NCBI RefSeq assembly: GCF_001482305.1
Contig: NZ_LOHP01000084.1
Coordinates: 62,001 to 126,000, forward strand
Direction: 5' to 3'
DNA: 64,000 nucleotides
From: Leucobacter sp. G161
Lineage (GTDB): Bacteria; Actinomycetota; Actinomycetes; Actinomycetales; Microbacteriaceae
Made by a program: the position numbers and the translations under genes
The notes under the pieces: generated by a model
Databases searched by the model: none
Told to the model about the DNA's origin: nothing
The model's input: only the letters and a program-made list of their open reading frames with translations
Part shown: piece after piece, positions 1 to 64,000 of the stretch
Numbering within the stretch: the stretch's first letter is position 1
Layout: each line of letters opens with the position of its first letter

Positions 1-90
1 CCGTTCGAGGCCGAGCGAGTCGAGGGCGCAGGCCGCAACCATCACCGCGGCCCGGCTTGTCCAGCCGCGGCCGCGAGCGCTGTCCGTCAT
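1..90 (-). pseudogene. Possible GNAT acetyltransferase remnant, cut by window edge
   Basis: Reading leftward from an ATG at 90, about 30 residues follow before the window edge. They include RGRGWTSRAA and LDSLGLER, which resemble the acetyl-CoA-binding loop (R/QxxGxG/A) and following helix of RimJ-type N-acetyltransferases. In a complete GNAT this motif lies about 100 residues in, but here a stop in the same frame lies just upstream (124-126), so the N-terminal half is missing. It could be a 5'-truncated remnant or chance similarity. The rest lies outside the window. Confidence 0.3.
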
Positions 91-191
91 CCCGCACGAG
101 AACCGGCATTTGGGGGCTGCGGTTCAGTCGGGCGAGCAGGTACTCTCTCAGTAGAGAAAGTCGCAACGAATCAAGCGAAGCGGAGGCCGTC

Positions 192-578
192 GTGCGATCA
201 GATACAGGTGAGAAACTCGGCCGATGGAGCCTGCGTCTCGACGCTGGTTACTGCTTGCTGTTGGGGCTGAGTATCGCCCTGTGTGCTCCACAGATCTCTG
301 GCGGTGTGATGCTACCGGTTCCCCTGGTTGTGGGGATCGGGGCTGCCGTGGTGGCTTGGGCCGGCGGAGTGCTGTGGATGCTCGCTCGGCTCCCGCTGCG
401 GGTGGCGCTCCGGTGGGTGATGTGCGCAAACCTTGTTGCTGCTGCCGCCGTAGCACTGGTCTCAATGTCGGCAGCGACGGTATTAGTTGTAGTTGCGATT
501 GTGGCGATCGCGGTCGATGTTGCGCTCTTTGCAGCTAGCCAGGCGATTGCACTTCACAGGCTTCCAGCTCACGCCTGA
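192..578 (+). CDS. Small integral membrane protein, unknown function
   Basis: A protein of about 128 residues starting at GTG 192, chosen because a GGAGG-type ribosome-binding site lies about 6 nt upstream; longer in-frame extensions upstream are arginine-rich and not protein-like. After a short polar start (VRSDTGEKL) it has about four hydrophobic segments separated by short loops, with charged RLPLR near the middle. This resembles the small four-helix membrane proteins common in actinobacteria, but I do not recognise a family. It is convergent with the lipoprotein gene that follows. Confidence 0.6.
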   Translation: MRSDTGEKLGRWSLRLDAGYCLLLGLSIALCAPQISGGVMLPVPLVVGIGAAVVAWAGGVLWMLARLPLRVALRWVMCANLVAAAAVALVSMSAATVLVVVAIVAIAVDVALFAASQAIALHRLPAHA

Positions 579-593
579 GGAGGCAGCGAGTGG

Positions 594-986
594 CTAGGGG
601 GCGGCGTTCCACGCAATGTAGGAGCCGTCGGCCTGGGTTGCCTGCCAGACGTTTCCGCACTGCTGCACGTCTTCAATGCCGACGTCCTGCAGCATGAGCA
701 GTGAGACCGTCGAGTTCGTGAGGCCCTTGCCCGGTGCGCAGTCTTCAGTGAGCGGCTGACCCTTCCAGGAGATTCCAAACTCATCGCCATCGATCTCCAC
801 ACGCAGATCCAGCGGTTCAGCGGTGAACGAAGCGGGAACCTTTCCTTCGCTCTTGAGCTGCTCGAGCTTTGCGGTTGCAGACTCCTGTGGCTCATTCTCA
901 GTGCCATCGGTTGCTGCGGAGCATCCGCTCACGAGAAGCGCAAGCGCGATGGACACGGTTGCCAGCGGGGCGAATGGCTTTGGCAC
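594..986 (-). CDS. Putative lipoprotein
   Basis: A secreted lipoprotein of about 130 residues. The N-terminus VPKPFAPLATVSIALA leads into the lipobox LVSGC, so the mature protein would begin at that cysteine and be anchored to the outer face of the membrane. The GTG start at 986 is preferred over the upstream ATG at 1025 because GGAGGA lies about 5 nt before it. The mature part is acidic and has two further cysteines (EDCAPG, VQQCGN) that could form a disulfide. No family recognised. Confidence 0.65.
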   Translation of the reverse strand: MPKPFAPLATVSIALALLVSGCSAATDGTENEPQESATAKLEQLKSEGKVPASFTAEPLDLRVEIDGDEFGISWKGQPLTEDCAPGKGLTNSTVSLLMLQDVGIEDVQQCGNVWQATQADGSYIAWNAAP

Positions 987-1122
987 GAGTTCCTCCAGAC
1001 GGTGAGATGTTCTCAAATTAGACAATCAAGCTCTGTGCCTGCTGGGGATGTCCTGGGTGTTCCCCGGCGGTCATACCTCTGCTGTTGTCACAGGTGCAGC
1101 GTGGTTGTGGATGCGCCGGTGC

Positions 1123-1305
1123 CTACTCGCCCGAAGGGGGACTGGGCGCTGGTGGTTCTTGAGGGCTGCGTTGTTCCTCAGCGTGCTTTCGGAGTGCCGA
1201 CAGCACCGCGCCGCGAATCACGATGAATGCGAGTGTTGCGATCACGAGCGCACTCATGAGCCAGATAAGGAGACCGTATAGGCCAAACATAGGATTGCTC
1301 ACCAT
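1123..1305 (-). CDS. Small single-pass membrane protein
   Basis: A 60-residue protein with one strong membrane segment (LLIWLMSALVIATLAFIVI) followed by a basic stretch and a proline- and glutamate-rich tail. A TAGTCT box ends 6 nt before the ATG, so the transcript is probably leaderless. Function unknown. The hydrophobic segment and well-placed promoter favour a real gene despite its size. Confidence 0.5.
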   Translation of the reverse strand: MVSNPMFGLYGLLIWLMSALVIATLAFIVIRGAVLSALRKHAEEQRSPQEPPAPSPPSGE

Positions 1306-1311
1306 GCGGTC

Positions 1312-1317
1312 AGACTA
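1312..1317 (-). promoter_or_regulatory. -10 box of leaderless promoter for the 60-residue membrane protein
   Basis: TAGTCT on the minus strand ends 6 nt before the ATG at 1305, which places the transcript start at or next to the start codon. Confidence 0.4.
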
Positions 1318-1478
1318 GCCCGGCTGCGACGTTCTTGGAAGGGTGTGACCCGACTGCGGCACAGTGTGGGGTCGACCAGTGGGCGTGCATTCTGTGCGTT
1401 ACGCGCGGCATTTTCGCAACATTTGAGTAGTTTCGTGGGTGTGTCTCCAGGATGGTGATATTTGTCCGCTGGCTGTCC

Positions 1479-1484
1479 TAAAAT
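1479..1484 (+). promoter_or_regulatory. -10 box of leaderless promoter
   Basis: TAAAAT lies 7 nt before ATG 1492, and no Shine-Dalgarno sequence is visible, which is the pattern of a leaderless transcript. Confidence 0.45.
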
Positions 1485-1491
1485 TGTGAAC

Positions 1492-1734
1492 ATGCTTAGT
1501 GACAGTTTCCAGCGTCTGCCCTCCCACATCCAGCAGGACGTCCTTGACAGCCTTGATGAGGAGATCCGCATCGGGTTCCAGGTGAGCGAGGAGGCTTCGG
1601 CCGACGAGAAGACCAGCCCCGAAAAGTCGCGGCAGCTCGCTGACCGCATCGTGAAGTCGCTCGCCCTGCGCAACTCGTTCACCGGTGAGTCAGTGACCTC
1701 GCCCCGTGACCTCGGGATCGGCAAGCGCAAGTAG
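1492..1734 (+). CDS. Conserved-looking small cytoplasmic protein, unknown
   Basis: An 80-residue, charged, probably helical protein (MLSDSFQRLPSHIQQDVLDS at the start, GIGKRK at the end). The ATG at 1492 was chosen over one at 1462 because TAAAAT lies exactly 7 nt upstream, the leaderless arrangement used repeatedly in this genome. It has no membrane segment or cysteines. I do not recognise the family; the SPEKSRQLADRIVKSL stretch suggests an amphipathic helix. It stands alone between short intergenic gaps. Confidence 0.5.
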   Translation: MLSDSFQRLPSHIQQDVLDSLDEEIRIGFQVSEEASADEKTSPEKSRQLADRIVKSLALRNSFTGESVTSPRDLGIGKRK

Positions 1735-1801
1735 CAGTCGCTACGAAGACGCCTCGGCACGCTCTATTGAGCGAGTCGGGGCGTTGTGCGTTGCGGGGAT
1801 G

Positions 1802-2122
1802 CTACCTTCGGCCGTTCGCCGGCCCCGAGTTCACCCGCGACATCTCTGCCACCGCCCTCGTGTCCCAGAGCACCGAGCCGTTCGCCTCCTCAAGCGTGTC
1901 GTGTTGCGAGACAACGCGGCGCTTGGAGGGCTCCGGGTGCCAGGTCATGACGAAGAAGAGTGGGACGTTCTCGCGGTTGGCGAGGCCCTGGATCATCGCG
2001 ACCGGACGGTCCTTCGGGTACCGCATAACGGCCCAGAGGTTTGTGTCGACCTGCACATATGGCATGCGCTCGCGCTCTGTTTCCTTGTCCCGTTCATTCC
2101 GGTACATGGCTTTTACCCCCAT
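1802..2122 (-). CDS. Hypothetical protein behind a LexA-type box
   Basis: A 106-residue protein (about 101 if it begins at ATG 2107, which has a G-rich stretch about 8 nt upstream). The conserved-looking core is QVDTNLWAVMRYP, then PLFFVMTWHPEPSKRR and EEANGSVLWDTR, a mixed alpha/beta composition with several tryptophans and no signal peptide. I do not recognise the family. A TACACT box lies upstream on the minus strand, and a LexA-like palindrome at 2123-2138 separates it from the start codon, so expression should rise after DNA damage. The link to the SOS response is inferred from the operator only. Confidence 0.6.
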   Translation of the reverse strand: MGVKAMYRNERDKETERERMPYVQVDTNLWAVMRYPKDRPVAMIQGLANRENVPLFFVMTWHPEPSKRRVVSQHDTLEEANGSVLWDTRAVAEMSRVNSGPANGRR

Positions 2123-2138
2123 TCGAATGTGTGTTCGA
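2123..2138. promoter_or_regulatory. LexA (SOS) operator candidate
   Basis: TCGAATGTGTGTTCGA matches the actinobacterial SOS box TCGAAC-N4-GTTCGA at 11 of 12 defined positions. It lies between a minus-strand TACACT box (2141-2146) and the start codon at 2122, so bound LexA would block that promoter. The divergent gene at 2186 starts 48 bp away and could also be affected. Confidence 0.6.
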
Positions 2139-2185
2139 GTAGTGTAAAAGCCTGTACCGACATTCGGGGGTAGGGGCGACAAACT

Positions 2186-2395
2186 ATGAAGATTCGTGCA
2201 AGTAACCATATTGGGGGAGCCTCCCGCTACGAGGCTGCCGCCGCGGAAGAGACCCTCCGCGAGCTCGATGAGCAGTACGCGAGGGGCGAGATCGAGCGCC
2301 ATGCCTACTTCGAGAAGAAGCGCTCGCTCGTGCGGCTGTTCCTGAAGGCGACGACCTCACCGCAGCGTCGCCCCCGCGACGACTACGAGGTCTAG
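2186..2395 (+). CDS. SHOCT-like small protein
   Basis: A 69-residue protein. Its central part, [23 protein letters not shown], has the pattern of a SHOCT domain (leucine-rich helix, then a YxxGxI turn and a basic helix), usually an oligomerisation module at the C-terminus of bacterial proteins. An AGGGG stretch about 10 nt upstream can serve as ribosome-binding site. It is divergent from the gene behind the SOS box. Its stop overlaps the ctaD stop on the other strand through a shared CTAG. Confidence 0.6.
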
Positions 2396-4095
2396 TCGGC
2401 GTTCGCCGCCGTCGACGGATCGGCCTCGGTGGCGCCCCGTGCTGGCACGTCGACCGGATCAGGGACTCGCTCCGGGCCACGCCTCGACGGATCATCGTAG
2501 CCGGGCGCGAGCTCGGGGTGGTTCGCGTCGAAGGCTGGCGACTCCGACCGGATGCGTGGGATGGAGACAAAGTTGTGGCGCGGGGGTGGGCTCGTGGTTG
2601 CCCACTCAAGTGACCGTCCATAGCCCCAGGGATCGTTCGCGGTGACCTGCTTGCCCCTGCGTGCGGTGAGGTAGACGTTGAGGAAGAAGGGGATCATCGA
2701 GGCGGCCAGGATGATGGACCCAGCGGTCGAGAGCTGGTTGCCCCAGGTGATGCCGTCCTCGGGGAGGTATGTGTAGTAGCGCCGTGGCATCGCCATCACG
2801 CCGAGCCAGTGCTGCACGAGGAACGTCATGTGGAAGCCGATGAACAGCAGCCAGAAGTGGATCTTGCCGAGCCGCTCGTTCAGCATCTTCCCCGTCCACT
2901 TTGGCCACCAGAAGTAGAAGCCCGCGAACATCGCGAACACGACCGTGCCGAACACGACGTAGTGGAAGTGTGCGACAACGAAGTACGTGTCGGAGAGGTG
3001 GAAGTCGAGTGCGGGGGAGGCGAGGATGACCCCGGTGAGGCCGCCGAAGGTGAACGTGACGAGGAAGCCGAGCGACCACAGCATGGGCGTTTCGAATGTG
3101 ATCGACCCGCGCCACATGGTGCCGATCCAGTTGAAGATCTTCACTCCCGTCGGCACCGCGATGAGCATGCTCATGAGCGCGAAGAACGGCAGCAGCACGG
3201 AGCCGGTGACGTACATGTGGTGTGCCCAGACCGTGAGCGAGAGCGCCGCGATTGCGATCGTTGCGTAGACGAGCGTCTTGTAGCCGAAGATTGGCTTGCG
3301 ACTGAACACGGGCAGGATCTCGGAGATGATGCCGAAGAACGGCAGCGCGATGATGTACACCTCGGGGTGACCGAAGAACCAGAACAGGTGCTGCCACAGG
3401 ATCGCACCGCCCTCGCCTGAGAAGATTTGACCGCCGAAAATGCGGTCGAAGGCGAGCGCCGCGAGCGCCGCCGCGAGCACGGGGAAGGCGACGAGAACGA
3501 GGATCGACGTAATGAGCGTGTTCCACGAGAAAATGGAGATGCGCCACATCGTCATGCCTGGCGCGCGCATCACGATGATGGTTGCGATGAAGTTCACCGC
3601 TCCGAGGATCGTGCCGAAGCCGGTGATGAGCAGCCCGAGTGCCCAGAGGTTCCCACCGACGCCCGGTGAGTATGCTTCGGAGGAGAGCGGCGCGTAGGCG
3701 AACCAGCCGAACGAAGCCGCCCCCTGCGGGGTGAGGAACCCGCCGATCGTGATGAGCGCGCCAAACGTGTAGAGCCAGAACGAGAAGGCATTGAGCCTGG
3801 GGAACGCAACGTCTGGCGCACCGATCTGCAACGGCATGATGACGTTCGCGAAGCCCGTGAACAGGGGTGTTGCGAACAGCAGCAGCATGATCGTGCCGTG
3901 CATGGTGAAGAGCTGATTGTATTGCTCTTTGGACGCGATGACCTCGAGCCCCGGCGCGAAGAGTTGCGCGCGGATGAGCAGTGCGAGTACGCCTCCGAAG
4001 AGGAACCACACGACCGAGCTGACAAGGTACATGTACCCGATCACCTTGTGGTCGGTCGATGTGAGGATGGAGACAATCTTGCTGCGGGTGGCCAT
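2392..4095 (-). CDS. ctaD: Cytochrome c oxidase subunit I
   Basis: The catalytic subunit of the aa3-type oxidase, which reduces oxygen to water at the haem a3/CuB site in the cytoplasmic membrane. About 567 residues with twelve hydrophobic segments, a normal length. Visible motifs are [11 protein letters not shown] (haem a ligand), [11 protein letters not shown] (CuB histidine and its tyrosine partner), WAHHMYVTG (further CuB histidines) and [11 protein letters not shown] (haem ligands). ATG 4095 was chosen because [17 protein letters not shown] is the typical start and AGGACC lies upstream. No subunit II, III or IV gene is adjacent, so either they are elsewhere or this is a separate copy. 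Confidence 0.95.
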
Positions 4096-4147
4096 TTCGG
4101 GGTCCTGTTCGAGAGCTGGATCGGACGGTTGGGTCGTGGCTCGGACG

Positions 4148-5077
4148 CTATGGTGCCGCCGGACTGGGGCGCAGGGCCTGGGTGCGTGCATAGACTTCCG
4201 CTGCAGCGAAGTCGACGGCCTCGGCGATTGCGTAGCCGTCGAGGAGTGCGGCTGCGAGGACTGCGGCGAAGGTGTCGCCCAAGCCCTTGGGGCTGATTGC
4301 GGCGGCCTGGAGGCGGTGCGTGCTGCTCGAGGCCCGGCGCACCAGGATCTCACCGATGTGGGAGGAGGCGGGCCCGCCGACCTCTAAGGCGGTCGGCGGG
4401 AACCGGATGCCTGTGACGATCACCCACTCGGTGAAGTCGCCCATGATCGAGCGGGCGGCAGCCTCGATTGCCGTGTGGGAGTTCAGATCTTCGACGGGCA
4501 CGCCGCTGAGCTGCGCCAGCTCAAACAGGTTCGGGGTGACGCCCATCGCGATGGGGAGGAGTTCTTCGCGGATCGTCCCCGCTAGAGCAGGCAGCGTGTA
4601 GAAGCCGAGGTCGGTATCGCCGAGCACCGGGTCGACGATGAGCGGTGGTCGGTGCTCGATCGGAAGTTTCTCGTACCAGTCTGCGACCGCGGCAGGCTGG
4701 CCGGGAGACGCAAAGTATCCGGTGGTGACCAGTCGCAGGTCGCGCATCGCTCCGGAGGCGGTGAGTTCCTCGAGCGAAGCGGAGAGCCAGGAGGTGGGGA
4801 TCTGTACCTCGTGCACTCGCGCGTGATGCGGGAGCGCGCTGAGCAGAATCGTGGGCACCTGGATCGTTCGCACGCCGTAGTCCGCGAACACGCGGCCAGC
4901 CGCATTGAGGCCGACCGAGCCGTGCAGCAGTTGCGAGCCGAAGGTGAGAAGCGCCGTCGGCCGCCGGTCAAGTTCGAGGGCTGCGGGCGCTGCAACCAGT
5001 CGAGCGCGCCGCGGAGCCTCGGGCCCCGCCGGATCGACTCCACACGCTTGCGCATCATCCAATGAGCTGACTGGCAT
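4148..5077 (-). CDS. pdxY: Pyridoxal kinase-type ribokinase-family protein
   Basis: Probably phosphorylates pyridoxal (or pyridoxine) with ATP to make PLP. About 309 residues. It shows the PdxY/PdxK pattern: [14 protein letters not shown] near residue 50, then [24 protein letters not shown], and the C-terminal anion-hole motif GLGDTF (usually GTGD). About 35 polar residues precede the first domain motif and may be a lineage extension. ATG 5077 is supported by a TAGCGT box 7 nt upstream (leaderless). It is divergent from a PLP-dependent aminotransferase. The exact vitamer cannot be read from the sequence. Confidence 0.75.
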
Positions 5078-5096
5078 AGGACAAACGCTATCATGG
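5075..5096. promoter_or_regulatory. Shared promoter/operator motif, copy A (pdxY)
   Basis: Plus-strand CATAGGACAAA, three variable bases, TA, one variable base, CATGG. On the minus strand this supplies a TAGCGT -10 box, a TTGTCCT discriminator and the ATG of pdxY. The same arrangement recurs in front of yggS at 8239-8260. The identity extends beyond what a promoter requires, so a common regulator, perhaps the nearby MocR protein, is a reasonable guess. Confidence 0.45.
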
Positions 5097-5144
5097 CAGT
5101 GACAATGATTCTAGCGGCGCATTTTCAGCGCGGAGGCCACACCT

Positions 5145-6263
5145 ATGACACCAACACCCCAGTTGATTCCGGCAGCGAAACCTCTCATCGGCAGCGAGGA
5201 GCGGCTCGCGGTCGATGCGGTACTGCGTTCGGGCATGCTTGCGCAGGGGCCTGAGGTTGCGGCCTTCGAAGAGGAGTTCTCTCACCACTTCGTGCTCGGC
5301 CGCCCGACGGTCGCCCTGAACTCCGGCACGAGCGGCCAGCACCTCGGGCTCCTCGCGAGCGGCGTCGGCCCGGGTGACGAGGTCATCGTGCCCTCGTTCA
5401 CGTTCGCAGCCGTCGCGAACTCGGTGGCACTGACGGGCGCCGCGCCGGTCTTCGCCGATATCGAACCCGACTATTTCACGCTCGATCCGCAGCGGATCCG
5501 CGAGGCGGTGACCGAGCGCACGAAGGGCATCATGCCCGTGCACCTCTACGGTCACCCGTTTCAGGTGGATGCGGTCGAGGCCGTCGCCGCAGAACACGGC
5601 CTCGCGATCTATGAGGACGCCGCGCAGGCGCACTGCGCCAGCTGGGGCGACCGACCCGTCGGCACGATCGGCGAGTTCGCCATGTTCAGCCTGTATCCGA
5701 CCAAGAACATGACCGCGATCGAGGGTGGCATGGTGACCTGCCGCTCCGAGGAGACCGCGCGGCAGATCAAGCTCCTCCGCAACCAGGGCATGGAGACCCA
5801 GTACGCGAACGAGGTGATCGGCTTCAACGCCCGCATGAGCGACGTGCACGCCGCCGTCGGCAGGGCCCAGCTCGCGAAGGTCGACGCGTGGACCCGGATC
5901 CGCAGGCGCAACGCCGCCTTCTTCGACCGCGAGCTCGCCCTGATCCCGGGAATCACCCCGCCGCGGGTCGCGCCGCTGGCCACGCACGTGTACCACCAGT
6001 ACACGATCCGCGTCGCTGTGGCCGAACGCGACCGAATCCGCCAGGCACTCCTCGACGAGCACGGCGTCGCGACCGGCGTGTACTACCCGATCCCGAACCA
6101 CCGACTGCCCTCGCTCGCGCGATTTGCGCAGTCCGTCGAACTGCCCGAATCCGACCGTGCAGCCGCAGAAGTGCTCTCGCTGCCCGTGCACCCCTCGCTC
6201 ACCGAGGCCGAGCTGCACCGCATCGTCGCCGGAATGACCGCCGTCGCGGCGGCCGGCGCCTAG
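5145..6263 (+). CDS. DegT/DnrJ/EryC1-family aminotransferase
   Basis: A PLP-dependent aminotransferase of the family that aminates keto-sugars (ArnB, WecE and DesV relatives). 372 residues, full length. Motifs: ALNSGTSGQHLGLLA (phosphate-binding turn), VIVPSFTFAAVANSV, IYEDAAQAHCASW (aspartate that contacts the pyridine nitrogen), FSLYPTKNMTAIEGG (Schiff-base lysine) and VGVYYPIPNH-like GVYYPIPNHRLP near the end. GGAGG lies about 9 nt before the ATG. No sugar-nucleotide genes are adjacent, so the substrate is unknown. The stop shares a CTAG with the stop of the convergent alanine-racemase-like gene. Confidence 0.85.
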   Translation: MTPTPQLIPAAKPLIGSEERLAVDAVLRSGMLAQGPEVAAFEEEFSHHFVLGRPTVALNSGTSGQHLGLLASGVGPGDEVIVPSFTFAAVANSVALTGAAPVFADIEPDYFTLDPQRIREAVTERTKGIMPVHLYGHPFQVDAVEAVAAEHGLAIYEDAAQAHCASWGDRPVGTIGEFAMFSLYPTKNMTAIEGGMVTCRSEETARQIKLLRNQGMETQYANEVIGFNARMSDVHAAVGRAQLAKVDAWTRIRRRNAAFFDRELALIPGITPPRVAPLATHVYHQYTIRVAVAERDRIRQALLDEHGVATGVYYPIPNHRLPSLARFAQSVELPESDRAAAEVLSLPVHPSLTEAELHRIVAGMTAVAAAGA

Positions 6264-7432
6264 ACCTCCCGCTCGCGTAGCGGGCGGGAGTGGTGGATCG
6301 GGGCTTCTCGTGGGGGGTAGCCCCGATCCACCGATACACGTCGCACCCGGGGGCCGATCCCGGCGACGATCTCATAGTTGATGGTGCCGAGGCGCTCTGC
6401 CCATTCCTCGACGGCTGGCTCGCCGTGCGCCGGGTCACCAAAGAGCACCGCGCGGGATCCCACGAGCGCTCGCCCCGCGAGATGGGTGACATCGACGACG
6501 CACTCGTCCATCGCGATCTGGCCAACGACGGGCGCGCGCTCGCCGCCGATCGACACGGCAAGTCCGGTGTCGCTGAGCGCGCGGGGCATGCCATCGCCAA
6601 AACCGACCGGGAGCTGCGCAAGCAGCGATTCCCGCCGACAGGTGTGCGTGAATCCCTCCGACACCCCGGCGCCAGTCGCAGCCCAGCGCAGCGAGATGAT
6701 CTCGGTCGCGAATGTCATCACCGGGCGTAGGCCGAGGACGGCTGCGCCACCGTCCTGCTCCGGGCTGAGCCCGAACGCGGCGAGCCCGATCCGCACCGCG
6801 TCGTACGCGAGATGTGGTGACGAAAGCGCTGCGGCGGAGGCGGCGAGGTGCCTGAGCGGGGCAGCAACGCCGTGGGCGCGGAGCAGCCGCACGCCGGCAT
6901 CGAAGCGCGCGGCCTGCGCGCGGTCAGCGGCATCGCCTGCGTTTGCGAGGTGGCTGAACACGCCGGTGATCCGCACGAGGCCCGCCCGCTCCGCGCTGGC
7001 CGCCGCCGCGAAGAGCGTCTCCCACGTATCTGGTGCGGCGCCGTTGCGGCTCAGCCCGGTGTCGAGTTTGAGTTGGGCGCATGCGACGGTGCCCGCCGAG
7101 CGCGCAGCGACCGCGAGCCGATTGAGCTGGGCCACGCTGCTCATGCCGAGCTGGACGCCGAGGCGTACGACTGCTCCGTAGTCGAGGTGTTCGGCGTGCA
7201 GCCAGCAGAGGATCGGAGCGTTGAAGCCACTCTCGCGCAGCACTGCCGCCTCCTCGATGCTGGCCACCGCAACCATCTCCGCGCCGGCCGCGATCACCGC
7301 TGGCGCGACGATGGCGGCACCGTGCCCGTACGCATTGGCCTTGACGACGACGATCACGCCGGCCCCGGTGTGCGCCCTGAGGGCCGCGATGTTGTGCCGG
7401 ATCGCGGACAGCGAGACCTCGGCGAATCGCAC
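6260..7432 (-). CDS. alr: Alanine racemase-family protein lacking the catalytic tyrosine
   Basis: Fold-type III PLP enzyme; classical members make D-alanine for peptidoglycan. About 390 residues, normal length. The PLP lysine is present (VVVKANAYGHG, K31), as are the substrate arginine (LKLDTGLSRNG), the pyridine-contacting arginine (AVRIGLAAFGLSP), GQIAMDECVVDVT and TINYE. However, the segment that normally reads GVSYG reads GVSEG, so the second catalytic base (Tyr265 in the Geobacillus enzyme) is Glu259. The following PIGYADG is PVGFGDG. The GTG start has GGAG about 8 nt upstream and lies 5 nt after the yggS stop, so the two form an operon. It may be a divergent racemase or have another substrate. 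Confidence 0.8.
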   Translation of the reverse strand: MRFAEVSLSAIRHNIAALRAHTGAGVIVVVKANAYGHGAAIVAPAVIAAGAEMVAVASIEEAAVLRESGFNAPILCWLHAEHLDYGAVVRLGVQLGMSSVAQLNRLAVAARSAGTVACAQLKLDTGLSRNGAAPDTWETLFAAAASAERAGLVRITGVFSHLANAGDAADRAQAARFDAGVRLLRAHGVAAPLRHLAASAAALSSPHLAYDAVRIGLAAFGLSPEQDGGAAVLGLRPVMTFATEIISLRWAATGAGVSEGFTHTCRRESLLAQLPVGFGDGMPRALSDTGLAVSIGGERAPVVGQIAMDECVVDVTHLAGRALVGSRAVLFGDPAHGEPAVEEWAERLGTINYEIVAGIGPRVRRVSVDRGYPPREAPIHHSRPLREREV

Positions 7433-7437
7433 GTGGC

Positions 7438-8241
7438 CTACTCCGAGCTGCCCGTGGCGTCGAACGCCTCCGGCCAGTAATGGCTGTCGGGCACCTGCCG
7501 CTTGCCGAAGATTGCCTGGCCGACGCGCACACACGTCGCCCCCTCCTCGATCGCAACCTCGTAGTCCCCGCTCATGCCCATCGACAGGCCGCCGTCGCCG
7601 ACGAGCGCGGGGTCGATGTCGCGCATGCGATCCCGCACGCTCCGCAGCAGGGTGAAACAGGTGCGCACGCGCGGGATGTCGCTCGTGAAGATCGCGAGGG
7701 TCATGAGCCCGCGCACCCGCAAGGACGAATACTGGGGGAGCTCTCGGAGGAACGCCTCAACCTCCTCGGGTGGCAAGCCGTATTTTTGTGGCTCTGCCGA
7801 GGTGTTCACCTGCACGTACACGTCGAGGCTTCGCCCTGCAGCCTGGAGTCTGCGATCGAGCGCCGCTGCTGCGCGGAGCGAATCCAGCGCTTGGAACTCG
7901 CTCGCGAAGGCGGCGACATCGCGGGCCTTGTTCGTCTGCAGATGTCCGATGACCGACCAGGCGACGCCGAGATCGGCCAGGTTCTCGGACTTCCGCTTCG
8001 CCTCCTGCACCTTGTTCTCGCCGAGCTCGTGGCAGCCCGCGGCGACGGCGAGTCGCACGCGCTCCTCCGGCACGGTCTTGCTCACTGGCAGCAGTCGAAC
8101 CTCCTCGGGGGAGCGTCCGACGCGCTCGGCGGCGCGCGCGATGTTCGCCTGAACGTCGGCGATGTTGCGCGCAAACTCGTCGACCGAGGTTGCCGTGGGG
8201 AAGTCGTGGATTGGCAGATCATCCTCAATTTGATTTGTCAT
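7438..8241 (-). CDS. yggS: YggS-family PLP homeostasis protein
   Basis: A PLP-binding protein without known catalytic activity that keeps free PLP and amino-acid pools in balance (YggS/PROSC/PLPBP family). About 267 residues. The lysine motif is LLPVSKTVPEERV; ELGENKVQEAKRK, WSVIGHLQTNKAR, YVQVNTSAEPQKYG and LSMGMSGDYEVAIEEGAT follow in the standard order. ATG 8241 was chosen over 8280 because TACGCT lies 7 nt before it. It is co-transcribed with the racemase-like gene and divergent from a MocR regulator, a context that fits vitamin B6 control. Confidence 0.9.
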   Translation of the reverse strand: MTNQIEDDLPIHDFPTATSVDEFARNIADVQANIARAAERVGRSPEEVRLLPVSKTVPEERVRLAVAAGCHELGENKVQEAKRKSENLADLGVAWSVIGHLQTNKARDVAAFASEFQALDSLRAAAALDRRLQAAGRSLDVYVQVNTSAEPQKYGLPPEEVEAFLRELPQYSSLRVRGLMTLAIFTSDIPRVRTCFTLLRSVRDRMRDIDPALVGDGGLSMGMSGDYEVAIEEGATCVRVGQAIFGKRQVPDSHYWPEAFDATGSSE

Positions 8242-8260
8242 AGGACAAAGCGTAACATGG
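8239..8260. promoter_or_regulatory. Shared promoter/operator motif, copy B (yggS)
   Basis: CATAGGACAAA, GCG, TA, A, CATGG on the plus strand, matching copy A except in the variable positions. On the minus strand it contains the TACGCT -10 box and the ATG of yggS. It lies 35 bp from the start of the divergent MocR regulator gene, a usual place for an autoregulatory operator. Confidence 0.45.
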
Positions 8261-8294
8261 GCCGTGTCATGCTCATCCAACCGAAGGAGCCACC

Positions 8295-9680
8295 GTGGAA
8301 GAACGCACTACGCGCCGCGACGAGCAGCTCGGGATCTCCGGATCCACAGCTGAGGAGATCGTCGCAAGCATCCGCGCGCTCATCGACAACGGCTCGCTGC
8401 GGCCCGAGGATTCACTGCCCCCGATGCGGGCGCTCGCCGATCACCTCGGAGTGAACCGCAATACGGCGTCTGCGGCATACCGGGCGCTCGTGCAGGCGAA
8501 GGTCGCCGAGACCCGCGGTCGTGCCGGCACCTTCATCGTGAACCCCTATGCCGCACTCGACGAGGAGGGGTTCGCCCGCGATACCGTGCTCCGCGACGTC
8601 GGTGACGGCAACCCCGATTCCGGGCTGCTGCCCGACCCAACGCTCGTGCGGCTCGCGCCCGCGGAGCCGCGGCTGTACGGCGAGACCACCATCGATCCCG
8701 AGCTCGCTGAGTGGGCGACCGCGTGGATCGCGCAGGATCAGCAGCGGCCGTTCCGGCTGACCGTTACCGCCGGCGCGGTTGACGCGATCGAGCGGCTCCT
8801 CGCGCAGACGCTCACCCCGGGCGACACGCTCGCGGTCGAGGATCCCTGCTTCCTGACGAGCATCAGCACGATCCGTCAGAACGGCTACCGGGCCGTGCCC
8901 GTCGAGATGGACGAGCAAGGGATGCTGCCGGAGAGCCTGCGGAACGCGCTCGAGGAGGGCGTGCGCGCCGTGATCTGTACGCCACGCGCACATAATCCGA
9001 CAGGTGCGAGCCTTACTCCGGAGCGCGCCGCAGCACTGCGAGACATTCTCGCCGCGTATCCGCACGTGCTCGTCATCGAGGACGACCACTTCTCGCTGCT
9101 CGCGCGCGCGCCATACGCGTCGATCATCGGCGAGGGCCAGCAGCGCTGGGCCCTCGTACGATCCATGTCGAAGGCCCTCGGGCCCGACATGCGGATCGCG
9201 CTTGTCGCGAGCGACGTCGACACCGCCGAGCGGCTCGCATCGCGTATCAGCGGCGGCATCACCTGGGTGAGCCACCTCATTCAGCGCATCACCTACGCGA
9301 TGCTCGTCGACCCAGACACGCAGTCTCGCATCGAGCGTGCCGGCGCCCACTATGCGGAGCGGAACGATGCCTTCGTCGCCCAGCTCGCGGCGAGCGGGCT
9401 GACGGGAATGTCGCGCGACGGACTCAACGTGTGGGTCGATGTTCGGCAGGACGCAGCCGACGTGCTTGTGCAACTCATGCGCCGCGGCTGGGTCGCCCGC
9501 GACGGCTCAACATTTCGGCTGCAGGGGGAGGGCGACACCTGTCTCCGGCTCACCGTGCACGACCTGAGCGATGCCGACATGGCGACCCTCGCGAACGATC
9601 TCACCCAGTCGGCAGCCGCTGTCGGTGTGAGCAGACCCCTCACGAGACCGCAGGTCGCCGCGCCCATCGCCGCGCGGTAG
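8295..9680 (+). CDS. MocR-family transcriptional regulator (GntR HTH plus aminotransferase domain)
   Basis: Residues about 15-85 form a GntR winged helix (EEIVASIRALIDNGSLRPED, LADHLGVNRNTASAAYRAL). The rest is a class I/II aminotransferase fold with its PLP lysine in SMSKALGPDMR (about K293). This is the architecture of PdxR, GabR and TauR, which sense PLP or its adducts. The GTG start has AAGGAG 6 nt upstream. It is divergent from yggS-alr and directly upstream of a class III aminotransferase, so it could act as GabR (on the aminotransferase), as PdxR (on PLP genes), or both. The position cannot settle which. Confidence 0.85.
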   Translation: MEERTTRRDEQLGISGSTAEEIVASIRALIDNGSLRPEDSLPPMRALADHLGVNRNTASAAYRALVQAKVAETRGRAGTFIVNPYAALDEEGFARDTVLRDVGDGNPDSGLLPDPTLVRLAPAEPRLYGETTIDPELAEWATAWIAQDQQRPFRLTVTAGAVDAIERLLAQTLTPGDTLAVEDPCFLTSISTIRQNGYRAVPVEMDEQGMLPESLRNALEEGVRAVICTPRAHNPTGASLTPERAAALRDILAAYPHVLVIEDDHFSLLARAPYASIIGEGQQRWALVRSMSKALGPDMRIALVASDVDTAERLASRISGGITWVSHLIQRITYAMLVDPDTQSRIERAGAHYAERNDAFVAQLAASGLTGMSRDGLNVWVDVRQDAADVLVQLMRRGWVARDGSTFRLQGEGDTCLRLTVHDLSDADMATLANDLTQSAAAVGVSRPLTRPQVAAPIAAR

Positions 9681-9737
9681 CCAGCGATCGCACATCCCGT
9701 GCTGCACACGTATTCAACCCCGAAGGGAACTCCCGCC

Positions 9738-11084
9738 ATGACCGCAACTGTCAACGCTCCCGTGTCACTGCAACGCCCGGAGCTCGTCACCGAAATCCCC
9801 GGCCCGAAGAGTCGCGCGATTCATGCACGCCGCGAGCAGGCGGTACCGCGAGGCGTCGGCTGCGCGCTCCCCGTCTACATCGAGTACGCCGATGGGGCGT
9901 GGCTCACCGACGTTGACGGGAACCGGCTGCTCGATCTTGGCTCGGGTATCGGTGTCACCACGCTCGGGCATACGCACCCCGCGGTCGTCGCCGCGGCGAA
10001 GGCGCAGCTTGACCGGGTGAGCCACACGCTCTTCACCGTCACGCCCTACGAGAACTACGTGCGACTCGCCGAACGGCTCGCCGAGCACACCCCCGGCGAC
10101 CACGCAAAGAAGAGCTTCTTTGTGAACTCGGGCGCGGAGGCCGTCGAAAACGCCGTAAAGATCTCCCGCGCGTTCACCGGGCGTCGCGTCGTCGCAGCAC
10201 TCGACCACGCCTTCCACGGCCGCACCAACCTCACGATGGCGATGAACCACCGCGCCGCGCCCTACGGCACCGGCTTTGGCCCGTTCGCACCTGACGTGCA
10301 GCGCGTGCCGAACTCCTCCCCGCTCCGCGACGGCCTCACCGGGGCCGAGGCCGCAGCCCGCACGATCGAGTACCTCGAGCAGCGGATCGGCGTCGCTGAT
10401 CTTGCAGCGGTCATCGCTGAGCCGATCCAGGGCGAGGGCGGGTTCATCGTTCCCGCCGAGGGATACCTGCCGGCGCTCCAGGAGTGGGCAACCGCGAACG
10501 GGGTCGTGTTCATCGCCGACGAGATCCAGGCAGGCCTCGGCCGCACCGGCACCTGGTTCTCCAGTGAGCTCTTCGGGCTCGTCCCCGATGTCGTGCTGAC
10601 CGCGAAAGGCATCGCAGACGGGCTGCCGCTCGCGGGCATCACGGGCCGCGCTGACATCATGGACGCCGCGCTCCCTGGCGGGCTCGGCGGCACGTTCAGC
10701 GGCAACCCGGTGTCGATTGCTGCGGCGCACGCTGTGCTCGACCTGCTCGAGACGGGCGAGCCGTTCGCCGAGGCCGCGCGCGTTGAGCGCGCCCTGGTCG
10801 ACGGGCTGCGCGAGCTCGCTCACACGTACCCGGAGATTGGCGACATCCGCGGCCACGGTGCCATGGTCGCGTTCGAGCTGCTCCAGCCAGGGACGACGAC
10901 CCCGCTCGCCGGCCTTGCCGGGGAGATCGCCGCGCACGCCGCAGAGCAGGGCGTACTGCTGCTCACGGCCGGCAGCTACGGCAACGTGATCCGCTTCCTC
11001 CCGTCGCTCGCGGTAACCACCGAGCAAATTGAGTATGCTGTGGAGGTGATCGGCGACGCACTCGCGCGCACTCGCGCACAGTAG
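9738..11084 (+). CDS. gabT: Class III aminotransferase, probably 4-aminobutyrate transaminase
   Basis: Probably transfers the amino group of GABA to 2-oxoglutarate to give succinate semialdehyde and glutamate. About 448 residues. Motifs: LDLGSGIGVTTLGHTHP, FFVNSGAEAVENAVK (PLP phosphate), ALDHAFHGRTNLTMAM, PIQGEGGFIVP, FIADEIQAGLGRTG (pyridine aspartate), LTAKGIADGLPLAG (Schiff-base lysine) and GGTFSGNPVS. ATG 9738 fits the usual N-terminus and has AAGGGA upstream. It follows the MocR gene by 57 bp. No succinate-semialdehyde dehydrogenase is adjacent, so a related omega-transaminase cannot be excluded. Confidence 0.85.
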   Translation: MTATVNAPVSLQRPELVTEIPGPKSRAIHARREQAVPRGVGCALPVYIEYADGAWLTDVDGNRLLDLGSGIGVTTLGHTHPAVVAAAKAQLDRVSHTLFTVTPYENYVRLAERLAEHTPGDHAKKSFFVNSGAEAVENAVKISRAFTGRRVVAALDHAFHGRTNLTMAMNHRAAPYGTGFGPFAPDVQRVPNSSPLRDGLTGAEAAARTIEYLEQRIGVADLAAVIAEPIQGEGGFIVPAEGYLPALQEWATANGVVFIADEIQAGLGRTGTWFSSELFGLVPDVVLTAKGIADGLPLAGITGRADIMDAALPGGLGGTFSGNPVSIAAAHAVLDLLETGEPFAEAARVERALVDGLRELAHTYPEIGDIRGHGAMVAFELLQPGTTTPLAGLAGEIAAHAAEQGVLLLTAGSYGNVIRFLPSLAVTTEQIEYAVEVIGDALARTRAQ

Positions 11085-11091
11085 TCACCAC

Positions 11092-11117
11092 GGGGCCGTC
11101 CGTCACGGAACGGCCCC
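11092..11117 (+). terminator. Hairpin after gabT
   Basis: GGGGCCGT pairs with ACGGCCCC around a small inner CCGT/ACGG stem. There is no T run, so it is a weak intrinsic terminator or a 3'-end stabilising structure between gabT and the tRNA gene. Confidence 0.5.
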
Positions 11118-11120
11118 TCC

Positions 11121-11191
11121 GGTGGGGTGACCGAATGGCTAGGTCACAGCCCGCAAGGCTGTGTATGCAGGTTCGACTCCTGCCCCCACCT
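11121..11191 (+). tRNA. tRNA-Cys (GCA)-like gene with C33
   Basis: The sequence folds as a cloverleaf: acceptor GGTGGGG/CCCCACC, D stem ACC/GGT, anticodon stem ACAGC/GCTGT, T stem GCAGG/CCTGC with loop TTCGACT, and U73 as discriminator. The seven-base anticodon loop CCGCAAG puts GCA at 34-36, which with U73 means cysteine. The normally invariant U33 is C and position 38 is G, so 32 and 38 could pair. CCA is not encoded. It is either a functional variant or a decaying copy. Confidence 0.75.
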
Positions 11192-11313
11192 CTACGTCCA
11201 GTTCACACGGCGCGCCGCACGGCCGCAGGGCGTCACCGAGGAGTCTGATCGCTATGCGCCACGCGCCGCTCGTGCACCGCCGCTATCCCGAACTAGATTG
11301 GGTCGCCTGAGCC

Positions 11314-12717
11314 GTGCAAGCACTCGCCGCGGCAGTGCCGCTTCTTGCCGTGCTCGTCGCACTGCTGTTCGGGCGATCCTCCCGCACCGCAGCGCTCGCG
11401 GGAGTCGCCGTGCTGGTGCCGCTGATCGTCTTCCTCTTCCCGACACCGTGGGGTGACATCGCGCAGGCGGGCTTGGACTGGTGACTCGTCGTGCTCGAAG
11501 TGATGCTCGTGCTCGGCGGCGGGATCCTGTTCGCTGAGGCGGGGCGCTTCACCGGGAACCAGGCGCAGATCACGGGGTGGGTCACCCGCTCACTCGGCAC
11601 GGGCATCGTGCCGGTGCTCGCGATCGTGCACGGCTTCACCCCGCTCACCGAGTCGCTCACCGGGTACGGGATCGGCGCGGCGCTCGCCGTTCCGCTGCTG
11701 CTCGGAATCGGGCTGCCGGGAAAGAAAGCAGCCATCATCGGTCTTATAGGCCTGTGCGCGGTGCCCTGGGGATCGATGGGGCCCGGCACACTCATCGCAT
11801 CGCACCTGAGCGGTGTCGACTTCGACACGCTTGGTGTGACGACCGCCCTGTTCAACGTGGTGGTGTTCGCAGGTGTCGGCGTGACGGCCGCGCTCCTGAT
11901 CGCTGCGCCGGGGGAACGAGTCGGCGCCGCTGCCGCCGGGCTCGGCTCGGCGCTCGCGCTCTCCGTCACGGTGCTCGGCGCCAACCTGCTCATCGGTACG
12001 GCGCCCGCTGGCGCGATCGGCGGGCTGCTCACGCTCGCCATGCACATCGGCCTGCGCGCGCTGCGCGGGCACACCGTTCGGCTGTCGCGGCCCGTGCTGC
12101 GGGCGTTCGTGCCCTACGCGGTCGTGCTCTGCGGCATGCTTGCCGCGACCGTCGCCTTTGCGATCATTCCGGGCACCGGCTCACCCGCGGAGGCCGTGAT
12201 CACGTCGCCCGCCTTCTGGCTATTCGTCGCCTCGACGTTGCTGCTCACCACGCACCGCGGATTTTTCCGCGAGGCGGCGGGGGCCGCGGCCGGAACCTGG
12301 CTGCTCGTCGCCCCCTCCACGCTGCTGTTCATCGTGCTTGGCGCGCTCATGGGCGTGAGTGGCATGTCCGAGGAGCTTGCGGGTCAGCTTGCCAGGCTGG
12401 GTTCCGCGTACCTCTTCCTGCTCCCGCTGTTCGCGGCGCTCATCGGATTCCTGACGGGCTCAAACTCCGGCGCGAACGCGCTCGCGGCCGGCGCGCAGAC
12501 CGACGTGGCGATCGCACTCGGTGCCGATGTGCCGCTCGCGATCGGGGCGCACAACGCCGCAGGAGCGGCAGCGATGATGGCGTCGCCGGCTCGCGTTGAG
12601 CTCGCGACGAGCCTGGCGCGTGTGCCGGAGGAGCGAGGCTCCGTGCAGCGGCTGCTGCTCGTGCAGCTGGGGGCGATTGCCCTCGTCATGGGCGCACTGA
12701 GCCTGGCGCTGCTGTAG
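11314..12717 (+). pseudogene. LldP-like lactate permease interrupted by in-frame TGA
   Basis: A membrane transporter of the L-lactate permease family; the most characteristic stretch is GFLTGSNSGANALAAGAQTD near the C-terminus. Reading from GTG 11314, hydrophobic helices run to AQAGLDW, then a TGA stop at 11482-11484, then in the same frame LVVLEVMLVLGGGILFAEAG and about 400 more residues with roughly ten helices. The stop directly follows a TGG codon, so a second tryptophan codon probably became TGA. The part after the stop could restart at GTG 11491, but no ribosome-binding site is visible there and the N-terminal helices would be lost. Readthrough or a base-call error are the alternatives. 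Confidence 0.65.
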
Positions 12718-12765
12718 CTATCGCAGCGGTCCGTGCGCGCACTCACGCGAGTCCCGACACACGTG

Positions 12766-12807
12766 AGGCTGCCCGGCCGCTCCGACGGGGAGCGAACCGG
12801 GCAGCCT
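12766..12807. terminator. Bidirectional terminator between convergent genes
   Basis: AGGCTGCCCGG (12766-12776) pairs perfectly with CCGGGCAGCCT (12797-12807), with a further CGCTCC/GGAGCG stem in the loop. It lies between the ends of the permease and AhpD-like genes and can serve both strands. Confidence 0.75.
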
Positions 12808-12833
12808 GTTCGGACGACCGGGATGGTCGCGAG

Positions 12834-13376
12834 TTACCGCTGGAACGGTACCTCGGGGAAGTCCACCGGCACGTCGAGCGCGATGTTGATGTAGTTCGTA
12901 AACAGGTTCAGTCCGACCTGAGCGATGGTTTCGACGATCTGGCTATCGGTCCAGCCGAGCTCGCGGAGCTTCACGATCTCTGACTCGGCGACCTCGCCGC
13001 GCTGCTGCACGAGGGAGTGGGCGAACTGGAGGAGGGCGTCGATGCTCGGATCGTCAGAGTGGCCCTGCTGGGCAGTGGCGAGCTCCGCCGCGCTCAGGCC
13101 CGCCTGGGTGCCGAGGGCCGTGTGCGCCGCGAGGCAGTAACGGCAGTCGTTGGTATCCGCTACCGCGACGGCGATCTGCTCGGTGAGTGCCGCACCGAGT
13201 GCGCCTGTCGAGAACGCCCCGAACGAACCCCACATGGACTGCAGCGCCGCTGGTGAATTTGCGACCGCGGCAAACATGCTCGGGATCATGCCGCCGACGG
13301 CCTTCTCGATCTTCGTCAGAGTGGACTGCGTCGCGGGGGTCGCAGTGTCAACGGTGAGGATGGGTACACGTGCCAT
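12834..13376 (-). CDS. AhpD/carboxymuconolactone decarboxylase-like protein
   Basis: An all-helical protein of the AhpD-like peroxidase superfamily, 180 residues. The redox motif is NDCRYCLAAHTALG, with the CxxC pair and the downstream histidine typical of alkylhydroperoxidase AhpD proteins. EQIAVAVADTND and LGWTDSQIVETIAQVGLN match the family pattern around it. AAGGAG precedes the ATG. It is divergent from an AraC-type regulator, a common pairing that suggests control by that regulator. The substrate is unknown; many such proteins are annotated only as peroxidase-related enzymes. Confidence 0.8.
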   Translation of the reverse strand: MARVPILTVDTATPATQSTLTKIEKAVGGMIPSMFAAVANSPAALQSMWGSFGAFSTGALGAALTEQIAVAVADTNDCRYCLAAHTALGTQAGLSAAELATAQQGHSDDPSIDALLQFAHSLVQQRGEVAESEIVKLRELGWTDSQIVETIAQVGLNLFTNYINIALDVPVDFPEVPFQR

Positions 13377-13487
13377 GATGGGCTCCTTCGGTGAGATGCG
13401 CGGCCTGGTTCGGCGGCGTGATTCTCAGTCTCGCCGATCTGCTGGGATGTTTCGCACCAAATATGCCAAGACTCTTGCCTGATCGTC

Positions 13488-13493
13488 TATATT
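13488..13493 (+). promoter_or_regulatory. -10 box before AraC-type regulator
   Basis: TATATT followed by GGGGGC and then ATG 13500. The gene may be leaderless, or the G run may act as a short Shine-Dalgarno sequence. Confidence 0.4.
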
Positions 13494-13499
13494 GGGGGC

Positions 13500-14381
13500 A
13501 TGAACCCAATCGATCGGCTCGATGCCCTCCTCCGCCGATTCGCGGTGCGGGCACAGCAGTTCTATGACGGCACCCTCTGCCACACACGCGACTTCGAAGC
13601 CGTGCCGGGCCGGGGATTCCTGCATGTGCTGCGCCGCGGGTCAATGACTGTCAGCGACGGCACCGGCAGAGTGCCGCGCGAGATCACCGAGCCAAGCGTC
13701 CTGCTGTATCCGCGCGCACACGAACACGTCTTCACCCCGAGCGCCGACACCGGGGTGGACCTCGCCTGCGCAACCCTCACATTCGACGGTGGGGCGATGC
13801 ACCCACTCGTGACGGCACTACCCGATGTCCTCACGGTTCCGATCGCAGACGTGCAGGGGCTCGATCCGATACTCGACCTCCTCGAGAACGAGATCGGCGC
13901 GATCAGCTGCGGGCACCGGCACATCGTCGACCGGCTGTTCGAAGTCGTGCTCATCAAGATCCTGCGACACCTGCTCGACCGACCCGGCGAATACGACCTT
14001 CCCGGTGGCGGCGTCTTTGGCGGGATGGCTGATCCGCACATCGCTCACGCGCTCGCCGCAGTGCACGCGCAGCCCGGCGAGGCATGGACGCTCGACCGCC
14101 TCGCACAGACGGCACACATGTCACGGAGCGCGTTCGCCGAACGCTTCCGCGAACTCGTCGGGACAACTCCGCACGATTACCTCACCTCGTGGCGGATGAC
14201 CGTTGGCAAGCAGCTGCTCACCCAGCAACTCCCCGTCACCCGGGTCGCAACCGAGCTCGGGTATACGGGGAGCTCGTTTTCCAGGGTTTTCGCGCAGCGT
14301 GAGGGTATGTCGCCGCGCGCGTGGCTCGACACCGCGACTCCCGGAGCTGCGCTGCCTGCCGCGCCCGCGCTGCGCCGATAG
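13500..14381 (+). CDS. AraC-family transcriptional regulator
   Basis: 293 residues. Residues about 1-180 form a cupin-type sensor (RGSMTVSDGTGRVPREI, PSVLLYPRAHEHVF), and residues about 190-280 carry two helix-turn-helix motifs (WTLDRLAQTAHMSRSAFAER and LPVTRVATELGYTGSSFSR). This matches the regulators usually found beside small reductases or AhpD-like genes, as here, with the divergent gene starting 123 bp away. The effector is unknown. The alanine- and proline-rich tail after about residue 280 is probably disordered. Confidence 0.85.
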   Translation: MNPIDRLDALLRRFAVRAQQFYDGTLCHTRDFEAVPGRGFLHVLRRGSMTVSDGTGRVPREITEPSVLLYPRAHEHVFTPSADTGVDLACATLTFDGGAMHPLVTALPDVLTVPIADVQGLDPILDLLENEIGAISCGHRHIVDRLFEVVLIKILRHLLDRPGEYDLPGGGVFGGMADPHIAHALAAVHAQPGEAWTLDRLAQTAHMSRSAFAERFRELVGTTPHDYLTSWRMTVGKQLLTQQLPVTRVATELGYTGSSFSRVFAQREGMSPRAWLDTATPGAALPAAPALRR

Positions 14382-14418
14382 ATCTGGGATCTGCGGAGTA
14401 TCTGCCGAATGGGGCTGA

Positions 14419-14880
14419 TTAGGGCAGACCTTGCGGTGTTTCCATATCTTGCGTCGGCTTTGGCGTCGCCTGAGGCGTGGCCTCCGGCGTGGCCTCCGGC
14501 CCGTGCTGCCCAAACGTCGCGGGATCCACGGGGCGCTGCGCGCGTGGAAGGGTCTCGACAACGAGCAAATAAGACTCCGTGATGAGATCCTTCACCAGCG
14601 CCTCGTCGAGTGCGCCGCCAGACTTTAGGCTGATCCAGTGCCGTTTGTTCATGTGATAGCCCGGAATGATGTCGGCGAACGCCTCGCGCAGCGTTGACGC
14701 ATCGGCGGGCCGGGCCTTCACTGTCACGAAGGGTTCCCCGGTTGCATGCGATAGCAGCAGGAACATCTTTCCGCGCACCTTGTAGACCGTCGAATCGGGC
14801 CCGAAGGGCTGCTCTGGGACGGCGCCGGGGAGTTCGTCTGCGCGCTCAATCGCCCACTCCTGCGGCGTGTGCGTCGGCAT
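14419..14880 (-). CDS. MmcQ/YjbR-family protein
   Basis: A cytoplasmic protein of the MmcQ/YjbR family (double-wing DNA-binding-like fold). About 153 residues. The core runs from EWAIERADELPGAVPEQPFG through VYKVRGKMFLLLS, FVTVKARPAD and HMNKRHWISL to LITESYLLVVETLP, typical of the family. The last 30 residues are a TPEATPQATPKPTQ repeat-like tail, probably disordered. GGAGGGAG lies before ATG 14880. The start overlaps the end of the upstream hydrolase by 35 nt, so translation is likely coupled. Function in the cell is not known. Confidence 0.75.
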   Translation of the reverse strand: MPTHTPQEWAIERADELPGAVPEQPFGPDSTVYKVRGKMFLLLSHATGEPFVTVKARPADASTLREAFADIIPGYHMNKRHWISLKSGGALDEALVKDLITESYLLVVETLPRAQRPVDPATFGQHGPEATPEATPQATPKPTQDMETPQGLP

Positions 14881-15829
14881 TGTGGCTCCCTCCGGCCGGC
14901 GGGCTGGGGAGGCCGGCAGTTTGAGCATAGTGCAGCGCATCACGGCCGCTGGCGTGTAGCCGCTCCCAGTCGGCAATGATGTTGGCGGCTTCGGCCGGCG
15001 CTTCGTACGGCACGAGGTGGCCCAGGCCCGGGAGCACACGGAACGTCGCCTGCGTCAGGCCGCTGCGCTCCGGTGTGCAGGCCGTGGAGAGGCTGAGCGG
15101 GTCGCGATCTGCGCCGATGACCAGCGTCGGACAAGAGACATCGCCCGCGTAGTCAGCGACCGTGGTCGATGTTGAAGCTGCGAACGACTCGAAGACGACT
15201 GCTGGTGACGCGAACGCACCTGCCTGGTTGCGGTGTTCCTGGCGGATCCAACGTCGAAGTGCCGGATCCTGCGTCGAGGTCATGAAGGCACCACCCAGTG
15301 CCGCCACCCACTCGTTTGCGAGCAACCCACGCCCAAGCGGCTCGGGGAGGCGCCGCGCGATCGAATAGTAGGAGCGTGCCACCGCCGTCGCGGCGACGCT
15401 CGGGCCCGCGAAGGGGAGTGTGAGGATGGGGTTCAGGAGGGCCGCTGCCCTGACGGGCGCTCCCTCAGCGATTGCTGCCGCTGCGACGACGCTGCCGAAC
15501 GAGTGGCCGAGGAGTAGCGGGGGCTGCGCGAACTGCGACGTGAGTTCGGTCAGCCAGACCGCGTAGTTCGCCGTGTCGTGCGGAGCACTGAGGGGCGCTG
15601 AGCCCCCGGCCCCGGGCAGGTCGGGGACGATGACACGATACCCGTGCGAGGCGAGTGCCTCGGCGAGCGGTGCCAGGCCAGCGTGCGTGCCGCGAAACCC
15701 GTGAACGGCGAGGCAGGTGATGCCGTCGGGCGGCCCGTAGTCGAACAGCCGTGCGGTGGCGCCGGCCACGGTGAGCGTGTGTGAGCGCGCGGGCGCAGCG
15801 ACGGGGTCGGCGCGGCAGTCACGCAGCAT
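14846..15829 (-). CDS. Alpha/beta-fold hydrolase
   Basis: About 327 residues. The catalytic triad can be placed: serine in LLLGHSFGSVVAAA, aspartate in VIGADRDPLS and histidine in PGLGHLVPYEAP. The oxyanion region is CLAVHGFRGTHAGL, and VIVPDLPGAGGS follows. This fits a soluble esterase or related hydrolase of unknown substrate. ATG 15829 was chosen, which overlaps the glycosyltransferase 3' end by 11 nt; GTG 15838 is an alternative. It is the third gene of a minus-strand operon. Confidence 0.75.
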   Translation of the reverse strand: MLRDCRADPVAAPARSHTLTVAGATARLFDYGPPDGITCLAVHGFRGTHAGLAPLAEALASHGYRVIVPDLPGAGGSAPLSAPHDTANYAVWLTELTSQFAQPPLLLGHSFGSVVAAAAIAEGAPVRAAALLNPILTLPFAGPSVAATAVARSYYSIARRLPEPLGRGLLANEWVAALGGAFMTSTQDPALRRWIRQEHRNQAGAFASPAVVFESFAASTSTTVADYAGDVSCPTLVIGADRDPLSLSTACTPERSGLTQATFRVLPGLGHLVPYEAPAEAANIIADWERLHASGRDALHYAQTAGLPSPPAGGSHNADAHAAGVGD

Positions 15830-17050
15830 GGCGCACACCGCCTCGTGGGAGCTGCGGGAGGGGCCCGGTCTGGGCCCAAGCGCGGTGCCGCGTCGCTGCG
15901 AGCGCATACAGCGCTTCCGCACGCTCGGTGAGTGCGCTCTGCAGGAAGGCGTCGCTGGGAGCGGGTGTGTGCTGGTGGTGTGCGAGATCGGTGACGAAGT
16001 TGCTGAGCGTGTCGGCGAAGGCGGTCACGCTCGCGCCCGTGGCGGTGTGCCGCAGGCTGGCGGGGAGTTCCCGACTGATGTCCGGATCGCGCAAGATCAC
16101 GGGCGTCCCGAGCGACACTGCCTCGTACGCGGTGAGCCCCTGCGTTTCGTAGCCGCGCGAGCTGAGCACGACCGCGTCGGCCTGACGCATGGCGCGCAAG
16201 ACGCGGTGGTGGCTTGCCGACCCGTGACAGGTGAGCTGATCGGCGACGCCCAGTCGCGTTGCGAGGCGTTCGCTGCGCGCGAGGTCGGTGCCGGCACCGT
16301 ACACGTGCACGTCGGCGTCGATTCGTGCGAGCGCGAGCGCGGCGATGAACACAGGGGGAGCTGTTTCTCGGGGCTCACCCGTCCTGGCCAGACGAGCTGT
16401 GGCCGTGGCCGGGGCGCGACCGGGGTGGCGCGGATCTCACGCAGTGTGGCGTCGTCGACTCCCGTGGGGAGGACGTGAATCTCACCCGCTACACCTGTTC
16501 GGCCGAGCCGCTCGGCGAAGTGCCTGGTTGGCGCGATGATGAGGTCTGCGCGCTCTGCGAAGGCGCGAGTGTAGTCGGTGAGGGTGCGCACTGGCGCGTC
16601 GGTGACGTAGCGCTGTTGCGCCGCGAACAGCAGTCGACTGGTTGCACGCGGAAACCGCATGATCGCGGGGAGTCCGATCTCGATGTTGGTGTGCATCGTG
16701 TGCACGAGTGGGAGGCCGTGCCGGTGCGCGAAGCGGTAGCCGTTCCAGGCACCCCACCCGTCGGCCTGGACGTGCACGATATCGACCGGTGGCTTGCGGG
16801 CGAAGGCCGCGTCGATGACGCGATCACAGCGTTCGCCGGCGAGGCAGAACGACTGCTCACCGACCTGCTGCGCCGACAGCAACACGTCGTCATGCCGTCC
16901 GTACTCGGGCGTCGCCACCCGCCGGGAGTTGGGCGCGCAGACAGTCACGGTGTGGCCGCGCAGTTCGAGGTGCCTGCGCTGGGTGCCGAGCGAGACCTGG
17001 AGCCCGCCGAGCGTTCCGGGGTGTTGGTCGCTGAAGAACGCGATGTGCAT
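15819..17050 (-). pseudogene. GT4 glycosyltransferase with apparent -1 frameshift
   Basis: A glycosyltransferase family 4 protein (MshA/PimB-like fold). The first frame begins MHIAFFSDQHPGTLGGLQ at ATG 17050 (AGGAG 6 nt upstream) and runs through IVHVQADGWGAWNGYRFAHR and LPTGVDD to WPGRVSPEKQLP. The reading then continues in another frame with FIAALALARIDADVHVYGAG and the donor-binding motif RGYETQGLTAYEAVSLGTPV. The junction is a run of five C (GGGGG on the plus strand, 16354-16358); a sixth C would restore one protein of about 410 residues. Either a real inactivating deletion or a sequence error. The gene lies 7 nt after the DMT transporter and overlaps the hydrolase. Confidence 0.75.
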
Positions 17051-17057
17051 GATGCTC

Positions 17058-18017
17058 CTAGTGGTGCGTGGTGGGGACGGCCCGGCGCGATTCCGCGCCT
17101 GCCGGGGCCGACGGGATCGTGGTGCCACTTGCGCCGGCCGGGGATGCTGCTCGTTGGATGCGGGTGAGGCCAAGGACGCCGGCGCAGGCGATCGCGCCGA
17201 ACCCGACGAGTCCGAGCACGAGGCCGACGGTGAGCTGTACTTCGCCAAGCACGCTAATGCCGATGACAGCAGCGGTGAGTGGGTCGATGATGGTGATCGC
17301 GGCGACGACGACCGGAGCGGGGAAACGATGGTGTGAACGCTGCAGGAGGACGTTCGCGACGACTCCGCCGGCGGCGACCGCAGCGAGCCCGAGCAGCGCG
17401 GCCGGCAGCGCGAGTGTCGCGGCGAGGCCGTCCCGCAGCACGAGCGTGACGACGACTTTGAACACGGTGGTGATGCTGCCGAAGATGAGCGCTGCTGCGA
17501 CGAGCCCGAGGAGTGATGCCCCGTCGGGGCGCCCGCCGAGACGCGGGTTCCTGGTGCTGATCGCGACGGCGACCAGTCCGAGTGCCGTTGCTGCCGCGAC
17601 AATCACGGTCACCGCGGCGAGGTCGGCGAGTGGATCCGTGCTGGGCCCGCTGGCGAGGGATCCACGCATAAGCGTGATGAAGCCGATGATGCCCACCGCG
17701 CACAGCACGATGGCTGCGGCGCCGTGCCCGCCGACTGGCGCCCGGCCTGACCAGTGCGCGACGACGGCTGAGGTCGCGAGCGCCACGATACTCACCGACT
17801 GCACCACGCTCACTGGTGCGAGGGCCAGCGCAACAAAGTTTGAGGACACGGCGGTGCCGAGCAGAAGCACCCCGGCCCACCAGCGCGGGGCCCGAAGGAA
17901 CACGCGCCAGTGTCCGTCGGCCTGGAATACCGCACGGGACTGTAGTTCGGCGCCCGCAGCGAGCAACAGCGCGCCGATGAGCGCAACCCCCAGCCCGAGG
18001 GCGAACGAGCCCGTCAC
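17058..18017 (-). CDS. DMT/EamA-like multi-pass membrane transporter
   Basis: An integral membrane protein of 319 residues with about nine hydrophobic segments, beginning FALGLGVALIGALLLAAGAE. FVALALAPVSVVQSVSIVAL in the first half and DPLTAAVIGISVLGE in the second are like the repeated halves of drug/metabolite (DMT or NIPA-like) transporters. The C-terminal 30 residues are alanine/proline-rich. The start is uncertain: GTG 18017 has no clear ribosome-binding site. It is the first gene of the operon with the glycosyltransferase, hydrolase and MmcQ-type genes. Substrate unknown. Confidence 0.65.
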   Translation of the reverse strand: MTGSFALGLGVALIGALLLAAGAELQSRAVFQADGHWRVFLRAPRWWAGVLLLGTAVSSNFVALALAPVSVVQSVSIVALATSAVVAHWSGRAPVGGHGAAAIVLCAVGIIGFITLMRGSLASGPSTDPLADLAAVTVIVAAATALGLVAVAISTRNPRLGGRPDGASLLGLVAAALIFGSITTVFKVVVTLVLRDGLAATLALPAALLGLAAVAAGGVVANVLLQRSHHRFPAPVVVAAITIIDPLTAAVIGISVLGEVQLTVGLVLGLVGFGAIACAGVLGLTRIQRAASPAGASGTTIPSAPAGAESRRAVPTTHH

Positions 18018-18172
18018 CGTGAGGCGCCAGGTCGAGCATGGCTCGCTGGGTGTGCGCGTGGGGGTCGCCGCGCGGGACCGGAACGAGTCTCGCTCTGGTG
18101 GCGGATCGGCTCGGCGGAGCGATGCTGAGGTGTCATACCATTCACGCTAGATTTGCGGCGAACGCACCGACA

Positions 18173-18186
18173 CCACCCGCGGGTGG
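18173..18186. promoter_or_regulatory. Palindromic operator candidate 1
   Basis: CCACCCGCGGGTGG, a perfect 14-bp palindrome, one of two near-identical copies upstream of the histidine kinase gene. Confidence 0.5.
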
Positions 18187-18241
18187 AATCCCGGATGGCG
18201 CATCGCTGCGGCCGATCGGCGGCGTGCATACGCTGTTGCTT

Positions 18242-18255
18242 CCACCCATGGGTGG
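18242..18255. promoter_or_regulatory. Palindromic operator candidate 2
   Basis: CCACCCATGGGTGG, a perfect palindrome with the same arms as copy 1, centred 69 bp from it. A TAGTCT -10 candidate for the histidine kinase lies at 18279-18284, so this site sits near its -35 region, where an activating response regulator could bind. Confidence 0.5.
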
Positions 18256-18346
18256 TGGATGCGGGCGTGGCGAACGCCTAGTCTCGAAGTAAACGGGCAC
18301 GCGGCGCACCGCCGGAGCGTGCGCAGGAGCTATTCCGAAGGACCCA

Positions 18347-19567
18347 GTGACGTCGAGGATCATCCACGCTGAGCCGCTCATGCGGCGATCGAAGGTGCCC
18401 GCCTGGTTCGCTGCGCGGCCGCGGGTGCTCGACGTCGTGGTGATCCTCATCGCATCGGTCCCGCAGATTGTCGCGCTCACAGTGCAGGACGTGCCGCACG
18501 AGTGGCTCGGCCAGCTCTGCGTCGCGGGCGGCGCGGTCGCGCTGTGGTGGCGGCGCAGCCACCCGCTCGCCGTGCTGCTCATCGTCGCCGCGCTCGCAGG
18601 GTTCAATCCGCTGTACAGTGGCCTCCCAAACGCCGGAAACTTTGAGGTGATGTTCGCCGCGTACGCGCTCGCAGTGCATACTCGGCTGCGCACTACGGTG
18701 CTCGGCTACCTCGCCAGCGCCCTCACCATTCCGGTCGCGGGCGCGCTGGCTGCGAGCGTAGGCGTCCGCGACGGGGCACTGCTCCTCGGCCTGCAACCGA
18801 TGGCGCTTGTCGCCCTGGCAATCGGAGTGGCGGTGCGCGCGAGCAACTCACGGCGCGAAGCGGTCGAGGAGCTCGCTGCCCTGCGAGAGGAGCGCGCTGT
18901 CTCCGCGGAACGTGCGCGGATCACCGCGGAGATGCACGACGTCGTCGCGCACTCGGCGACGGTGATGATCGCGCTCGCGGGTGGCGCGCGAGCCGGGTGG
19001 GAGAAACACCCCGAGCGAGCCCGGGCCGCGCTGGAACAACTGGGCACCGTCGGCGCGCAAGCGCTCGAAGACATGCAACGCACCCTCCGCGTGCTGCGAG
19101 AAGGGGACGCGGTGCTCGACGCGGGCCTCGCGCACTCCGGCCACAACATCCCGCCCTTCGACGAACTCGTGCGCGTGTTCGCGGCGGCAGGCCTCAACGT
19201 CGAGCTGCGCGCCCCCGACGCACTGCCCGACGATCCCGCCCTCCGCACCACCCTCTACCGGATCGTGCAGGAGTCGCTCACAAACGCCCTCAGGCACGGC
19301 GCCGGCGTCACTCGGGCAACGGTTGACGTGACCTGGCTCGACGGCGCAGTGACCGTCTCCGTGACCGACGACGGCGACACCACCGGACCGAGCAGCGGCG
19401 CAGCCCAGCCTGGCTTCGGGCTGCTCGCCATGCGGGAGCGGACCGCAGCATTCGGTGGCACCCTCGATGCGGGACCGCTCGCGCAGGAACCCGGCGGCCC
19501 ACCCACGCGCGGGTGGCGCACCCGCGCAACGATCCCCATCGCGACACGGGGAGGCCGCAGTGGCTAG
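18347..19567 (+). CDS. Two-component sensor histidine kinase (HisKA_3 type)
   Basis: About 407 residues. The N-terminal half has about five membrane segments and little periplasmic sequence, so it probably senses the membrane or a ligand within it. A coiled linker (SRREAVEELAALREERAVSA) leads to the phosphorylation helix RITAEMHDVVAHSATVM, with the histidine in MHDVVAH. The ATPase domain has IVQESLTNALRHG (N box) and FGLLAMRERTAAFGG (G box). This is the NarL-partner kinase class. GTG 18347 has GAAGGA upstream. It overlaps the response regulator gene by 8 nt. Confidence 0.9.
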   Translation: MTSRIIHAEPLMRRSKVPAWFAARPRVLDVVVILIASVPQIVALTVQDVPHEWLGQLCVAGGAVALWWRRSHPLAVLLIVAALAGFNPLYSGLPNAGNFEVMFAAYALAVHTRLRTTVLGYLASALTIPVAGALAASVGVRDGALLLGLQPMALVALAIGVAVRASNSRREAVEELAALREERAVSAERARITAEMHDVVAHSATVMIALAGGARAGWEKHPERARAALEQLGTVGAQALEDMQRTLRVLREGDAVLDAGLAHSGHNIPPFDELVRVFAAAGLNVELRAPDALPDDPALRTTLYRIVQESLTNALRHGAGVTRATVDVTWLDGAVTVSVTDDGDTTGPSSGAAQPGFGLLAMRERTAAFGGTLDAGPLAQEPGGPPTRGWRTRATIPIATRGGRSG

Positions 19568-20252
19568 CCAGAGCAGACCGGTGCGCGTCGTCGTCGCCGA
19601 CGACCAGCGCTACGCAAGGTCGGGTGTTGCGCTCATTCTCGACTCGGATGACGGCATCGAAGTCGTCGCCGAAGCTGACAGCGGTGAGACCGCAGTTGCC
19701 GTCGTCGCCGAGGAACGGCCGGACATCGTGCTCATGGACGTGCGGATGCCGGGCATGGGCGGCATCGCAGCAACCAAGCTCATCACCGAACGGTATCCGG
19801 GCACCCGCGTGATCGTGTTCACCACGTTCGACCTCGACGAGTACGCCTTCGGGGGGCTCCAAGCAGGGGCAAGCGCGTTTCTCCTGAAGAGCGCAACCCC
19901 CGAGGCGCTCGTCGGCGCAGTGAAAACCGTCGCCGCTGGCGCCGCTGTCGTCGAACCCCGCGTCACTTCCCGGCTCATCGAGCACTACCTCACCTCGCGC
20001 ACCGCACCCGACCGCATGGGCGCCGCCGGCACAGGAGGAGCTCGGCAGCTCGACGAGTTGAGCCCGCGAGAACGCGACATCTTCGTCGCCATCGTGCAGG
20101 GCAGCACCAATTCCGAGATCGCGGCCGAACTCCACCTCGCGCAGTCCACCGTGAAGTCCCACATCAACTCGATCTTCGCAAAGCTGCACCTGCGAGACCG
20201 AGTCCAAGCGGTGATCCTCGGCCACGAGCTCGGGCTGCACCCACGCAGATAG
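19560..20252 (+). CDS. NarL/FixJ-type response regulator
   Basis: About 230 residues. The receiver domain has the acidic pair in VVADDQRYARSG, the phosphorylated aspartate in DIVLMDVRMPGMGG, the threonine in VIVFTTF and the lysine in FLLKSATP. The C-terminal LuxR-type DNA-binding domain is LSPRERDIFVAIVQGSTNSE, then IAAELHLAQSTVKSHINSIF. GTG 19560 lies inside the kinase 3' end with GGGAGG just before it, so the two are translated together. The two palindromes upstream of the operon are candidates for its own binding sites. Confidence 0.9.
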   Translation: MASQSRPVRVVVADDQRYARSGVALILDSDDGIEVVAEADSGETAVAVVAEERPDIVLMDVRMPGMGGIAATKLITERYPGTRVIVFTTFDLDEYAFGGLQAGASAFLLKSATPEALVGAVKTVAAGAAVVEPRVTSRLIEHYLTSRTAPDRMGAAGTGGARQLDELSPRERDIFVAIVQGSTNSEIAAELHLAQSTVKSHINSIFAKLHLRDRVQAVILGHELGLHPRR

Positions 20253-20292
20253 TCCGCCGCCGCGCACGGGCAGACCCTTTGCCGCGGCACGT

Positions 20293-20298
20293 TAGGCT
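20293..20298 (+). promoter_or_regulatory. -10 box of leaderless promoter for the TetR fusion gene
   Basis: TAGGCT ends 6 nt before ATG 20305. Confidence 0.45.
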
Positions 20299-20304
20299 GG
20301 CAGC

Positions 20305-21708
20305 ATGACATCGGTAGCGCGCGGCCGCCCCCTCGCGTCGTCACGGGAAACCCTCGCAGACGCGGCGAGTGAGCTCTTCCTCGAACAGGGATACGACGCG
20401 ACCACGGTTGTCGACATCACCAAACGCGCGGGGGTCAGCCGATCCTCCTTCTTTAACTACTTCGACGGCAAAGCGGCGACGATCTGGTACGCGCTCGACG
20501 AGCACCTTGACAGATTCTGTGGGCCCGAAGCCGATCACGACGCGTTCTCGGTCGCTGCGCTCGCCGCAGCCCTCGGGGATGCTCCGCCGCACACCCTCGC
20601 GCTCGCGATCACGAACGCCGAGGTCATGGGGGTCGCCGAGGAGCTCACCACTGGTCGGGCACTGCGCCAGTCGGCGCTCGGGGCGGCGCTCGCTGCGGAT
20701 CTGTGTCGGCGGGACCGGAGCCGTGCGATGTTCCTCTGCGAGATCGCCGGGGCGGCACAGGCGGCTGCGGTGTTCGCCGCGATCTGGCGCTGGGCCGCAC
20801 TCGGGGCGGGGACCCACAGGGCCGACGCGGAGATCACCGCCGCGCTGGCTGCGGTCCCCGAGGCACCCCGTGCGGGCGGCAGCGCGTTGCGCGTTGCTGT
20901 GATTGGTGCCGGCGCCATCGGCAGCCGTGTCATTGAGCAGCTCGCGACCGGCAGGGTTGCCGGGACGGTTCTCGCGGGAGTGGTCACGAGACGCCCTGAC
21001 GCACTCAGCGAAACGGTCGGGGCCCTCGCAACGGGGATCACCGACTTCGGTGACGATCTGGCCGGAGCGATCGCCGCGAGTGATCTCGTTGTCGAGTGCG
21101 CGGGGATCGGCGCGGCACGTGAGTTCGGGACCCAGGTCATCGCAGCCGGGCGAGACCTGCTGCTCGTATCGATTGGTGCGCTTGCGGACGAGGCGACGCG
21201 TGCGGCGCTCGTTGAGGGGCCCGGCGTGCTGCGGCTCGCGAGCGGCGCGATCGGCGGGCTCGACATCCTCGCCTCGGCGGCGCGACCGGGAGGCATTCCC
21301 GGCGGTATCGCACGCGCGAGCATCACCTCCACGAAGGAAGCGACATCGCTCGTGCAACCGTGGATGGGGGAACAGGAGGCATCCCGGCTCCGCTCCACGA
21401 CCGAGGCATTTACGCTGTTCGAGGGATCTGTCGCTGAAGCTGTCGAGCTCTACCCGGGGTCGTTGAACGTCGCCTGCGCGCTCGCGCACGCGACCGCGCT
21501 GTGGGATGAGGTGCGGGTGCAGCTGGTGGCGGATCCCGGTGCGGATCGCACGATCCACGAGATCAGTGCGAGTGGCTCGGCAGGCGACTATCGGTTTGTG
21601 ATGACGAACGCCGTATCCGAGGCAAACCCGACCTCGAGCGCGGTCGTCGCAGAATCAGTGCTGCGCGGGATCGGTGAAATCGCGCGACCGAACCGTTCGT
21701 TCGCGTAG
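20305..21708 (+). CDS. TetR regulator fused to an L-aspartate dehydrogenase-like enzyme
   Basis: A 467-residue two-part protein. Residues about 8-60 are a TetR helix-turn-helix domain (ASELFLEQGYDATTVVDITK, then RAGVSRSSFFNYFDGKAATI), followed by a helical ligand domain to about 185. From about 195 a Rossmann domain begins (LRVAVIGAGAIGSRVIEQLA), and the C-terminal part matches aspartate dehydrogenase: SGAIGGLDILASAARPG, SLNVACALAHATALW, IHEISASG and ANPTSSAVVAESVLRGI. Aspartate dehydrogenase oxidises L-aspartate to iminoaspartate with NAD(P), which can feed NAD synthesis. Reading is continuous with no stop or restart signal at the junction. A leaderless promoter precedes it. I know of no standard protein with this architecture. 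Confidence 0.85.
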   Translation: MTSVARGRPLASSRETLADAASELFLEQGYDATTVVDITKRAGVSRSSFFNYFDGKAATIWYALDEHLDRFCGPEADHDAFSVAALAAALGDAPPHTLALAITNAEVMGVAEELTTGRALRQSALGAALAADLCRRDRSRAMFLCEIAGAAQAAAVFAAIWRWAALGAGTHRADAEITAALAAVPEAPRAGGSALRVAVIGAGAIGSRVIEQLATGRVAGTVLAGVVTRRPDALSETVGALATGITDFGDDLAGAIAASDLVVECAGIGAAREFGTQVIAAGRDLLLVSIGALADEATRAALVEGPGVLRLASGAIGGLDILASAARPGGIPGGIARASITSTKEATSLVQPWMGEQEASRLRSTTEAFTLFEGSVAEAVELYPGSLNVACALAHATALWDEVRVQLVADPGADRTIHEISASGSAGDYRFVMTNAVSEANPTSSAVVAESVLRGIGEIARPNRSFA

Positions 21709-21775
21709 CCGCGGCTGCTCGGCGGAGGCGCTCGTGAGTGCGAGGCAGCCGCGCGCCCGGACGACGTGGGAGCAC

Positions 21776-21781
21776 TACACT
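21776..21781 (+). promoter_or_regulatory. -10 box of leaderless promoter for YczE-like gene
   Basis: TACACT lies 6 nt before GTG 21788. Confidence 0.4.
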
Positions 21782-21787
21782 GGATCG

Positions 21788-22480
21788 GTGAGGAAACAGC
21801 GACCCCCGAAAAAGCTCGATCGTCTGCCGCGTCGAGCGCTGCAGCTCACGATCGGACTCGCCCTGTTCGGTCTCGGAGTCTCGCTGATTTTGCACTCGAA
21901 CCTGGGCGCCGCGTCCTGGGATGTGCTCACCCAAGGGTTGAGCCATCACCTCCCACTGAGCTTCGGCACCATCACGATCATCATGAGTGGGCTCGTACTA
22001 CTGTGCTGGATTCCGCTCCGCCAGCGGGTCGGCATCGGCACCGTGGCGAACGCGGTGCTTATTGGTGTCTTCGCTGATGTTGGGCTCGCGCTGTTTGTCA
22101 CGCCCGAGGCATTCTGGGCACGGGTGCTCATGATGCTGCTCGGCGTGCTTCTTGTCGGACTCGCAAGCGGGATCTACATCGGGGCCGGCTTCGGCTCGGG
22201 GCCGCGCGACGGCCTGATGATCGGCCTGCACGAGGTCACTGGGCTGCCCATTTGGGTCGTGCGCACCGCCCTTGAGGTGCTCGTTGTGGTCGCCGGCTGG
22301 TTCCTCGGCGGCACGGTGGGCATCGGAACGCTCGCCTTCGCGGTGTTCATCGGGCCGCTGTGCCAGATCTTCTTGCCGATGTTTGAGATTCGCGATGCCG
22401 CACCCGCGGTGGCAGCCGTTCCGGCAGTCGAATCGGCTGACGATGCTGCCACAGAGCCGGAGCCGGCGCCGAGCGTCTAA
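21788..22480 (+). CDS. YczE/YitT-like membrane protein
   Basis: About 230 residues with five or six membrane segments. LFGLGVSLILHSNLGAASWD near the N-terminus, the central FGTITIIMSGLVLL and GSGPRDGLMIGLHEVTGLPI match the YczE/YyaS family of bacterial integral membrane proteins, whose function is unclear. GTG 21788 is preferred because TACACT lies 6 nt upstream. The last 35 residues are acidic and alanine/proline-rich. A 19-bp segment containing the stop codon is tandemly repeated just after it. Confidence 0.7.
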   Translation: MRKQRPPKKLDRLPRRALQLTIGLALFGLGVSLILHSNLGAASWDVLTQGLSHHLPLSFGTITIIMSGLVLLCWIPLRQRVGIGTVANAVLIGVFADVGLALFVTPEAFWARVLMMLLGVLLVGLASGIYIGAGFGSGPRDGLMIGLHEVTGLPIWVVRTALEVLVVVAGWFLGGTVGIGTLAFAVFIGPLCQIFLPMFEIRDAAPAVAAVPAVESADDAATEPEPAPSV

Positions 22481-22503
22481 CCCGACGCCGAGCGTCTCAC
22501 CCG
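22466..22503 (+). repeat. 19-bp tandem repeat across the YczE-like stop codon
   Basis: Two copies of a unit like CGCCGAGCGTCTAACCCG, the second differing at two positions, one of which changes the stop TAA to TCA. The unit is a duplication of the gene's last codons. Confidence 0.7.
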
Positions 22504-22525
22504 GCGCTGGCTCGGCAGCGACCAC

Positions 22526-24577
22526 CTAGATGGTGGCTGCCAGACGGGTCCCCTGGTCGATGGCGCGCTTCGCGTCAAGCTCACCGGCGACGTCTGCGCC
22601 ACCGATGAGGTGCGTCGTCACGCCGAGACCGATCAATTCATCGGCGAGGTCGCGGCGGGACTCCTGCCCAGCACACACCACGATCGAGTCCACCTGGAGC
22701 ACCTGGGCCTGGCCGTCGACTGAGATGTGCAGGCCCGCGTCATCGATGCGATCGTATTCGACGCCGCCGATCATCTGTACGCCTCGGCGGGCGAGCTCGG
22801 TGCGGTGGATCCAGCCCGTCGTCTTGCCGAGACCCTTGCCCAGCTTGCCGTCCTTGCGCTGCAGCATGAAGAGTTCGCGAGGCGGGGCGAGCTGGGCCGG
22901 TGTGGTGAGTCCACCAGCGTGCTCGTACGCTGGGTCGACGCCCCAGTGCGCGAGAAACTCGCCAGTGGTGGCCGGATCTCCGTTGCGCCCCGGGGAATCC
23001 TCAGGCTCGGTGAGAAATTCTGCCGTGTCGAACCCGATGCCTCCCGCGCCGATGACGGCGACCCTCTTCCCGACGGTTGCGCCGTCACGGAGCACATCGA
23101 GGTAGCCAACGACCGAGGGATGATCGATGCCTGGGATAGCGGGTGTTCGCGGGGTGACACCCGTGGCGATGATGACCTCGTCAAAGCCCTCGCTCGCGAT
23201 CGTGGCTGCAGTCGCCTCGTCGCCGAGACGCAGCTGCACCCCGGTCTCCGCGAGCCTGACGCCGAAGTAGCGCAGGGTCTCGCGGAACTCGCTCTTGCCA
23301 GGAACTCGCATGGCAACGTTGAGTTGGCCGCCAATATGGTCGGCAGTGTCAAAGAGTGTGACGTCGTGGCCGCGTTCGCCTGCGGTGACGGAGAATGCGA
23401 GCCCTGCGGGGCCAGCTCCGACCACTGCGAGCCGTTTGGGAGTGTGCGTAGCAGTGATGATGAGTTCGGTTTCGTGCCCCGCGCGGGGGTTCACCAGGCA
23501 GGAAGTGAGCTTTCCCGAGAACGTGTGGTCGAGGCACGCCTGATTGCAGGCGATGCACGTGTTGATGCGTTCGGGAGTGCCCGACGCGGACTTCGAGATG
23601 AACTCTGCGTCGGCGAGGAAGGGCCGCGCGAGCGAGACCATGTCGGCATCGCCCGCTTCGAGAATGTGCTCGGCGGCCTCGGGCGTATTGATGCGGTTGG
23701 TCGCGATGAGCGGCAGCGAGACCTTGTCGCGGAGCTCGCGCGTCACCCAAGCAAAGGCCCCCCGCGGCACCGACGCGGCGATGGTGGGAATGCGTGCCTC
23801 GTGCCAGCCGATCCCCGTATTGATGACGGTGGCGCCTGCGGCCTCGACACGCTGGGCGAGTTCCACGACCTCCTCGAGCGTCGATCCGCCTGGCACGAGA
23901 TCGAGCATGGAGAGCCGGTAGATGATGATGAACTCGGCCCCGACAGCCTCGCGCACGCGGCGGACAATCTCGACAGGCAGCCGCAGCCGACCGTCGAGAT
24001 CTCCGCCCCAACGGTCAGCCCGTTGGTTGGTCTCGAGAGCGATGAACTCGTTGATGAGGTAGCCCTCCGATCCCATGATCTCGACGCCGTCGTAGCCGAC
24101 CGACTGGGCGAGTTGGGCCGCGCGCACGAAGTCTGTGATGGTGCGTTCGATGTCTGCGTCGCTGAGCTCGCGCGGGGTGAGCGGTGAGATGGGTGCGCGT
24201 ACGGGGCTTGGCGCGACGAGATCGGGTTGCGCACCGTAGCGGCCCGCGTGAAGTAACTGGAGCGCAATTCTGCCGCCCTCGCCGTGCACTGCATCAGTCA
24301 CCAGTCGGTGCGGTGCGGCATCCTCACTGCTCGCCATCGTCGCGCCGCCGACAGAGAGCCGGCCCTCCTCATTCGGCGAGATGCCGCCGGTCACGATGAG
24401 CGCCACACCGCCGGCGGCGCGCTCACGGTAGAAGGCGGCGAGGCGGTCGAAGCCCCCGGGGAGCTCTTCGAGCCCGAGATGCATAGACCCCATGATCGCC
24501 CGGTTAGGCAGTGTCACACCCGTGTGCGGGAGGGTGATCGGCGTGAAGAGATGGGGGTACGAAGTCGTCGTTGACAT
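22526..24577 (-). CDS. fadH: NADPH-dependent 2,4-dienoyl-CoA reductase (FadH-type)
   Basis: Probably reduces 2,4-dienoyl-CoA in beta-oxidation of unsaturated fatty acids. About 683 residues. Residues about 8-340 form an old-yellow-enzyme-type FMN barrel (LFTPITLPHTGVTLPNRAIM, LQLLHAGRYG, GSEGYLINEF). Four cysteines bind an Fe-S cluster (CIACNQACLDH, TSCLVNPRAG). Then come FAD (LAVVGAGPAGLAFSV) and NAD(P) (VAVIGAGGIGFDTAEFL) domains. ATG 24577 has AGAGAGG upstream. Trimethylamine dehydrogenase-like proteins share this layout, so the exact substrate is inferred. Confidence 0.85.
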   Translation of the reverse strand: MSTTTSYPHLFTPITLPHTGVTLPNRAIMGSMHLGLEELPGGFDRLAAFYRERAAGGVALIVTGGISPNEEGRLSVGGATMASSEDAAPHRLVTDAVHGEGGRIALQLLHAGRYGAQPDLVAPSPVRAPISPLTPRELSDADIERTITDFVRAAQLAQSVGYDGVEIMGSEGYLINEFIALETNQRADRWGGDLDGRLRLPVEIVRRVREAVGAEFIIIYRLSMLDLVPGGSTLEEVVELAQRVEAAGATVINTGIGWHEARIPTIAASVPRGAFAWVTRELRDKVSLPLIATNRINTPEAAEHILEAGDADMVSLARPFLADAEFISKSASGTPERINTCIACNQACLDHTFSGKLTSCLVNPRAGHETELIITATHTPKRLAVVGAGPAGLAFSVTAGERGHDVTLFDTADHIGGQLNVAMRVPGKSEFRETLRYFGVRLAETGVQLRLGDEATAATIASEGFDEVIIATGVTPRTPAIPGIDHPSVVGYLDVLRDGATVGKRVAVIGAGGIGFDTAEFLTEPEDSPGRNGDPATTGEFLAHWGVDPAYEHAGGLTTPAQLAPPRELFMLQRKDGKLGKGLGKTTGWIHRTELARRGVQMIGGVEYDRIDDAGLHISVDGQAQVLQVDSIVVCAGQESRRDLADELIGLGVTTHLIGGADVAGELDAKRAIDQGTRLAATI

Positions 24578-24665
24578 GAAAGCCTCTCTGCAGAATGTCA
24601 CCCGAATCTAGCGGGGCCGCGCACCGAAGTCGAACACGTAGGCCCGTTCCCACAACCCTGGAGGC

Positions 24666-25772
24666 TCACTCCTGAGCGGAGGCAGTTGGGAAACTCCCAT
24701 GTTCAATCACGCGTTTGGCGAGGCGCGCAACCTCGTGATGCGGATCCAGCGTGAGCGCCTCCTCGATTTGGCGGCGCGCGACCGATTCGAGGCCACGCAC
24801 CCACCACGCCAGTGCGCTCAGCGCAATCAGCGCGGGCTTGGACGCACGGGATGCGAGCGGCACGAGAAATGCGAGATGCTCGGATGCGGCGCGCAGCCCG
24901 GCCATCACGGCGTGCTGGGTCTGCCGCGCAGGCATTGTCGCGTGCCGTGTGCCGGCAGGAAGCGCCTCCGTCAATGCCTCACGCGTTTCCATCCGGGGAG
25001 CGCTGACGCTCGCTCCCCGCGCGAGCTCATCGAAGGTGGCAGCCCAGCCGGCATCGGTGCGAAGCGCTCCCAAGAGCCTGGCGGTCTCGGTCGGGGTGAG
25101 TGGTTCAGGGGTGAAGAGCCGAGTGATCTCGGCGCGCGACGTCGCGCGGTCGCTCCGCTCGGGCGCTGCAGCAATCGCGGTGAACGCCTGGGCAACCGCT
25201 TCCCGTTCCGCAGCCGGCACACGCCGGAAGACTCCGAGCTCTGTGAGTGCCGGAGGTGCGCTCGGCGCTGCAGCCGAGCTAGCTGCAATCTCGGAGAGCG
25301 GCCGCCCACGTCTCGGCGCCAGCGGATCAAGGTAGCTCACCCAGCCGTCTGGAGCGAGGCAGCAGAGCTCCCGAGGCGCTGCATGAGCGCGCTGCAGCCG
25401 GGCGAACAGGAGCGTCGCGAGTGCCTGCCAGGGTGGCCCGCCTGCCTCCTCGAAACTCAGGGAACTCGAGATCGCGATGGCCGGGGCGGAGGGGCCATGG
25501 AGGGTGCGGGCTCTGCCCAGGAGTAGCTCGAGATCGTCGAGATAGTCGCTGAGTGCTGCAGGGTCTTCGGTGTCCGGCAGATCCACCCGGAGGGCGCTGT
25601 GCGCTTGGGCCCCTGTGAATAGGACGAGGAACAGGCTGTCAGGCGCGGTGAACCCGACGAGGCGGGGGAGCGCAGCCAGAAAGTCCGCGGTCGAGGTGCA
25701 GCGAATGCGTTCAGGTGCAGCGGTGGCGCTGGCGGTGGACGTGGGGTCGGGGAGCGTGTGAGAACTGGTCAT
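24666..25772 (-). CDS. DUF4192-family protein
   Basis: About 368 residues. The N-terminal LAALPRLVGFTAPDSLFLVL is the signature of the actinobacterial DUF4192 family, followed by RVDLPDTED and a C-terminal helical part with ALSALAWWVRGLESVARRQI and ALTLDPHHEVARLA. Function unknown. It is cytoplasmic (no signal peptide or membrane helix). Start at ATG 25772 is plausible but not backed by a strong ribosome-binding site. Confidence 0.75.
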   Translation of the reverse strand: MTSSHTLPDPTSTASATAAPERIRCTSTADFLAALPRLVGFTAPDSLFLVLFTGAQAHSALRVDLPDTEDPAALSDYLDDLELLLGRARTLHGPSAPAIAISSSLSFEEAGGPPWQALATLLFARLQRAHAAPRELCCLAPDGWVSYLDPLAPRRGRPLSEIAASSAAAPSAPPALTELGVFRRVPAAEREAVAQAFTAIAAAPERSDRATSRAEITRLFTPEPLTPTETARLLGALRTDAGWAATFDELARGASVSAPRMETREALTEALPAGTRHATMPARQTQHAVMAGLRAASEHLAFLVPLASRASKPALIALSALAWWVRGLESVARRQIEEALTLDPHHEVARLAKRVIEHGSFPTASAQE

Positions 25773-25877
25773 GAGACCAGCGTGCGTGCTGGGCAGCCCA
25801 AAGCCTGCCCTATCCACAGGCGACCGATCACCCGCGACCCGCAGACCCCTGTGTGGGGAACAGCAGGGGCCTGCTGG

Positions 25878-26345
25878 TTAGCGCTGAGCGTCGACCTGTG
25901 TCAGGTCGGCCTCGAGGGCGACCCACGCGAGCATGGCGCACTTCACCCGCATGACGAACTTCGAGACGCCCTGCAGCGCGATTGCGTCGCCGAGGAGTTC
26001 CTCGTCGGGCTCGCCTGCGGTTTTGCCGTGGATCATCTCGCGGAACGCGGCGATCCGCTCCCGGGCTGCCGCCCCATCGAGCGTCTCGTCTCGGACGATC
26101 TGCGCCAGGATGGACGCCGACGCCATCGAGATTGAGCAGCCCTGGCCTTCCCACGCGAGCGAGGTGATCTCGCCGGAGGTGGGGTCAACCGCGATGGACA
26201 CGTCGATCTCGTCGCCACAGCTCGGGTTGAACTCGTGATGCGAGGCGGTAAGTGAACCCTCCGCCGGTGTCAGCTCACCCTTGCCGATGGGGCGCTTCGA
26301 ATGGTCGAGAATAACCTCTTGATACAGTCCGTCGAGCGCGCTCAC
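25878..26345 (-). CDS. sufU: SufU-type iron-sulfur cluster assembly protein
   Basis: 155 residues. In SUF systems of Gram-positive bacteria SufU accepts sulfur from SufS through a zinc site. The three cysteines are in NPSCGDEIDV, GQGCSISMASAS and VKCAMLAW, in the family order, with the aspartate in CGDE. The start overlaps the end of sufS by 4 nt (ATGA), so the pair is one transcription and translation unit. The rest of a suf operon is not in this window. Confidence 0.9.
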   Translation of the reverse strand: MSALDGLYQEVILDHSKRPIGKGELTPAEGSLTASHHEFNPSCGDEIDVSIAVDPTSGEITSLAWEGQGCSISMASASILAQIVRDETLDGAAARERIAAFREMIHGKTAGEPDEELLGDAIALQGVSKFVMRVKCAMLAWVALEADLTQVDAQR

Positions 26346-27658
26346 GCGGACACCTCCGTTCCAAAGTACTGTTGTGCGCCGCGAAGCGCGGCAATAAAGC
26401 GATCGACCTCGTCCTCGGTGGAGGTGACGTGCACGCTCGCCCGGGTCGAGGAGGCCATACCGAGGGCGCGGTGCAGCGGCTGCGCGCAGTGATGCCCGAC
26501 CCGCACGAGTACACCCTGCTCATCGAGGAACTGGCCAAGGTCATGGGCGTGCAAGCCCTCGACCGATACTGCCGTCAGCGCGACCCGCTGGGACGTGTCC
26601 GCCGGGCCGAGCAGCCGGACACCGCGCAGCTCGGCGATGCCCGCAACGAGTCGCTCGACGAGCTCGTACTCGCGCGCGGCGACGCGATCCATGCCGATAT
26701 CGGTGAGGAACTGAGCTGCGGCGCCCAGGCCAACCACCTGCGAAACCGGCTGCGTGCCCGCCTCGAAACGGAGCGGCGGCGGCATGAACTCGGCACCCTC
26801 CATCGTGACCTTGGTGATTGCTGATCCACCGGTACGGGCAGCTGGTAACGCATTGAGCATGTCCGGGGTGCCGTAGAGCACGCCGATGCCGTTCGGGCCG
26901 AGCATCTTATGGCCGGAGAACGCAGCGAAGTCGACGCCGAGCTCCGCGAAGTTCACGGGGATGTGCGGCACCGACTGGCATGCGTCGAGCACGGTGACTG
27001 CGCCGACGCCGCGTGCAAGCTCGACGAGCTCAGCGACCGGCGCGACAAAGCCTGTTACGTTCGAGACGTGCGCGAACGCGAAGAAGCGGGTCTTCGCGTT
27101 GAGCGCGGCGCGGGCATCATCGAGCGTCCACGTGCCGTCCTCGCGCACGGGAATGTACTTCAGTGTCGCGCCCGTTTTCGTCGCGAGGCGCTGCCACGGA
27201 ATGAGGTTGGCGTGGTGCTCAGCCTCGGTGATGAGGATCTCATCGCCAGCGCCGAGGGCGAACCGCTCGGATCCGGCAACGCCGTTGCCTGAGTTGGCCT
27301 CGCCGATACCGAGTGTGACGAGGTTCAGGGCGTCGGTCGCGTTCTCAGCCCACACGATCTGCTCCGGGGCCGCAGCGCCCACGAACTCTGCGATGGCGGC
27401 GCGGGCGCCCTCGAAGGCGCCGGTCGCGGCGCCGACAGCCCCGCTCGTGCCGCGGTGCACGGCCGCGTTGGAACGCTCAAGGAAGGATCGTTCGGCGTCG
27501 AGCACCACGAGCGGACGTTGCGAGGTCGCAGCCGAATCGAGATAGGCCGGGACCAGCGCGGTCGCGGCTCCAGCCGCAGCCTGCTCGTCGATCGCAGCGA
27601 AGTAGGGAAATGCGGCGCGAAGGCCTGCAACTTCAACCGGGGACAGAGACGCATGCAT
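26342..27658 (-). CDS. sufS: Cysteine desulfurase SufS
   Basis: A group II cysteine desulfurase that removes sulfur from L-cysteine for Fe-S cluster assembly. 438 residues. Motifs: AYLDSAATSQRPL, VWAENATDALNLV, AEHHANLIPWQ (histidine stacking on PLP), VLDACQSVPHIPVN, the PLP lysine in FSGHKMLGPNGIG and the catalytic cysteine in RVGHHCAQPLHRALG. Compared with typical SufS it has about 20 extra residues at the N-terminus and a small insertion after about residue 120 (GEANSGNGVAGSE). Start at ATG 27658. Confidence 0.92.
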   Translation of the reverse strand: MHASLSPVEVAGLRAAFPYFAAIDEQAAAGAATALVPAYLDSAATSQRPLVVLDAERSFLERSNAAVHRGTSGAVGAATGAFEGARAAIAEFVGAAAPEQIVWAENATDALNLVTLGIGEANSGNGVAGSERFALGAGDEILITEAEHHANLIPWQRLATKTGATLKYIPVREDGTWTLDDARAALNAKTRFFAFAHVSNVTGFVAPVAELVELARGVGAVTVLDACQSVPHIPVNFAELGVDFAAFSGHKMLGPNGIGVLYGTPDMLNALPAARTGGSAITKVTMEGAEFMPPPLRFEAGTQPVSQVVGLGAAAQFLTDIGMDRVAAREYELVERLVAGIAELRGVRLLGPADTSQRVALTAVSVEGLHAHDLGQFLDEQGVLVRVGHHCAQPLHRALGMASSTRASVHVTSTEDEVDRFIAALRGAQQYFGTEVSA

Positions 27659-27786
27659 ACGTCCATTGTTCCACCTCGGGGCGTCGACTGGCCGGTGAGC
27701 ACGCTCAGCTGCCTACGCTGCAAGCGAATTGTGTGTGCTGAGGCCCGCGGGGACGCAAACGGGCCCCCGCGGGGGCGCACATCGCC

Positions 27787-27792
27787 TAGGAT
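27787..27792 (+). promoter_or_regulatory. -10 box of leaderless promoter for TRIC-type channel gene
   Basis: TAGGAT lies 7 nt before GTG 27800. Confidence 0.45.
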
Positions 27793-27799
27793 CAGAATC

Positions 27800-28477
27800 G
27801 TGATCGGCGATGTGATCTATGAAGCACTGCAGCTTGCGGGAATCCTCGCGTTCGCGCTGTCCGGCGCGCTCGTGGGCGTCCGTCGGAACCTGGACATCCT
27901 CGGGGTGGTTGTGGTCGGCGCGGCCACCGGCACCGGCGGCGGAATCCTTCGCGACATGCTCCTCGGTGTACATCCGCCGGTGTCGTTTCTCCACTGGCCC
28001 AACCTCGCAGTCGCGATTGCCGGGTCGCTCGTGGTGTTCTTCGTCCACCCTGGCCTGAGCCGCATTCGGTACTTTGAGGTCGTGTTCGACGCATTTGGCC
28101 TCGGACTGTTTTCTGCGAACGGTGCGGCACTCGCATTCGCGAGCGGCCAAACCCCCATCACGGCGGTACTCGTCGGCACGATTGCAGCGATCGGCGGCGG
28201 CGTCATTCGCGACGTGCTCGTGAACACGGTCCCCGGAGTCCTCACACGGGAGTTGTACGCGGTGTCCGCACTCGTTGGCGCCGGCCTTGCCGTGGGCGTC
28301 GCCGCGCTCGGGGCCGGCGTGAACGTTGCTTCGGTGATCGGCGGCACCGTCGCAATCGGCTTGCGCCTCACCTCGGTCGCGCGAGGCTGGCATCTGCCTC
28401 GGCCGAAGTTTGCGCCGGAACCGCGCAGCGGCACGACTGAAGCCCCCGAGCCGACGCCAGGCAGCGCAGGCGCCTAA
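27800..28477 (+). CDS. TRIC-family cation channel (UPF0126)
   Basis: About 225 residues with seven membrane segments in two similar halves. Each half carries the glycine-rich kink motif: GAATGTGGGILRDMLLG in the first and GTIAAIGGGVIRDVLV in the second. This is the signature of bacterial trimeric intracellular cation channel homologues. GTG 27800 is supported by TAGGAT 7 nt upstream. The last 30 residues are proline-rich and cytoplasmic. It is divergent from sufS. Confidence 0.85.
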   Translation: MIGDVIYEALQLAGILAFALSGALVGVRRNLDILGVVVVGAATGTGGGILRDMLLGVHPPVSFLHWPNLAVAIAGSLVVFFVHPGLSRIRYFEVVFDAFGLGLFSANGAALAFASGQTPITAVLVGTIAAIGGGVIRDVLVNTVPGVLTRELYAVSALVGAGLAVGVAALGAGVNVASVIGGTVAIGLRLTSVARGWHLPRPKFAPEPRSGTTEAPEPTPGSAGA

Positions 28478-28482
28478 CGACG

Positions 28483-29712
28483 CTATAGGTCGCGGCCACT
28501 CCCTGACGGCGTCAGCATCCAGTTAATGACACCGGCGAGCAGGGCGAATGCTCCGGCATAGAAGGGAAGCGCCATCGCAGCCTGCACGCCGACGTTCTCG
28601 GCGACGGTGCCGCCGATGGCGGATGAGAGTGACTGGCCGAGGATCACGCCTGAGCCGAGCATCGTCATCACTGTCGCGCTGCGGCCCTCAGGGCTGCGCG
28701 CGGTACCGAGACTGTACAGCGTTACCAGCAGTGGCCCGATGCCGATGCCGGTGAGCGCGAGGCCCGCAGCAATGCCGCCCATGGTGGTGGAGGTGGCGAG
28801 GAGCGCCTCACCGGCTACAACGAACAGACCGAAAACGAGCCAGCGATACCGGAGCGTGAACTTCGGCGAGAAGAACGCGACGGAGATCGCGAGAATCGCC
28901 GAGCCGATACCCATGATGCCGTAAAACAGGCCAGCTGCCTCGGGCCTACCCTGTTCCTGCATGAAGGCGGTGAGCGCGGTGAGCGTCGTGCCAAAGACGA
29001 GGCCGACACCGGCGATCCCTGCGACGACGACGAGCAGCGAGGGCCGCGCGAGCTCGGAAGCAGGTGCGAGCGTTTCCGCGCGCTCGGCGGCTGTCTTCGC
29101 CGGGGCGCTCGTGTGGTGCAGTGCAAACGAGATGATGAACAGGATCGTGAGCGCAGCAGCGGCGAGGATCGGGGTACGCGGTCCGAAGAATGTCGCGAGC
29201 AGCCCAACGATCACGGGACCGAAGACGAATACCACCTCGTCGGCAGCGGACTCGTAGGCAAGGACCTGTGACATCACCTTGGGACGTCGAGCGGGAGGCA
29301 AGAAGTTCTGAATGATGAGCACGAGCCGAGATCGCGACATGGGTGACGTTTGCGGGCTCGTCGCTCCGACGAAGAACGCGACCACAAGCATCGCCCAGTC
29401 GGGGGCCGCTGAGTATGCAATGAACGCGAGCGTGACCAGTGCCGCGCTGTGGGTGACCGCCGCGATGAGCAGCGCGATCCGCTGCCCGTACCGATCCGCA
29501 GCGGCGCCAAGGAACGGGCCGACAATGGCGGATCCGATCCCGACCACAGCGGACGAGATCCCGCCGAGTTGCAGGGAGCCTCGCGCAGAAACGATGAGCG
29601 TGAGCACACCGACCACCATCATCGCGAACGGAAGCCGAGCGACGAGCGCGAGCGGGAAGTAGGCGACGCCTGTGCGCTCGATGAGTGTGGGGGCCGGGGA
29701 GGAATCTTGCAT
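28483..29712 (-). CDS. MFS transporter
   Basis: 409 residues with about twelve membrane segments in two sixes split by a charged cytoplasmic loop (HTSAPAKTAAERAETLAPAS). FLGAAADRYGQRIALL after the second helix is the MFS loop motif (GxxxDRxGRR). The profile fits the drug-efflux or sugar-efflux type of actinobacterial MFS protein with no recognisable substrate signature. It is convergent with the TRIC-type gene (5-bp gap) and divergent from rsmI. Confidence 0.8.
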   Translation of the reverse strand: MQDSSPAPTLIERTGVAYFPLALVARLPFAMMVVGVLTLIVSARGSLQLGGISSAVVGIGSAIVGPFLGAAADRYGQRIALLIAAVTHSAALVTLAFIAYSAAPDWAMLVVAFFVGATSPQTSPMSRSRLVLIIQNFLPPARRPKVMSQVLAYESAADEVVFVFGPVIVGLLATFFGPRTPILAAAALTILFIISFALHHTSAPAKTAAERAETLAPASELARPSLLVVVAGIAGVGLVFGTTLTALTAFMQEQGRPEAAGLFYGIMGIGSAILAISVAFFSPKFTLRYRWLVFGLFVVAGEALLATSTTMGGIAAGLALTGIGIGPLLVTLYSLGTARSPEGRSATVMTMLGSGVILGQSLSSAIGGTVAENVGVQAAMALPFYAGAFALLAGVINWMLTPSGSGRDL

Positions 29713-29778
29713 AGCCGCCCTAGCCTACCCGACCGTTGAATATCCGGCTCAGGTGGATTGCGGAGTGCCAGGTGCCCG

Positions 29779-29784
29779 TAGCAT
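29779..29784 (+). promoter_or_regulatory. -10 box of leaderless promoter for rsmI
   Basis: TAGCAT lies 7 nt before ATG 29792. Confidence 0.45.
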
Positions 29785-29791
29785 TGAGCAC

Positions 29792-30607
29792 ATGATCCTC
29801 CTTGCGGCGACCCCCATCGGCAACCTCGGCGATGCGTCGACCAGACTCCGCGAGACGCTCGCAGGGGCGACGGTTATTGCGGCAGAGGATACGCGGCACA
29901 CCGCTCAACTGCTCCGTCTCCTTGAGATCGAGAACCGGCCAGAGCTGGTCGCGCTGCACGATCACAACGAGCACGATCGTGCAGCGAGCCTCGTCGAACG
30001 CGCAAAACACGAGGACATTGTGCTCGTGAGCGACGCGGGCATGCCGACGGTGTCGGACCCAGGGTTCCGCGTCGTGCAGCTCGCCGCGGAGCAGGGCGTT
30101 ACCGTGAGCGCGATCCCAGGCCCCTCCGCTGTGATCACCGCGCTCGCGGTGTCAGGGCTGCCGACCGACAGGTTCGCGTTCGAGGGCTTCCTTCCGCGGA
30201 AGGCCGGAGATCGAGCGAAGCTGCTCCGGGAGCTCGCTGGTGAGCGGCGGACGCTCGTGTTCTTCGAAGCGCCGTCCAGGCTCGCCACGTCGCTCGCCGA
30301 CCTCGCAGATACGTTTGGGGCGGATCGTCCAGCGGCAGTCTGCCGGGAGCTGACGAAGATGTACGAAGAGGTCAAGCGGGGCGGGCTCGCCGACCTCGCC
30401 GAATGGGCGCGGACCGGCGTGCGGGGCGAGATCGTGCTTGTAGTCGGCGGCGCGACAGCTGCCGTTGCCTCTCCGGAAGCGGCGCTCGCGGAGGTGTTGT
30501 CGCGCGTCGCCGCGGGGGATCGCCTGAAGGATGTCGCCCGCGAGGTCGCCGAGGCATCCGGGCTGTCGAGCAAGGAACTCTACGCTGCAGCCATCGCCGC
30601 GAAGTAA
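29792..30607 (+). CDS. rsmI: 16S rRNA 2'-O-ribose C1402 methyltransferase
   Basis: Methylates the ribose of C1402 in the 16S rRNA decoding centre with S-adenosylmethionine. About 271 residues. It starts MILLAATPIGNLGDAS, the family signature, followed by VIAAEDTRHTAQLL, LVSDAGMPTVSDPG, AIPGPSAVITAL, FEGFLPRKAGDR and VCRELTKMYEEV in the canonical order of the tetrapyrrole-methylase fold. ATG 29792 is placed by homology and by a TAGCAT box 7 nt upstream. Confidence 0.93.
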   Translation: MILLAATPIGNLGDASTRLRETLAGATVIAAEDTRHTAQLLRLLEIENRPELVALHDHNEHDRAASLVERAKHEDIVLVSDAGMPTVSDPGFRVVQLAAEQGVTVSAIPGPSAVITALAVSGLPTDRFAFEGFLPRKAGDRAKLLRELAGERRTLVFFEAPSRLATSLADLADTFGADRPAAVCRELTKMYEEVKRGGLADLAEWARTGVRGEIVLVVGGATAAVASPEAALAEVLSRVAAGDRLKDVAREVAEASGLSSKELYAAAIAAK

Positions 30608-30746
30608 CTGGAATAGCCAGGTGGAGCAAGCAGCGGTGAATCTCGAAAATGAAACAAGCCGGGTACGTTCACAGTCTTGCGACGCATCTATACCCCAGAC
30701 TGGAAGTAACGACCGAACCTCCGAACGAATGAAGAACAGGCCTCAA

Positions 30747-31757
30747 GTGAAACTTTCCCGTGTACTGCTCCCCACTGCCATCGTCGGCGCACTCCTGCTC
30801 ACCGGCTGCAGCGCCGGGGGAGGCCCGGGCAAGGACGCCTCGGGCACCGAGTGCCTGCCGTCGGGCGCGGCCAGCGACGCGATCGCAGTGAAGGGCGAAG
30901 TTGGCGTCGACCTCGAACTCACCAACAAGCTGCCGGTGAAGGCCGACAAGCTTGAGCGCACTGTGCTCACCGAGGGCAAGGGCGATGTCATCGAGGACGG
31001 GCAGACCATCGATGTCGCGCTCGCGATCTTCAACGGCACGAGCGGCGAGCCGATGCAGCAGCAGCCCGAAGCTCCCATGGCCTACACGAAGGGTGCACTG
31101 ATGAGCTGGGCTGACGAAGCCTTCCGTTGCGCCGTTCCCGGCCAGCAGGTGACTCTTACCGCGTCGTTCAGTGAGATGTACGACGGGGTCGAGCCCGAGC
31201 AGATGGGCCTGGCCGACATGACGAAGGACGATCCCGTTGTCGTCGTGATGAACTTCGGCGAGATCACCGAGACCAAGGCTGAGCCGGGCACGCTTGAGCC
31301 GGGCGACTTGCTCAAGAAGGCCGAGGGCAAGGCGCAGGCAGCACCGAAGGGCTTCCCGACAGTGAAGCTCGCCGACAACGGCGAGCCGACGATCACGATG
31401 CCCGAGGGCGTCGAACCGCCGAGCGAGCTCTCGGTCGCGACGCTGATCGAGGGCGACGGCGAGGTCGTCGAGCCCGGCGATCGCGTCTACGTCAACTACC
31501 GCGGCGTCATCTGGCGCACCGGCGAAGAGTTTGACTCGAGCTGGAGCCGCGGCGAGCCCATCCCGTTCCGCACGAACGAAGTGATTCCCGGTTTCACGAA
31601 GGCGCTTGAGGGTCAGAAGGTCGGCTCGCAGGTTATCTCGGTCGTGCCGGCCGAAGATGGCGGTTACGGCGCAGACTGGCTCACGGGCAAGGGCTACGAA
31701 GCCGACGACGTGATGGTCTTCGTGCTCGACATCCTCGGAACCGTTCACTCCGAATAG
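30747..31757 (+). CDS. Two-domain FKBP-type peptidyl-prolyl isomerase lipoprotein
   Basis: A membrane-anchored extracytoplasmic proline isomerase of about 336 residues. The signal VLLPTAIVGALLLTGC ends in a lipobox cysteine. A first FKBP-like region (VLTEGKGDVIEDGQTIDVAL) lacks most active-site residues. The second, from about residue 230, is canonical: VEPGDRVYVNYRGVIWRTGE, EFDSSWSRGEPIPF, VIPGFTKALEGQKVGS and YGADW. The GTG start at 30747 has an AGG-type site upstream; ATG 30729 in the same frame is an alternative. Confidence 0.85.
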   Translation: MKLSRVLLPTAIVGALLLTGCSAGGGPGKDASGTECLPSGAASDAIAVKGEVGVDLELTNKLPVKADKLERTVLTEGKGDVIEDGQTIDVALAIFNGTSGEPMQQQPEAPMAYTKGALMSWADEAFRCAVPGQQVTLTASFSEMYDGVEPEQMGLADMTKDDPVVVVMNFGEITETKAEPGTLEPGDLLKKAEGKAQAAPKGFPTVKLADNGEPTITMPEGVEPPSELSVATLIEGDGEVVEPGDRVYVNYRGVIWRTGEEFDSSWSRGEPIPFRTNEVIPGFTKALEGQKVGSQVISVVPAEDGGYGADWLTGKGYEADDVMVFVLDILGTVHSE

Positions 31758-31779
31758 TCTCGGCGGGTCAGAATCCCAG

Positions 31780-31812
31780 CGCGCCTCATGCAGAATAGAT
31801 GCATGAGGCGCG
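31780..31812. promoter_or_regulatory. Perfect inverted repeat enclosing the dxr start codon
   Basis: CGCGCCTCATGCA (31780-31792) and TGCATGAGGCGCG (31800-31812) are 13-bp perfect complements separated by 7 nt. The right arm contains the ATG of dxr (31803). It could be an operator, or an RNA hairpin if the transcript starts upstream. There is no T run. Confidence 0.6.
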
Positions 31813-32882
31813 TTGTGATTTTGGGGTCCACCGGTTCGATCGGCGAGCAGGCGCTCGACGTGATCAGGAGGCACCCTGATCGCTTTGAGATCGTTGGGCT
31901 CGTGACGGGGTCGAACGCGGCCAGGCTCGCGGAGCAGGCCGCCGAGTTCGGGGTCGAACACACCGGGCTCGGTGTCGACGCTGCTGTGCAGATCGTGCGC
32001 GACGTCGAGGCCGATGTCGTGCTCAACGGCATCACCGGCTCCGTCGGGCTGGCGCCGACGATCGCCGCGCTCGAGGCCGGCCGCACGCTCGCGCTCGCGA
32101 ACAAGGAATCGCTCATCGTTGGCGGCGAGTTGGTGCAGCGGCTCGCCGCCCCCGGCCAGATCGTCCCCGTCGACTCGGAGCACTCGGCGCTCGCGCAGGC
32201 CCTGCGCTCCGGGACACACTCGGAGGTGCGCAGGCTCGTGCTCACTGCGTCGGGCGGGCCGTTCCGCGGGCGCACCCGTGCGGAGCTCGCGAACGTGACC
32301 CCCGCTGAGGCGCTCGCGCACCCGACGTGGGACATGGGCCGCGTCGTCACGACGAACTCAGCAACGCTCGTGAACAAGGGGCTCGAAGTCATCGAGGCGC
32401 ACCTGCTGTTCGACATCGCCTACGAGCAGATCGAGGTGGTGGTGCATCCGCAGTCGATTGTGCACTCGATGGTGGAGTTCATTGACGGATCCACCATTGC
32501 GCAGGCCTCGCCGCCCGACATGCGCCTGCCGATCGCGCTCGGCCTCACCTGGCCGGAGCGGCTCTCGAACATCGGCGAGCCGATCGACTGGACGCGGGCG
32601 GCGACCTGGGAGTTTGAGCCCGTGGACAACGACGCGTTCCCGGCGCTGAATCTCGCGAAGCAGGTCGGTGAGGCTCGCGGCACGTACCCTGCCGTGTTCA
32701 ACGCGGCGAACGAGGAGGCGGTTGACGCGTTCCACGACGGCAAGATCCCGTTCACCGGCATCGTCGACGCCGTGAGCGAGGTGGTGGATCGCCACGACGC
32801 GCCAGGCGAGCTTACGCTCGAGTCGCTCGCGGAGGCTGAGGCCTGGGCGCGCGCAGAGGCGCACACCCTCTTCGCGGGCTGA
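31803..32882 (+). CDS. dxr: 1-deoxy-D-xylulose 5-phosphate reductoisomerase
   Basis: Converts DOXP to MEP with NADPH, the committed step of the MEP isoprenoid pathway. About 360 residues, slightly short but complete. Motifs: [18 protein letters not shown] (NADPH), [29 protein letters not shown] (metal ligands D and E), [32 protein letters not shown] and [14 protein letters not shown]. Its usual actinobacterial neighbours rip1 and ispG lie 6.7 kb downstream, beyond the glycine-cleavage block. Confidence 0.95.
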
Positions 32883-32969
32883 ATCCGGTCGACGGCTCTG
32901 GGGTTCCCCGGCCGCACCCTGTAGTGCTCTGACGCGCCCGCACTCCTCCCCACCCCCGATTAATCCATT

Positions 32970-33019
32970 CCGACCCCAAATCGCCCCAAGCAGGGCTCAG
33001 AATAGAAAACTCGGGGTGG
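32970..33019. repeat. Intergenic element 1 (degenerate copy)
   Basis: Begins CCGACCCC and ends CTCGGGGTGG. Its last 28 bases (AGGGCTCAGAATAGAAAACT and onward) align with the 3' part of element 2 at roughly three quarters of positions. It looks like a decayed copy of the same repeat. Confidence 0.4.
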
Positions 33020-33166
33020 TTTAGGTGACCGACCCACGGGGAATCGCTGGCTTGAGGTGCGGAGGTGCGGCGCTGCGGCGCTGCGGGTCCGCCACTGCGC
33101 CCGCGCTCCTGCGCGCCCGCGGCACCTTCTGCTCGTGCCCCCGCGGCACCTCCCGCTCCCATCTAG

Positions 33167-33237
33167 TCCGACCCGATTTTTCCTCAATGAGGCTTTGATG
33201 GGCCACACAAGGCTCCGAAAGGAAAAGTGGGGTCGGA
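33167..33237. repeat. Intergenic element 2: 18-nt inverted repeat
   Basis: TCCGACCCGATTTTTCCT (33167-33184) pairs with AGGAAAAGTGGGGTCGGA (33220-33237) with one mismatch and one G-T pair. A smaller palindrome, CCTCAATGAGG, lies at the inner edge of the left arm (33182-33192). It is not followed by a T run, so it is more like a palindromic intergenic repeat than a terminator. Confidence 0.6.
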
Positions 33238-33345
33238 GGAGATCCGCTCAAGCCACACCGCAGACCGCAGGGATGAAGAAGTCAGGCCGCCGGGAGCTTG
33301 CCTAGGGTAGACTCTCCGGTAACAACTGAACACGCCGCTTAGGCA

Positions 33346-33530
33346 TTGCGGGAGAGACCGAGTTCGACTCGGCGCCGTAGGAGCAAACCCTCCCCGGGAA
33401 ACTCTCAGGCACCCGTACCGCAACGCGTAGGCAACTCTGAAAAGCAGCGGGTACTCCCCGTTCACCGAAGGTGCAAGGGCGCAGTGATGGTTTTCACTCG
33501 TGCTCGAATCTCTCAGGTCACGGTACAGAG
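33346..33530 (+). promoter_or_regulatory. Tandem glycine riboswitch
   Basis: Two aptamers in series. The first is closed by TTGCGG (33346-33351) and CCGCAA (33418-33423) and contains GGAGAGACC, GCGCCGTAGGAGCAA and AAACTCTCAGGCACC. The second is closed by CTCTG (33435-33439) and CAGAG (33526-33530) and contains CACCGAAGGTGCAAGG and AATCTCTCAGGTCACGG. These are the gcvT-class core sequences. Such riboswitches normally turn on glycine cleavage genes when glycine is abundant, matching the gcvP-gcvT-gcvH-sdaA genes downstream. Confidence 0.93.
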
Positions 33531-33534
33531 CGGG

Positions 33535-33582
33535 GAGGATCTTTAGCTGGTCGCGTGCGACCCCGACATCGGAGATCCTCTT

Positions 33583-33584
<2 letters not shown>
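33535..33584 (+). terminator. Riboswitch expression platform (terminator overlapping gcvP start)
   Basis: GAGGATCT (33535-33542) pairs perfectly with AGATCCTC (33573-33580), followed directly by TTTT. The small hairpin GGTCGC/GCGACC lies inside. The right arm overlaps the gcvP ribosome-binding site (GGAG 33571-33574), and the T run overlaps its TTG start, so the structure could act on transcription, translation or both. Confidence 0.75.
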
Positions 33585-36446
<2,862 letters not shown>

Positions 36447-36448
36447 TC

Positions 36449-37594
36449 ATGACTGCGAACACTCCACTGCACACCGCGCTCCACGCCGAGCACGAGAAGC
36501 TCGGCGCCTCGTTCACCGACTTCGGTGGCTGGGACATGCCCCTGAAATACGGCAGCGAGCTCGCCGAGCACCGCGCCGTCCGCGAGGCCGCAGGTCTCTT
36601 TGACCTGTCGCACATGGGCGAGGTGTGGATCTCGGGCGCTGACGCAGCCCGCTTCCTGAACACCGCGCTCGTCGGCAACTTCGCGGTCACCGCGGTCGGT
36701 AAGGCAAAGTACTCACTGCTCTGCAACGCTGACGGCGGCATCGTCGACGACCTCATCGTCTACCGGGTCGCCGACACCCGCTACCTCGTCGTGCCGAACG
36801 CGGGCAACGCGCCGGTCGTCGCCAAGCTCCTCACCGAGCGCGCTGCGGGCTTCGACGTCGAGGTGCACGACGCCTCGGCCGAGACAGGGCTCATCGCCGT
36901 GCAGGGGCCGAACTCGGAGGCGATCGTGCGCGCGGTGGTTGCGGACGACGCCGAGCGCCAGGCAGTGCAGGATCTCGCCTACTACGCGTGGACACAGGTC
37001 ACGGTCGGCGGCATTGACGTGCTGCTCGCCCGCACCGGCTACACGGGCGAGGACGGCTTCGAACTCTACATTCCGGCCGAGCGCTCGCCCGAGCTCTGGC
37101 AGCTGCTGCTCGCCGCGGGCGAGGGTCACGGCCTCGTACCCTGCGGTCTCGCGGCGCGCGACTCGCTTCGCCTCGAGGCGGGCATGCCGCTGTACGGGAA
37201 CGAGCTCGACGTGCACACGACCCCCTACGACGCGAACCTCGGCGGCGTGGTCTCCTTCAAGAAGGAGGAGGACTTCGTCGGTCGCGCAGCGCTCGAAGCC
37301 GCGAAGGCCGCTGGCCCCCGCCGCGTGCTCGTCGGCCTCAAGGGCCTCGGCCGGCGCGCAGGGCGCGGCGGCTACGCCGTGTTCGCGCAGACCGACGGGC
37401 TCACCGACGAAGCTCCCCGCGAGATCGGCGTGATCACGAGCGGCCAGCCGAGCCCGACGCTCGGCTACCCGATCGCGCTCGCGCAGCTCGACGCCGGCTA
37501 CGCCGAGGTCGGCACCGTTGTCGACGTCGACCTGCGCGGCAAGCGCGAGGCCTTCGAGGTTGTCGCGCTCCCGTTCTACAAGCGAAACGCGTAA
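36449..37594 (+). CDS. gcvT: Aminomethyltransferase (T protein)
   Basis: Releases ammonia from the aminomethyl-lipoyl H protein and transfers the one-carbon unit to tetrahydrofolate. 381 residues. [88 protein letters not shown] and [20 protein letters not shown] are the family motifs in order. It starts 2 nt after the gcvP stop and shares that operon. Confidence 0.95.
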
Positions 37595-37644
37595 CGCCGC
37601 CTAGGCGCACGCACCCACCCCCACAAGAAAGAACCAGAAACATC

Positions 37645-38022
37645 ATGAGCCAGGTACACGCCGGATTCCGCTACTCCGAAGAGCACGAGTGGATCGACGA
37701 GAACAGCCCAGCGACCGTTGGCGTCAGCCAGGTCGCAGCCGACGCGCTCGGCGACGTCGTCTACATCGAGCTGCCCGAGGTCGGGCAGACCCTCACCGCG
37801 GGCGAGGTGTGCGGCGAGATCGAGTCGACGAAGTCGGTCTCAGACCTCTACACCCCGGTCTCGGGCGAGGTCGTCGAGATCAATGACGCCGTCGTTGCTG
37901 ACCCCGCACTCGTGAACAGCGACCCCTACGGAGCAGCCTGGCTGTTCAAGGTCGCCGTCACCGAGTTCGGCCCGCTGCTGTCGGCTGAGGAATACGCCGC
38001 AGCAAACGACGCAACCGTCTAA
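37645..38022 (+). CDS. gcvH: Glycine cleavage H protein
   Basis: The lipoyl carrier of the complex, 125 residues. [20 protein letters not shown] opens the domain, and the lipoylated lysine is in [34 protein letters not shown] closes it. It lies 50 nt after gcvT with AAGAAAG-type sequence before the ATG. Confidence 0.95.
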
Positions 38023-38050
38023 CTCACACACACGAAAGGCAGGCCGCAAC

Positions 38051-39532
38051 GTGGCGATCAGCGTATTCGACCTCTTCACCGTAGGCATCGGGCCCTCGAG
38101 CTCGCACACGGTGGGGCCGATGCGCGCGAGCCACGCCTTCGCGGCGGGGCTCGTGAACCACGGCCTGCTTGACCGTGTTGCCGGGCTGCGGGTGGACCTC
38201 TTCGGGTCCCTCGCAGCCACCGGCCACGGCCACGGTACCTTCACCGCCGTGTTGCTCGGGCTCGAGGGCTTCGACCCCGAAACCGTGCTGCCGAGCGAGG
38301 TCGATGCCGCGCTCGCGCGCATCGAGGAGACCGGCGAGCTGCGCGTCGGTGCCGAGCTCTCCGACCTGCAGGGGGCGGCCCCCGCGGTCGTGAAGTTCGG
38401 CGTTGCCGACATGGTTCTCCGGCCGCTGACGGTGCTCGAAACGCACACGAACGGCATGCGCTTCGCGGCCGTCGACGCGGCGGGCGAGACGCTTGAAGAA
38501 CAGACCTACTATTCCGTTGGCGGCGGCTTCATCGTGCGCGAGGGCGCCGAGGAGAAGATCCTCGACAGGCTTGAGCAGCAGCTCGCCGAACAGCCCTACC
38601 CGTTCACGACCGGAGCCGAGCTCCTCGTGCACGCCGAATCGAGCGGGCTGAGTATCGCAGGCGTCATGCTCGCAAACGAGCTCATCACCCGCGATGAGGT
38701 GAGCGTGCGGTCCGGCCTCGCCCACATCTGGGACGTCATGGAGGAGTGCAAGAACTCCGCACTCACCCGCACCGGCGTGCTGCCGGGCGGCTTGAACGTG
38801 CGGCGCCGCGCACCCGAATGGCACCGCAAGCTCACCGAGCAGGATCCTCATCGCGACCCCGTCTTCTGGCAGGAGTGGGTGAACCTCGTGGCCCTCGCAG
38901 TCAACGAGGAGAACGCGTCGGGCGGTCGCGTCGTCACCGCCCCCACGAACGGGGCGGCCGGCATCATCCCTGCCGTGCTCTTCTACGCGACGCACTACGC
39001 GCAGATCCCCGAGCTCGGCACCTCCCGCCAACCGGGACTCGGCGGGGGAGCCGCAGCCCCGCGCGCCGTCTCGCTGAGCCCGGAGCAGAAGCAGCGCGTC
39101 GTCGTCGACTTCCTGCTCGCGGCAGCAGCCGTCGGCGTGCTCTACAAGGAGCAGGCGTCGATCTCGGGCGCCGAGGTTGGCTGTCAGGGTGAGGTGGGAT
39201 CCGCATCATCGATGGCGGCCGCCGGGCTCGCGCAGATCCTCGGCGGCACACCGCAGCAGGTCGAGAACGCCGCGGAGATTGCGATGGAGCACAACCTCGG
39301 GCTCACCTGCGACCCGATTGGCGGGCTCGTGCAGATCCCCTGCATTGAACGCAACGCGATCGCGGCGTCGAAGGCGATTAACGCCGCGAAGATGGCGCTC
39401 ATGGGCGACGGCGCGCACCACGTCACGCTCGATGAGGTCATCATCACGATGCGCGAGACGGGCAAGGACATGAGCGACAAGTACAAGGAGACCGCGCGCG
39501 GCGGGCTCGCCGTCAACGTTATCGAGTGCTGA
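38051..39532 (+). CDS. sdaA: L-serine dehydratase (ammonia-lyase)
   Basis: A 4Fe-4S enzyme that deaminates L-serine to pyruvate. 493 residues in one chain (fused alpha and beta domains). It begins [20 protein letters not shown], the substrate-binding signature. Cluster cysteines lie in [38 protein letters not shown]. About 30 residues with [20 protein letters not shown] form an insertion common in actinobacterial versions. GTG 38051 has GAAAGG upstream. Placed after gcvH, it suggests glycine is turned to serine by SHMT with the cleavage-derived one-carbon unit and then to pyruvate; the SHMT gene is not in the window. Confidence 0.93.
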
Positions 39533-39601
39533 GCAGCCCCGTTGGCCCGCCGCATCGACCACTGAGGGTGGAAACACAGTCGGCGCGGGTACGCTAATCC
39601 G

Positions 39602-41098
39602 GTGACTTCCGTCTTGCTCTACGCCCTCGGCATCCTCATCGTCGTGCTCCTGCTCGGCATCTCGATCGCGCTGCACGAAATCGGGCACCTCGTGCCTGCG
39701 AAGCTGTTCGGCGTGAAGGTGACGCAGTACATGATCGGCTTCGGCAAGACGATCTGGTCGCGCAAAAAGGGCGACACCGAGTACGGCGTGAAGCTGCTGC
39801 CGCTCGGTGGCTACGTCGCGATGATCGGTATGTATCCGCCCGCGAAACCGGGGGAGGCCCCGCGCGAATCCACGACCGGGTTTTTGAACTCCGTCGCTGA
39901 GGAAGCCCCGGTGAAGACGAAGCGCAAGCGCGCCGAGGGGTTCGTCGACGAGATCACGCGAGTCGGCGACGTGCCAGAGGGATCGTCAGCACCTCGGGGA
40001 TCCTCGCACAGTATTGACGAGGTCGAAGAGGTCGAGTACCGCCGCGGGCTCGCGGGCTGGGTTGACGAGGCGCGCGACGCGAGCGCCGAGACGATTCCCG
40101 AGGGGGAGGATCACCGCTCTTTCTACCGCCTCCCCGTCTGGAAGAAGATCATCGTCATGGCGGGCGGGCCGCTCATGAACCTGCTGCTCGCGTTCCTGTT
40201 CTTCGGGATTGTGATTTCCGGCTTCGGCATCGCCCAGACGAGCACCACGCTCGGGCACGTGAGCGAGTGCCTCGTGCCCGCGGGCAGCACGCAGACCGAG
40301 TGCACTACCGACGACCCGGCAGCTCCCGCCGCCGCCGCAGGGCTGCTTCCGGGCGACAAGCTCCTCACAGTTGAAGGCACCGCGATCGAAAGCTGGGATC
40401 AGTTCCGCGGCGTCGTGGCGACCTCGCCTGGACAGTCACTGTCGATCGAGATTGAGCGCGCGGGCGAGATCGAAACGGTGACCCTCACGCCCGAGGCGAA
40501 CGAGCGCGTGCTCGTCGACGACAAGGGCGAGGCCCTGCTCAACGCGGACGGCACGCCGAAGACCGAAAGCGTCGGCATGATTGGCGCAACCGCGGGCACC
40601 GAGATCGTGCGGCAGCCGATCACCGAAGTCCCGGCATTTGTCGGCGAGAATGTGAAGAACGTCGCTGGCGTCATCATCAAGCTCCCTGCGCGTATGGTCG
40701 ACGTCTGGAACGCCGCGTTCGGCGCGGAGGAGCGCGACCCCAACGGCCCGATGGGTGTCGTCGGCGTCGGCAGGCTCGCCGGTGAGGTCGCGAGCATGGA
40801 GGAGATGCCGGTCGAATCGCGGGCACAGATCCTGTTCAGCCTCGCGGGCTCGCTCAACGTCGCGCTGTTCGTGTTCAACCTCGTGCCGCTCATGCCGCTC
40901 GACGGCGGGCACATCGCGGGCGCGATCTATGAGGCGATCAAGCGCGGCTGGGCGAAGCTGCGGCGCAAGCCCGACCCGGGGCCCGTCGACACCGCGAAGA
41001 TGGTGCCCGTGACGTTGGTCGTCGTCATCGCCTTGGGAGCGATGAGTTTGCTGTTGATGTACGCCGATATCGTCAAGCCGGTCGCGCTATTCGGCTAA
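39602..41098 (+). CDS. rip1: Site-2 protease Rip1/RseP (M50) with a long insertion
   Basis: An intramembrane zinc metalloprotease that cleaves anti-sigma factors. 498 residues. The zinc motif HEIGH is in the first helix (H25, E26, H29), and the third ligand region is NLVPLMPLDGGHIAGAI. One PDZ domain (LLPGDKLLTVEGTAIESWDQ) lies between. Residues about 85-180 form a charged cytoplasmic insertion (KTKRKRAEGFVDEITR, VEEVEYRRG) not found at this length in mycobacterial Rip1. Start GTG 39602. It is followed 30 bp later by ispG, the usual actinobacterial neighbour. Confidence 0.9.
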   Translation: MTSVLLYALGILIVVLLLGISIALHEIGHLVPAKLFGVKVTQYMIGFGKTIWSRKKGDTEYGVKLLPLGGYVAMIGMYPPAKPGEAPRESTTGFLNSVAEEAPVKTKRKRAEGFVDEITRVGDVPEGSSAPRGSSHSIDEVEEVEYRRGLAGWVDEARDASAETIPEGEDHRSFYRLPVWKKIIVMAGGPLMNLLLAFLFFGIVISGFGIAQTSTTLGHVSECLVPAGSTQTECTTDDPAAPAAAAGLLPGDKLLTVEGTAIESWDQFRGVVATSPGQSLSIEIERAGEIETVTLTPEANERVLVDDKGEALLNADGTPKTESVGMIGATAGTEIVRQPITEVPAFVGENVKNVAGVIIKLPARMVDVWNAAFGAEERDPNGPMGVVGVGRLAGEVASMEEMPVESRAQILFSLAGSLNVALFVFNLVPLMPLDGGHIAGAIYEAIKRGWAKLRRKPDPGPVDTAKMVPVTLVVVIALGAMSLLLMYADIVKPVALFG

Positions 41099-41115
41099 CG
41101 CACGGCTGCGCCCGG

Positions 41116-41121
41116 TAGACT
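41116..41121 (+). promoter_or_regulatory. -10 box of leaderless promoter for ispG
   Basis: TAGACT lies 7 nt before GTG 41129, so ispG can be transcribed separately from rip1. Confidence 0.5.
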
Positions 41122-41128
41122 CGTTCTC

Positions 41129-42280
41129 GTGGCAGCAGTGAATTTGGGAATGCCGAAGGTAGCCGAAGTATTGGCACCGCGGCGCAAGACCCGTCAAATC
41201 AAGGTCGGTTCAATCGGCGTGGGCAGCAACTCGCAGGTATCTGTGCAGTCGATGACCACGACTCCGACGACCGACATCAACGGAACGCTTCAGCAGATTG
41301 CCGAGCTCACGGCGGCCGGCTGCGACATCGTGCGGGTCGCGGTGCCGAGCCAGGACGACGCGGATGTGTTGCACATCATCGCGAAGAAGAGCCAGATCCC
41401 GGTGATCGCGGACATCCACTTCCAGCCGCGCTACATCTATGCGGCGATCGATGCTGGCTGCGCCGCGGTTCGCGTGAACCCCGGCAACATTCGGCAGTTT
41501 GACGGCAACGTTGGCGCGATTGCGAAGGCCGCAAAGGACGCGGGCGTCTCGCTCCGCATCGGCGTGAACGCTGGCTCCCTCGATCCCAGGCTGCTGCAGA
41601 AGTACGGCAAGCCGACCGCCGAAGCGCTCGTCGAGAGCGCCGTTTGGGAGGCGTCGCTCTTCGAGGAGCACGACTTCCACGACTTTAAGATTTCCGTGAA
41701 GCACAACGACCCGATCGTCATGACGAAGGCGTACCGGCAGCTCGCGGCGCAGGGCGACTGGCCGCTGCACCTCGGCGTGACCGAGGCGGGCCCCGCATTC
41801 CAGGGCACGATCAAGAGCGCGACCGCGTTCGGCATCCTGCTCTCCGAGGGCATCGGTGACACGATCCGCGTCTCGCTCTCGGCTCCGCCCGTCGAAGAGG
41901 TGAAGGTCGGCCTGCAGATTCTGCAGTCGCTGAACCTCCGCGAGCGCAAGCTTGAGATCGTCTCGTGCCCGTCGTGTGGCCGCGCGCAGGTCGACGTGTA
42001 CACGCTCGCCGACGAGGTCACCAAGGGCCTCGAGGGTATGACTGTGCCGCTGCGCGTCGCCGTCATGGGCTGCGTCGTGAATGGCCCGGGCGAGGCCCGT
42101 GAGGCCGACCTCGGTGTCGCCTCGGGTAACGGCAAGGGTCAGATCTTCGTGAAGGGCGAGGTCATCAAGACCGTGCCCGAGTCGGAGATCGTCGCCACGC
42201 TCATCGAGGAGGCGAACCGCATCGCCGAGGAGATGGGGCACACGACCGAGTCGGGCGCACCGCAGGTCGTCACGGGTTAG
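41129..42280 (+). CDS. ispG: 4-hydroxy-3-methylbut-2-enyl diphosphate synthase
   Basis: A 4Fe-4S enzyme that makes HMBPP in the MEP pathway, downstream of dxr in the same pathway. 383 residues. [42 protein letters not shown] and [17 protein letters not shown] are family motifs. The cluster cysteines lie in [13 protein letters not shown] and [23 protein letters not shown] 41129 is supported by a TAGACT box 7 nt upstream. Confidence 0.95.
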
Positions 42281-42336
42281 CCAGGCGCTTCACGCTTGAA
42301 GGCGAAGACCTAGGCGATTCGGAACGCTCAAAAGAC

Positions 42337-42355
42337 ATGACCTCAGCGAGGTCAT
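42337..42355 (+). terminator. Terminator after ispG
   Basis: ATGACCTC pairs with GAGGTCAT around an AGC loop, followed by TGCGTTTTC. Confidence 0.7.
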
Positions 42356-42443
42356 TGCGTTTTCGCTGCTGATCCCTCCTGACCCCGCTGAGGACATGGC
42401 TTCTGAGCGCCATTCAAAGTAGGGCGCTTCCGATTGAGAGTGT

Positions 42444-42483
42444 CGTCGCCCTAGCGAGACAAGGGTCTCGCTACAGGGCGACG
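42444..42483. terminator. Long hairpin at the end of the RNB gene
   Basis: CGTCGCCCT and AGCGAGAC pair with GTCTCGCT and AGGGCGACG, with a two-base bulge. It overlaps the last codons of the RNB gene and probably ends its transcript on the minus strand. Confidence 0.65.
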
Positions 42484-43943
42484 GGCTCGATCGCGATCTC
42501 GCCCTTCGCCACGTCGACGCGCACGACGCGCACGGTGCCGGTCTTGCCGGGGATGAGGATCCCTGCGGGGTCGGGGCAGCGCGTCGTGATCGGCGGATCC
42601 GTGATCTGCACGCGGGCGCTGCCGCCCTTCGACTCGACGACCACAACGCGGAACGTCTCGCCGACGCGATCCCGCACGAGCGCGGCCTCGACCCGGTCGA
42701 GCGCCGCAGACCCGAGCCTGCTCGCGAGCCCCGATGACGAGCGCATGAGCGCGGGAACCTCCGCGAGGCTCGCGAGCGCCCACTCGGGGACCGGCTTGCC
42801 CGCGCTCAAGGCCTCGCACACGACGAGCCCCCAGCGATCCACGAGTCGCCTGAGCGGAGCGGTCACGTGCGCGTACGGCGCGGCGATCGCGGCCTGCTCG
42901 GGAAGCGGCGGCGGGGGCAACAGCTCACCGTCACGCTCGACGCCGAACGCCGCGTAGTCAGCCCCGCGAAACAGGCTCGACGCTGCGTGGAGCACGGCCG
43001 CCGCCTGCGGGGTGCCGCGGGGCAGCTCGCGCAGGTACTCGCCGTACGTGAGCGCCTCGCGCCAGGGCACACCCAGCACCGCGACCCTGCCGCGGAACTC
43101 GGCGAGCGCCTGCTCGTCGGGGGCGGCCATCGTGCGGAGGATCCCGATCCCGCCGTCGAGCATCATCCTTCCAGCGAGCATCCCGGTGAGCAGCGACAGC
43201 TGCGAGTTCCATTCCTCCACGGGCAGCGGGAAGCGGCGCTCGATGCGGTAGCCCGTCTCGTCGCGCACGACCTCCTCGTCGGCCATGTTCAGGCTCGCGC
43301 CGCCCCTACGCTGTTCCTGCGCGATGCGGAGCGCCGCGAACTCGGGGAGTAACGCGAGCGGACCTGAGGCGGTGCCTGCGTCGAGGCTCGCTTGCGCGGA
43401 TCCGTAGCCGAGCTTCGCGCGCGAGCGGATGAGCGCGCGCTCGACGGACGCCGCAGCCGCTTCGCCGTCCTCGAACGCCGCGGCCCCCATGGCATCAACC
43501 GGGATAGTCCAGACGTAGGCGACGCGATCCACATCGGGGAGCAGCGAGGCGCGATCCTCGCTGAGCTCGCGCGGATGCAGCGGCACCGACCCGTCGGGCA
43601 GGTAGAGCGTCTGCCCCCGCCGCCGCGCCTCGGCATCGAGCGAGCGGCCGGGCCGGACAACGCCGGGAACGTCCGCAATCGCGTAGCGCAGGGTGAAGCC
43701 GTTGCCTGTGCGCTCGAGGTGGAAGGCCTGGTCGAGATCCCGGGAGTCTGGCGGATCGAGCGTCACGAACGGGATCTCGCGCAGATCCAGCGCGGGAACG
43801 GGGGCCTCCGCCTCGCGTGCTTCGGCGAGCACCTCGGCCGGGAACTCGTCAGAGACGCCGTTCTTGTCGCGAAGTGCGGTGAGCGCGGCGGCAAGCGAGC
43901 CGCGGGTGGTCTCAGGGGCAAGGTGTGTGCGCCGTGCTGGCAT
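42471..43943 (-). CDS. RNB-domain exoribonuclease
   Basis: A ribonuclease II/R-type 3'-5' exonuclease of about 490 residues, shorter than RNase R because the cold-shock domains at the N-terminus are missing. The catalytic core shows FVTLDPPDSRDLDQAFHLER, with the aspartates that bind magnesium, then IADVPGVV and SVPLHPRELSEDRASLLPDV. YAHVTAPLRRLVDRWGL is the conserved C-terminal RNB motif. A TAGGCT box lies 6 nt before ATG 43943. It is divergent from the LOG-type gene, with both starts within 46 bp. Confidence 0.9.
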   Translation of the reverse strand: MPARRTHLAPETTRGSLAAALTALRDKNGVSDEFPAEVLAEAREAEAPVPALDLREIPFVTLDPPDSRDLDQAFHLERTGNGFTLRYAIADVPGVVRPGRSLDAEARRRGQTLYLPDGSVPLHPRELSEDRASLLPDVDRVAYVWTIPVDAMGAAAFEDGEAAAASVERALIRSRAKLGYGSAQASLDAGTASGPLALLPEFAALRIAQEQRRGGASLNMADEEVVRDETGYRIERRFPLPVEEWNSQLSLLTGMLAGRMMLDGGIGILRTMAAPDEQALAEFRGRVAVLGVPWREALTYGEYLRELPRGTPQAAAVLHAASSLFRGADYAAFGVERDGELLPPPPLPEQAAIAAPYAHVTAPLRRLVDRWGLVVCEALSAGKPVPEWALASLAEVPALMRSSSGLASRLGSAALDRVEAALVRDRVGETFRVVVVESKGGSARVQITDPPITTRCPDPAGILIPGKTGTVRVVRVDVAKGEIAIEPVAL

Positions 43944-43977
43944 GGCCACAGCCTATCCGCCGCGCGCCGCAAACTCC

Positions 43978-43983
43978 TAGACT
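43978..43983 (+). promoter_or_regulatory. -10 box of leaderless promoter for LOG-type gene
   Basis: TAGACT lies 6 nt before ATG 43990. Confidence 0.45.
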
Positions 43984-43989
43984 GTGAGC

Positions 43990-45063
43990 ATGACTGCGCC
44001 AGTGAACGACCAGACAGCCGAAGCCATCGACAGCCTGCTCCGCGACGCCGGCGTGACGCAGCAGCGGGGACTGATCCGCCGCATCATGGTCGCCGCCCTC
44101 GGCCTCGGGGCCGATGGTGCGTCCCGCCTCGACCTGAAGATCTCGGCCTCCGCGCTCGAGGAGATGCGGCAGGCCTTCGCGCTGTTCGCGCCATACGCGG
44201 GGGTGCGCAAGGCATCCATCTTCGGCTCCGCCCGCACGAAGCCCGGCGACCTGCTGTACACCGCGGCTGAGGAGAGCGCACGTGCGCTTGCGGAGGATAA
44301 CTGGATGGTCGTCACCGGTGCGGGCCCCGGCATCATGGAGGCCGCCGCTGTCGGCGCCGGTGTCGAGCGGTCACTCGGGGTGTCGATCCGCCTGCCGTTC
44401 GAAGAAGAACCGAACGCGTTCGTCGCACACGAGGCGCACCACGTCGCGATGAAGTACTTCTTCACGCGCAAGCTCATGCTCGTGAAGGAATCGAGCGCAT
44501 TCATCTGCCTGCCCGGCGGCTTCGGCACGATGGACGAGACCTTCGAGCTGCTGACGCTGCAGCAGACCGGGAAAATGGTGCCCGTGCCGATCGTGCTGCT
44601 TGACCGGCCCGGCGGCAGCTATTGGGCGGGGTTCAAGGACTTCGTCGTCAACGAGCTTGAGGGCGGAGGCTACGTCACCGCGGGCGACCTCGACCGCGTG
44701 CTCATCACCGACTCGGCAGACGCCGCCGTCGAGCACGTGCACGCGTTCTGGAGTAACTACAACGATCTCCGCTGGTTCCCCACCGACGTGCCGGGCGAGC
44801 GTGACGCACTCCTGCTCTACACGCGCGTCGCCCCGACCGACGCGCAGCTCGCCGACCTCAACGAGCGCTTTGGGGACATGCTCGACTCGGGCGCGATCAC
44901 GCTCGCAGACCCGTACCCCGAGGAGGGCTCCGAGCGGGCGACACTCTCCCGGGTGCGCCTCGTGCCGCGGCCGCACGCGATCGGGGAGCTGTACCGGCTC
45001 ATCTGGGCGCTCAACGAGCTGCCGGAGACCGACCCGACAGGGCCGGTGGGTGGGGAGGGGTAG
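43990..45063 (+). CDS. LOG-family Rossmann-fold protein
   Basis: About 357 residues. The LOG motif PGGFGTMDETFE and upstream VVTGAGPGIMEAAAVGA identify the lysine-decarboxylase-like/LOG superfamily, which includes cytokinin nucleotide phosphoribohydrolases and PpnN-type nucleosidases. IFGSARTKPGDLLY is also characteristic. It is longer than the typical 180-residue LOG, with N-terminal and C-terminal helical extensions, so activity on nucleoside monophosphates is only inferred. It is followed 2 nt later by a DksA-like gene. Confidence 0.85.
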   Translation: MTAPVNDQTAEAIDSLLRDAGVTQQRGLIRRIMVAALGLGADGASRLDLKISASALEEMRQAFALFAPYAGVRKASIFGSARTKPGDLLYTAAEESARALAEDNWMVVTGAGPGIMEAAAVGAGVERSLGVSIRLPFEEEPNAFVAHEAHHVAMKYFFTRKLMLVKESSAFICLPGGFGTMDETFELLTLQQTGKMVPVPIVLLDRPGGSYWAGFKDFVVNELEGGGYVTAGDLDRVLITDSADAAVEHVHAFWSNYNDLRWFPTDVPGERDALLLYTRVAPTDAQLADLNERFGDMLDSGAITLADPYPEEGSERATLSRVRLVPRPHAIGELYRLIWALNELPETDPTGPVGGEG

Positions 45064-45065
45064 CC

Positions 45066-45431
45066 ATGGTTGGGGCGGGCGCGGACCGGGACCGGTTGCA
45101 TGCCCTGCTGCTCGCTGAGCGTGAGGTCGTCGTCTCCCGCGTCGCGGACCTCGACGCGACGCTCGCTGAGCTGGTGCGGAGCCGGGAGTCCTCGAACGAT
45201 GACGACGAGCACGACCCGGAGGGCGTGACGCTCTCATCGGAGTGGTCCAGGCTCAGCGGTCTCGCCGACGCGGCGCGTGCGGAGCTCGCCGAGATCGACG
45301 CCGCGCTCGAACGCTGGGAGGCGGGCAACTACGGCGTCTGCGAGCGTTGCGGCGAGCCGATACCTGTCGAGCGCCTCGAAGTGCGCCCCTTCGCGACGCG
45401 CTGCGTGCCGTGCGCGAGCCTACGGCGGTAG
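45066..45431 (+). CDS. TraR/DksA-type zinc-finger protein
   Basis: 121 residues. A coiled-coil N-terminal half (REVVVSRVADLDATLAELVR, ARAELAEIDAALERWEAGNY) leads into a C4 zinc finger, GVCERCGEPIPVERLEVRP then RCVPCASLRR. This is the DksA/TraR layout; in actinobacteria such proteins may bind the RNA polymerase secondary channel. The acidic stretch ESSNDDDEHDPEG sits at the expected coiled-coil tip. It is translated right after the LOG-type gene. Confidence 0.85.
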   Translation: MVGAGADRDRLHALLLAEREVVVSRVADLDATLAELVRSRESSNDDDEHDPEGVTLSSEWSRLSGLADAARAELAEIDAALERWEAGNYGVCERCGEPIPVERLEVRPFATRCVPCASLRR

Positions 45432-45769
45432 CTGGCGGGGCACCGGGCTACAACCGACATTGCGCTCGCAAACTGTGGACCGGTGCGTGAGAATCGGCCC
45501 AGCTTTCGTCCAAGCGGATTGGGCATTCCTGATCGCCATTAGGCTCCGGAACTCCGGGGCCTATCGATCGACGCCCGCGCAGACACGATCTACTCCACGA
45601 ATGCTTGCACGCAAACTTGAGACTCGAGAATAGTCCGGTGGGAAGCGTAAGAACGAAACAGTCAGGTAGCGGCTATCACGGCCCCGTTTTCTGAACCGTG
45701 GGGGAATTCGTTGAGGTGAGCTCGGAAATTGGCGAATCCGGTCCTCAGGGGTCTGCGGAGTTTCTTGGC
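45432..45769. other. Gene-free region before the ParDE locus
   Basis: About 340 bp with visibly lower GC than its flanks and no reading frame with normal codon use. I see no clear hairpin, tRNA or repeat in it. Together with the toxin-antitoxin pair it may mark the edge of an acquired segment. Confidence 0.4.
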
Positions 45770-46084
45770 TCATAGGAGATTTCGGATGTCACGCCGGATG
45801 TGGGCAACCCTCAGAATTCTGACTACGCCTTCATCTACGGCGTAGATTGCCACGTATGGCGTCCGTGTGAGCGGGAACAGACGGATAGTCGCGCCAACTG
45901 CGTTGGATGCACGGTACCGTCTGCCGATCGACGGGAATCGCTGCAATGTTTCGTGCATTGAATCGAGTGAACTGAGAAAGCGCTCAAGAGCATTGCTCTC
46001 CCCGTGGGAGATGTACCAGTCGACAGTGCGTCTCACATCTCGGACGGCAGTGTCGCGCCAGATGAGGGGCTCACTGCGCGGCAC
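45770..46084 (-). CDS. parE: ParE/RelE-family toxin
   Basis: 104 residues with the ParE/RelE-superfamily pattern: an N-terminal helix pair (AVRDVRRTVDWYISHGE, ERFLSSLDSMHETLQRFPSI), then strands GATIRLFPLTRTPYVAIYAV and VVRILRVAHIRRDI. ParE toxins poison DNA gyrase, while RelE relatives cut mRNA; the lack of RelE catalytic-type residues near the end favours ParE. The start lies 14 nt inside the antitoxin gene, so they are translationally coupled, antitoxin first. Codon use is less GC-rich than in neighbours. Confidence 0.8.
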   Translation of the reverse strand: MPRSEPLIWRDTAVRDVRRTVDWYISHGESNALERFLSSLDSMHETLQRFPSIGRRYRASNAVGATIRLFPLTRTPYVAIYAVDEGVVRILRVAHIRRDIRNLL

Positions 46085-46316
46085 GAGCCCGGGTGCGCAG
46101 GTCCGCCAATACTTCCTCGTGACTAAGCGCGGAATCTGATGCCGCTAGCCCCTCGTGGATCATTTCGTTCAGTTCCTGGCGCGCCAATTCGATAGTTTGC
46201 TGTTCTCTGATGAGGTCGCTGACGTACTGATCTGGTGTTGTGAACCCGCCACGCCCAGCTTGAGTGCGTACGAATTCTTGGAGGTCTTCGTCGAGGGTGA
46301 TACTCATTGGCTCCAT
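46071..46316 (-). CDS. parD: ParD-like antitoxin
   Basis: 81 residues. SITLDEDLQEFVRTQAGRGG then FTTPDQYVSDLIREQQTIEL is the ribbon-helix-helix DNA-binding region of ParD/CC2985-type antitoxins; the remaining part (MIHEGLAASDSALSHEEVLA) would wrap the toxin. A TAGAAT box lies 6 nt before ATG 46316 (leaderless); ATG 46307 with GGAG before it is an alternative. It precedes and overlaps the toxin gene and probably represses the operon. Confidence 0.8.
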   Translation of the reverse strand: MEPMSITLDEDLQEFVRTQAGRGGFTTPDQYVSDLIREQQTIELARQELNEMIHEGLAASDSALSHEEVLADLRTRARAAQ

Positions 46317-46474
46317 ACTCCGATTCTAAGCTCGACTCGTGAACTTGCAGTCGACACTACGCACCCCGCACTGTGTCGTGTCAAGGGCGGGATGCGATCG
46401 GTGCGAGGGCTCCGCGGTGAAGTGGCTGGAGCAAGGAGGACCGGCGCGGGGACATCTGCCGGCGAGCGAGCGCC

Positions 46475-48892
46475 CTACGCCACGTACTCCGCGAGGTGTT
46501 GGCCCGTGAGCGTCGAGGCCGCCGTCACGAGCTCGCGCGGCGTGCCCTCGAAGACCACCCGGCCGCCCTGCTGGCCCGCGCCCGGGCCGATGTCGATGAT
46601 CCAGTCGGCGTGCGCCATCACTGCCTGATGATGCTCGATGACGATGACGCTCTTGCCCGAATCGACGAGCTTGTCGAGCACCCCGAGGAGCTGCTCGACG
46701 TCTGCAAGGTGCAGCCCGGTCGTCGGCTCGTCGAGCACGTACACATCGGCGTCTTCGCTCATCGCGATCGCGAGCTTCACGCGCTGGCGCTCGCCACCGG
46801 ACAGCGTGGTGAGGGGCTGGCCGAGCGTGAGGTAGCCGACGCCGACGTCGACGAGGCGGGAGAGGATCTTTGCGGCCTTCGGCACCTTCGCGCCGGCGCC
46901 GGCCGGCGAGGTCCCGGCGAAGAAGGTGTGCGCGTCGGCGATGGACATTTCGAGCACCTCGGCGATGTTCTTGCCGGTGCCGGTGCCGTTGCCGGTGCCG
47001 TCGCCGGCCCCGCCCAACTCGTACTGCAGCACGTCGGCCTGGTACCGGCGGCCCTCGCACTCGTCGCAGATGGTTGCGACGCCGGCCATCATCACGAGGT
47101 CGGTGTAGATCACGCCCGCGCCCTTGCACACTGGGCACGCGCCCTCGGAATTTGCTGAGAACAGTGCAGGCTTCACACCGTTTGCCTTCGCGAACGCGGT
47201 GCGGATCGGGTCGAGCACGCCCGTGTAGGTCGCGGGGTTTGAGCGGCGGGACCCCTTGATGGGGGACTGATCCACCGCGATGACGCCCTCCCGCTTGGAC
47301 ACGTACCCGTGAATGAGCGAGGACTTGCCCGAGCCGGCGACGCCGGTAATCGCGCAGAGCACGCCCAGCGGCACGTCGACGTTGATGTCCTGGAGGTTGT
47401 TCAGCGTGGCCCCGCGGATCTCCATCGCACCGGTCGCCACGCGCACGGTCTCCTTGAGCGCGGCGCGGTCGCCGAAGTGTCGCCCGGTGACCGTGTCTGA
47501 GGCCTCGAGCTCAGCCACGGTGCCCTCAAAGCAGATCTCGCCGCCGCCCGATCCCGCTGCTGGTCCGAGATCCACAACGTGGTCGGCGATGCGGATCATC
47601 TCGGGCTTGTGCTCGACGACGAGCACCGTGTTGCCCTTGTCGCGCAGGCGCAGCAGGAGCCCGTTCATGCGCTGGATGTCGTGCGGGTGGAGCCCGATTG
47701 AGGGCTCGTCGAAGATGTAGGTGACGTCGGTGAGGGAGGAGCCGAGGTGCCGGATCATCTTCGTGCGCTGCGACTCGCCGCCCGACAGTGTGCCGGCCGG
47801 GCGATCGAGCGAGAGATATCCGAGCCCGATCTCGACGAAGGCGTCGAGGGTGTCGCGCAGGCTCGCGAGCAGCGGGGCGACCGACGGCTCCTCGAGGTCC
47901 GCGACCCAGGTCGCGAGGTCTGAGATCTGCATTTGGCATGCGTCGGCGATCGAGATGCCCTTGATCTTCGAGGAGCGCGCGAGAGCGGTGAGGCGGGTGC
48001 CCTCGCACTCGGGACAGGTGTCGAACGTGATCGCGCGATCCACGAACGCGCGAATGTGGGGCTGCATCGCCTCACGATCCTTCACGAGCATTGACTTCTG
48101 GATGCGGGGGATGAGCCCCTCGAAGGTGACGTTGATGCCGTCGACCTTGATCTTCGTCGGCTCCTGGTGCAGCAGCGCCTCGAGTTCCTTCGCGCTGAAA
48201 TCCTTGATCGGGGTATCGGCGTCGAAGAAGTCGCCCGAGCCAAAGATGCGGCCGTACCAGCCGTCCATCGAGTACCCGGGGATGGTGAGCGCGCCCTCGT
48301 TGAGTGTCTTCGACGAGTCGTAGAGCGCGGTGAGGTCGAAGTCGCTCACCTTGCCGCGGCCCTCGCAGCGCGGACACATGCCGCCGACGACGGTGAACGA
48401 GCGACGCTCCTTCGTCGTGCGCCCGCCCTTTTCAAACGTGACGGCCCCCGCGCCCGAGATGGAGGCGACGTTGAAGGAGAAGGCCTTGGCGGTTCCGACA
48501 TGCGGGGTGCCAAGCCGGCTGAACAGGATCCGCAGCATGGCGTTCGCGTCGGTCGCGGTGCCGACGGTGGATCGTGGATCGGCGCCCATGCGCTGTTGGT
48601 CGACGAGGATCGCGGTGGTCACCCCGTCGAGCAGGTCGACGTCGGGGCGGGCGAGCGTTGGCATGAAGCCCTGCACGAACGTCGAATAGGTCTCATTGAT
48701 GAGGCGCTGGGACTCGGCGGCGATGGTCGCGAACACGAGTGAGCTTTTACCGGAGCCTGAGACGCCGGTGAACGCGGTGAGTCGGCGCTTCGGCAGCTCG
48801 ACGCTCACGTCTTTGAGGTTGTTCTCGCGCGCTCCGAAGACGCGGATACGGTCGTGTGAATCGGCGGGGTGGATCGCTGCCTGATTGCTCAT
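46475..48892 (-). CDS. UvrA-like class II ABC protein
   Basis: A soluble double-ATPase protein of the UvrA superfamily, 805 residues, shorter than housekeeping UvrA (about 950). Walker A motifs are [11 protein letters not shown] and [11 protein letters not shown]; signatures are [12 protein letters not shown] and [13 protein letters not shown]; zinc modules appear as [15 protein letters not shown], and CPVCKGAG with CDECEG. It lacks the UvrB-binding domain length of UvrA, like DrrC and UvrA2 proteins linked to drug or DNA-intercalator resistance. [12 protein letters not shown] linker lies at about residue 640. It is divergent from a PadR regulator, which probably controls it. Confidence 0.85.
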
Positions 48893-48898
48893 ACGAAA

Positions 48899-48973
48899 AT
48901 CGTAGTGTGCGCGGCTTTATGTCACAGCAAAAGTTCGTTCGTGTATCGCAAGGCTTGTTATGCAAGGTATAGT
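48899..48973. promoter_or_regulatory. Divergent leaderless promoters with direct repeats (uvrA-like/padR)
   Basis: TACGAT (minus, 48899-48904) lies 6 nt before the UvrA-like ATG, and TATAGT (plus, 48968-48973) lies 6 nt before the PadR ATG. TATCGCAAGG and TATGCAAGG stand as direct repeats just before the PadR -10 box, in a position a PadR dimer could occupy. Confidence 0.45.
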
Positions 48974-48979
48974 CGGGTC

Positions 48980-49354
48980 ATGGACGCCCAGACCGAACGC
49001 ATTGCGACGAACCTCCGCAAGGGGGTGCTCGAGTACTGCGTGCTCGCCCTGCTGCAGACCCGCGATATGTACGGTCTCGAGCTCGCGAATGCACTCATGG
49101 AGCGTGGCTTGAGCGCCAGCGAGGGCAGCCTCTACCCACTGCTCGCGCGCATGCGCGAGGCCGGAGCGGTGGACACTCGCTGGGAACAGCCAGCCGAAAC
49201 CGGCGGCACCCGGCCGCGCCGCTACTACGCGATCACGAACCGTGGTCGCGAGCTCCTGGTGGTGTTCGCGGGCGTCTGGCGGGGGATCGCGGCCGAAGTT
49301 GACACGCTCATCACTGATGTTCTGGAACGCACCGATGCGGAGGAGATCGCATGA
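48980..49354 (+). CDS. PadR-family transcriptional regulator
   Basis: About 124 residues. NLRKGVLEYCVLALLQTRDM, then YGLELANALMERGLSASEGS, LYPLLARMREAGAVDTRW and RRYYAITNRG are the PadR winged-helix sequence in order. ATG 48980 is supported by a TATAGT box 6 nt upstream. It heads an operon with a HAAS-domain membrane protein (4-nt overlap) and a lipoprotein, a typical PadR arrangement for sensing membrane stress or drugs. Confidence 0.9.
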   Translation: MDAQTERIATNLRKGVLEYCVLALLQTRDMYGLELANALMERGLSASEGSLYPLLARMREAGAVDTRWEQPAETGGTRPRRYYAITNRGRELLVVFAGVWRGIAAEVDTLITDVLERTDAEEIA

Positions 49355-50250
49355 ACACCCAGTCCCTTCCGGCGCAAGCCGAAACCTATCTCGGCCAGCT
49401 CGCCGGTGCCCTCGCTGACGCCCCGGAGGCGGCGCGAGCTGCAGCCCTCGACGACGTTCGCGCGCACGTCGAGGAGGCGCTCGACAGTGGCAGAACGGTC
49501 GACGAAGCGCTTGCCGGGCTCGGGCCGGCTCGGGCGTTCGCGGCGCAGTTCCGCCAGGAGCTCGGTCTGCCCGCGGATCACGCCGCGGAGGCGAGCCGCG
49601 GTGCGCGTATCTTGCATATCGCGGCTGTGGTGGTTGCGGTGCTCGGCGGCATTATGAACGTGTGGCTCGAGACGGCGGTGGGCGGCCTCTCCCTCGGTGT
49701 CGCGGTGCTGCTGTTCATCCCCGCTGTGCTCGCTGCGCTGCCGCTCGTGCTCCCGGTTCACCTGCGCGTGCCGGTGGGGCTCGCGAACGCCGTCGTCGTC
49801 ACGGCGTTCGTCGTGCTCACATTCGGCAGTGTCGGTGCGTTCTTTGTCCCCCTCGCGCTGCAGCTCTGGGTCGCGGTGATCGTCCCATGGCGGGTGTCCA
49901 AGGGGCTCGACCTCTCGCAGGGGCTCATCTGGCGGGTCTTCGGCGCGGTCACGGTCGCCCTGCCCGGGCTGCTGCTCATCGCCGGCATGACCTCGGGATC
50001 CCTGGGGTGGAGCCCAGTGGCGGCGGCAATCGCGGCGGCGCTCATCGCGCTCGCGCTGGGGTTTGCCCTCGGGGTTCGCTTCACCGCCCCGGTCATCGCC
50101 GTGCTCGGGATCGTGCTGCTCGTCGCCGCCTTCTTCGATCCGGGCATGCTCATGCTCGGGGTGTGGTGGGTCGGCGGCTACTACCTGAGCTTCGGACTCG
50201 GGTCTTCGGCCGCCTGGGCCGCAGCGGAGCATCCTGGTGCGCGGCTGTGA
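49351..50250 (+). CDS. HAAS/DUF1700-type membrane protein
   Basis: 299 residues. The N-terminal helical part (TYLGQLAGALADAPEAARAA, ALDDVRAHVEEALDSG, TVDEALAGLGPARAFAAQFR) is the HAAS signalling domain found beside PadR regulators, followed by about eight membrane segments. It may relay a membrane state to the regulator. The start overlaps the padR stop by 4 nt and its own stop overlaps the next start by 4 nt. Confidence 0.75.
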   Translation: MNTQSLPAQAETYLGQLAGALADAPEAARAAALDDVRAHVEEALDSGRTVDEALAGLGPARAFAAQFRQELGLPADHAAEASRGARILHIAAVVVAVLGGIMNVWLETAVGGLSLGVAVLLFIPAVLAALPLVLPVHLRVPVGLANAVVVTAFVVLTFGSVGAFFVPLALQLWVAVIVPWRVSKGLDLSQGLIWRVFGAVTVALPGLLLIAGMTSGSLGWSPVAAAIAAALIALALGFALGVRFTAPVIAVLGIVLLVAAFFDPGMLMLGVWWVGGYYLSFGLGSSAAWAAAEHPGARL

Positions 50251-50972
50251 GCGCGATCCGACGCCCGCTGCTCGCCGCCCCGCTCGCGCTGCTGCTCTCG
50301 CTCTCCGGGTGCGTGTCGATGGTGTTCTCGGCACCGGCGACCACGTACGTCGACGAGGGCGGTGAGACCGTGCGGCTCAACTGGCGGGAGTTCCCCGGGC
50401 ACGGCACCACCGACCCGCAGGCCGTGCTCGACGGCCCGACCGTTGAGACGGGCGAGGCAAGATCGGAGCTGCTGCTCGCGGAAGCGCGAGCCGCCCTGTC
50501 GGAGCGCTTCGGCGGCGACTGGACACTCGAGGCACACGGGGGAGAGCCCAGCGAATGGCACGCCACCAGCAACGGCTACGGCGGCGACTCGCTCCTGTAT
50601 ACCTTCAACTCGCCGAGCTCCGAGCTGGAGGTTCGCGTGCCTCGGGACGAGTGGCCCGAGGTGATCGCCATTGTCGAGGGCGTCGTGGTGTCGCAGGGGC
50701 TCACCGAGCGATCTGACGCAGACCTTGACCCGCCCTACGACGCAACGCATCGCTCCACGACCTTTTCGCACGGTGGCGAGTTCCTCGATGTCACCGTGAG
50801 TGACTCCACGCTCGACGCGGCCGCGCTCGCGGAGACCGAGAAATGCGGAGGGCCAGTAGCCGGGATCTCGCTGTTCTACGGAGTCTCAGCGATCCACGAA
50901 GCCGATCGCGCTGAGTTCGAGCGCCGGGTGCAGCCGTTCCTCGGCCAAGCACACCCCAGCATCACCGACTGA
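50247..50972 (+). CDS. Putative lipoprotein of the PadR operon
   Basis: About 241 residues starting at GTG 50247 within the upstream stop (GTGA). The signal LLAAPLALLLSLSGC ends in a lipobox cysteine, so it is a surface lipoprotein. The mature part has an acidic, soluble alpha/beta look, with a second cysteine in EKCGGPVAG. No family recognised. Its tight coupling to the HAAS protein suggests that the two act together outside the membrane. Confidence 0.7.
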   Translation: MSAIRRPLLAAPLALLLSLSGCVSMVFSAPATTYVDEGGETVRLNWREFPGHGTTDPQAVLDGPTVETGEARSELLLAEARAALSERFGGDWTLEAHGGEPSEWHATSNGYGGDSLLYTFNSPSSELEVRVPRDEWPEVIAIVEGVVVSQGLTERSDADLDPPYDATHRSTTFSHGGEFLDVTVSDSTLDAAALAETEKCGGPVAGISLFYGVSAIHEADRAEFERRVQPFLGQAHPSITD

Positions 50973-51070
50973 CGGGGCCACCAGCGAGCCCCGGGCGGCT
51001 GCCAGTCACGGGCCAGCTGCCAGCCCCCGTTCGGCTACCAGCACAGAGGCACAGCGGATAATCTAGACGC

Positions 51071-51964
51071 GTGATGACCAGAGCGGTTCCCCAACTGGCT
51101 GCGCTGCCGCTGGTAGCCGCCCTACTGGCCGTGCTCGCCGCGCCTGCGTTCTTCGTCGCAGAGCTCCCGTGGCTCGGCTTCGCGCTGCTGCTTGCAGGGC
51201 TCGCGGTCGCGTGGCTCGCGGATACTCGTGCGGGGATCCCGATCCTGCCCGCGCGCGCGCCGCAGGGACCCGAGCGAGTGCCGTCGCTCACCCGCGACCT
51301 GTCCCTCATCGCGCTTGGGCTCGCGATCATCCGCACGATCCCGCTCGCCGCCGAGCTCGACAACCTCGCCATGCTGCGGTTCACGCTCGCGCTCGGCGGG
51401 GCGGTGCTCGTGCCGTATCTCGTGTCGCGGTTCCTATACCGCGACCGCGCTACAGGGTTTCCCTGGCGCGGCGAGCACGAGGCAGGCCAGCCGCGCAGGC
51501 GTTGGGGCGTGCTCCACTGGAGCTGGCTCGTCGGCGTGCTCGTGATCGGCTGGCTGCTGCTCCCGTTCTACTTCATCTCGTCCGGCGTCTACACGAACTG
51601 GCCGCAGGTGGATACGCCGGATCTCATCGGGCGGCTCTTCCTGGGCGTCGGTGCGGTCGGGATCTGGGACGAACTCTTTTTCATCTGCACGGTGTTCGCG
51701 GTCATGCTCCGCCACTTCCCGGTGTGGGCCGCGAACGCGCTGCAGGCGATCGTGTTCGTCGCGTTCCTGTGGGAACTCGGCTACCGAGCGTGGGGTCCCA
51801 TGCTCACGATCCCGTTCGCGCTCGTGCAGGGCTTCATCTTCCTGCGGACGCGCTCACTCGGCTACGTGGTGACCGTGCACCTGCTGTTCGACGCCGTTGT
51901 CTTCGCGGTGCTCGTGCACGCACACAATCCGGCGCTCTTCAACGTCTTCCCGACGGCGCCGTAA
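51071..51964 (+). CDS. CPBP-like intramembrane protein
   Basis: About 298 residues with eight or so membrane segments. VGIWDELFFICTVFAVMLRH resembles the first CPBP (CAAX protease and bacteriocin-processing) motif EExxxR, but with D in place of the first E and no arginine in the usual place. TVHLLFDAVVFAV resembles the later HxxxD/N motif. The changes may mean loss of peptidase activity or a different motif. A TAATCT box ends 6 nt before GTG 51071 (leaderless); ATG 51074 is adjacent. Confidence 0.6.
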   Translation: MMTRAVPQLAALPLVAALLAVLAAPAFFVAELPWLGFALLLAGLAVAWLADTRAGIPILPARAPQGPERVPSLTRDLSLIALGLAIIRTIPLAAELDNLAMLRFTLALGGAVLVPYLVSRFLYRDRATGFPWRGEHEAGQPRRRWGVLHWSWLVGVLVIGWLLLPFYFISSGVYTNWPQVDTPDLIGRLFLGVGAVGIWDELFFICTVFAVMLRHFPVWAANALQAIVFVAFLWELGYRAWGPMLTIPFALVQGFIFLRTRSLGYVVTVHLLFDAVVFAVLVHAHNPALFNVFPTAP

Positions 51965-51993
51965 ACGGGGCCCCGGGGCTTCGGCGCGCAGAG

Positions 51994-52431
51994 TTAGCGC
52001 GCGAGCAGCGCTGCGATCCGACGTACCGCGAACTCGTAGCCCTGAATCCCCGCGCCGGTGATGACGAACTCCGCAAGCTCAGAGACGTACGAGTGCTGAC
52101 GGAACTCCTCACGCGCGAGCACGTTCGAAATGTGGATCTCAGCAAACGGCAGCGCGACTCCAGCGAGCGCGTCACGTAGCACCACCGAGGTGTGCGTGAG
52201 CCCGGCCGGGTTAATGATGATTGCGGAGCAGTCGTGGCGTGCTTCGTGGATCGCGTCGACAATCACACCCTCGTGATTCGACTGCACGGCGCGCACCTCG
52301 ATGCCGTATTCCTTCGCGACGCGCAGGACGAGTCGTTCAACGTCTTTGAGGGTGTCGCTGCCGTAGATCTCGGGCTCTCGGGTGCCGAGCAGGTTGAGGT
52401 TCGGGCCGTTCACTAACAGGATCCGCTTCAT
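51994..52431 (-). CDS. aroQ: 3-dehydroquinate dehydratase, type II
   Basis: Dehydrates 3-dehydroquinate to 3-dehydroshikimate in the shikimate pathway. About 145 residues. [20 protein letters not shown] opens the protein, the catalytic tyrosine is in [21 protein letters not shown] and [18 protein letters not shown] follow, and the histidine is in [16 protein letters not shown]. No other aro gene is adjacent. ATG 52431 matches the usual N-terminus. Confidence 0.93.
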
Positions 52432-52528
52432 CTTCGGCACTCTTTCACGCTAGAAGGATGTTTTGACCATCGTACTGCGGCTACAGGCCGAGAAGCGGGA
52501 TGCAATTGCGATCCGGCAACCGCACGGC

Positions 52529-52534
52529 TACCGT
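52529..52534 (+). promoter_or_regulatory. -10 box of leaderless promoter for trmB
   Basis: TACCGT lies 6 nt before GTG 52541. Confidence 0.4.
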
Positions 52535-52540
52535 TGACAG

Positions 52541-53278
52541 GTGACTGAACAGCCTCGCAAGACCTTTGACCCATCCACCTTCCGCGACAAGCCAGTATCG
52601 TTTGTGCGCCGCAGCGGCCGCATGACCGACTCCCAGGTGCGGGCGTGGGAGGAATCACGCGAGGCGTTCCTCATTGAGATCGAGCACGGTCCGGCCGCGA
52701 CGAGCGTTGCCGCCGGCGTGACCGGAGACCCCGCCGAGATCTTTGGGCGCGAGGCCGAGCTCATCGTCGAAGTTGGGTCAGGGCAGGGCCACCAGATCAT
52801 TGCTGCTGCGACCGCGCACCCCGAGAAGAACTTCCTTGCGGTCGAGGTGTTCCGTGCAGGCCTCGCGCGCACGGTGATCCGTGCCGCCGATGCTGGATTG
52901 ACCAACCTGCGCCTCGCGGAGGTCAACGCTCCTGAGCTGCTCGAGCACTACCTCCCCGAGGGCTCGGTCGCGGAGATCTGGGTGTTTTTCCCGGACCCGT
53001 GGAAGAAGGCCAAGCACCACAAGCGCCGCCTCATCAGCGAGGACTTTGCTCGGATTGCGCACCGTGCTCTCCAGCCGGGCGGTGTGCTGCGCTTGGGGAC
53101 CGACTGGCAGAACTACGCCGACCACATGCGCGAGGTCCTCGACGACGCGCCAGGCTTCGAGCGCGCGTTCGAGGGGGAGTGGGCGGAACGCTTCGAGGGA
53201 CGCGTACTCACCGCCTTTGAAAATAAGGGCATCGCCAAGGGCCGCGACATCCGCGACCTCGCCTACCGTCGGGTCTAG
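52541..53278 (+). CDS. trmB: tRNA (guanine-N7-)-methyltransferase
   Basis: Methylates G46 of tRNA using S-adenosylmethionine. 245 residues. The cofactor motif is LIVEVGSGQGHQI, and the signature WVFFPDPWKKAKHHKRRL follows at the expected distance. FLAVEVFRAGLAR and LRLGTDWQNYADHM complete the fold. The last codons (AYRRV and the stop) form the first unit of a tandem repeat that continues downstream. Confidence 0.93.
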   Translation: MTEQPRKTFDPSTFRDKPVSFVRRSGRMTDSQVRAWEESREAFLIEIEHGPAATSVAAGVTGDPAEIFGREAELIVEVGSGQGHQIIAAATAHPEKNFLAVEVFRAGLARTVIRAADAGLTNLRLAEVNAPELLEHYLPEGSVAEIWVFFPDPWKKAKHHKRRLISEDFARIAHRALQPGGVLRLGTDWQNYADHMREVLDDAPGFERAFEGEWAERFEGRVLTAFENKGIAKGRDIRDLAYRRV

Positions 53279-53350
53279 GAGCCTACCGTCGGGTCTAGGA
53301 GCCTGCCGCCGGGTCTAGGAGCCTGCCGCCGGGTCTAGGAGCCTGCCGGC
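53261..53350 (+). repeat. 20-bp tandem repeat copied from the trmB 3' end
   Basis: Four full units (53261-53340) and a half unit of GCCTACCGTCGGGTCTAGGA. The first unit encodes the last residues of TrmB plus its TAG stop; units 3 and 4 differ (TGCCGCC for TACCGTC). No spacers separate the units. Confidence 0.85.
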
Positions 53351-53860
53351 GTCTCGCCGGCTCAGCCGGGGCATGGGCGGCGGAGGGCCCGCTCGTCTGC
53401 GATCTGCAATAGATCTGCCGTGAGGGTCGAAACGCGGCATATGCTCTGCCGATTCCATACCGTGTGTCGGGGCTTCAAGCACGCCGATCCATCCAAGCGG
53501 CGCCCGCCCGCGATCTGAGTCTGCGACACGCCGCGGCGCGCGACACGCCCGGGTTGCACCATGCCAAACCCTGTGTCAGAATAGACAGGTTCAGTACTCC
53601 GTGCATGCGGATCACTGCCAGGTTGTGCACTGCCACTCGACAAGATCGGGGAGGTGGGGCCGCGGGCAGCGAACACAGCCTGCACGCTTCGGCGGCCAGA
53701 CGTAAGTCCGGCCGTTTTCGCGTGCGGAAATTGATAGGTGAACAGAGACCCAGCACAAGACGCCGTGAGGCGTCCGTCTGCCAAGGGCGCTGGTACGCAA
53801 GACGTCCAATGCTGTCGGCCACAAGCCGAGAGTACGACGCAAGTAGAAAGTAGAGATGTC
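53351..53860 (+). other. S10 operon upstream and leader region
   Basis: About 510 bp with no convincing gene. A GCCGGCG/CGCCGGC hairpin at 53345-53360 may end the trmB transcript. The promoter at 53554-53582 predicts a leader of about 270 nt for the ribosomal operon, long enough for autoregulation, although I could not fold an L4-type site with confidence. Confidence 0.55.
53554..53582 (+). promoter_or_regulatory. S10 operon promoter
   Basis: TTGCAC (53554-53559) and CAGAAT (53577-53582) are separated by 17 bp, close to the sigma-70-type consensus and the best such pair in the region. Confidence 0.65.
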
Positions 53861-54169
53861 ATGGCGGGACAGAAGATCCGCATTCGACTCAAGTCGTATG
53901 ACCACGAGGTCATTGATAGCTCCGCGCGCAAGATCGTTGATACGGTCACCCGCGCCGGCGCAACCGTGATCGGCCCAGTGCCGCTCCCCACGGAAAAGAA
54001 CGTGATCGCTGTGATCCGTTCGCCGCACAAGTACAAGGACAGCCGCGAGCACTTTGAAAAGCGCACGCACAAGCGCCTGATCGACATCGTCGATCCCACC
54101 CCGAAGGCCGTCGATTCGCTCATGCGTCTCGATCTCCCGGCCGATGTCAACATCGAGATCAAGCTCTAA
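53861..54169 (+). CDS. rpsJ: 30S ribosomal protein S10
   Basis: 102 residues; [20 protein letters not shown] and [20 protein letters not shown] are the S10 sequence. First gene of the S10 operon; S10 also takes part in NusB-mediated antitermination. A weak purine-rich site (GTAGAG) precedes the ATG. Confidence 0.97.
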
Positions 54170-54183
54170 GGGGGGATCCAGAC

Positions 54184-54837
54184 ATGACTGCAGTACGTAA
54201 TGTGAAGGGTCTCCTGGGCACCAAGCTCGGCATGACTCAGGTCTGGGACGAGGACGGCAACGTCGTTCCCGTGACCGTCATCGAGGTGGCACCGAACGTT
54301 GTCACCCAGATCCGTACCCCTGAGGTCGACGGCTACAGCGCCGTGCAGATCGCTGCGGGTCAGATCGACCCCCGCAAGGTGAACCAGCCTTCCGCTGGTC
54401 ACTTTGAGAAGGCAGGCGTTACGCCTCGCCGCCACATCACTGAGGTCCGCACCTCGGACGCGGCTGACTACAGCCTCGGCCAGGAGCTCACCATCGGTGG
54501 CGCTTTCGAAGCCGGTCAGAAGATCGACGTCGTTGGCACCTCGAAGGGTAAGGGCTTTGCGGGCGTCATGAAGCGTCACAACTTCGGTGGCGCTCAGGCA
54601 TCGCACGGTGCGCACCGTAACCACCGTAAGCCTGGCTCCATCGGCGGCGCTGCGACCCCCGGTCGCGTGTTCCGCGGTAAGAAGATGGCCGGCCGTATGG
54701 GCGGGGATCGTGTCACCGTACAGAACCTCACCGTGCAGGCGATCGACGCAGAGAAGGGCCTCATCCTCGTGAAGGGTGCTGTTCCCGGTGCGCGCGGTCG
54801 TCTCGTTTTCGTCCGCAACGCAGTGAAGGGGGCGTAG
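54184..54837 (+). CDS. rplC: 50S ribosomal protein L3
   Basis: 217 residues. [20 protein letters not shown] is the start signature, and [20 protein letters not shown] the conserved loop that reaches toward the peptidyl-transferase centre. It starts 14 nt after rpsJ with AGGGGGG upstream. Confidence 0.97.
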
Positions 54838-54840
54838 TTC

Positions 54841-55494
54841 ATGGCTACCGCTACCAAGCTCGAGGTTTTCGACGCGAAGGGCAAGAAGGCTGGGTCGGTT
54901 GACCTTCCCGAGGCTATCTTCGGCGCAGAGACCAACGTTCCGCTGATCCACCAGGTGGTCACGGCACAGCTTGCAGCTGCCCGTCAGGGTACGCACAAGG
55001 TTAAGACCCGTGGCGAGCGCTCGGGTTCCGGCGTGAAGCCGTTCAAGCAGAAGGGCACTGGCCGTGCACGCCAGGGCTCGGTCCGCATGCCGCAGCACCG
55101 CGGTGGCGGCATTGTTCATGGGCCCGTGCCCCGCGATTACTCGCAGCGCACCCCCAAGAAGATGATCGCTGCTGCACTCATCGGTGTGCTGTCGGATCGC
55201 GTCCGCGCGAACCGCATGCACGTAGTCGAGGGCTTCGGCATTGCCGACAAGCCCAGCACGAAGGCCGCACGCGAGTTCATCGCGCAGGTCGCACCGGGTA
55301 ACCGCGTGCTCGTGATCATCGACCGTGAGGACGAGCTCACCGCTCTCAGCGTTCGGAACCTTCCGAACGTTCACGTGCTGTTCCAGGATCAGCTCAACGC
55401 CTACGACGTGATCGTCAGTGACGACCTCGTCTTCACCAAGGCGGCCTTCGACGGCTTCGTCGCCGGTCGCGCCGCTAAGGAGGACACGAAGTGA
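54841..55494 (+). CDS. rplD: 50S ribosomal protein L4
   Basis: 217 residues. The exit-tunnel loop [20 protein letters not shown], then [16 protein letters not shown], is complete; changes there can give macrolide resistance and none is obvious. In some bacteria L4 represses its own operon. Stop overlaps the rplW start by 4 nt. Confidence 0.97.
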
Positions 55495-55790
55495 GCATGA
55501 ACAAAGCTGCACACGACGTCATCATCCGCCCGATCGTCTCTGAGAAGAGCTACGGTCTCATCGACGCAAACGGTCAGTACACCTTCGAGGTTGCTCCCGG
55601 TGCTTCGAAGACTGAGATCAAGCTTGCTATCGAGTCGGTGTTCAACGTGAAGGTCGCTTCGATCAACACGCTGAACCGCAAGGGCAAGACCCGCCGCACG
55701 AAGTACGGCCTTGGCAAGCGCAAGGACACCAAGCGCGCCATCGTCACGCTGAAGTCGGGCTCCATCGACATCTTCACGGCTGCGCTGTAG
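55491..55790 (+). CDS. rplW: 50S ribosomal protein L23
   Basis: 99 residues starting at GTG 55491 within the rplD stop (GTGA). [20 protein letters not shown] and [20 protein letters not shown] are typical. L23 lies at the tunnel exit and binds trigger factor and SRP. Confidence 0.97.
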
Positions 55791-55812
55791 AAGGGGCGAG
55801 AAGGAACACAAC

Positions 55813-56649
55813 ATGGCAATTCGCAAGTACAAGCCGACGACCCCAGGTCGCCGCGGGTCGAGCGTTGCTGATTTCGCTGAGATCACGCGCTCCACGCCCG
55901 AGAAGTCGCTGCTGCGTCCGCTCCCGAAGACGGGTGGCCGTAACAACCAGGGCCGCATCACGACCCGTCACATCGGTGGTGGCCACAAGCGCCAGTACCG
56001 CGTCATCGACTTCCGTCGTAATGACAAGGACGGCGTGAACGCCCGCGTAGCGCACATCGAGTACGATCCGAACCGCACGGCGCGCATCGCGCTGCTGCAC
56101 TTCGAAGACGGCTCGAAGCGTTACATCATCGCTCCGAACAAGCTCAAGCAGGGCGACATCGTCGAGTCTGGCGCTGGTTCGGATATCAAGCCAGGTAACA
56201 ACCTGCCGCTGAAGAACATCCCGACCGGTACGGTCATTCACGCGATCGAGCTCAAGCCCGGTGGAGGAGCGAAGCTCGCTCGTTCCGCTGGTTCTTCGGT
56301 TCGCCTCGTTGCGAAGGATGGCCCCTACGCTCAGCTGCGTCTCCCCTCGGGCGAGATCCGCAACGTTGACGCACGCTGCCGGGCAACCGTCGGCGAGGTC
56401 GGCAACGCCGAGCAGTCGAACATCAACTGGGGTAAGGCCGGCCGTATGCGCTGGAAGGGCGTCCGCCCGACCGTGCGTGGTGTCGTCATGAACCCGGTGG
56501 ATCACCCCCATGGTGGTGGCGAAGGCCGCACCTCGGGTGGCCGTCACCCGGTTAGCCCCTGGGGCCAGAAGGAAGGCCGTACGCGCCGTCCGAACAAGGA
56601 AAGCGACAAGCTCATCGTGCGTCGCCGCAATGTTGGCAAGAAGCGCTAG
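55813..56649 (+). CDS. rplB: 50S ribosomal protein L2
   Basis: 278 residues. [20 protein letters not shown] and the C-terminal [20 protein letters not shown] with the conserved histidine are present. A large primary rRNA-binding protein near the peptidyl-transferase centre. AGAAGGA precedes the ATG. Confidence 0.98.
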
Positions 56650-56671
56650 TCGGCGGGTAGGAGAATAGAAG

Positions 56672-56953
56672 ATGCCTCGTAGTCTCAAGAAGGGCCCCTT
56701 CGTTGATAACCACCTGCTGAACAAGGTGGTTGTCCAGAACGAAGCTGGCACCAAGAACGTGATCAAGACCTGGTCGCGCCGCTCGATGATCATCCCCGCA
56801 ATGCTGGGACACACCATCGCGGTGCACGACGGTCGGAAGCACATCCCCGTATTCGTCACCGAAACCATGGTTGGGCACAAGCTGGGCGAGTTCGCCCCGA
56901 CTCGTACCTTCCGTGGCCACGTGAAGGACGACAAGAAGGGCCGTCGCCGCTAA
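56672..56953 (+). CDS. rpsS: 30S ribosomal protein S19
   Basis: 93 residues; [39 protein letters not shown] and [20 protein letters not shown] are S19. Head protein of the small subunit. GTAGGAG upstream. Confidence 0.97.
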
Positions 56954-56978
56954 CGCGGTGACGAAAGGAGGAAGAGAA

Positions 56979-57359
56979 ATGGTGGAATCGATCGCACGCG
57001 TGCGTCATATCCGCATCACCCCCCAGAAGGCCCGTCGTGTCGTTGACCTGGTTCGCGGAAAGAACGTTCAGGAGGCACTCGCCATCCTGAAGTTCGCCCC
57101 GCAGGCTGCTGCTGAGCCCGTGTTCAAGCTTGTCGCTTCGGCGGTTGCGAACGCACGTGTGAAGGCTGACGCCGAGAACCTGCGTTTCAACGAGGACGAG
57201 CTCGTCATTGCTCGCGCCTTTGTCGACGAGGGTGCAACGCTCAAGCGTTTCCGTCCCCGTGCACAGGGTCGCGCGTTCCGTATCAATAAGCGGACCAGCC
57301 ACATCACGGTCGTACTTCAGACCGCTGATGAGCTTGCTGCTGCCAAGAAGGGAGCCTAA
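56979..57359 (+). CDS. rplV: 50S ribosomal protein L22
   Basis: 126 residues. ATG 56979 was chosen over GTG 56958 because AAAGGAGGAAGAG lies directly before it. [18 protein letters not shown] and the tunnel hairpin [20 protein letters not shown] are intact. Confidence 0.96.
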
Positions 57360-57362
57360 GGA

Positions 57363-58121
57363 ATGGGCCAGAAGATTCATCCCTACGGCTTCCGCCTCGG
57401 GATTACCACCGACCACGTGTCGCGTTGGTTCTCGGACTCGACGAAGAAGGGCCAGCGTTACGCTGACTACCTCGCCGAGGACATCAAGATCCGCCAGCAC
57501 CTGCAGGTCCAGCTGGACCGCGCCGGTGTCTCGCGTGTCGAGATCGAGCGCACCCGTGACCGTGTCCGCGTGGACATCCACACGGCTCGCCCCGGCATCG
57601 TAATCGGCCGCCGTGGAGCAGAGGCAGAGCGTATTCGCGCTGACCTCGAGAAGCTCACCGGCAAGCAGATCCAGCTGAACATCCTCGAGGTCAAGAACCC
57701 CGAGGCTGACGCTCAGCTCGTCGCACAGGGCATCGCCGAGCAGCTCGCTGCTCGTGTGGCGTTCCGTCGCGCGATGCGCAAGGGTCTCCAGGGTGCACAG
57801 CGCGCTGGCGCCAAGGGTGTCCGTATCCAGGTCTCAGGCCGTCTTGGCGGCGCCGAGATGAGCCGTTCGGAGTTCTACCGCGAGGGTCGCGTGCCGCTGC
57901 ACACCCTTCGTGCGAACATCGACTACGGCTTCTATGAGGCAAAGACCACCTTCGGCCGTATCGGCGTGAAGGTCTGGATCTACAAGGGCGACCTCACGAA
58001 CAAGGAACTTGCTCGTGAGCAGGCCAACCAGAAGCCGTCACGCGAGCGCGGCGATCGCCGCCGTGCGCCCCGTGGCGCGCAGGCTGAGGCTGCACCCGCT
58101 GCAGCAGGAGCGGAGAAGTAA
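57363..58121 (+). CDS. rpsC: 30S ribosomal protein S3
   Basis: 252 residues. [20 protein letters not shown] and the KH-domain motif [20 protein letters not shown] are clear. The last 35 residues ([20 protein letters not shown]) are a basic, then alanine-rich tail longer than in E. coli. Confidence 0.97.
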
Positions 58122-58123
58122 CC

Positions 58124-58543
58124 ATGCTGATTCCCCGTCGAGTCAAGTACCGCAAGCAGCATCACCCCGGCCGTAGCGGCCAGGCAAAGGGTGGAACCAA
58201 GGTCTCGTTTGGCGAGTTTGGTATCCAGGCCCTGACGCCCGCTTACGTGACGAACCGTCAGATCGAGTCCGCTCGTATCGCGATGACCCGTCACATCAAG
58301 CGTGGCGGCAAGGTGTGGATCAACATCTACCCCGACCGTCCGCTCACGAAGAAGCCCGCTGAAACCCGCATGGGTTCCGGTAAGGGCTCGCCCGAGTGGT
58401 GGGTTGCGAATGTCAAGCCGGGCCGCGTCCTCTTTGAGGTCGCCGGTGTCGATGAGGAGCTTGCGCGTGAGGCACTGACCCGTGCAATTCACAAGCTGCC
58501 CCTCAAGGCCCGCATTATTAAGCGCGAGGAGGGCGACGCGTAA
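58124..58543 (+). CDS. rplP: 50S ribosomal protein L16
   Basis: 139 residues; [20 protein letters not shown] and [20 protein letters not shown] are L16. It helps place tRNA in the A site. Stop overlaps the next start (TAATG). Confidence 0.97.
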
Positions 58544-58860
58544 TGGCGATCGGAACCAAGGAACTGGCTGTCACGGAGCTTGACAGCTTCGAAAACGAGC
58601 GTCTCGCGGAGGAGCTGAAGAAGGCCAAGGCCGAGCTCTTCAACCTGCGTTTCCAGTCGGCCACCGGCCAGCTTGAGAACCACGGGCGTGTACGTCAGGT
58701 GAAGCGCGACATTGCTCGCATTTACACCGTGCTCCGTGAGCGCGAGCTCGGTATTCGGGTCACCCCCGCTGCCGAGCCAGTCAAGAAGGCTTCTGCAAAG
58801 AAGTCGACCACTAAGAAGACCGAGCAGGCGGATGCCGCCGCTGAGACGAAGGAGGCCTAG
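58543..58860 (+). CDS. rpmC: 50S ribosomal protein L29 with C-terminal extension
   Basis: 105 residues against the usual 60-80. The L29 core is [20 protein letters not shown] then [20 protein letters not shown]. After about residue 72 comes a lysine/alanine tail ([20 protein letters not shown]) typical of several Micrococcales and probably flexible on the ribosome surface near the tunnel exit. Confidence 0.95.
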
Positions 58861-58862
58861 GA

Positions 58863-59135
58863 ATGGCTGAGGTCGAGAAGGAACAGCGGCCGTATCGCAA
58901 GGCGCGCCGTGGCTATGTAGTCAGCGACAAGATGGATAAGACCGTCGTTGTCGAGGTCGAGGATCGCGTAAAGCACCCGCTCTACGGCAAGGTCATGCGT
59001 CGCTCATCGAAGGTGAAGGCCCACGACGAGCAGAACACCGCCGGTATCGGCGATCTCGTTCTCATCCACGAGACCCGTCCGCTGAGCGCTACCAAGCGCT
59101 GGCGCCTGGTCGAGATCCTCGAGAAGGCGAAGTAA
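58863..59135 (+). CDS. rpsQ: 30S ribosomal protein S17
   Basis: 90 residues; [20 protein letters not shown] and [20 protein letters not shown] are S17. Last gene before a short hairpin, marking the end of the S10 group. Confidence 0.97.
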
Positions 59136-59148
59136 GCCTCGGCTTACT
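59131..59148 (+). terminator. Small hairpin between S10 and spc gene groups
   Basis: AGTAAGCC and GGCTTACT pair perfectly around TC; the left arm includes the rpsQ stop. With no T run it is a weak terminator, pause site or processing site between rpsQ and rplN. Confidence 0.45.
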
Positions 59149-59165
59149 GACTGAAGGAGTAGCAA

Positions 59166-59534
59166 GTGATTCAGCAGGAATCCCGACTCAAGGTTGCCGA
59201 TAACACCGGCGCCAAGGAGTTGCTTACAATCCGTGTCCTCGGGGGCTCAGGGCGTCGCTATGCAGGTCTCGGCGACACCATCGTCGCGACCGTCAAGGAC
59301 GCAATCCCCGGCGGCAACGTCAAGAAGGGTGAGGTCGTCAAGGCCGTCATCGTTCGCACACGCAAGTCGACCCGTCGCGTTGACGGTTCGTACATCAGCT
59401 TCGACGAGAACGCCGCCGTCATCCTGAAGGCAGACGGGGAGCCTCGCGGCACCCGTATCTTCGGACCGGTCGGTCGTGAGCTTCGCGATAAGAAGTTCAT
59501 GAAGATCGTCTCGCTCGCACCGGAGGTGATCTAG
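59166..59534 (+). CDS. rplN: 50S ribosomal protein L14
   Basis: 122 residues from GTG 59166 with AAGGAG upstream. [20 protein letters not shown]-type start and [20 protein letters not shown] end. First gene of the spc group. Confidence 0.97.
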
Positions 59535-59538
59535 TCCT

Positions 59539-59901
59539 ATGGCTGCAAAGATCAAGAAGGGTGACCTCGTAGAGGTTATCTCGGGCCCGACCCAGGAGCG
59601 CGGTGGATACCGTGGCAAGCAGGGACGCGTCCTCGATGTTCTCACTGAGACCGACCGTCTGGTCGTCGAAGGTGTGAACTACGTCACCAAGCACGTCCGC
59701 GTCGGCCAGTCCGACCGCGGTACGAAGGAGGGTGGCATCGAGACCGTCGAGGCCCCCATCCACGTGTCGAACGTTGCCATCGTTGACCCCTCGACCAAGA
59801 AGCCGACTCGCGTTGGCTTCCGCGTCGAAGAGGTTGAGAAAGACGGCAAGAAGAAGACGGTTCGCGTGCGTTACGCGAAGTCGTCCGGGAAGGACCTCTA
59901 A
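59539..59901 (+). CDS. rplX: 50S ribosomal protein L24
   Basis: 120 residues. The KOW motif [20 protein letters not shown] and [20 protein letters not shown] are clear. An assembly initiator protein. Stop overlaps the rplE start (TAATG). Confidence 0.97.
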
Positions 59902-60479
59902 TGTCTGAAGCTGCTGTAGCGGCTGGCAAAATCCAGCCCCGCCTGAAGCAGAAGTACCGTGGCGAGATCGTCCCGGCACTCCGCGAAGAGTTCTCCTACG
60001 CAAACGTTATGCAGGTTCCCGGTCTCGTGAAGATCGTTGTGAACACCGGCGTTGGCGAGGCGGCTCGCGACAGCAAGGTGATCGAGGGCGCAATTGCTGA
60101 CCTCGTGAAGATCACCGGCCAGAAGCCGAAGGTCACCCTGGCCCGCAAGTCGATCGCGCAGTTCAAGCTGCGTGAGGGACAGGCCATTGGCGCACACGTC
60201 ACGCTTCGTGGCGACCGTGCCTGGGAATTCCTTGATCGTCTCGTCACCCTCGCACTGCCCCGTATCCGCGATTTCCGCGGACTTTCGGACAAGCAGTTCG
60301 ACGGTTCTGGCAACTACACGTTCGGTTTGACCGAGCAGAGTGTGTTCCACGAGATCGATCAGGATAAGATTGACCGCGTGCGTGGTTTTGACATCACCAT
60401 TGTCACCACCGCAAAGACTGACGACGAGGGTCGTGCGCTGCTTCGTGCGCTCGGCTTCCCGTTCCAGGCCAACAACTAA
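59901..60479 (+). CDS. rplE: 50S ribosomal protein L5
   Basis: 192 residues; [20 protein letters not shown] and [20 protein letters not shown] are L5, which binds 5S rRNA. In many bacteria rpsN (S14) follows; here a 111-bp structured gap follows instead. Confidence 0.97.
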
Positions 60480-60495
60480 ATAGTCCAAGCGGATA

Positions 60496-60558
60496 GGGTG
60501 CCCGGGAGACCGGGCACCCCGTTCGCGTGTCACCCAGGTCGCGTCCCGTGTAACGGGG
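60496..60558 (+). promoter_or_regulatory. Two hairpins between rplE and rpsH
   Basis: GGGTGCCCGG (60496-60505) pairs perfectly with CCGGGCACCC (60510-60519) around a GAGA tetraloop of the GNRA class. A second, shorter CCCGT/ACGGG hairpin follows at about 60545-60558. They occupy the place where rpsN lies in other genomes and could be an attenuator, a processing site or a protein-binding site (S8 regulates the E. coli spc operon near here). Confidence 0.55.
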
Positions 60559-60590
60559 CGTGAAACCAGGCGAGAAAGAAAGAGTCAATC

Positions 60591-60989
60591 ATGACGATGA
60601 CTGATCCGGTAGCAGACATGCTTACCCGGTTGCGCAACGCAAATAGCGCACATCATGACGACGTTTCGCTCCCCGGCTCAAAGCTGAAGGAGCGGATCGC
60701 CGAGATCCTCAAGCGCGAGGGCTACATCAGCGACTGGAAGGTCGAGGCGGCGCGAGTCGGCACGACCCTCACCATGACGCTGAAGTACGGTCCGAACCGT
60801 GAGGTTTCGATCGAGGGCCTCAAGCGCGTCTCGAAGCCGGGCCTCCGCGTATACGCAGGCTCGACTGAGATCCCGAGCGTGCTCGGCGGCCTCGGCATTG
60901 CGATCCTGTCCACCTCCTCAGGTCTTCTCACTGACCGCGAGGCTGAGCAGAAGGGCGTGGGCGGAGAAGTTCTCGCCTACGTGTGGTAA
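60591..60989 (+). CDS. rpsH: 30S ribosomal protein S8
   Basis: 132 residues; [20 protein letters not shown] and [20 protein letters not shown] are S8, with the rRNA-binding C-terminal [20 protein letters not shown]. Starts ATG 60591; a second ATG lies six bases on. Confidence 0.97.
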
Positions 60990-60995
60990 TTCGCT

Positions 60996-61532
60996 ATGTC
61001 ACGTATTGGAAAGCTTCCCATCGCCGTTCCCGGCGGTGTTGATGTCAAGGTCGATGGCCAGCAGGTCACGGTCAAGGGTTCGAAGGGCGAGCTGAAGCTC
61101 GTCGTTGCTGAGCCCATTCGCGTCGCAGTTGAGGACGGCCAGATTCTGGTTTCGCGCCCCAACGACGAGCGTGAATCACGAGCGCTGCACGGGCTTACCC
61201 GCACGCTCATCTACAACAACGTCATTGGTGTGACCGAGGGCTACAAGAAGTCGCTCGAGGTCGTTGGTACCGGTTACCGTGTGCAGCAGAAGGGCCAGGG
61301 CCTTGAGCTCCAGCTCGGCTTCTCGCACCCGGTCAACTTCGACGCTCCCGAGGGCATTCAGCTCGCGGTCGAGGGTTCCACCAAGATCACCGTCAGCGGC
61401 ATCTCCAAGCAGGCAGTTGGCGAAGCCGCAGCGAACATTCGCAAGCTGAAGAAGCCGGAGCCCTACAAGGGCAAGGGCATTCGTTACGCTGACGAGGTTG
61501 TTCGCCGCAAGGCTGGAAAGGCTGGTAAGTAA
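60996..61532 (+). CDS. rplF: 50S ribosomal protein L6
   Basis: 178 residues; [20 protein letters not shown] and [20 protein letters not shown] are L6. Starts 6 nt after rpsH. Confidence 0.97.
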
Positions 61533-61534
61533 CC

Positions 61535-61909
61535 ATGGCCGCTAACATCACCCGTGCAAAGGGTCGTTCGGCTGCGCGCGTTCGCCGCCACGCCCGCCTG
61601 CGCAAGAAGATTGTCGGCACCGAGATGCGCCCGCGTCTCGCTGTCACCCGTTCGGCACGCCACGTATTCGTTCAGGTTATCGACGACTCGAAGGGCCATA
61701 CGCTGGCCTCAGCGTCGACGATGGAAGCTGATCTTCGTGCGTTCGACGGCGACAAGACCGCCAAGGCCCGCAAGGTCGGCGAGCTTGTAGCTGAGCGTGC
61801 CAAGAGCGCTGGCGTCGAAGCGGTCGTGTTCGACCGTGGCGGCAGCAAGTACGCCGGCCGTGTCGCTGCGATCGCCGATGGCGCTCGCGAGGGAGGGCTG
61901 ACGCTGTGA
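61535..61909 (+). CDS. rplR: 50S ribosomal protein L18
   Basis: 124 residues; [20 protein letters not shown] and [20 protein letters not shown] are L18, a 5S rRNA-binding protein. Stop overlaps the rpsE GTG by 4 nt. Confidence 0.97.
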
Positions 61910-62616
61910 GCAACGAAAATAAGGAGCAGGAAGTGGCTGCTGAAGCACAGACCGAGGCTCCGGCCGCAGAGGTGCAGAACAGTGATCACCGCAACGAGCC
62001 CCGTGAGCAGCGTCGTGGTAGCCGCGACCGCGGCACCCGTGGCGAGCGTGGTGGCCGTGGGGAGCGTGCTGAAAGCCAGTTCCTCGAGCGTGTTGTCACC
62101 ATCAACCGCGTGTCAAAGGTCGTCAAGGGCGGCCGTCGCTTCAGCTTCACCGCGCTCGTCGTGGTTGGCGATGGCAACGGCACCGTAGGCGTCGGCTACG
62201 GGAAGGCGAAGGAAGTTCCCCTCGCAATCTCGAAGGGCGTCGAGGAGGCAAAGAAGAACTTCTTCCGCGTCCCCCGCGTCGGTAGCACGATCCCGCACCC
62301 GGTGCAGGGCGAGGCCGCAGCTGGCGTCGTACTGCTCCGTCCGGCTGCAGCAGGTACCGGTGTTATCGCCGGTGGCCCGGTGCGCGCCGTACTCGAGTGC
62401 GCTGGCATCCACGACGTACTGAGCAAGTCGCTCGGCTCGTCGAACACCCTGAACATCGTGCATGCGACCGTTGAGGCACTGCGTCAGCTCGAGGAGCCCC
62501 GCTCCGTCGCTGCTCGTCGTGGTCTCGACTTCGACCGCGTCGCTCCGGCTCGCCTCGTGCGCGCTGAAGCGAAGGCCGCGGCCGACGCTGCCTCGAAGGC
62601 AAAGGCAGGTGCGTAA
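61906..62616 (+). CDS. rpsE: 30S ribosomal protein S5 with N-terminal extension
   Basis: 236 residues. The S5 core starts at about residue 52 ([20 protein letters not shown]) and includes [20 protein letters not shown] and [20 protein letters not shown]. The first 50 residues ([15 protein letters not shown], then [15 protein letters not shown]) form an acidic, then arginine-glycine-rich extension common in actinobacteria. Confidence 0.97.
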
Positions 62617-62804
62617 TGGCTAAGAGCCTGAAGATTACGCAGACGAAGTCCGTGATCAGTGAGAAGCAGAACCAGCGCGACACGCTGCGCAGCCTCGGTC
62701 TCCGCAAGATCGGCCAGTCGGTCGTTCGCGAGGACACTCAGGCCAACCGCGGCTACGTCCGTGCGGTTGCTCACCTGGTCCAGGTTGAGGAGATCGACGA
62801 ATGA
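62616..62804 (+). CDS. rpmD: 50S ribosomal protein L30
   Basis: 62 residues; [20 protein letters not shown] and [20 protein letters not shown] are L30. It overlaps both neighbours (TAATG before, ATGA after). Confidence 0.95.
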
Positions 62805-63262
62805 GCGAGAACAACGAAGAGCGCGGTCCCGTGCTGAAGGCACACCACCTTCGCCCGGCTCCCGGCTCGAAGACTGCGAAGACCCGCGTGGGTCGCGGTG
62901 AGGCGTCCAAGGGTAAGACCGCTGGTCGCGGCACCAAGGGCACCAAGGCGCGCTACCAGGTGCGTGCAGGCTTCGAAGGTGGCCAGATGCCGCTGCACAT
63001 GCGTACGCCTAAGCTGCGCGGGTTCAAGAACCCGTTCAAGACGGAGTACCAGGTGGTGAACGTCGCGAAGCTCGAGGAGCTGTACCCGAAGGGTGGCGAG
63101 GTCACTATCGAGGACCTCGTCGCAAAGGGCGCCGTACGCAAGAACCAGCCCGTTAAGGTGCTGGGCAACGGTGACCTTCAGGTCAAGCTCTCCGTTCAGG
63201 TGGACAAGGTCTCGAGCTCAGCTGAGCAGAAGATTGTCGCCGCAGGCGGAGAAGTGAAGTAA
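62801..63262 (+). CDS. rplO: 50S ribosomal protein L15
   Basis: 153 residues; [20 protein letters not shown] and [20 protein letters not shown] are L15. Last gene before a strong terminator. Confidence 0.97.
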
Positions 63263-63286
63263 CATTCGAGTTTTGCTTGAATGATG

Positions 63287-63325
63287 GGGGTGTGGGGAGC
63301 CGCAGGTTTCCCACACCCCTTATTT
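63287..63325 (+). terminator. Intrinsic terminator after rplO
   Basis: GGGGTGTGGG (63287-63296) pairs perfectly with CCCACACCCC (63310-63319), followed by TTATTTCG. Confidence 0.8.
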
Positions 63326-63350
63326 CGTATTCCAGACAGCGTGGCCCGTG

Positions 63351-63390
63351 TAGTCTGGTCTAGTTGCTCCTCGCCGGAAACGTCCGGCGA
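63351..63390 (+). promoter_or_regulatory. secY promoter candidate and leader hairpin
   Basis: TAGTCT (63351-63356) is a -10 candidate. TCGCCGGA (63371-63378) pairs with TCCGGCGA (63383-63390) around AACG, just before the secY AGGAGG, so the hairpin could modulate secY translation. Confidence 0.45.
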
Positions 63391-63410
63391 ACTATCCAGG
63401 AGGCTAAGTT

Positions 63411-64000
63411 TTGTTCAGCGCTATTGGACGGATCTTCCGTACCCCCGACCTCCGTCGGAAGATCGTTTTTACGCTTGGAATTGTTGCACTCTTCCGCTTG
63501 GGGTCGTTTATCCCGACCCCGTTCGTGGACTTCAACAACGTCCAGGCCTGTCTCGCCGTCAACGCGAACACGGGGACCGCCGGGTTGTACGACATGGTCA
63601 ACCTCTTCAGCGGTGGCGCCCTCCTGCAGCTTTCGATCTTCGCCCTTGGCATCATGCCGTACATTACGGCGTCGATCATCACCCAGCTTCTTCGCGTGGT
63701 GATTCCGCACTTTGAGACTCTCCACAAGGAGGGCCAGGCGGGCCAGGCGAAGCTCACTCAGTACACTCGCTACCTGACGATTGCGCTTGCGGTACTCCAG
63801 GCAACGACGCTCATTACCGTTGCGCGCTCAGGTCAGCTCTTCGGCAGCCTCGCGAACCAGGCCTGCCAGAACCTTGTCGCCCAGGAATGGTGGGCGATCC
63901 TCATCATGATCATCACGATGACCGCCGGTACCGGCCTCATCATGTGGTTCGGTGAGCTCATCACCGAGCGTGGCGTCGGCAACGGCATGTCGCTGCTTAT
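63411..64000 (+). CDS. secY: Preprotein translocase subunit SecY (5' part)
   Basis: The channel subunit of the Sec translocon in the cytoplasmic membrane, truncated by the window edge after about 196 residues. TTG 63411 is the start, with AGGAGG 7 nt upstream; the protein begins LFSAIGRIFRTPDLRRKIVF. FRLGSFIPTPFVDFNN, LSIFALGIMPYITASIITQL and IMWFGELITERGVGNGMSLL are SecY signatures. The terminator and promoter upstream separate it from the spc genes. Confidence 0.96.
   Translation, partial: MFSAIGRIFRTPDLRRKIVFTLGIVALFRLGSFIPTPFVDFNNVQACLAVNANTGTAGLYDMVNLFSGGALLQLSIFALGIMPYITASIITQLLRVVIPHFETLHKEGQAGQAKLTQYTRYLTIALAVLQATTLITVARSGQLFGSLANQACQNLVAQEWWAILIMIITMTAGTGLIMWFGELITERGVGNGMSLL

Follow-up and report, generated by a model that had tools for sequence, protein, structure and literature searches.

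Several bacterial proteins carry an enzyme or an enzyme fold together with a DNA-binding regulator in one chain, such as PutA, MocR/GabR, BirA and NadR, and to our knowledge none of these has a TetR domain or an aspartate dehydrogenase (AspDH). In BirA and NadR the regulated pathway is that of a cofactor, to whose metabolism the enzyme part itself belongs. BzdR uses another enzyme family and has no TetR body. As for the genes of lipoate synthesis, cAMP-CRP belongs to a regulator class other than TetR. In Shewanella, lipBA is under the transcriptional control of cAMP-CRP (PMC4398509). Here we describe a TetR-AspDH fusion that is akin in its working to the known enzyme-regulator proteins and lies outside all such families compared. 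Among the papers listed by searches of the open-licence PubMed Central literature, none was found to describe this architecture, in keeping with the original prediction, which knew of no described family of this kind.

The gene lies in a window (the whole stretch of 64,000 nucleotides that was analysed) from Leucobacter sp. G161, and its features are compiled in Table 1. The open reading frames of the window include one uninterrupted forward frame of 467 codons, from an ATG to a TAG. The frame has no stop, and its TetR_N, NAD_binding_3 and Asp_DH_C domains all score above the Pfam cut-offs, which bears out the proposal of a single chain made of a TetR regulator and an AspDH-like enzyme. PF00440 reaches 52.8 bits against a cut-off of 24, and NAD_binding_3 (PF03447) covers residues 201–304 with an E value of 1.5e-14; this domain is followed by Asp_DH_C, the order found in aspartate dehydrogenase.

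Table 1. Features of the fusion gene, with positions in the window.
Feature	Position	Strand	Basis
TetR-AspDH fusion gene, 467 codons plus stop (ATG to TAG)	20305..21708	+	sequence; Pfam; intact in 7 of 54 genus genomes
TAGGCT, probable -10 element (leaderless promoter), 6 nt 5' of the ATG	20293..20298	+	sequence
TetR_N helix-turn-helix, residues 19–58	20359..20478	+	Pfam PF00440, E 3.3e-14
TetR ligand/dimer domain, residues 61–184	20485..20856	+	all-helical in predicted structure
Linker, residues about 185–194 (~10 residues), lower model confidence	20857..20886	+	fusion comparison; predicted structure
AspDH Rossmann part	20887..21294	+	Pfam PF03447; Foldseek
GxGxxG, residues 201–206	20905..20922	+	sequence
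Asp_DH_C, residues 366–452	21400..21660	+	Pfam PF01958, E 9.9e-24
CAC, His418	21556..21558	+	counterpart of TM1643 His193 (1h2h chain numbering) by alignment

We searched 54 Leucobacter genomes, including the window's own (G000), and found the full-length fused frame without a stop in seven of them. This is the list of fusion-bearing genomes that had been called for; identity to the window protein is 91% in G038, 72% in G019, 70% in G018, 69% in G003, 67% in G004 and 61% in G013. In G036 and G037 TetR and AspDH are adjoining genes with a gap of 60 bp, and other Leucobacter have TetR alone, AspDH alone, or both at separate places (e.g. G015, G027). In an AspDH tree of 30 rows the seven fused domains group together (99/97), and their sister group is the split pair (82/90). 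By this comparison the fusion arose once within Leucobacter, probably from an adjoining TetR and AspDH gene pair. No full-length fusion was found outside the genus in samples of 398 family genomes and 396 order genomes. In the former, 33 genomes match at E<=1e-30, and full-length matches are confined to G000 and the split pair of G036; in the latter, six match at E<=1e-45 and only G000 does so at full length. Some AspDH matches fall within long open frames (L039, L047, G573, G608), and the long frames in L039 and L047 have no TetR motif. Stand-alone AspDH relatives adjoin glycerol genes in G027 and G015. The M20 peptidase and MFS genes that accompany TetR in G015 and G027 have a stand-alone AspDH beside them in G016 and G032 (L064, L065).

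A TANNNT box, exactly 6 nt and a start codon follow one another in the window gene and in 13 of the 15 TetR genes checked, which suggests that the TetR start serves leaderless expression of the fusion; the two misses (G036, G037) were both taken at an upstream GTG. The original prediction also saw no restart site at the junction, and the comparison agrees: codon 195 is TTG in the window and CTG, CTC, CTG, CTG, CTG and CTT in the other six fusions. No restart codon is thus kept there, and separate translation of the enzyme half is unlikely. For an AlphaFold2 model computed from the window protein and relatives (34 sequences in all), the mean pLDDT over the whole protein is 90.4 and the pTM 0.66. 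The model places ten helices in the TetR half between residues 14 and 182, one just four residues long, where TetR repressors have about nine; then come a dip in confidence around residues 181–190 (block mean 66) and thereafter a full AspDH. Because of this dip and the pTM, the mutual placement of the two halves in the model is uncertain. TetR structures were matched by a sequence search with the window protein; the 50 Foldseek matches listed are all of dehydrogenase type, with no TetR fold among them.

The best Foldseek matches in the PDB are the AspDH structures 2dc1, 1j5p and 1h2h, with target-normalised TM-scores of 0.80–0.86. The original prediction asked after the conservation of the enzyme's key residues: the GxGxxG motif, the GAxGGLD segment and His418 are unchanged across all seven fusions. 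His418, which we take to be the active-site histidine, is moreover invariant among 15 aligned AspDH sequences. Arg229-Arg230 would suit NADP, and GxGxxG is termed the canonical NAD motif in one source (PMC5554190). Judged from these residues, the AspDH half is probably active as an enzyme. Eight NCBIfam AspDH models (subfamily and equivalog) match the protein, all below their curated cut-offs and the best with 137.9 against 177 bits; the domain is therefore a diverged relative, with aspartate as merely the likeliest substrate.

The TetR half is also constrained. Among the 21 fusion pairs, dN is 0.000–0.098 in the helix-turn-helix (HTH), the lowest of the protein, 0.042–0.525 in the ligand domain and 0.066–0.378 in AspDH, and dN/dS is at most 0.51 in all regions (Nei-Gojobori; dS is high, and just the ranking of regions is used). 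Comparison thus indicates constraint on all parts, and strong purifying selection on the HTH, including in genomes without the neighbouring transporter described below. The ligand domain can be aligned over its full length with stand-alone orthologues.

In six Leucobacter genomes examined closely, a stand-alone TetR gene and the operon of an Opp/Nik-type ABC transporter (SBP_bac_5, permease, permease-ATPase) are oriented divergently, and a 21-bp imperfect palindrome with a consensus of about TTGTTGGAYNNNRTCCAACAA lies between them. A first position weight matrix (PWM) was built from nine Leucobacter sites at TetR/transporter. With this nine-site PWM, the palindrome was found near TetR in 67 of 73 loci, mostly Microbacterium (L140–L212, being 73 of the best 80 out of 147 relatives). 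In 66 of these 73 loci TetR and lipB are divergent genes separated by the palindrome; for the palindrome part of this count the PWM was trained partly on 30 of these same sites, while the nine-site PWM is independent. The gene directly behind lipB is lipA in 65 of the 66 (names verified on L142), and the palindrome ends a median of 49 bp ahead of the TetR match at the TetR-lipB loci. Seven loci, of which two are Leucobacter, depart from this layout: L140, L141, L144, L190, L194, L206 and L212.

In Leucobacter, lipB stands apart from the TetR gene in the genomes examined, and the lipB model TIGR00214 is matched in 32 of the 54. The binding protein of the operator-linked transporter is kept in 19 of the 22 lipB-less genomes and in 21 of the 32 with lipB; the lipB-less genomes that also lack it are G001, G004 and the incomplete G038. 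We scanned 31 of the 32 lipB genomes (L229, L231–L260; G011 left out), and a palindrome lies shortly 5' of lipB in 30 of them. The sole locus without it belongs to G043, where lipB starts at base 3 of the contig. Of these 31 loci, 30 were scored with a PWM made without any Leucobacter lipB site, and 29 have a palindrome of 17.8–28.3 bits upstream of lipB; the G021 site scores 23.1 bits. A score of 15 bits is reached by about 0.8% of 3000 randomly drawn stretches of 430 bp, true sites counted in. In G000 the palindrome TTCTTGGACTGAGTCCATCTA ends 10 nt 5' of the likely ATG of lipB, with lipA next. It is the one site in the whole G000 genome with at most three mismatches to the consensus, and a reversed control pattern occurs at two places. 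A single three-mismatch site is not rare by itself, and its position at lipB carries the weight. The predicted operator is absent from the 64-kb window (best score 4.2 bits), which gives no sign of autoregulation there. A different TetR could read the lipB palindrome; the next-best TetR match in G000 has 50% identity over 48 residues.

Some candidates were set aside. The TTGGAC-N3-GTCCAA sites were rejected as biotin (BioQ) sites, the genes alongside being lipB-lipA and metNIQ/osmC. A near-match kept in G003, G004 and G018 (L127–L129) scores under 10 bits, and other G000 near-matches (L122, L130–L132) at most 9.6 bits. All ten of the 54 Leucobacter genomes without a TetR match at E<=1e-19 lack lipB; this co-occurrence was not counted as support, as at least eight of the ten have a diverged TetR beside the transporter.

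Among the seven fusion genomes, six have a strong site. It is found at lipB in G000, G003, G018 and G019, between osmC and metN in G003, G004 and G018 (L119:6827, L126:6773, L214:1501), and at the ABC transporter in G013 and G019, where it is also 5' of the fusion gene; G013 has a further site of 18.4 bits (L218). G038 (74% complete) gave no convincing site (best 15.4 bits), and lipB was not found in G038, G004 or G013. No close orthologue of the transporter was found in G000, G038, G018, G003 and G004, and the fused regulator therefore seems to have outlived the transporter in this clade.

OsmC/Ohr peroxidases draw electrons from lipoyl groups. Lipoyl synthase is a radical-SAM enzyme (PMC13232139), and a methionine importer would fit the regulon. 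On these grounds lipB-lipA, osmC and metN would make a sensible lipoate-linked set. The operator-linked ABC transporter, whose binding protein is kept in most lipB-less genomes, may bring in lipoate or lipoyl peptides. The original prediction named no DNA target. As the target of the TetR half, lipB-lipA and this small set are better supported than genes for aspartate or NAD, and recognition of the 21-bp palindrome by this half is a well-supported prediction. Among the papers listed by searches of the open-licence PubMed Central literature, no description of a TetR-type lipB repressor with a candidate operator was found.

The genes around the TetR loci were also inspected. The convergent neighbour of the fusion gene carries an E2 2-oxoacid dehydrogenase catalytic domain in four of the seven fusion genomes; it is 2-oxoglutarate dehydrogenase E2 by family in G013, G004 and G038 (cut by the contig end in the last) and by 78% similarity in G019. 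This SucB-like catalytic domain has about 250–280 amino acids and no lipoyl domain (L061:7797-8537, L057:10293-10997, L060:10365-11108). A FadH/OYE-type flavoenzyme is encoded at 22526–24601 (-) of the window; it scores under the thresholds of the BaiCD and mycofactocin OYE models, and in several Leucobacter such a flavoenzyme also lies close to the stand-alone TetR. At 25878–27658 (-), 4–6 kb away from the fusion, are SufU and a gene of the SufS family, the second of which falls just short of its cut-off; LipA too is an Fe-S enzyme, though the link may be chance. In six of 20 genomes (G001, G005, G008, G015, G021, G050; L071:1262-2596) nadA and the stand-alone TetR gene are no more than about 8 kb apart.

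A second kind of fusion was found in Microbacterium. TetR was detected in 75 of 76 loci (L137–L212), and in 20 of these, all Microbacterium, it runs on into a VOC/glyoxalase-fold domain (example L143:5995-6990), assigned by Pfam in four loci and by length and visible similarity in the remainder. In 19 of the 20 the palindrome separates TetR-VOC from a divergent lipB. By eye, the usual first metal-ligand histidine seems to be absent, and the VOC domain may bind rather than catalyse. In a TetR tree made by a quick method, with SH-aLRT as its only support measure, the AspDH fusions, all seven, are one clade (99) and the VOC rows stand on one side of a branch from them, though unfused rows may sit among the VOC rows. 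As judged from these trees and loci, enzyme-fold domains have joined the lipoate-linked TetR at least twice; two unrelated domains stand at the same end, which argues that extra domains, sensory or enzymatic, are of use at the C-terminus of this regulator.

We regard it as fairly probable that in the fusion a catalytically plausible AspDH forms the C-terminal half of a TetR-type repressor whose regulon is small and lipoate-linked. We infer repression: the fused switch protein most likely turns the genes that make lipoic acid off. It probably acts as a dimer via both halves, and a homodimer would bind the palindrome over the likely leaderless promoter of lipB; given this position, binding is expected to stop transcription of lipB-lipA. 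In our preferred, if speculative, reading the repressor would be modulated by aspartate/oxaloacetate or NAD(P)H occupying the AspDH half, so that the lipoate supply for 2-oxoacid dehydrogenases would follow the TCA/redox state. Control of DNA binding by the state of the enzyme (NAD(P), aspartate), as the original prediction proposed, is plausible and speculative. More generally, the TetR C-terminus may repeatedly receive enzyme-fold sensor domains, an active AspDH in Leucobacter and a glyoxalase-fold domain in Microbacterium, whose turnover or cofactor occupancy gates the repression of lipoate synthesis; we put this forward tentatively, and if true, lipoyl-cofactor supply would be matched to TCA/redox state in a way undescribed in the open-licence literature searched. 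We know of no link of aspartate to lipoate and of no recognised step for AspDH in lipoate synthesis, and this lack of an obvious metabolic logic counts against the reading, its coupling part included, as do the other locations of stand-alone AspDH relatives, such as those at glycerol genes.

The two halves might instead work independently, the TetR repressing lipB-lipA by way of its own ligand pocket and the AspDH being an ordinary metabolic enzyme joined by chance, with only their ratio fixed. We think this rather unlikely, although purifying selection acts on two complete halves, a short and variable linker joins them, and the LALAI and W-WA--GA region motifs of the ligand domain are common to fused and stand-alone orthologues. 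The ligand domains of fused and stand-alone proteins are about equally conserved at HTH identities of 0.97–1 (0.80 vs 0.83) and 0.88–0.93 (0.59 vs 0.63), but the fused ones are less so at 0.93–0.97 (0.54, n=5, vs 0.70, n=24) and 0.82–0.88 (0.51, n=6, vs 0.61, n=111), in bins whose pairs overlap and where some stand-alone rows are duplicated. An unrelated second domain grafted at the same end in Microbacterium also speaks against independence. A possible coupling of the halves gains support from the recurrent grafting and from the greater divergence of the ligand domain in two of the four identity bins. A role of the AspDH half as a sensor that has lost catalysis is improbable: the under-cut-off scores with all eight NCBIfam models would agree with it, and BzdR is a precedent, its shikimate-kinase-like domain being reported to have lost activity (PMC3602430), yet GxGxxG, GAxGGLD and His418 have stayed invariant in seven fusions and a genome-wide profile search finds PF01958 in no other G000 protein.

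AspDH stands in place of NadB in Thermotoga, and the enzyme might likewise replace NadB in NAD synthesis here, the TetR half being incidental. A NadB match above the curated cut-off was found in none of the ten genomes tested, G000 included. However, G000 has NadA (C64:94117-95163) directly followed by a full-length NadB-like frame (C64:95169-96827) of 379 bits against a cut-off of 452.75, and the split-pair genomes G036 and G037 are without NadA, so AspDH does not track NadA; we disfavour this role as very improbable. There is finally the artefact named at the outset, a sequencing error joining two genes that are adjacent in close relatives, or an unexpressed read-through. Such unfused relatives do exist (G036, G037), but as a sister state, and they are no sign of an error in the window: the frame is common to seven species-level genomes, including single-contig assemblies (G003, G004, G013), and dN/dS does not exceed 0.51 for any region or pair. 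Conservation has already refuted this reading, and the fusion is a real, conserved protein architecture.

Leucobacter and Microbacterium thus likely have a dedicated repressor with a clear palindrome, and in one clade it has been joined to a metabolic enzyme, a union that may tie the production of a key cofactor to central metabolism. The regulator occurs naturally in stand-alone, split, fused and differently fused form, a series that allows a direct test of how enzymes become part of regulators. The closest relative is the stand-alone Microbacteriaceae TetR beside lipB-lipA, which is alike in HTH, ligand domain and palindrome and differs in having no AspDH, with a VOC-fold C-terminus in the 20 Microbacterium loci. 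The L-aspartate dehydrogenases (TM1643 / A. fulgidus, PF03447+PF01958) share the fold, the glycine motif and the conserved histidine, whereas the fusion adds an N-terminal TetR and falls under the NCBIfam AspDH cut-offs. PutA and MocR, invoked in the original prediction, are analogies only. Unlike in BirA and NadR, the AspDH is not obviously part of the metabolism of the controlled cofactor. By controlling lipB-lipA transcription (PMC4398509), cAMP-CRP of Shewanella resembles the predicted role of the fusion; it has no AspDH. BzdR likewise combines a DNA-binding HTH with an enzyme-derived, shikimate-kinase-like domain, which is reported to have lost activity (PMC3602430), whereas the fusion keeps its key residues intact.
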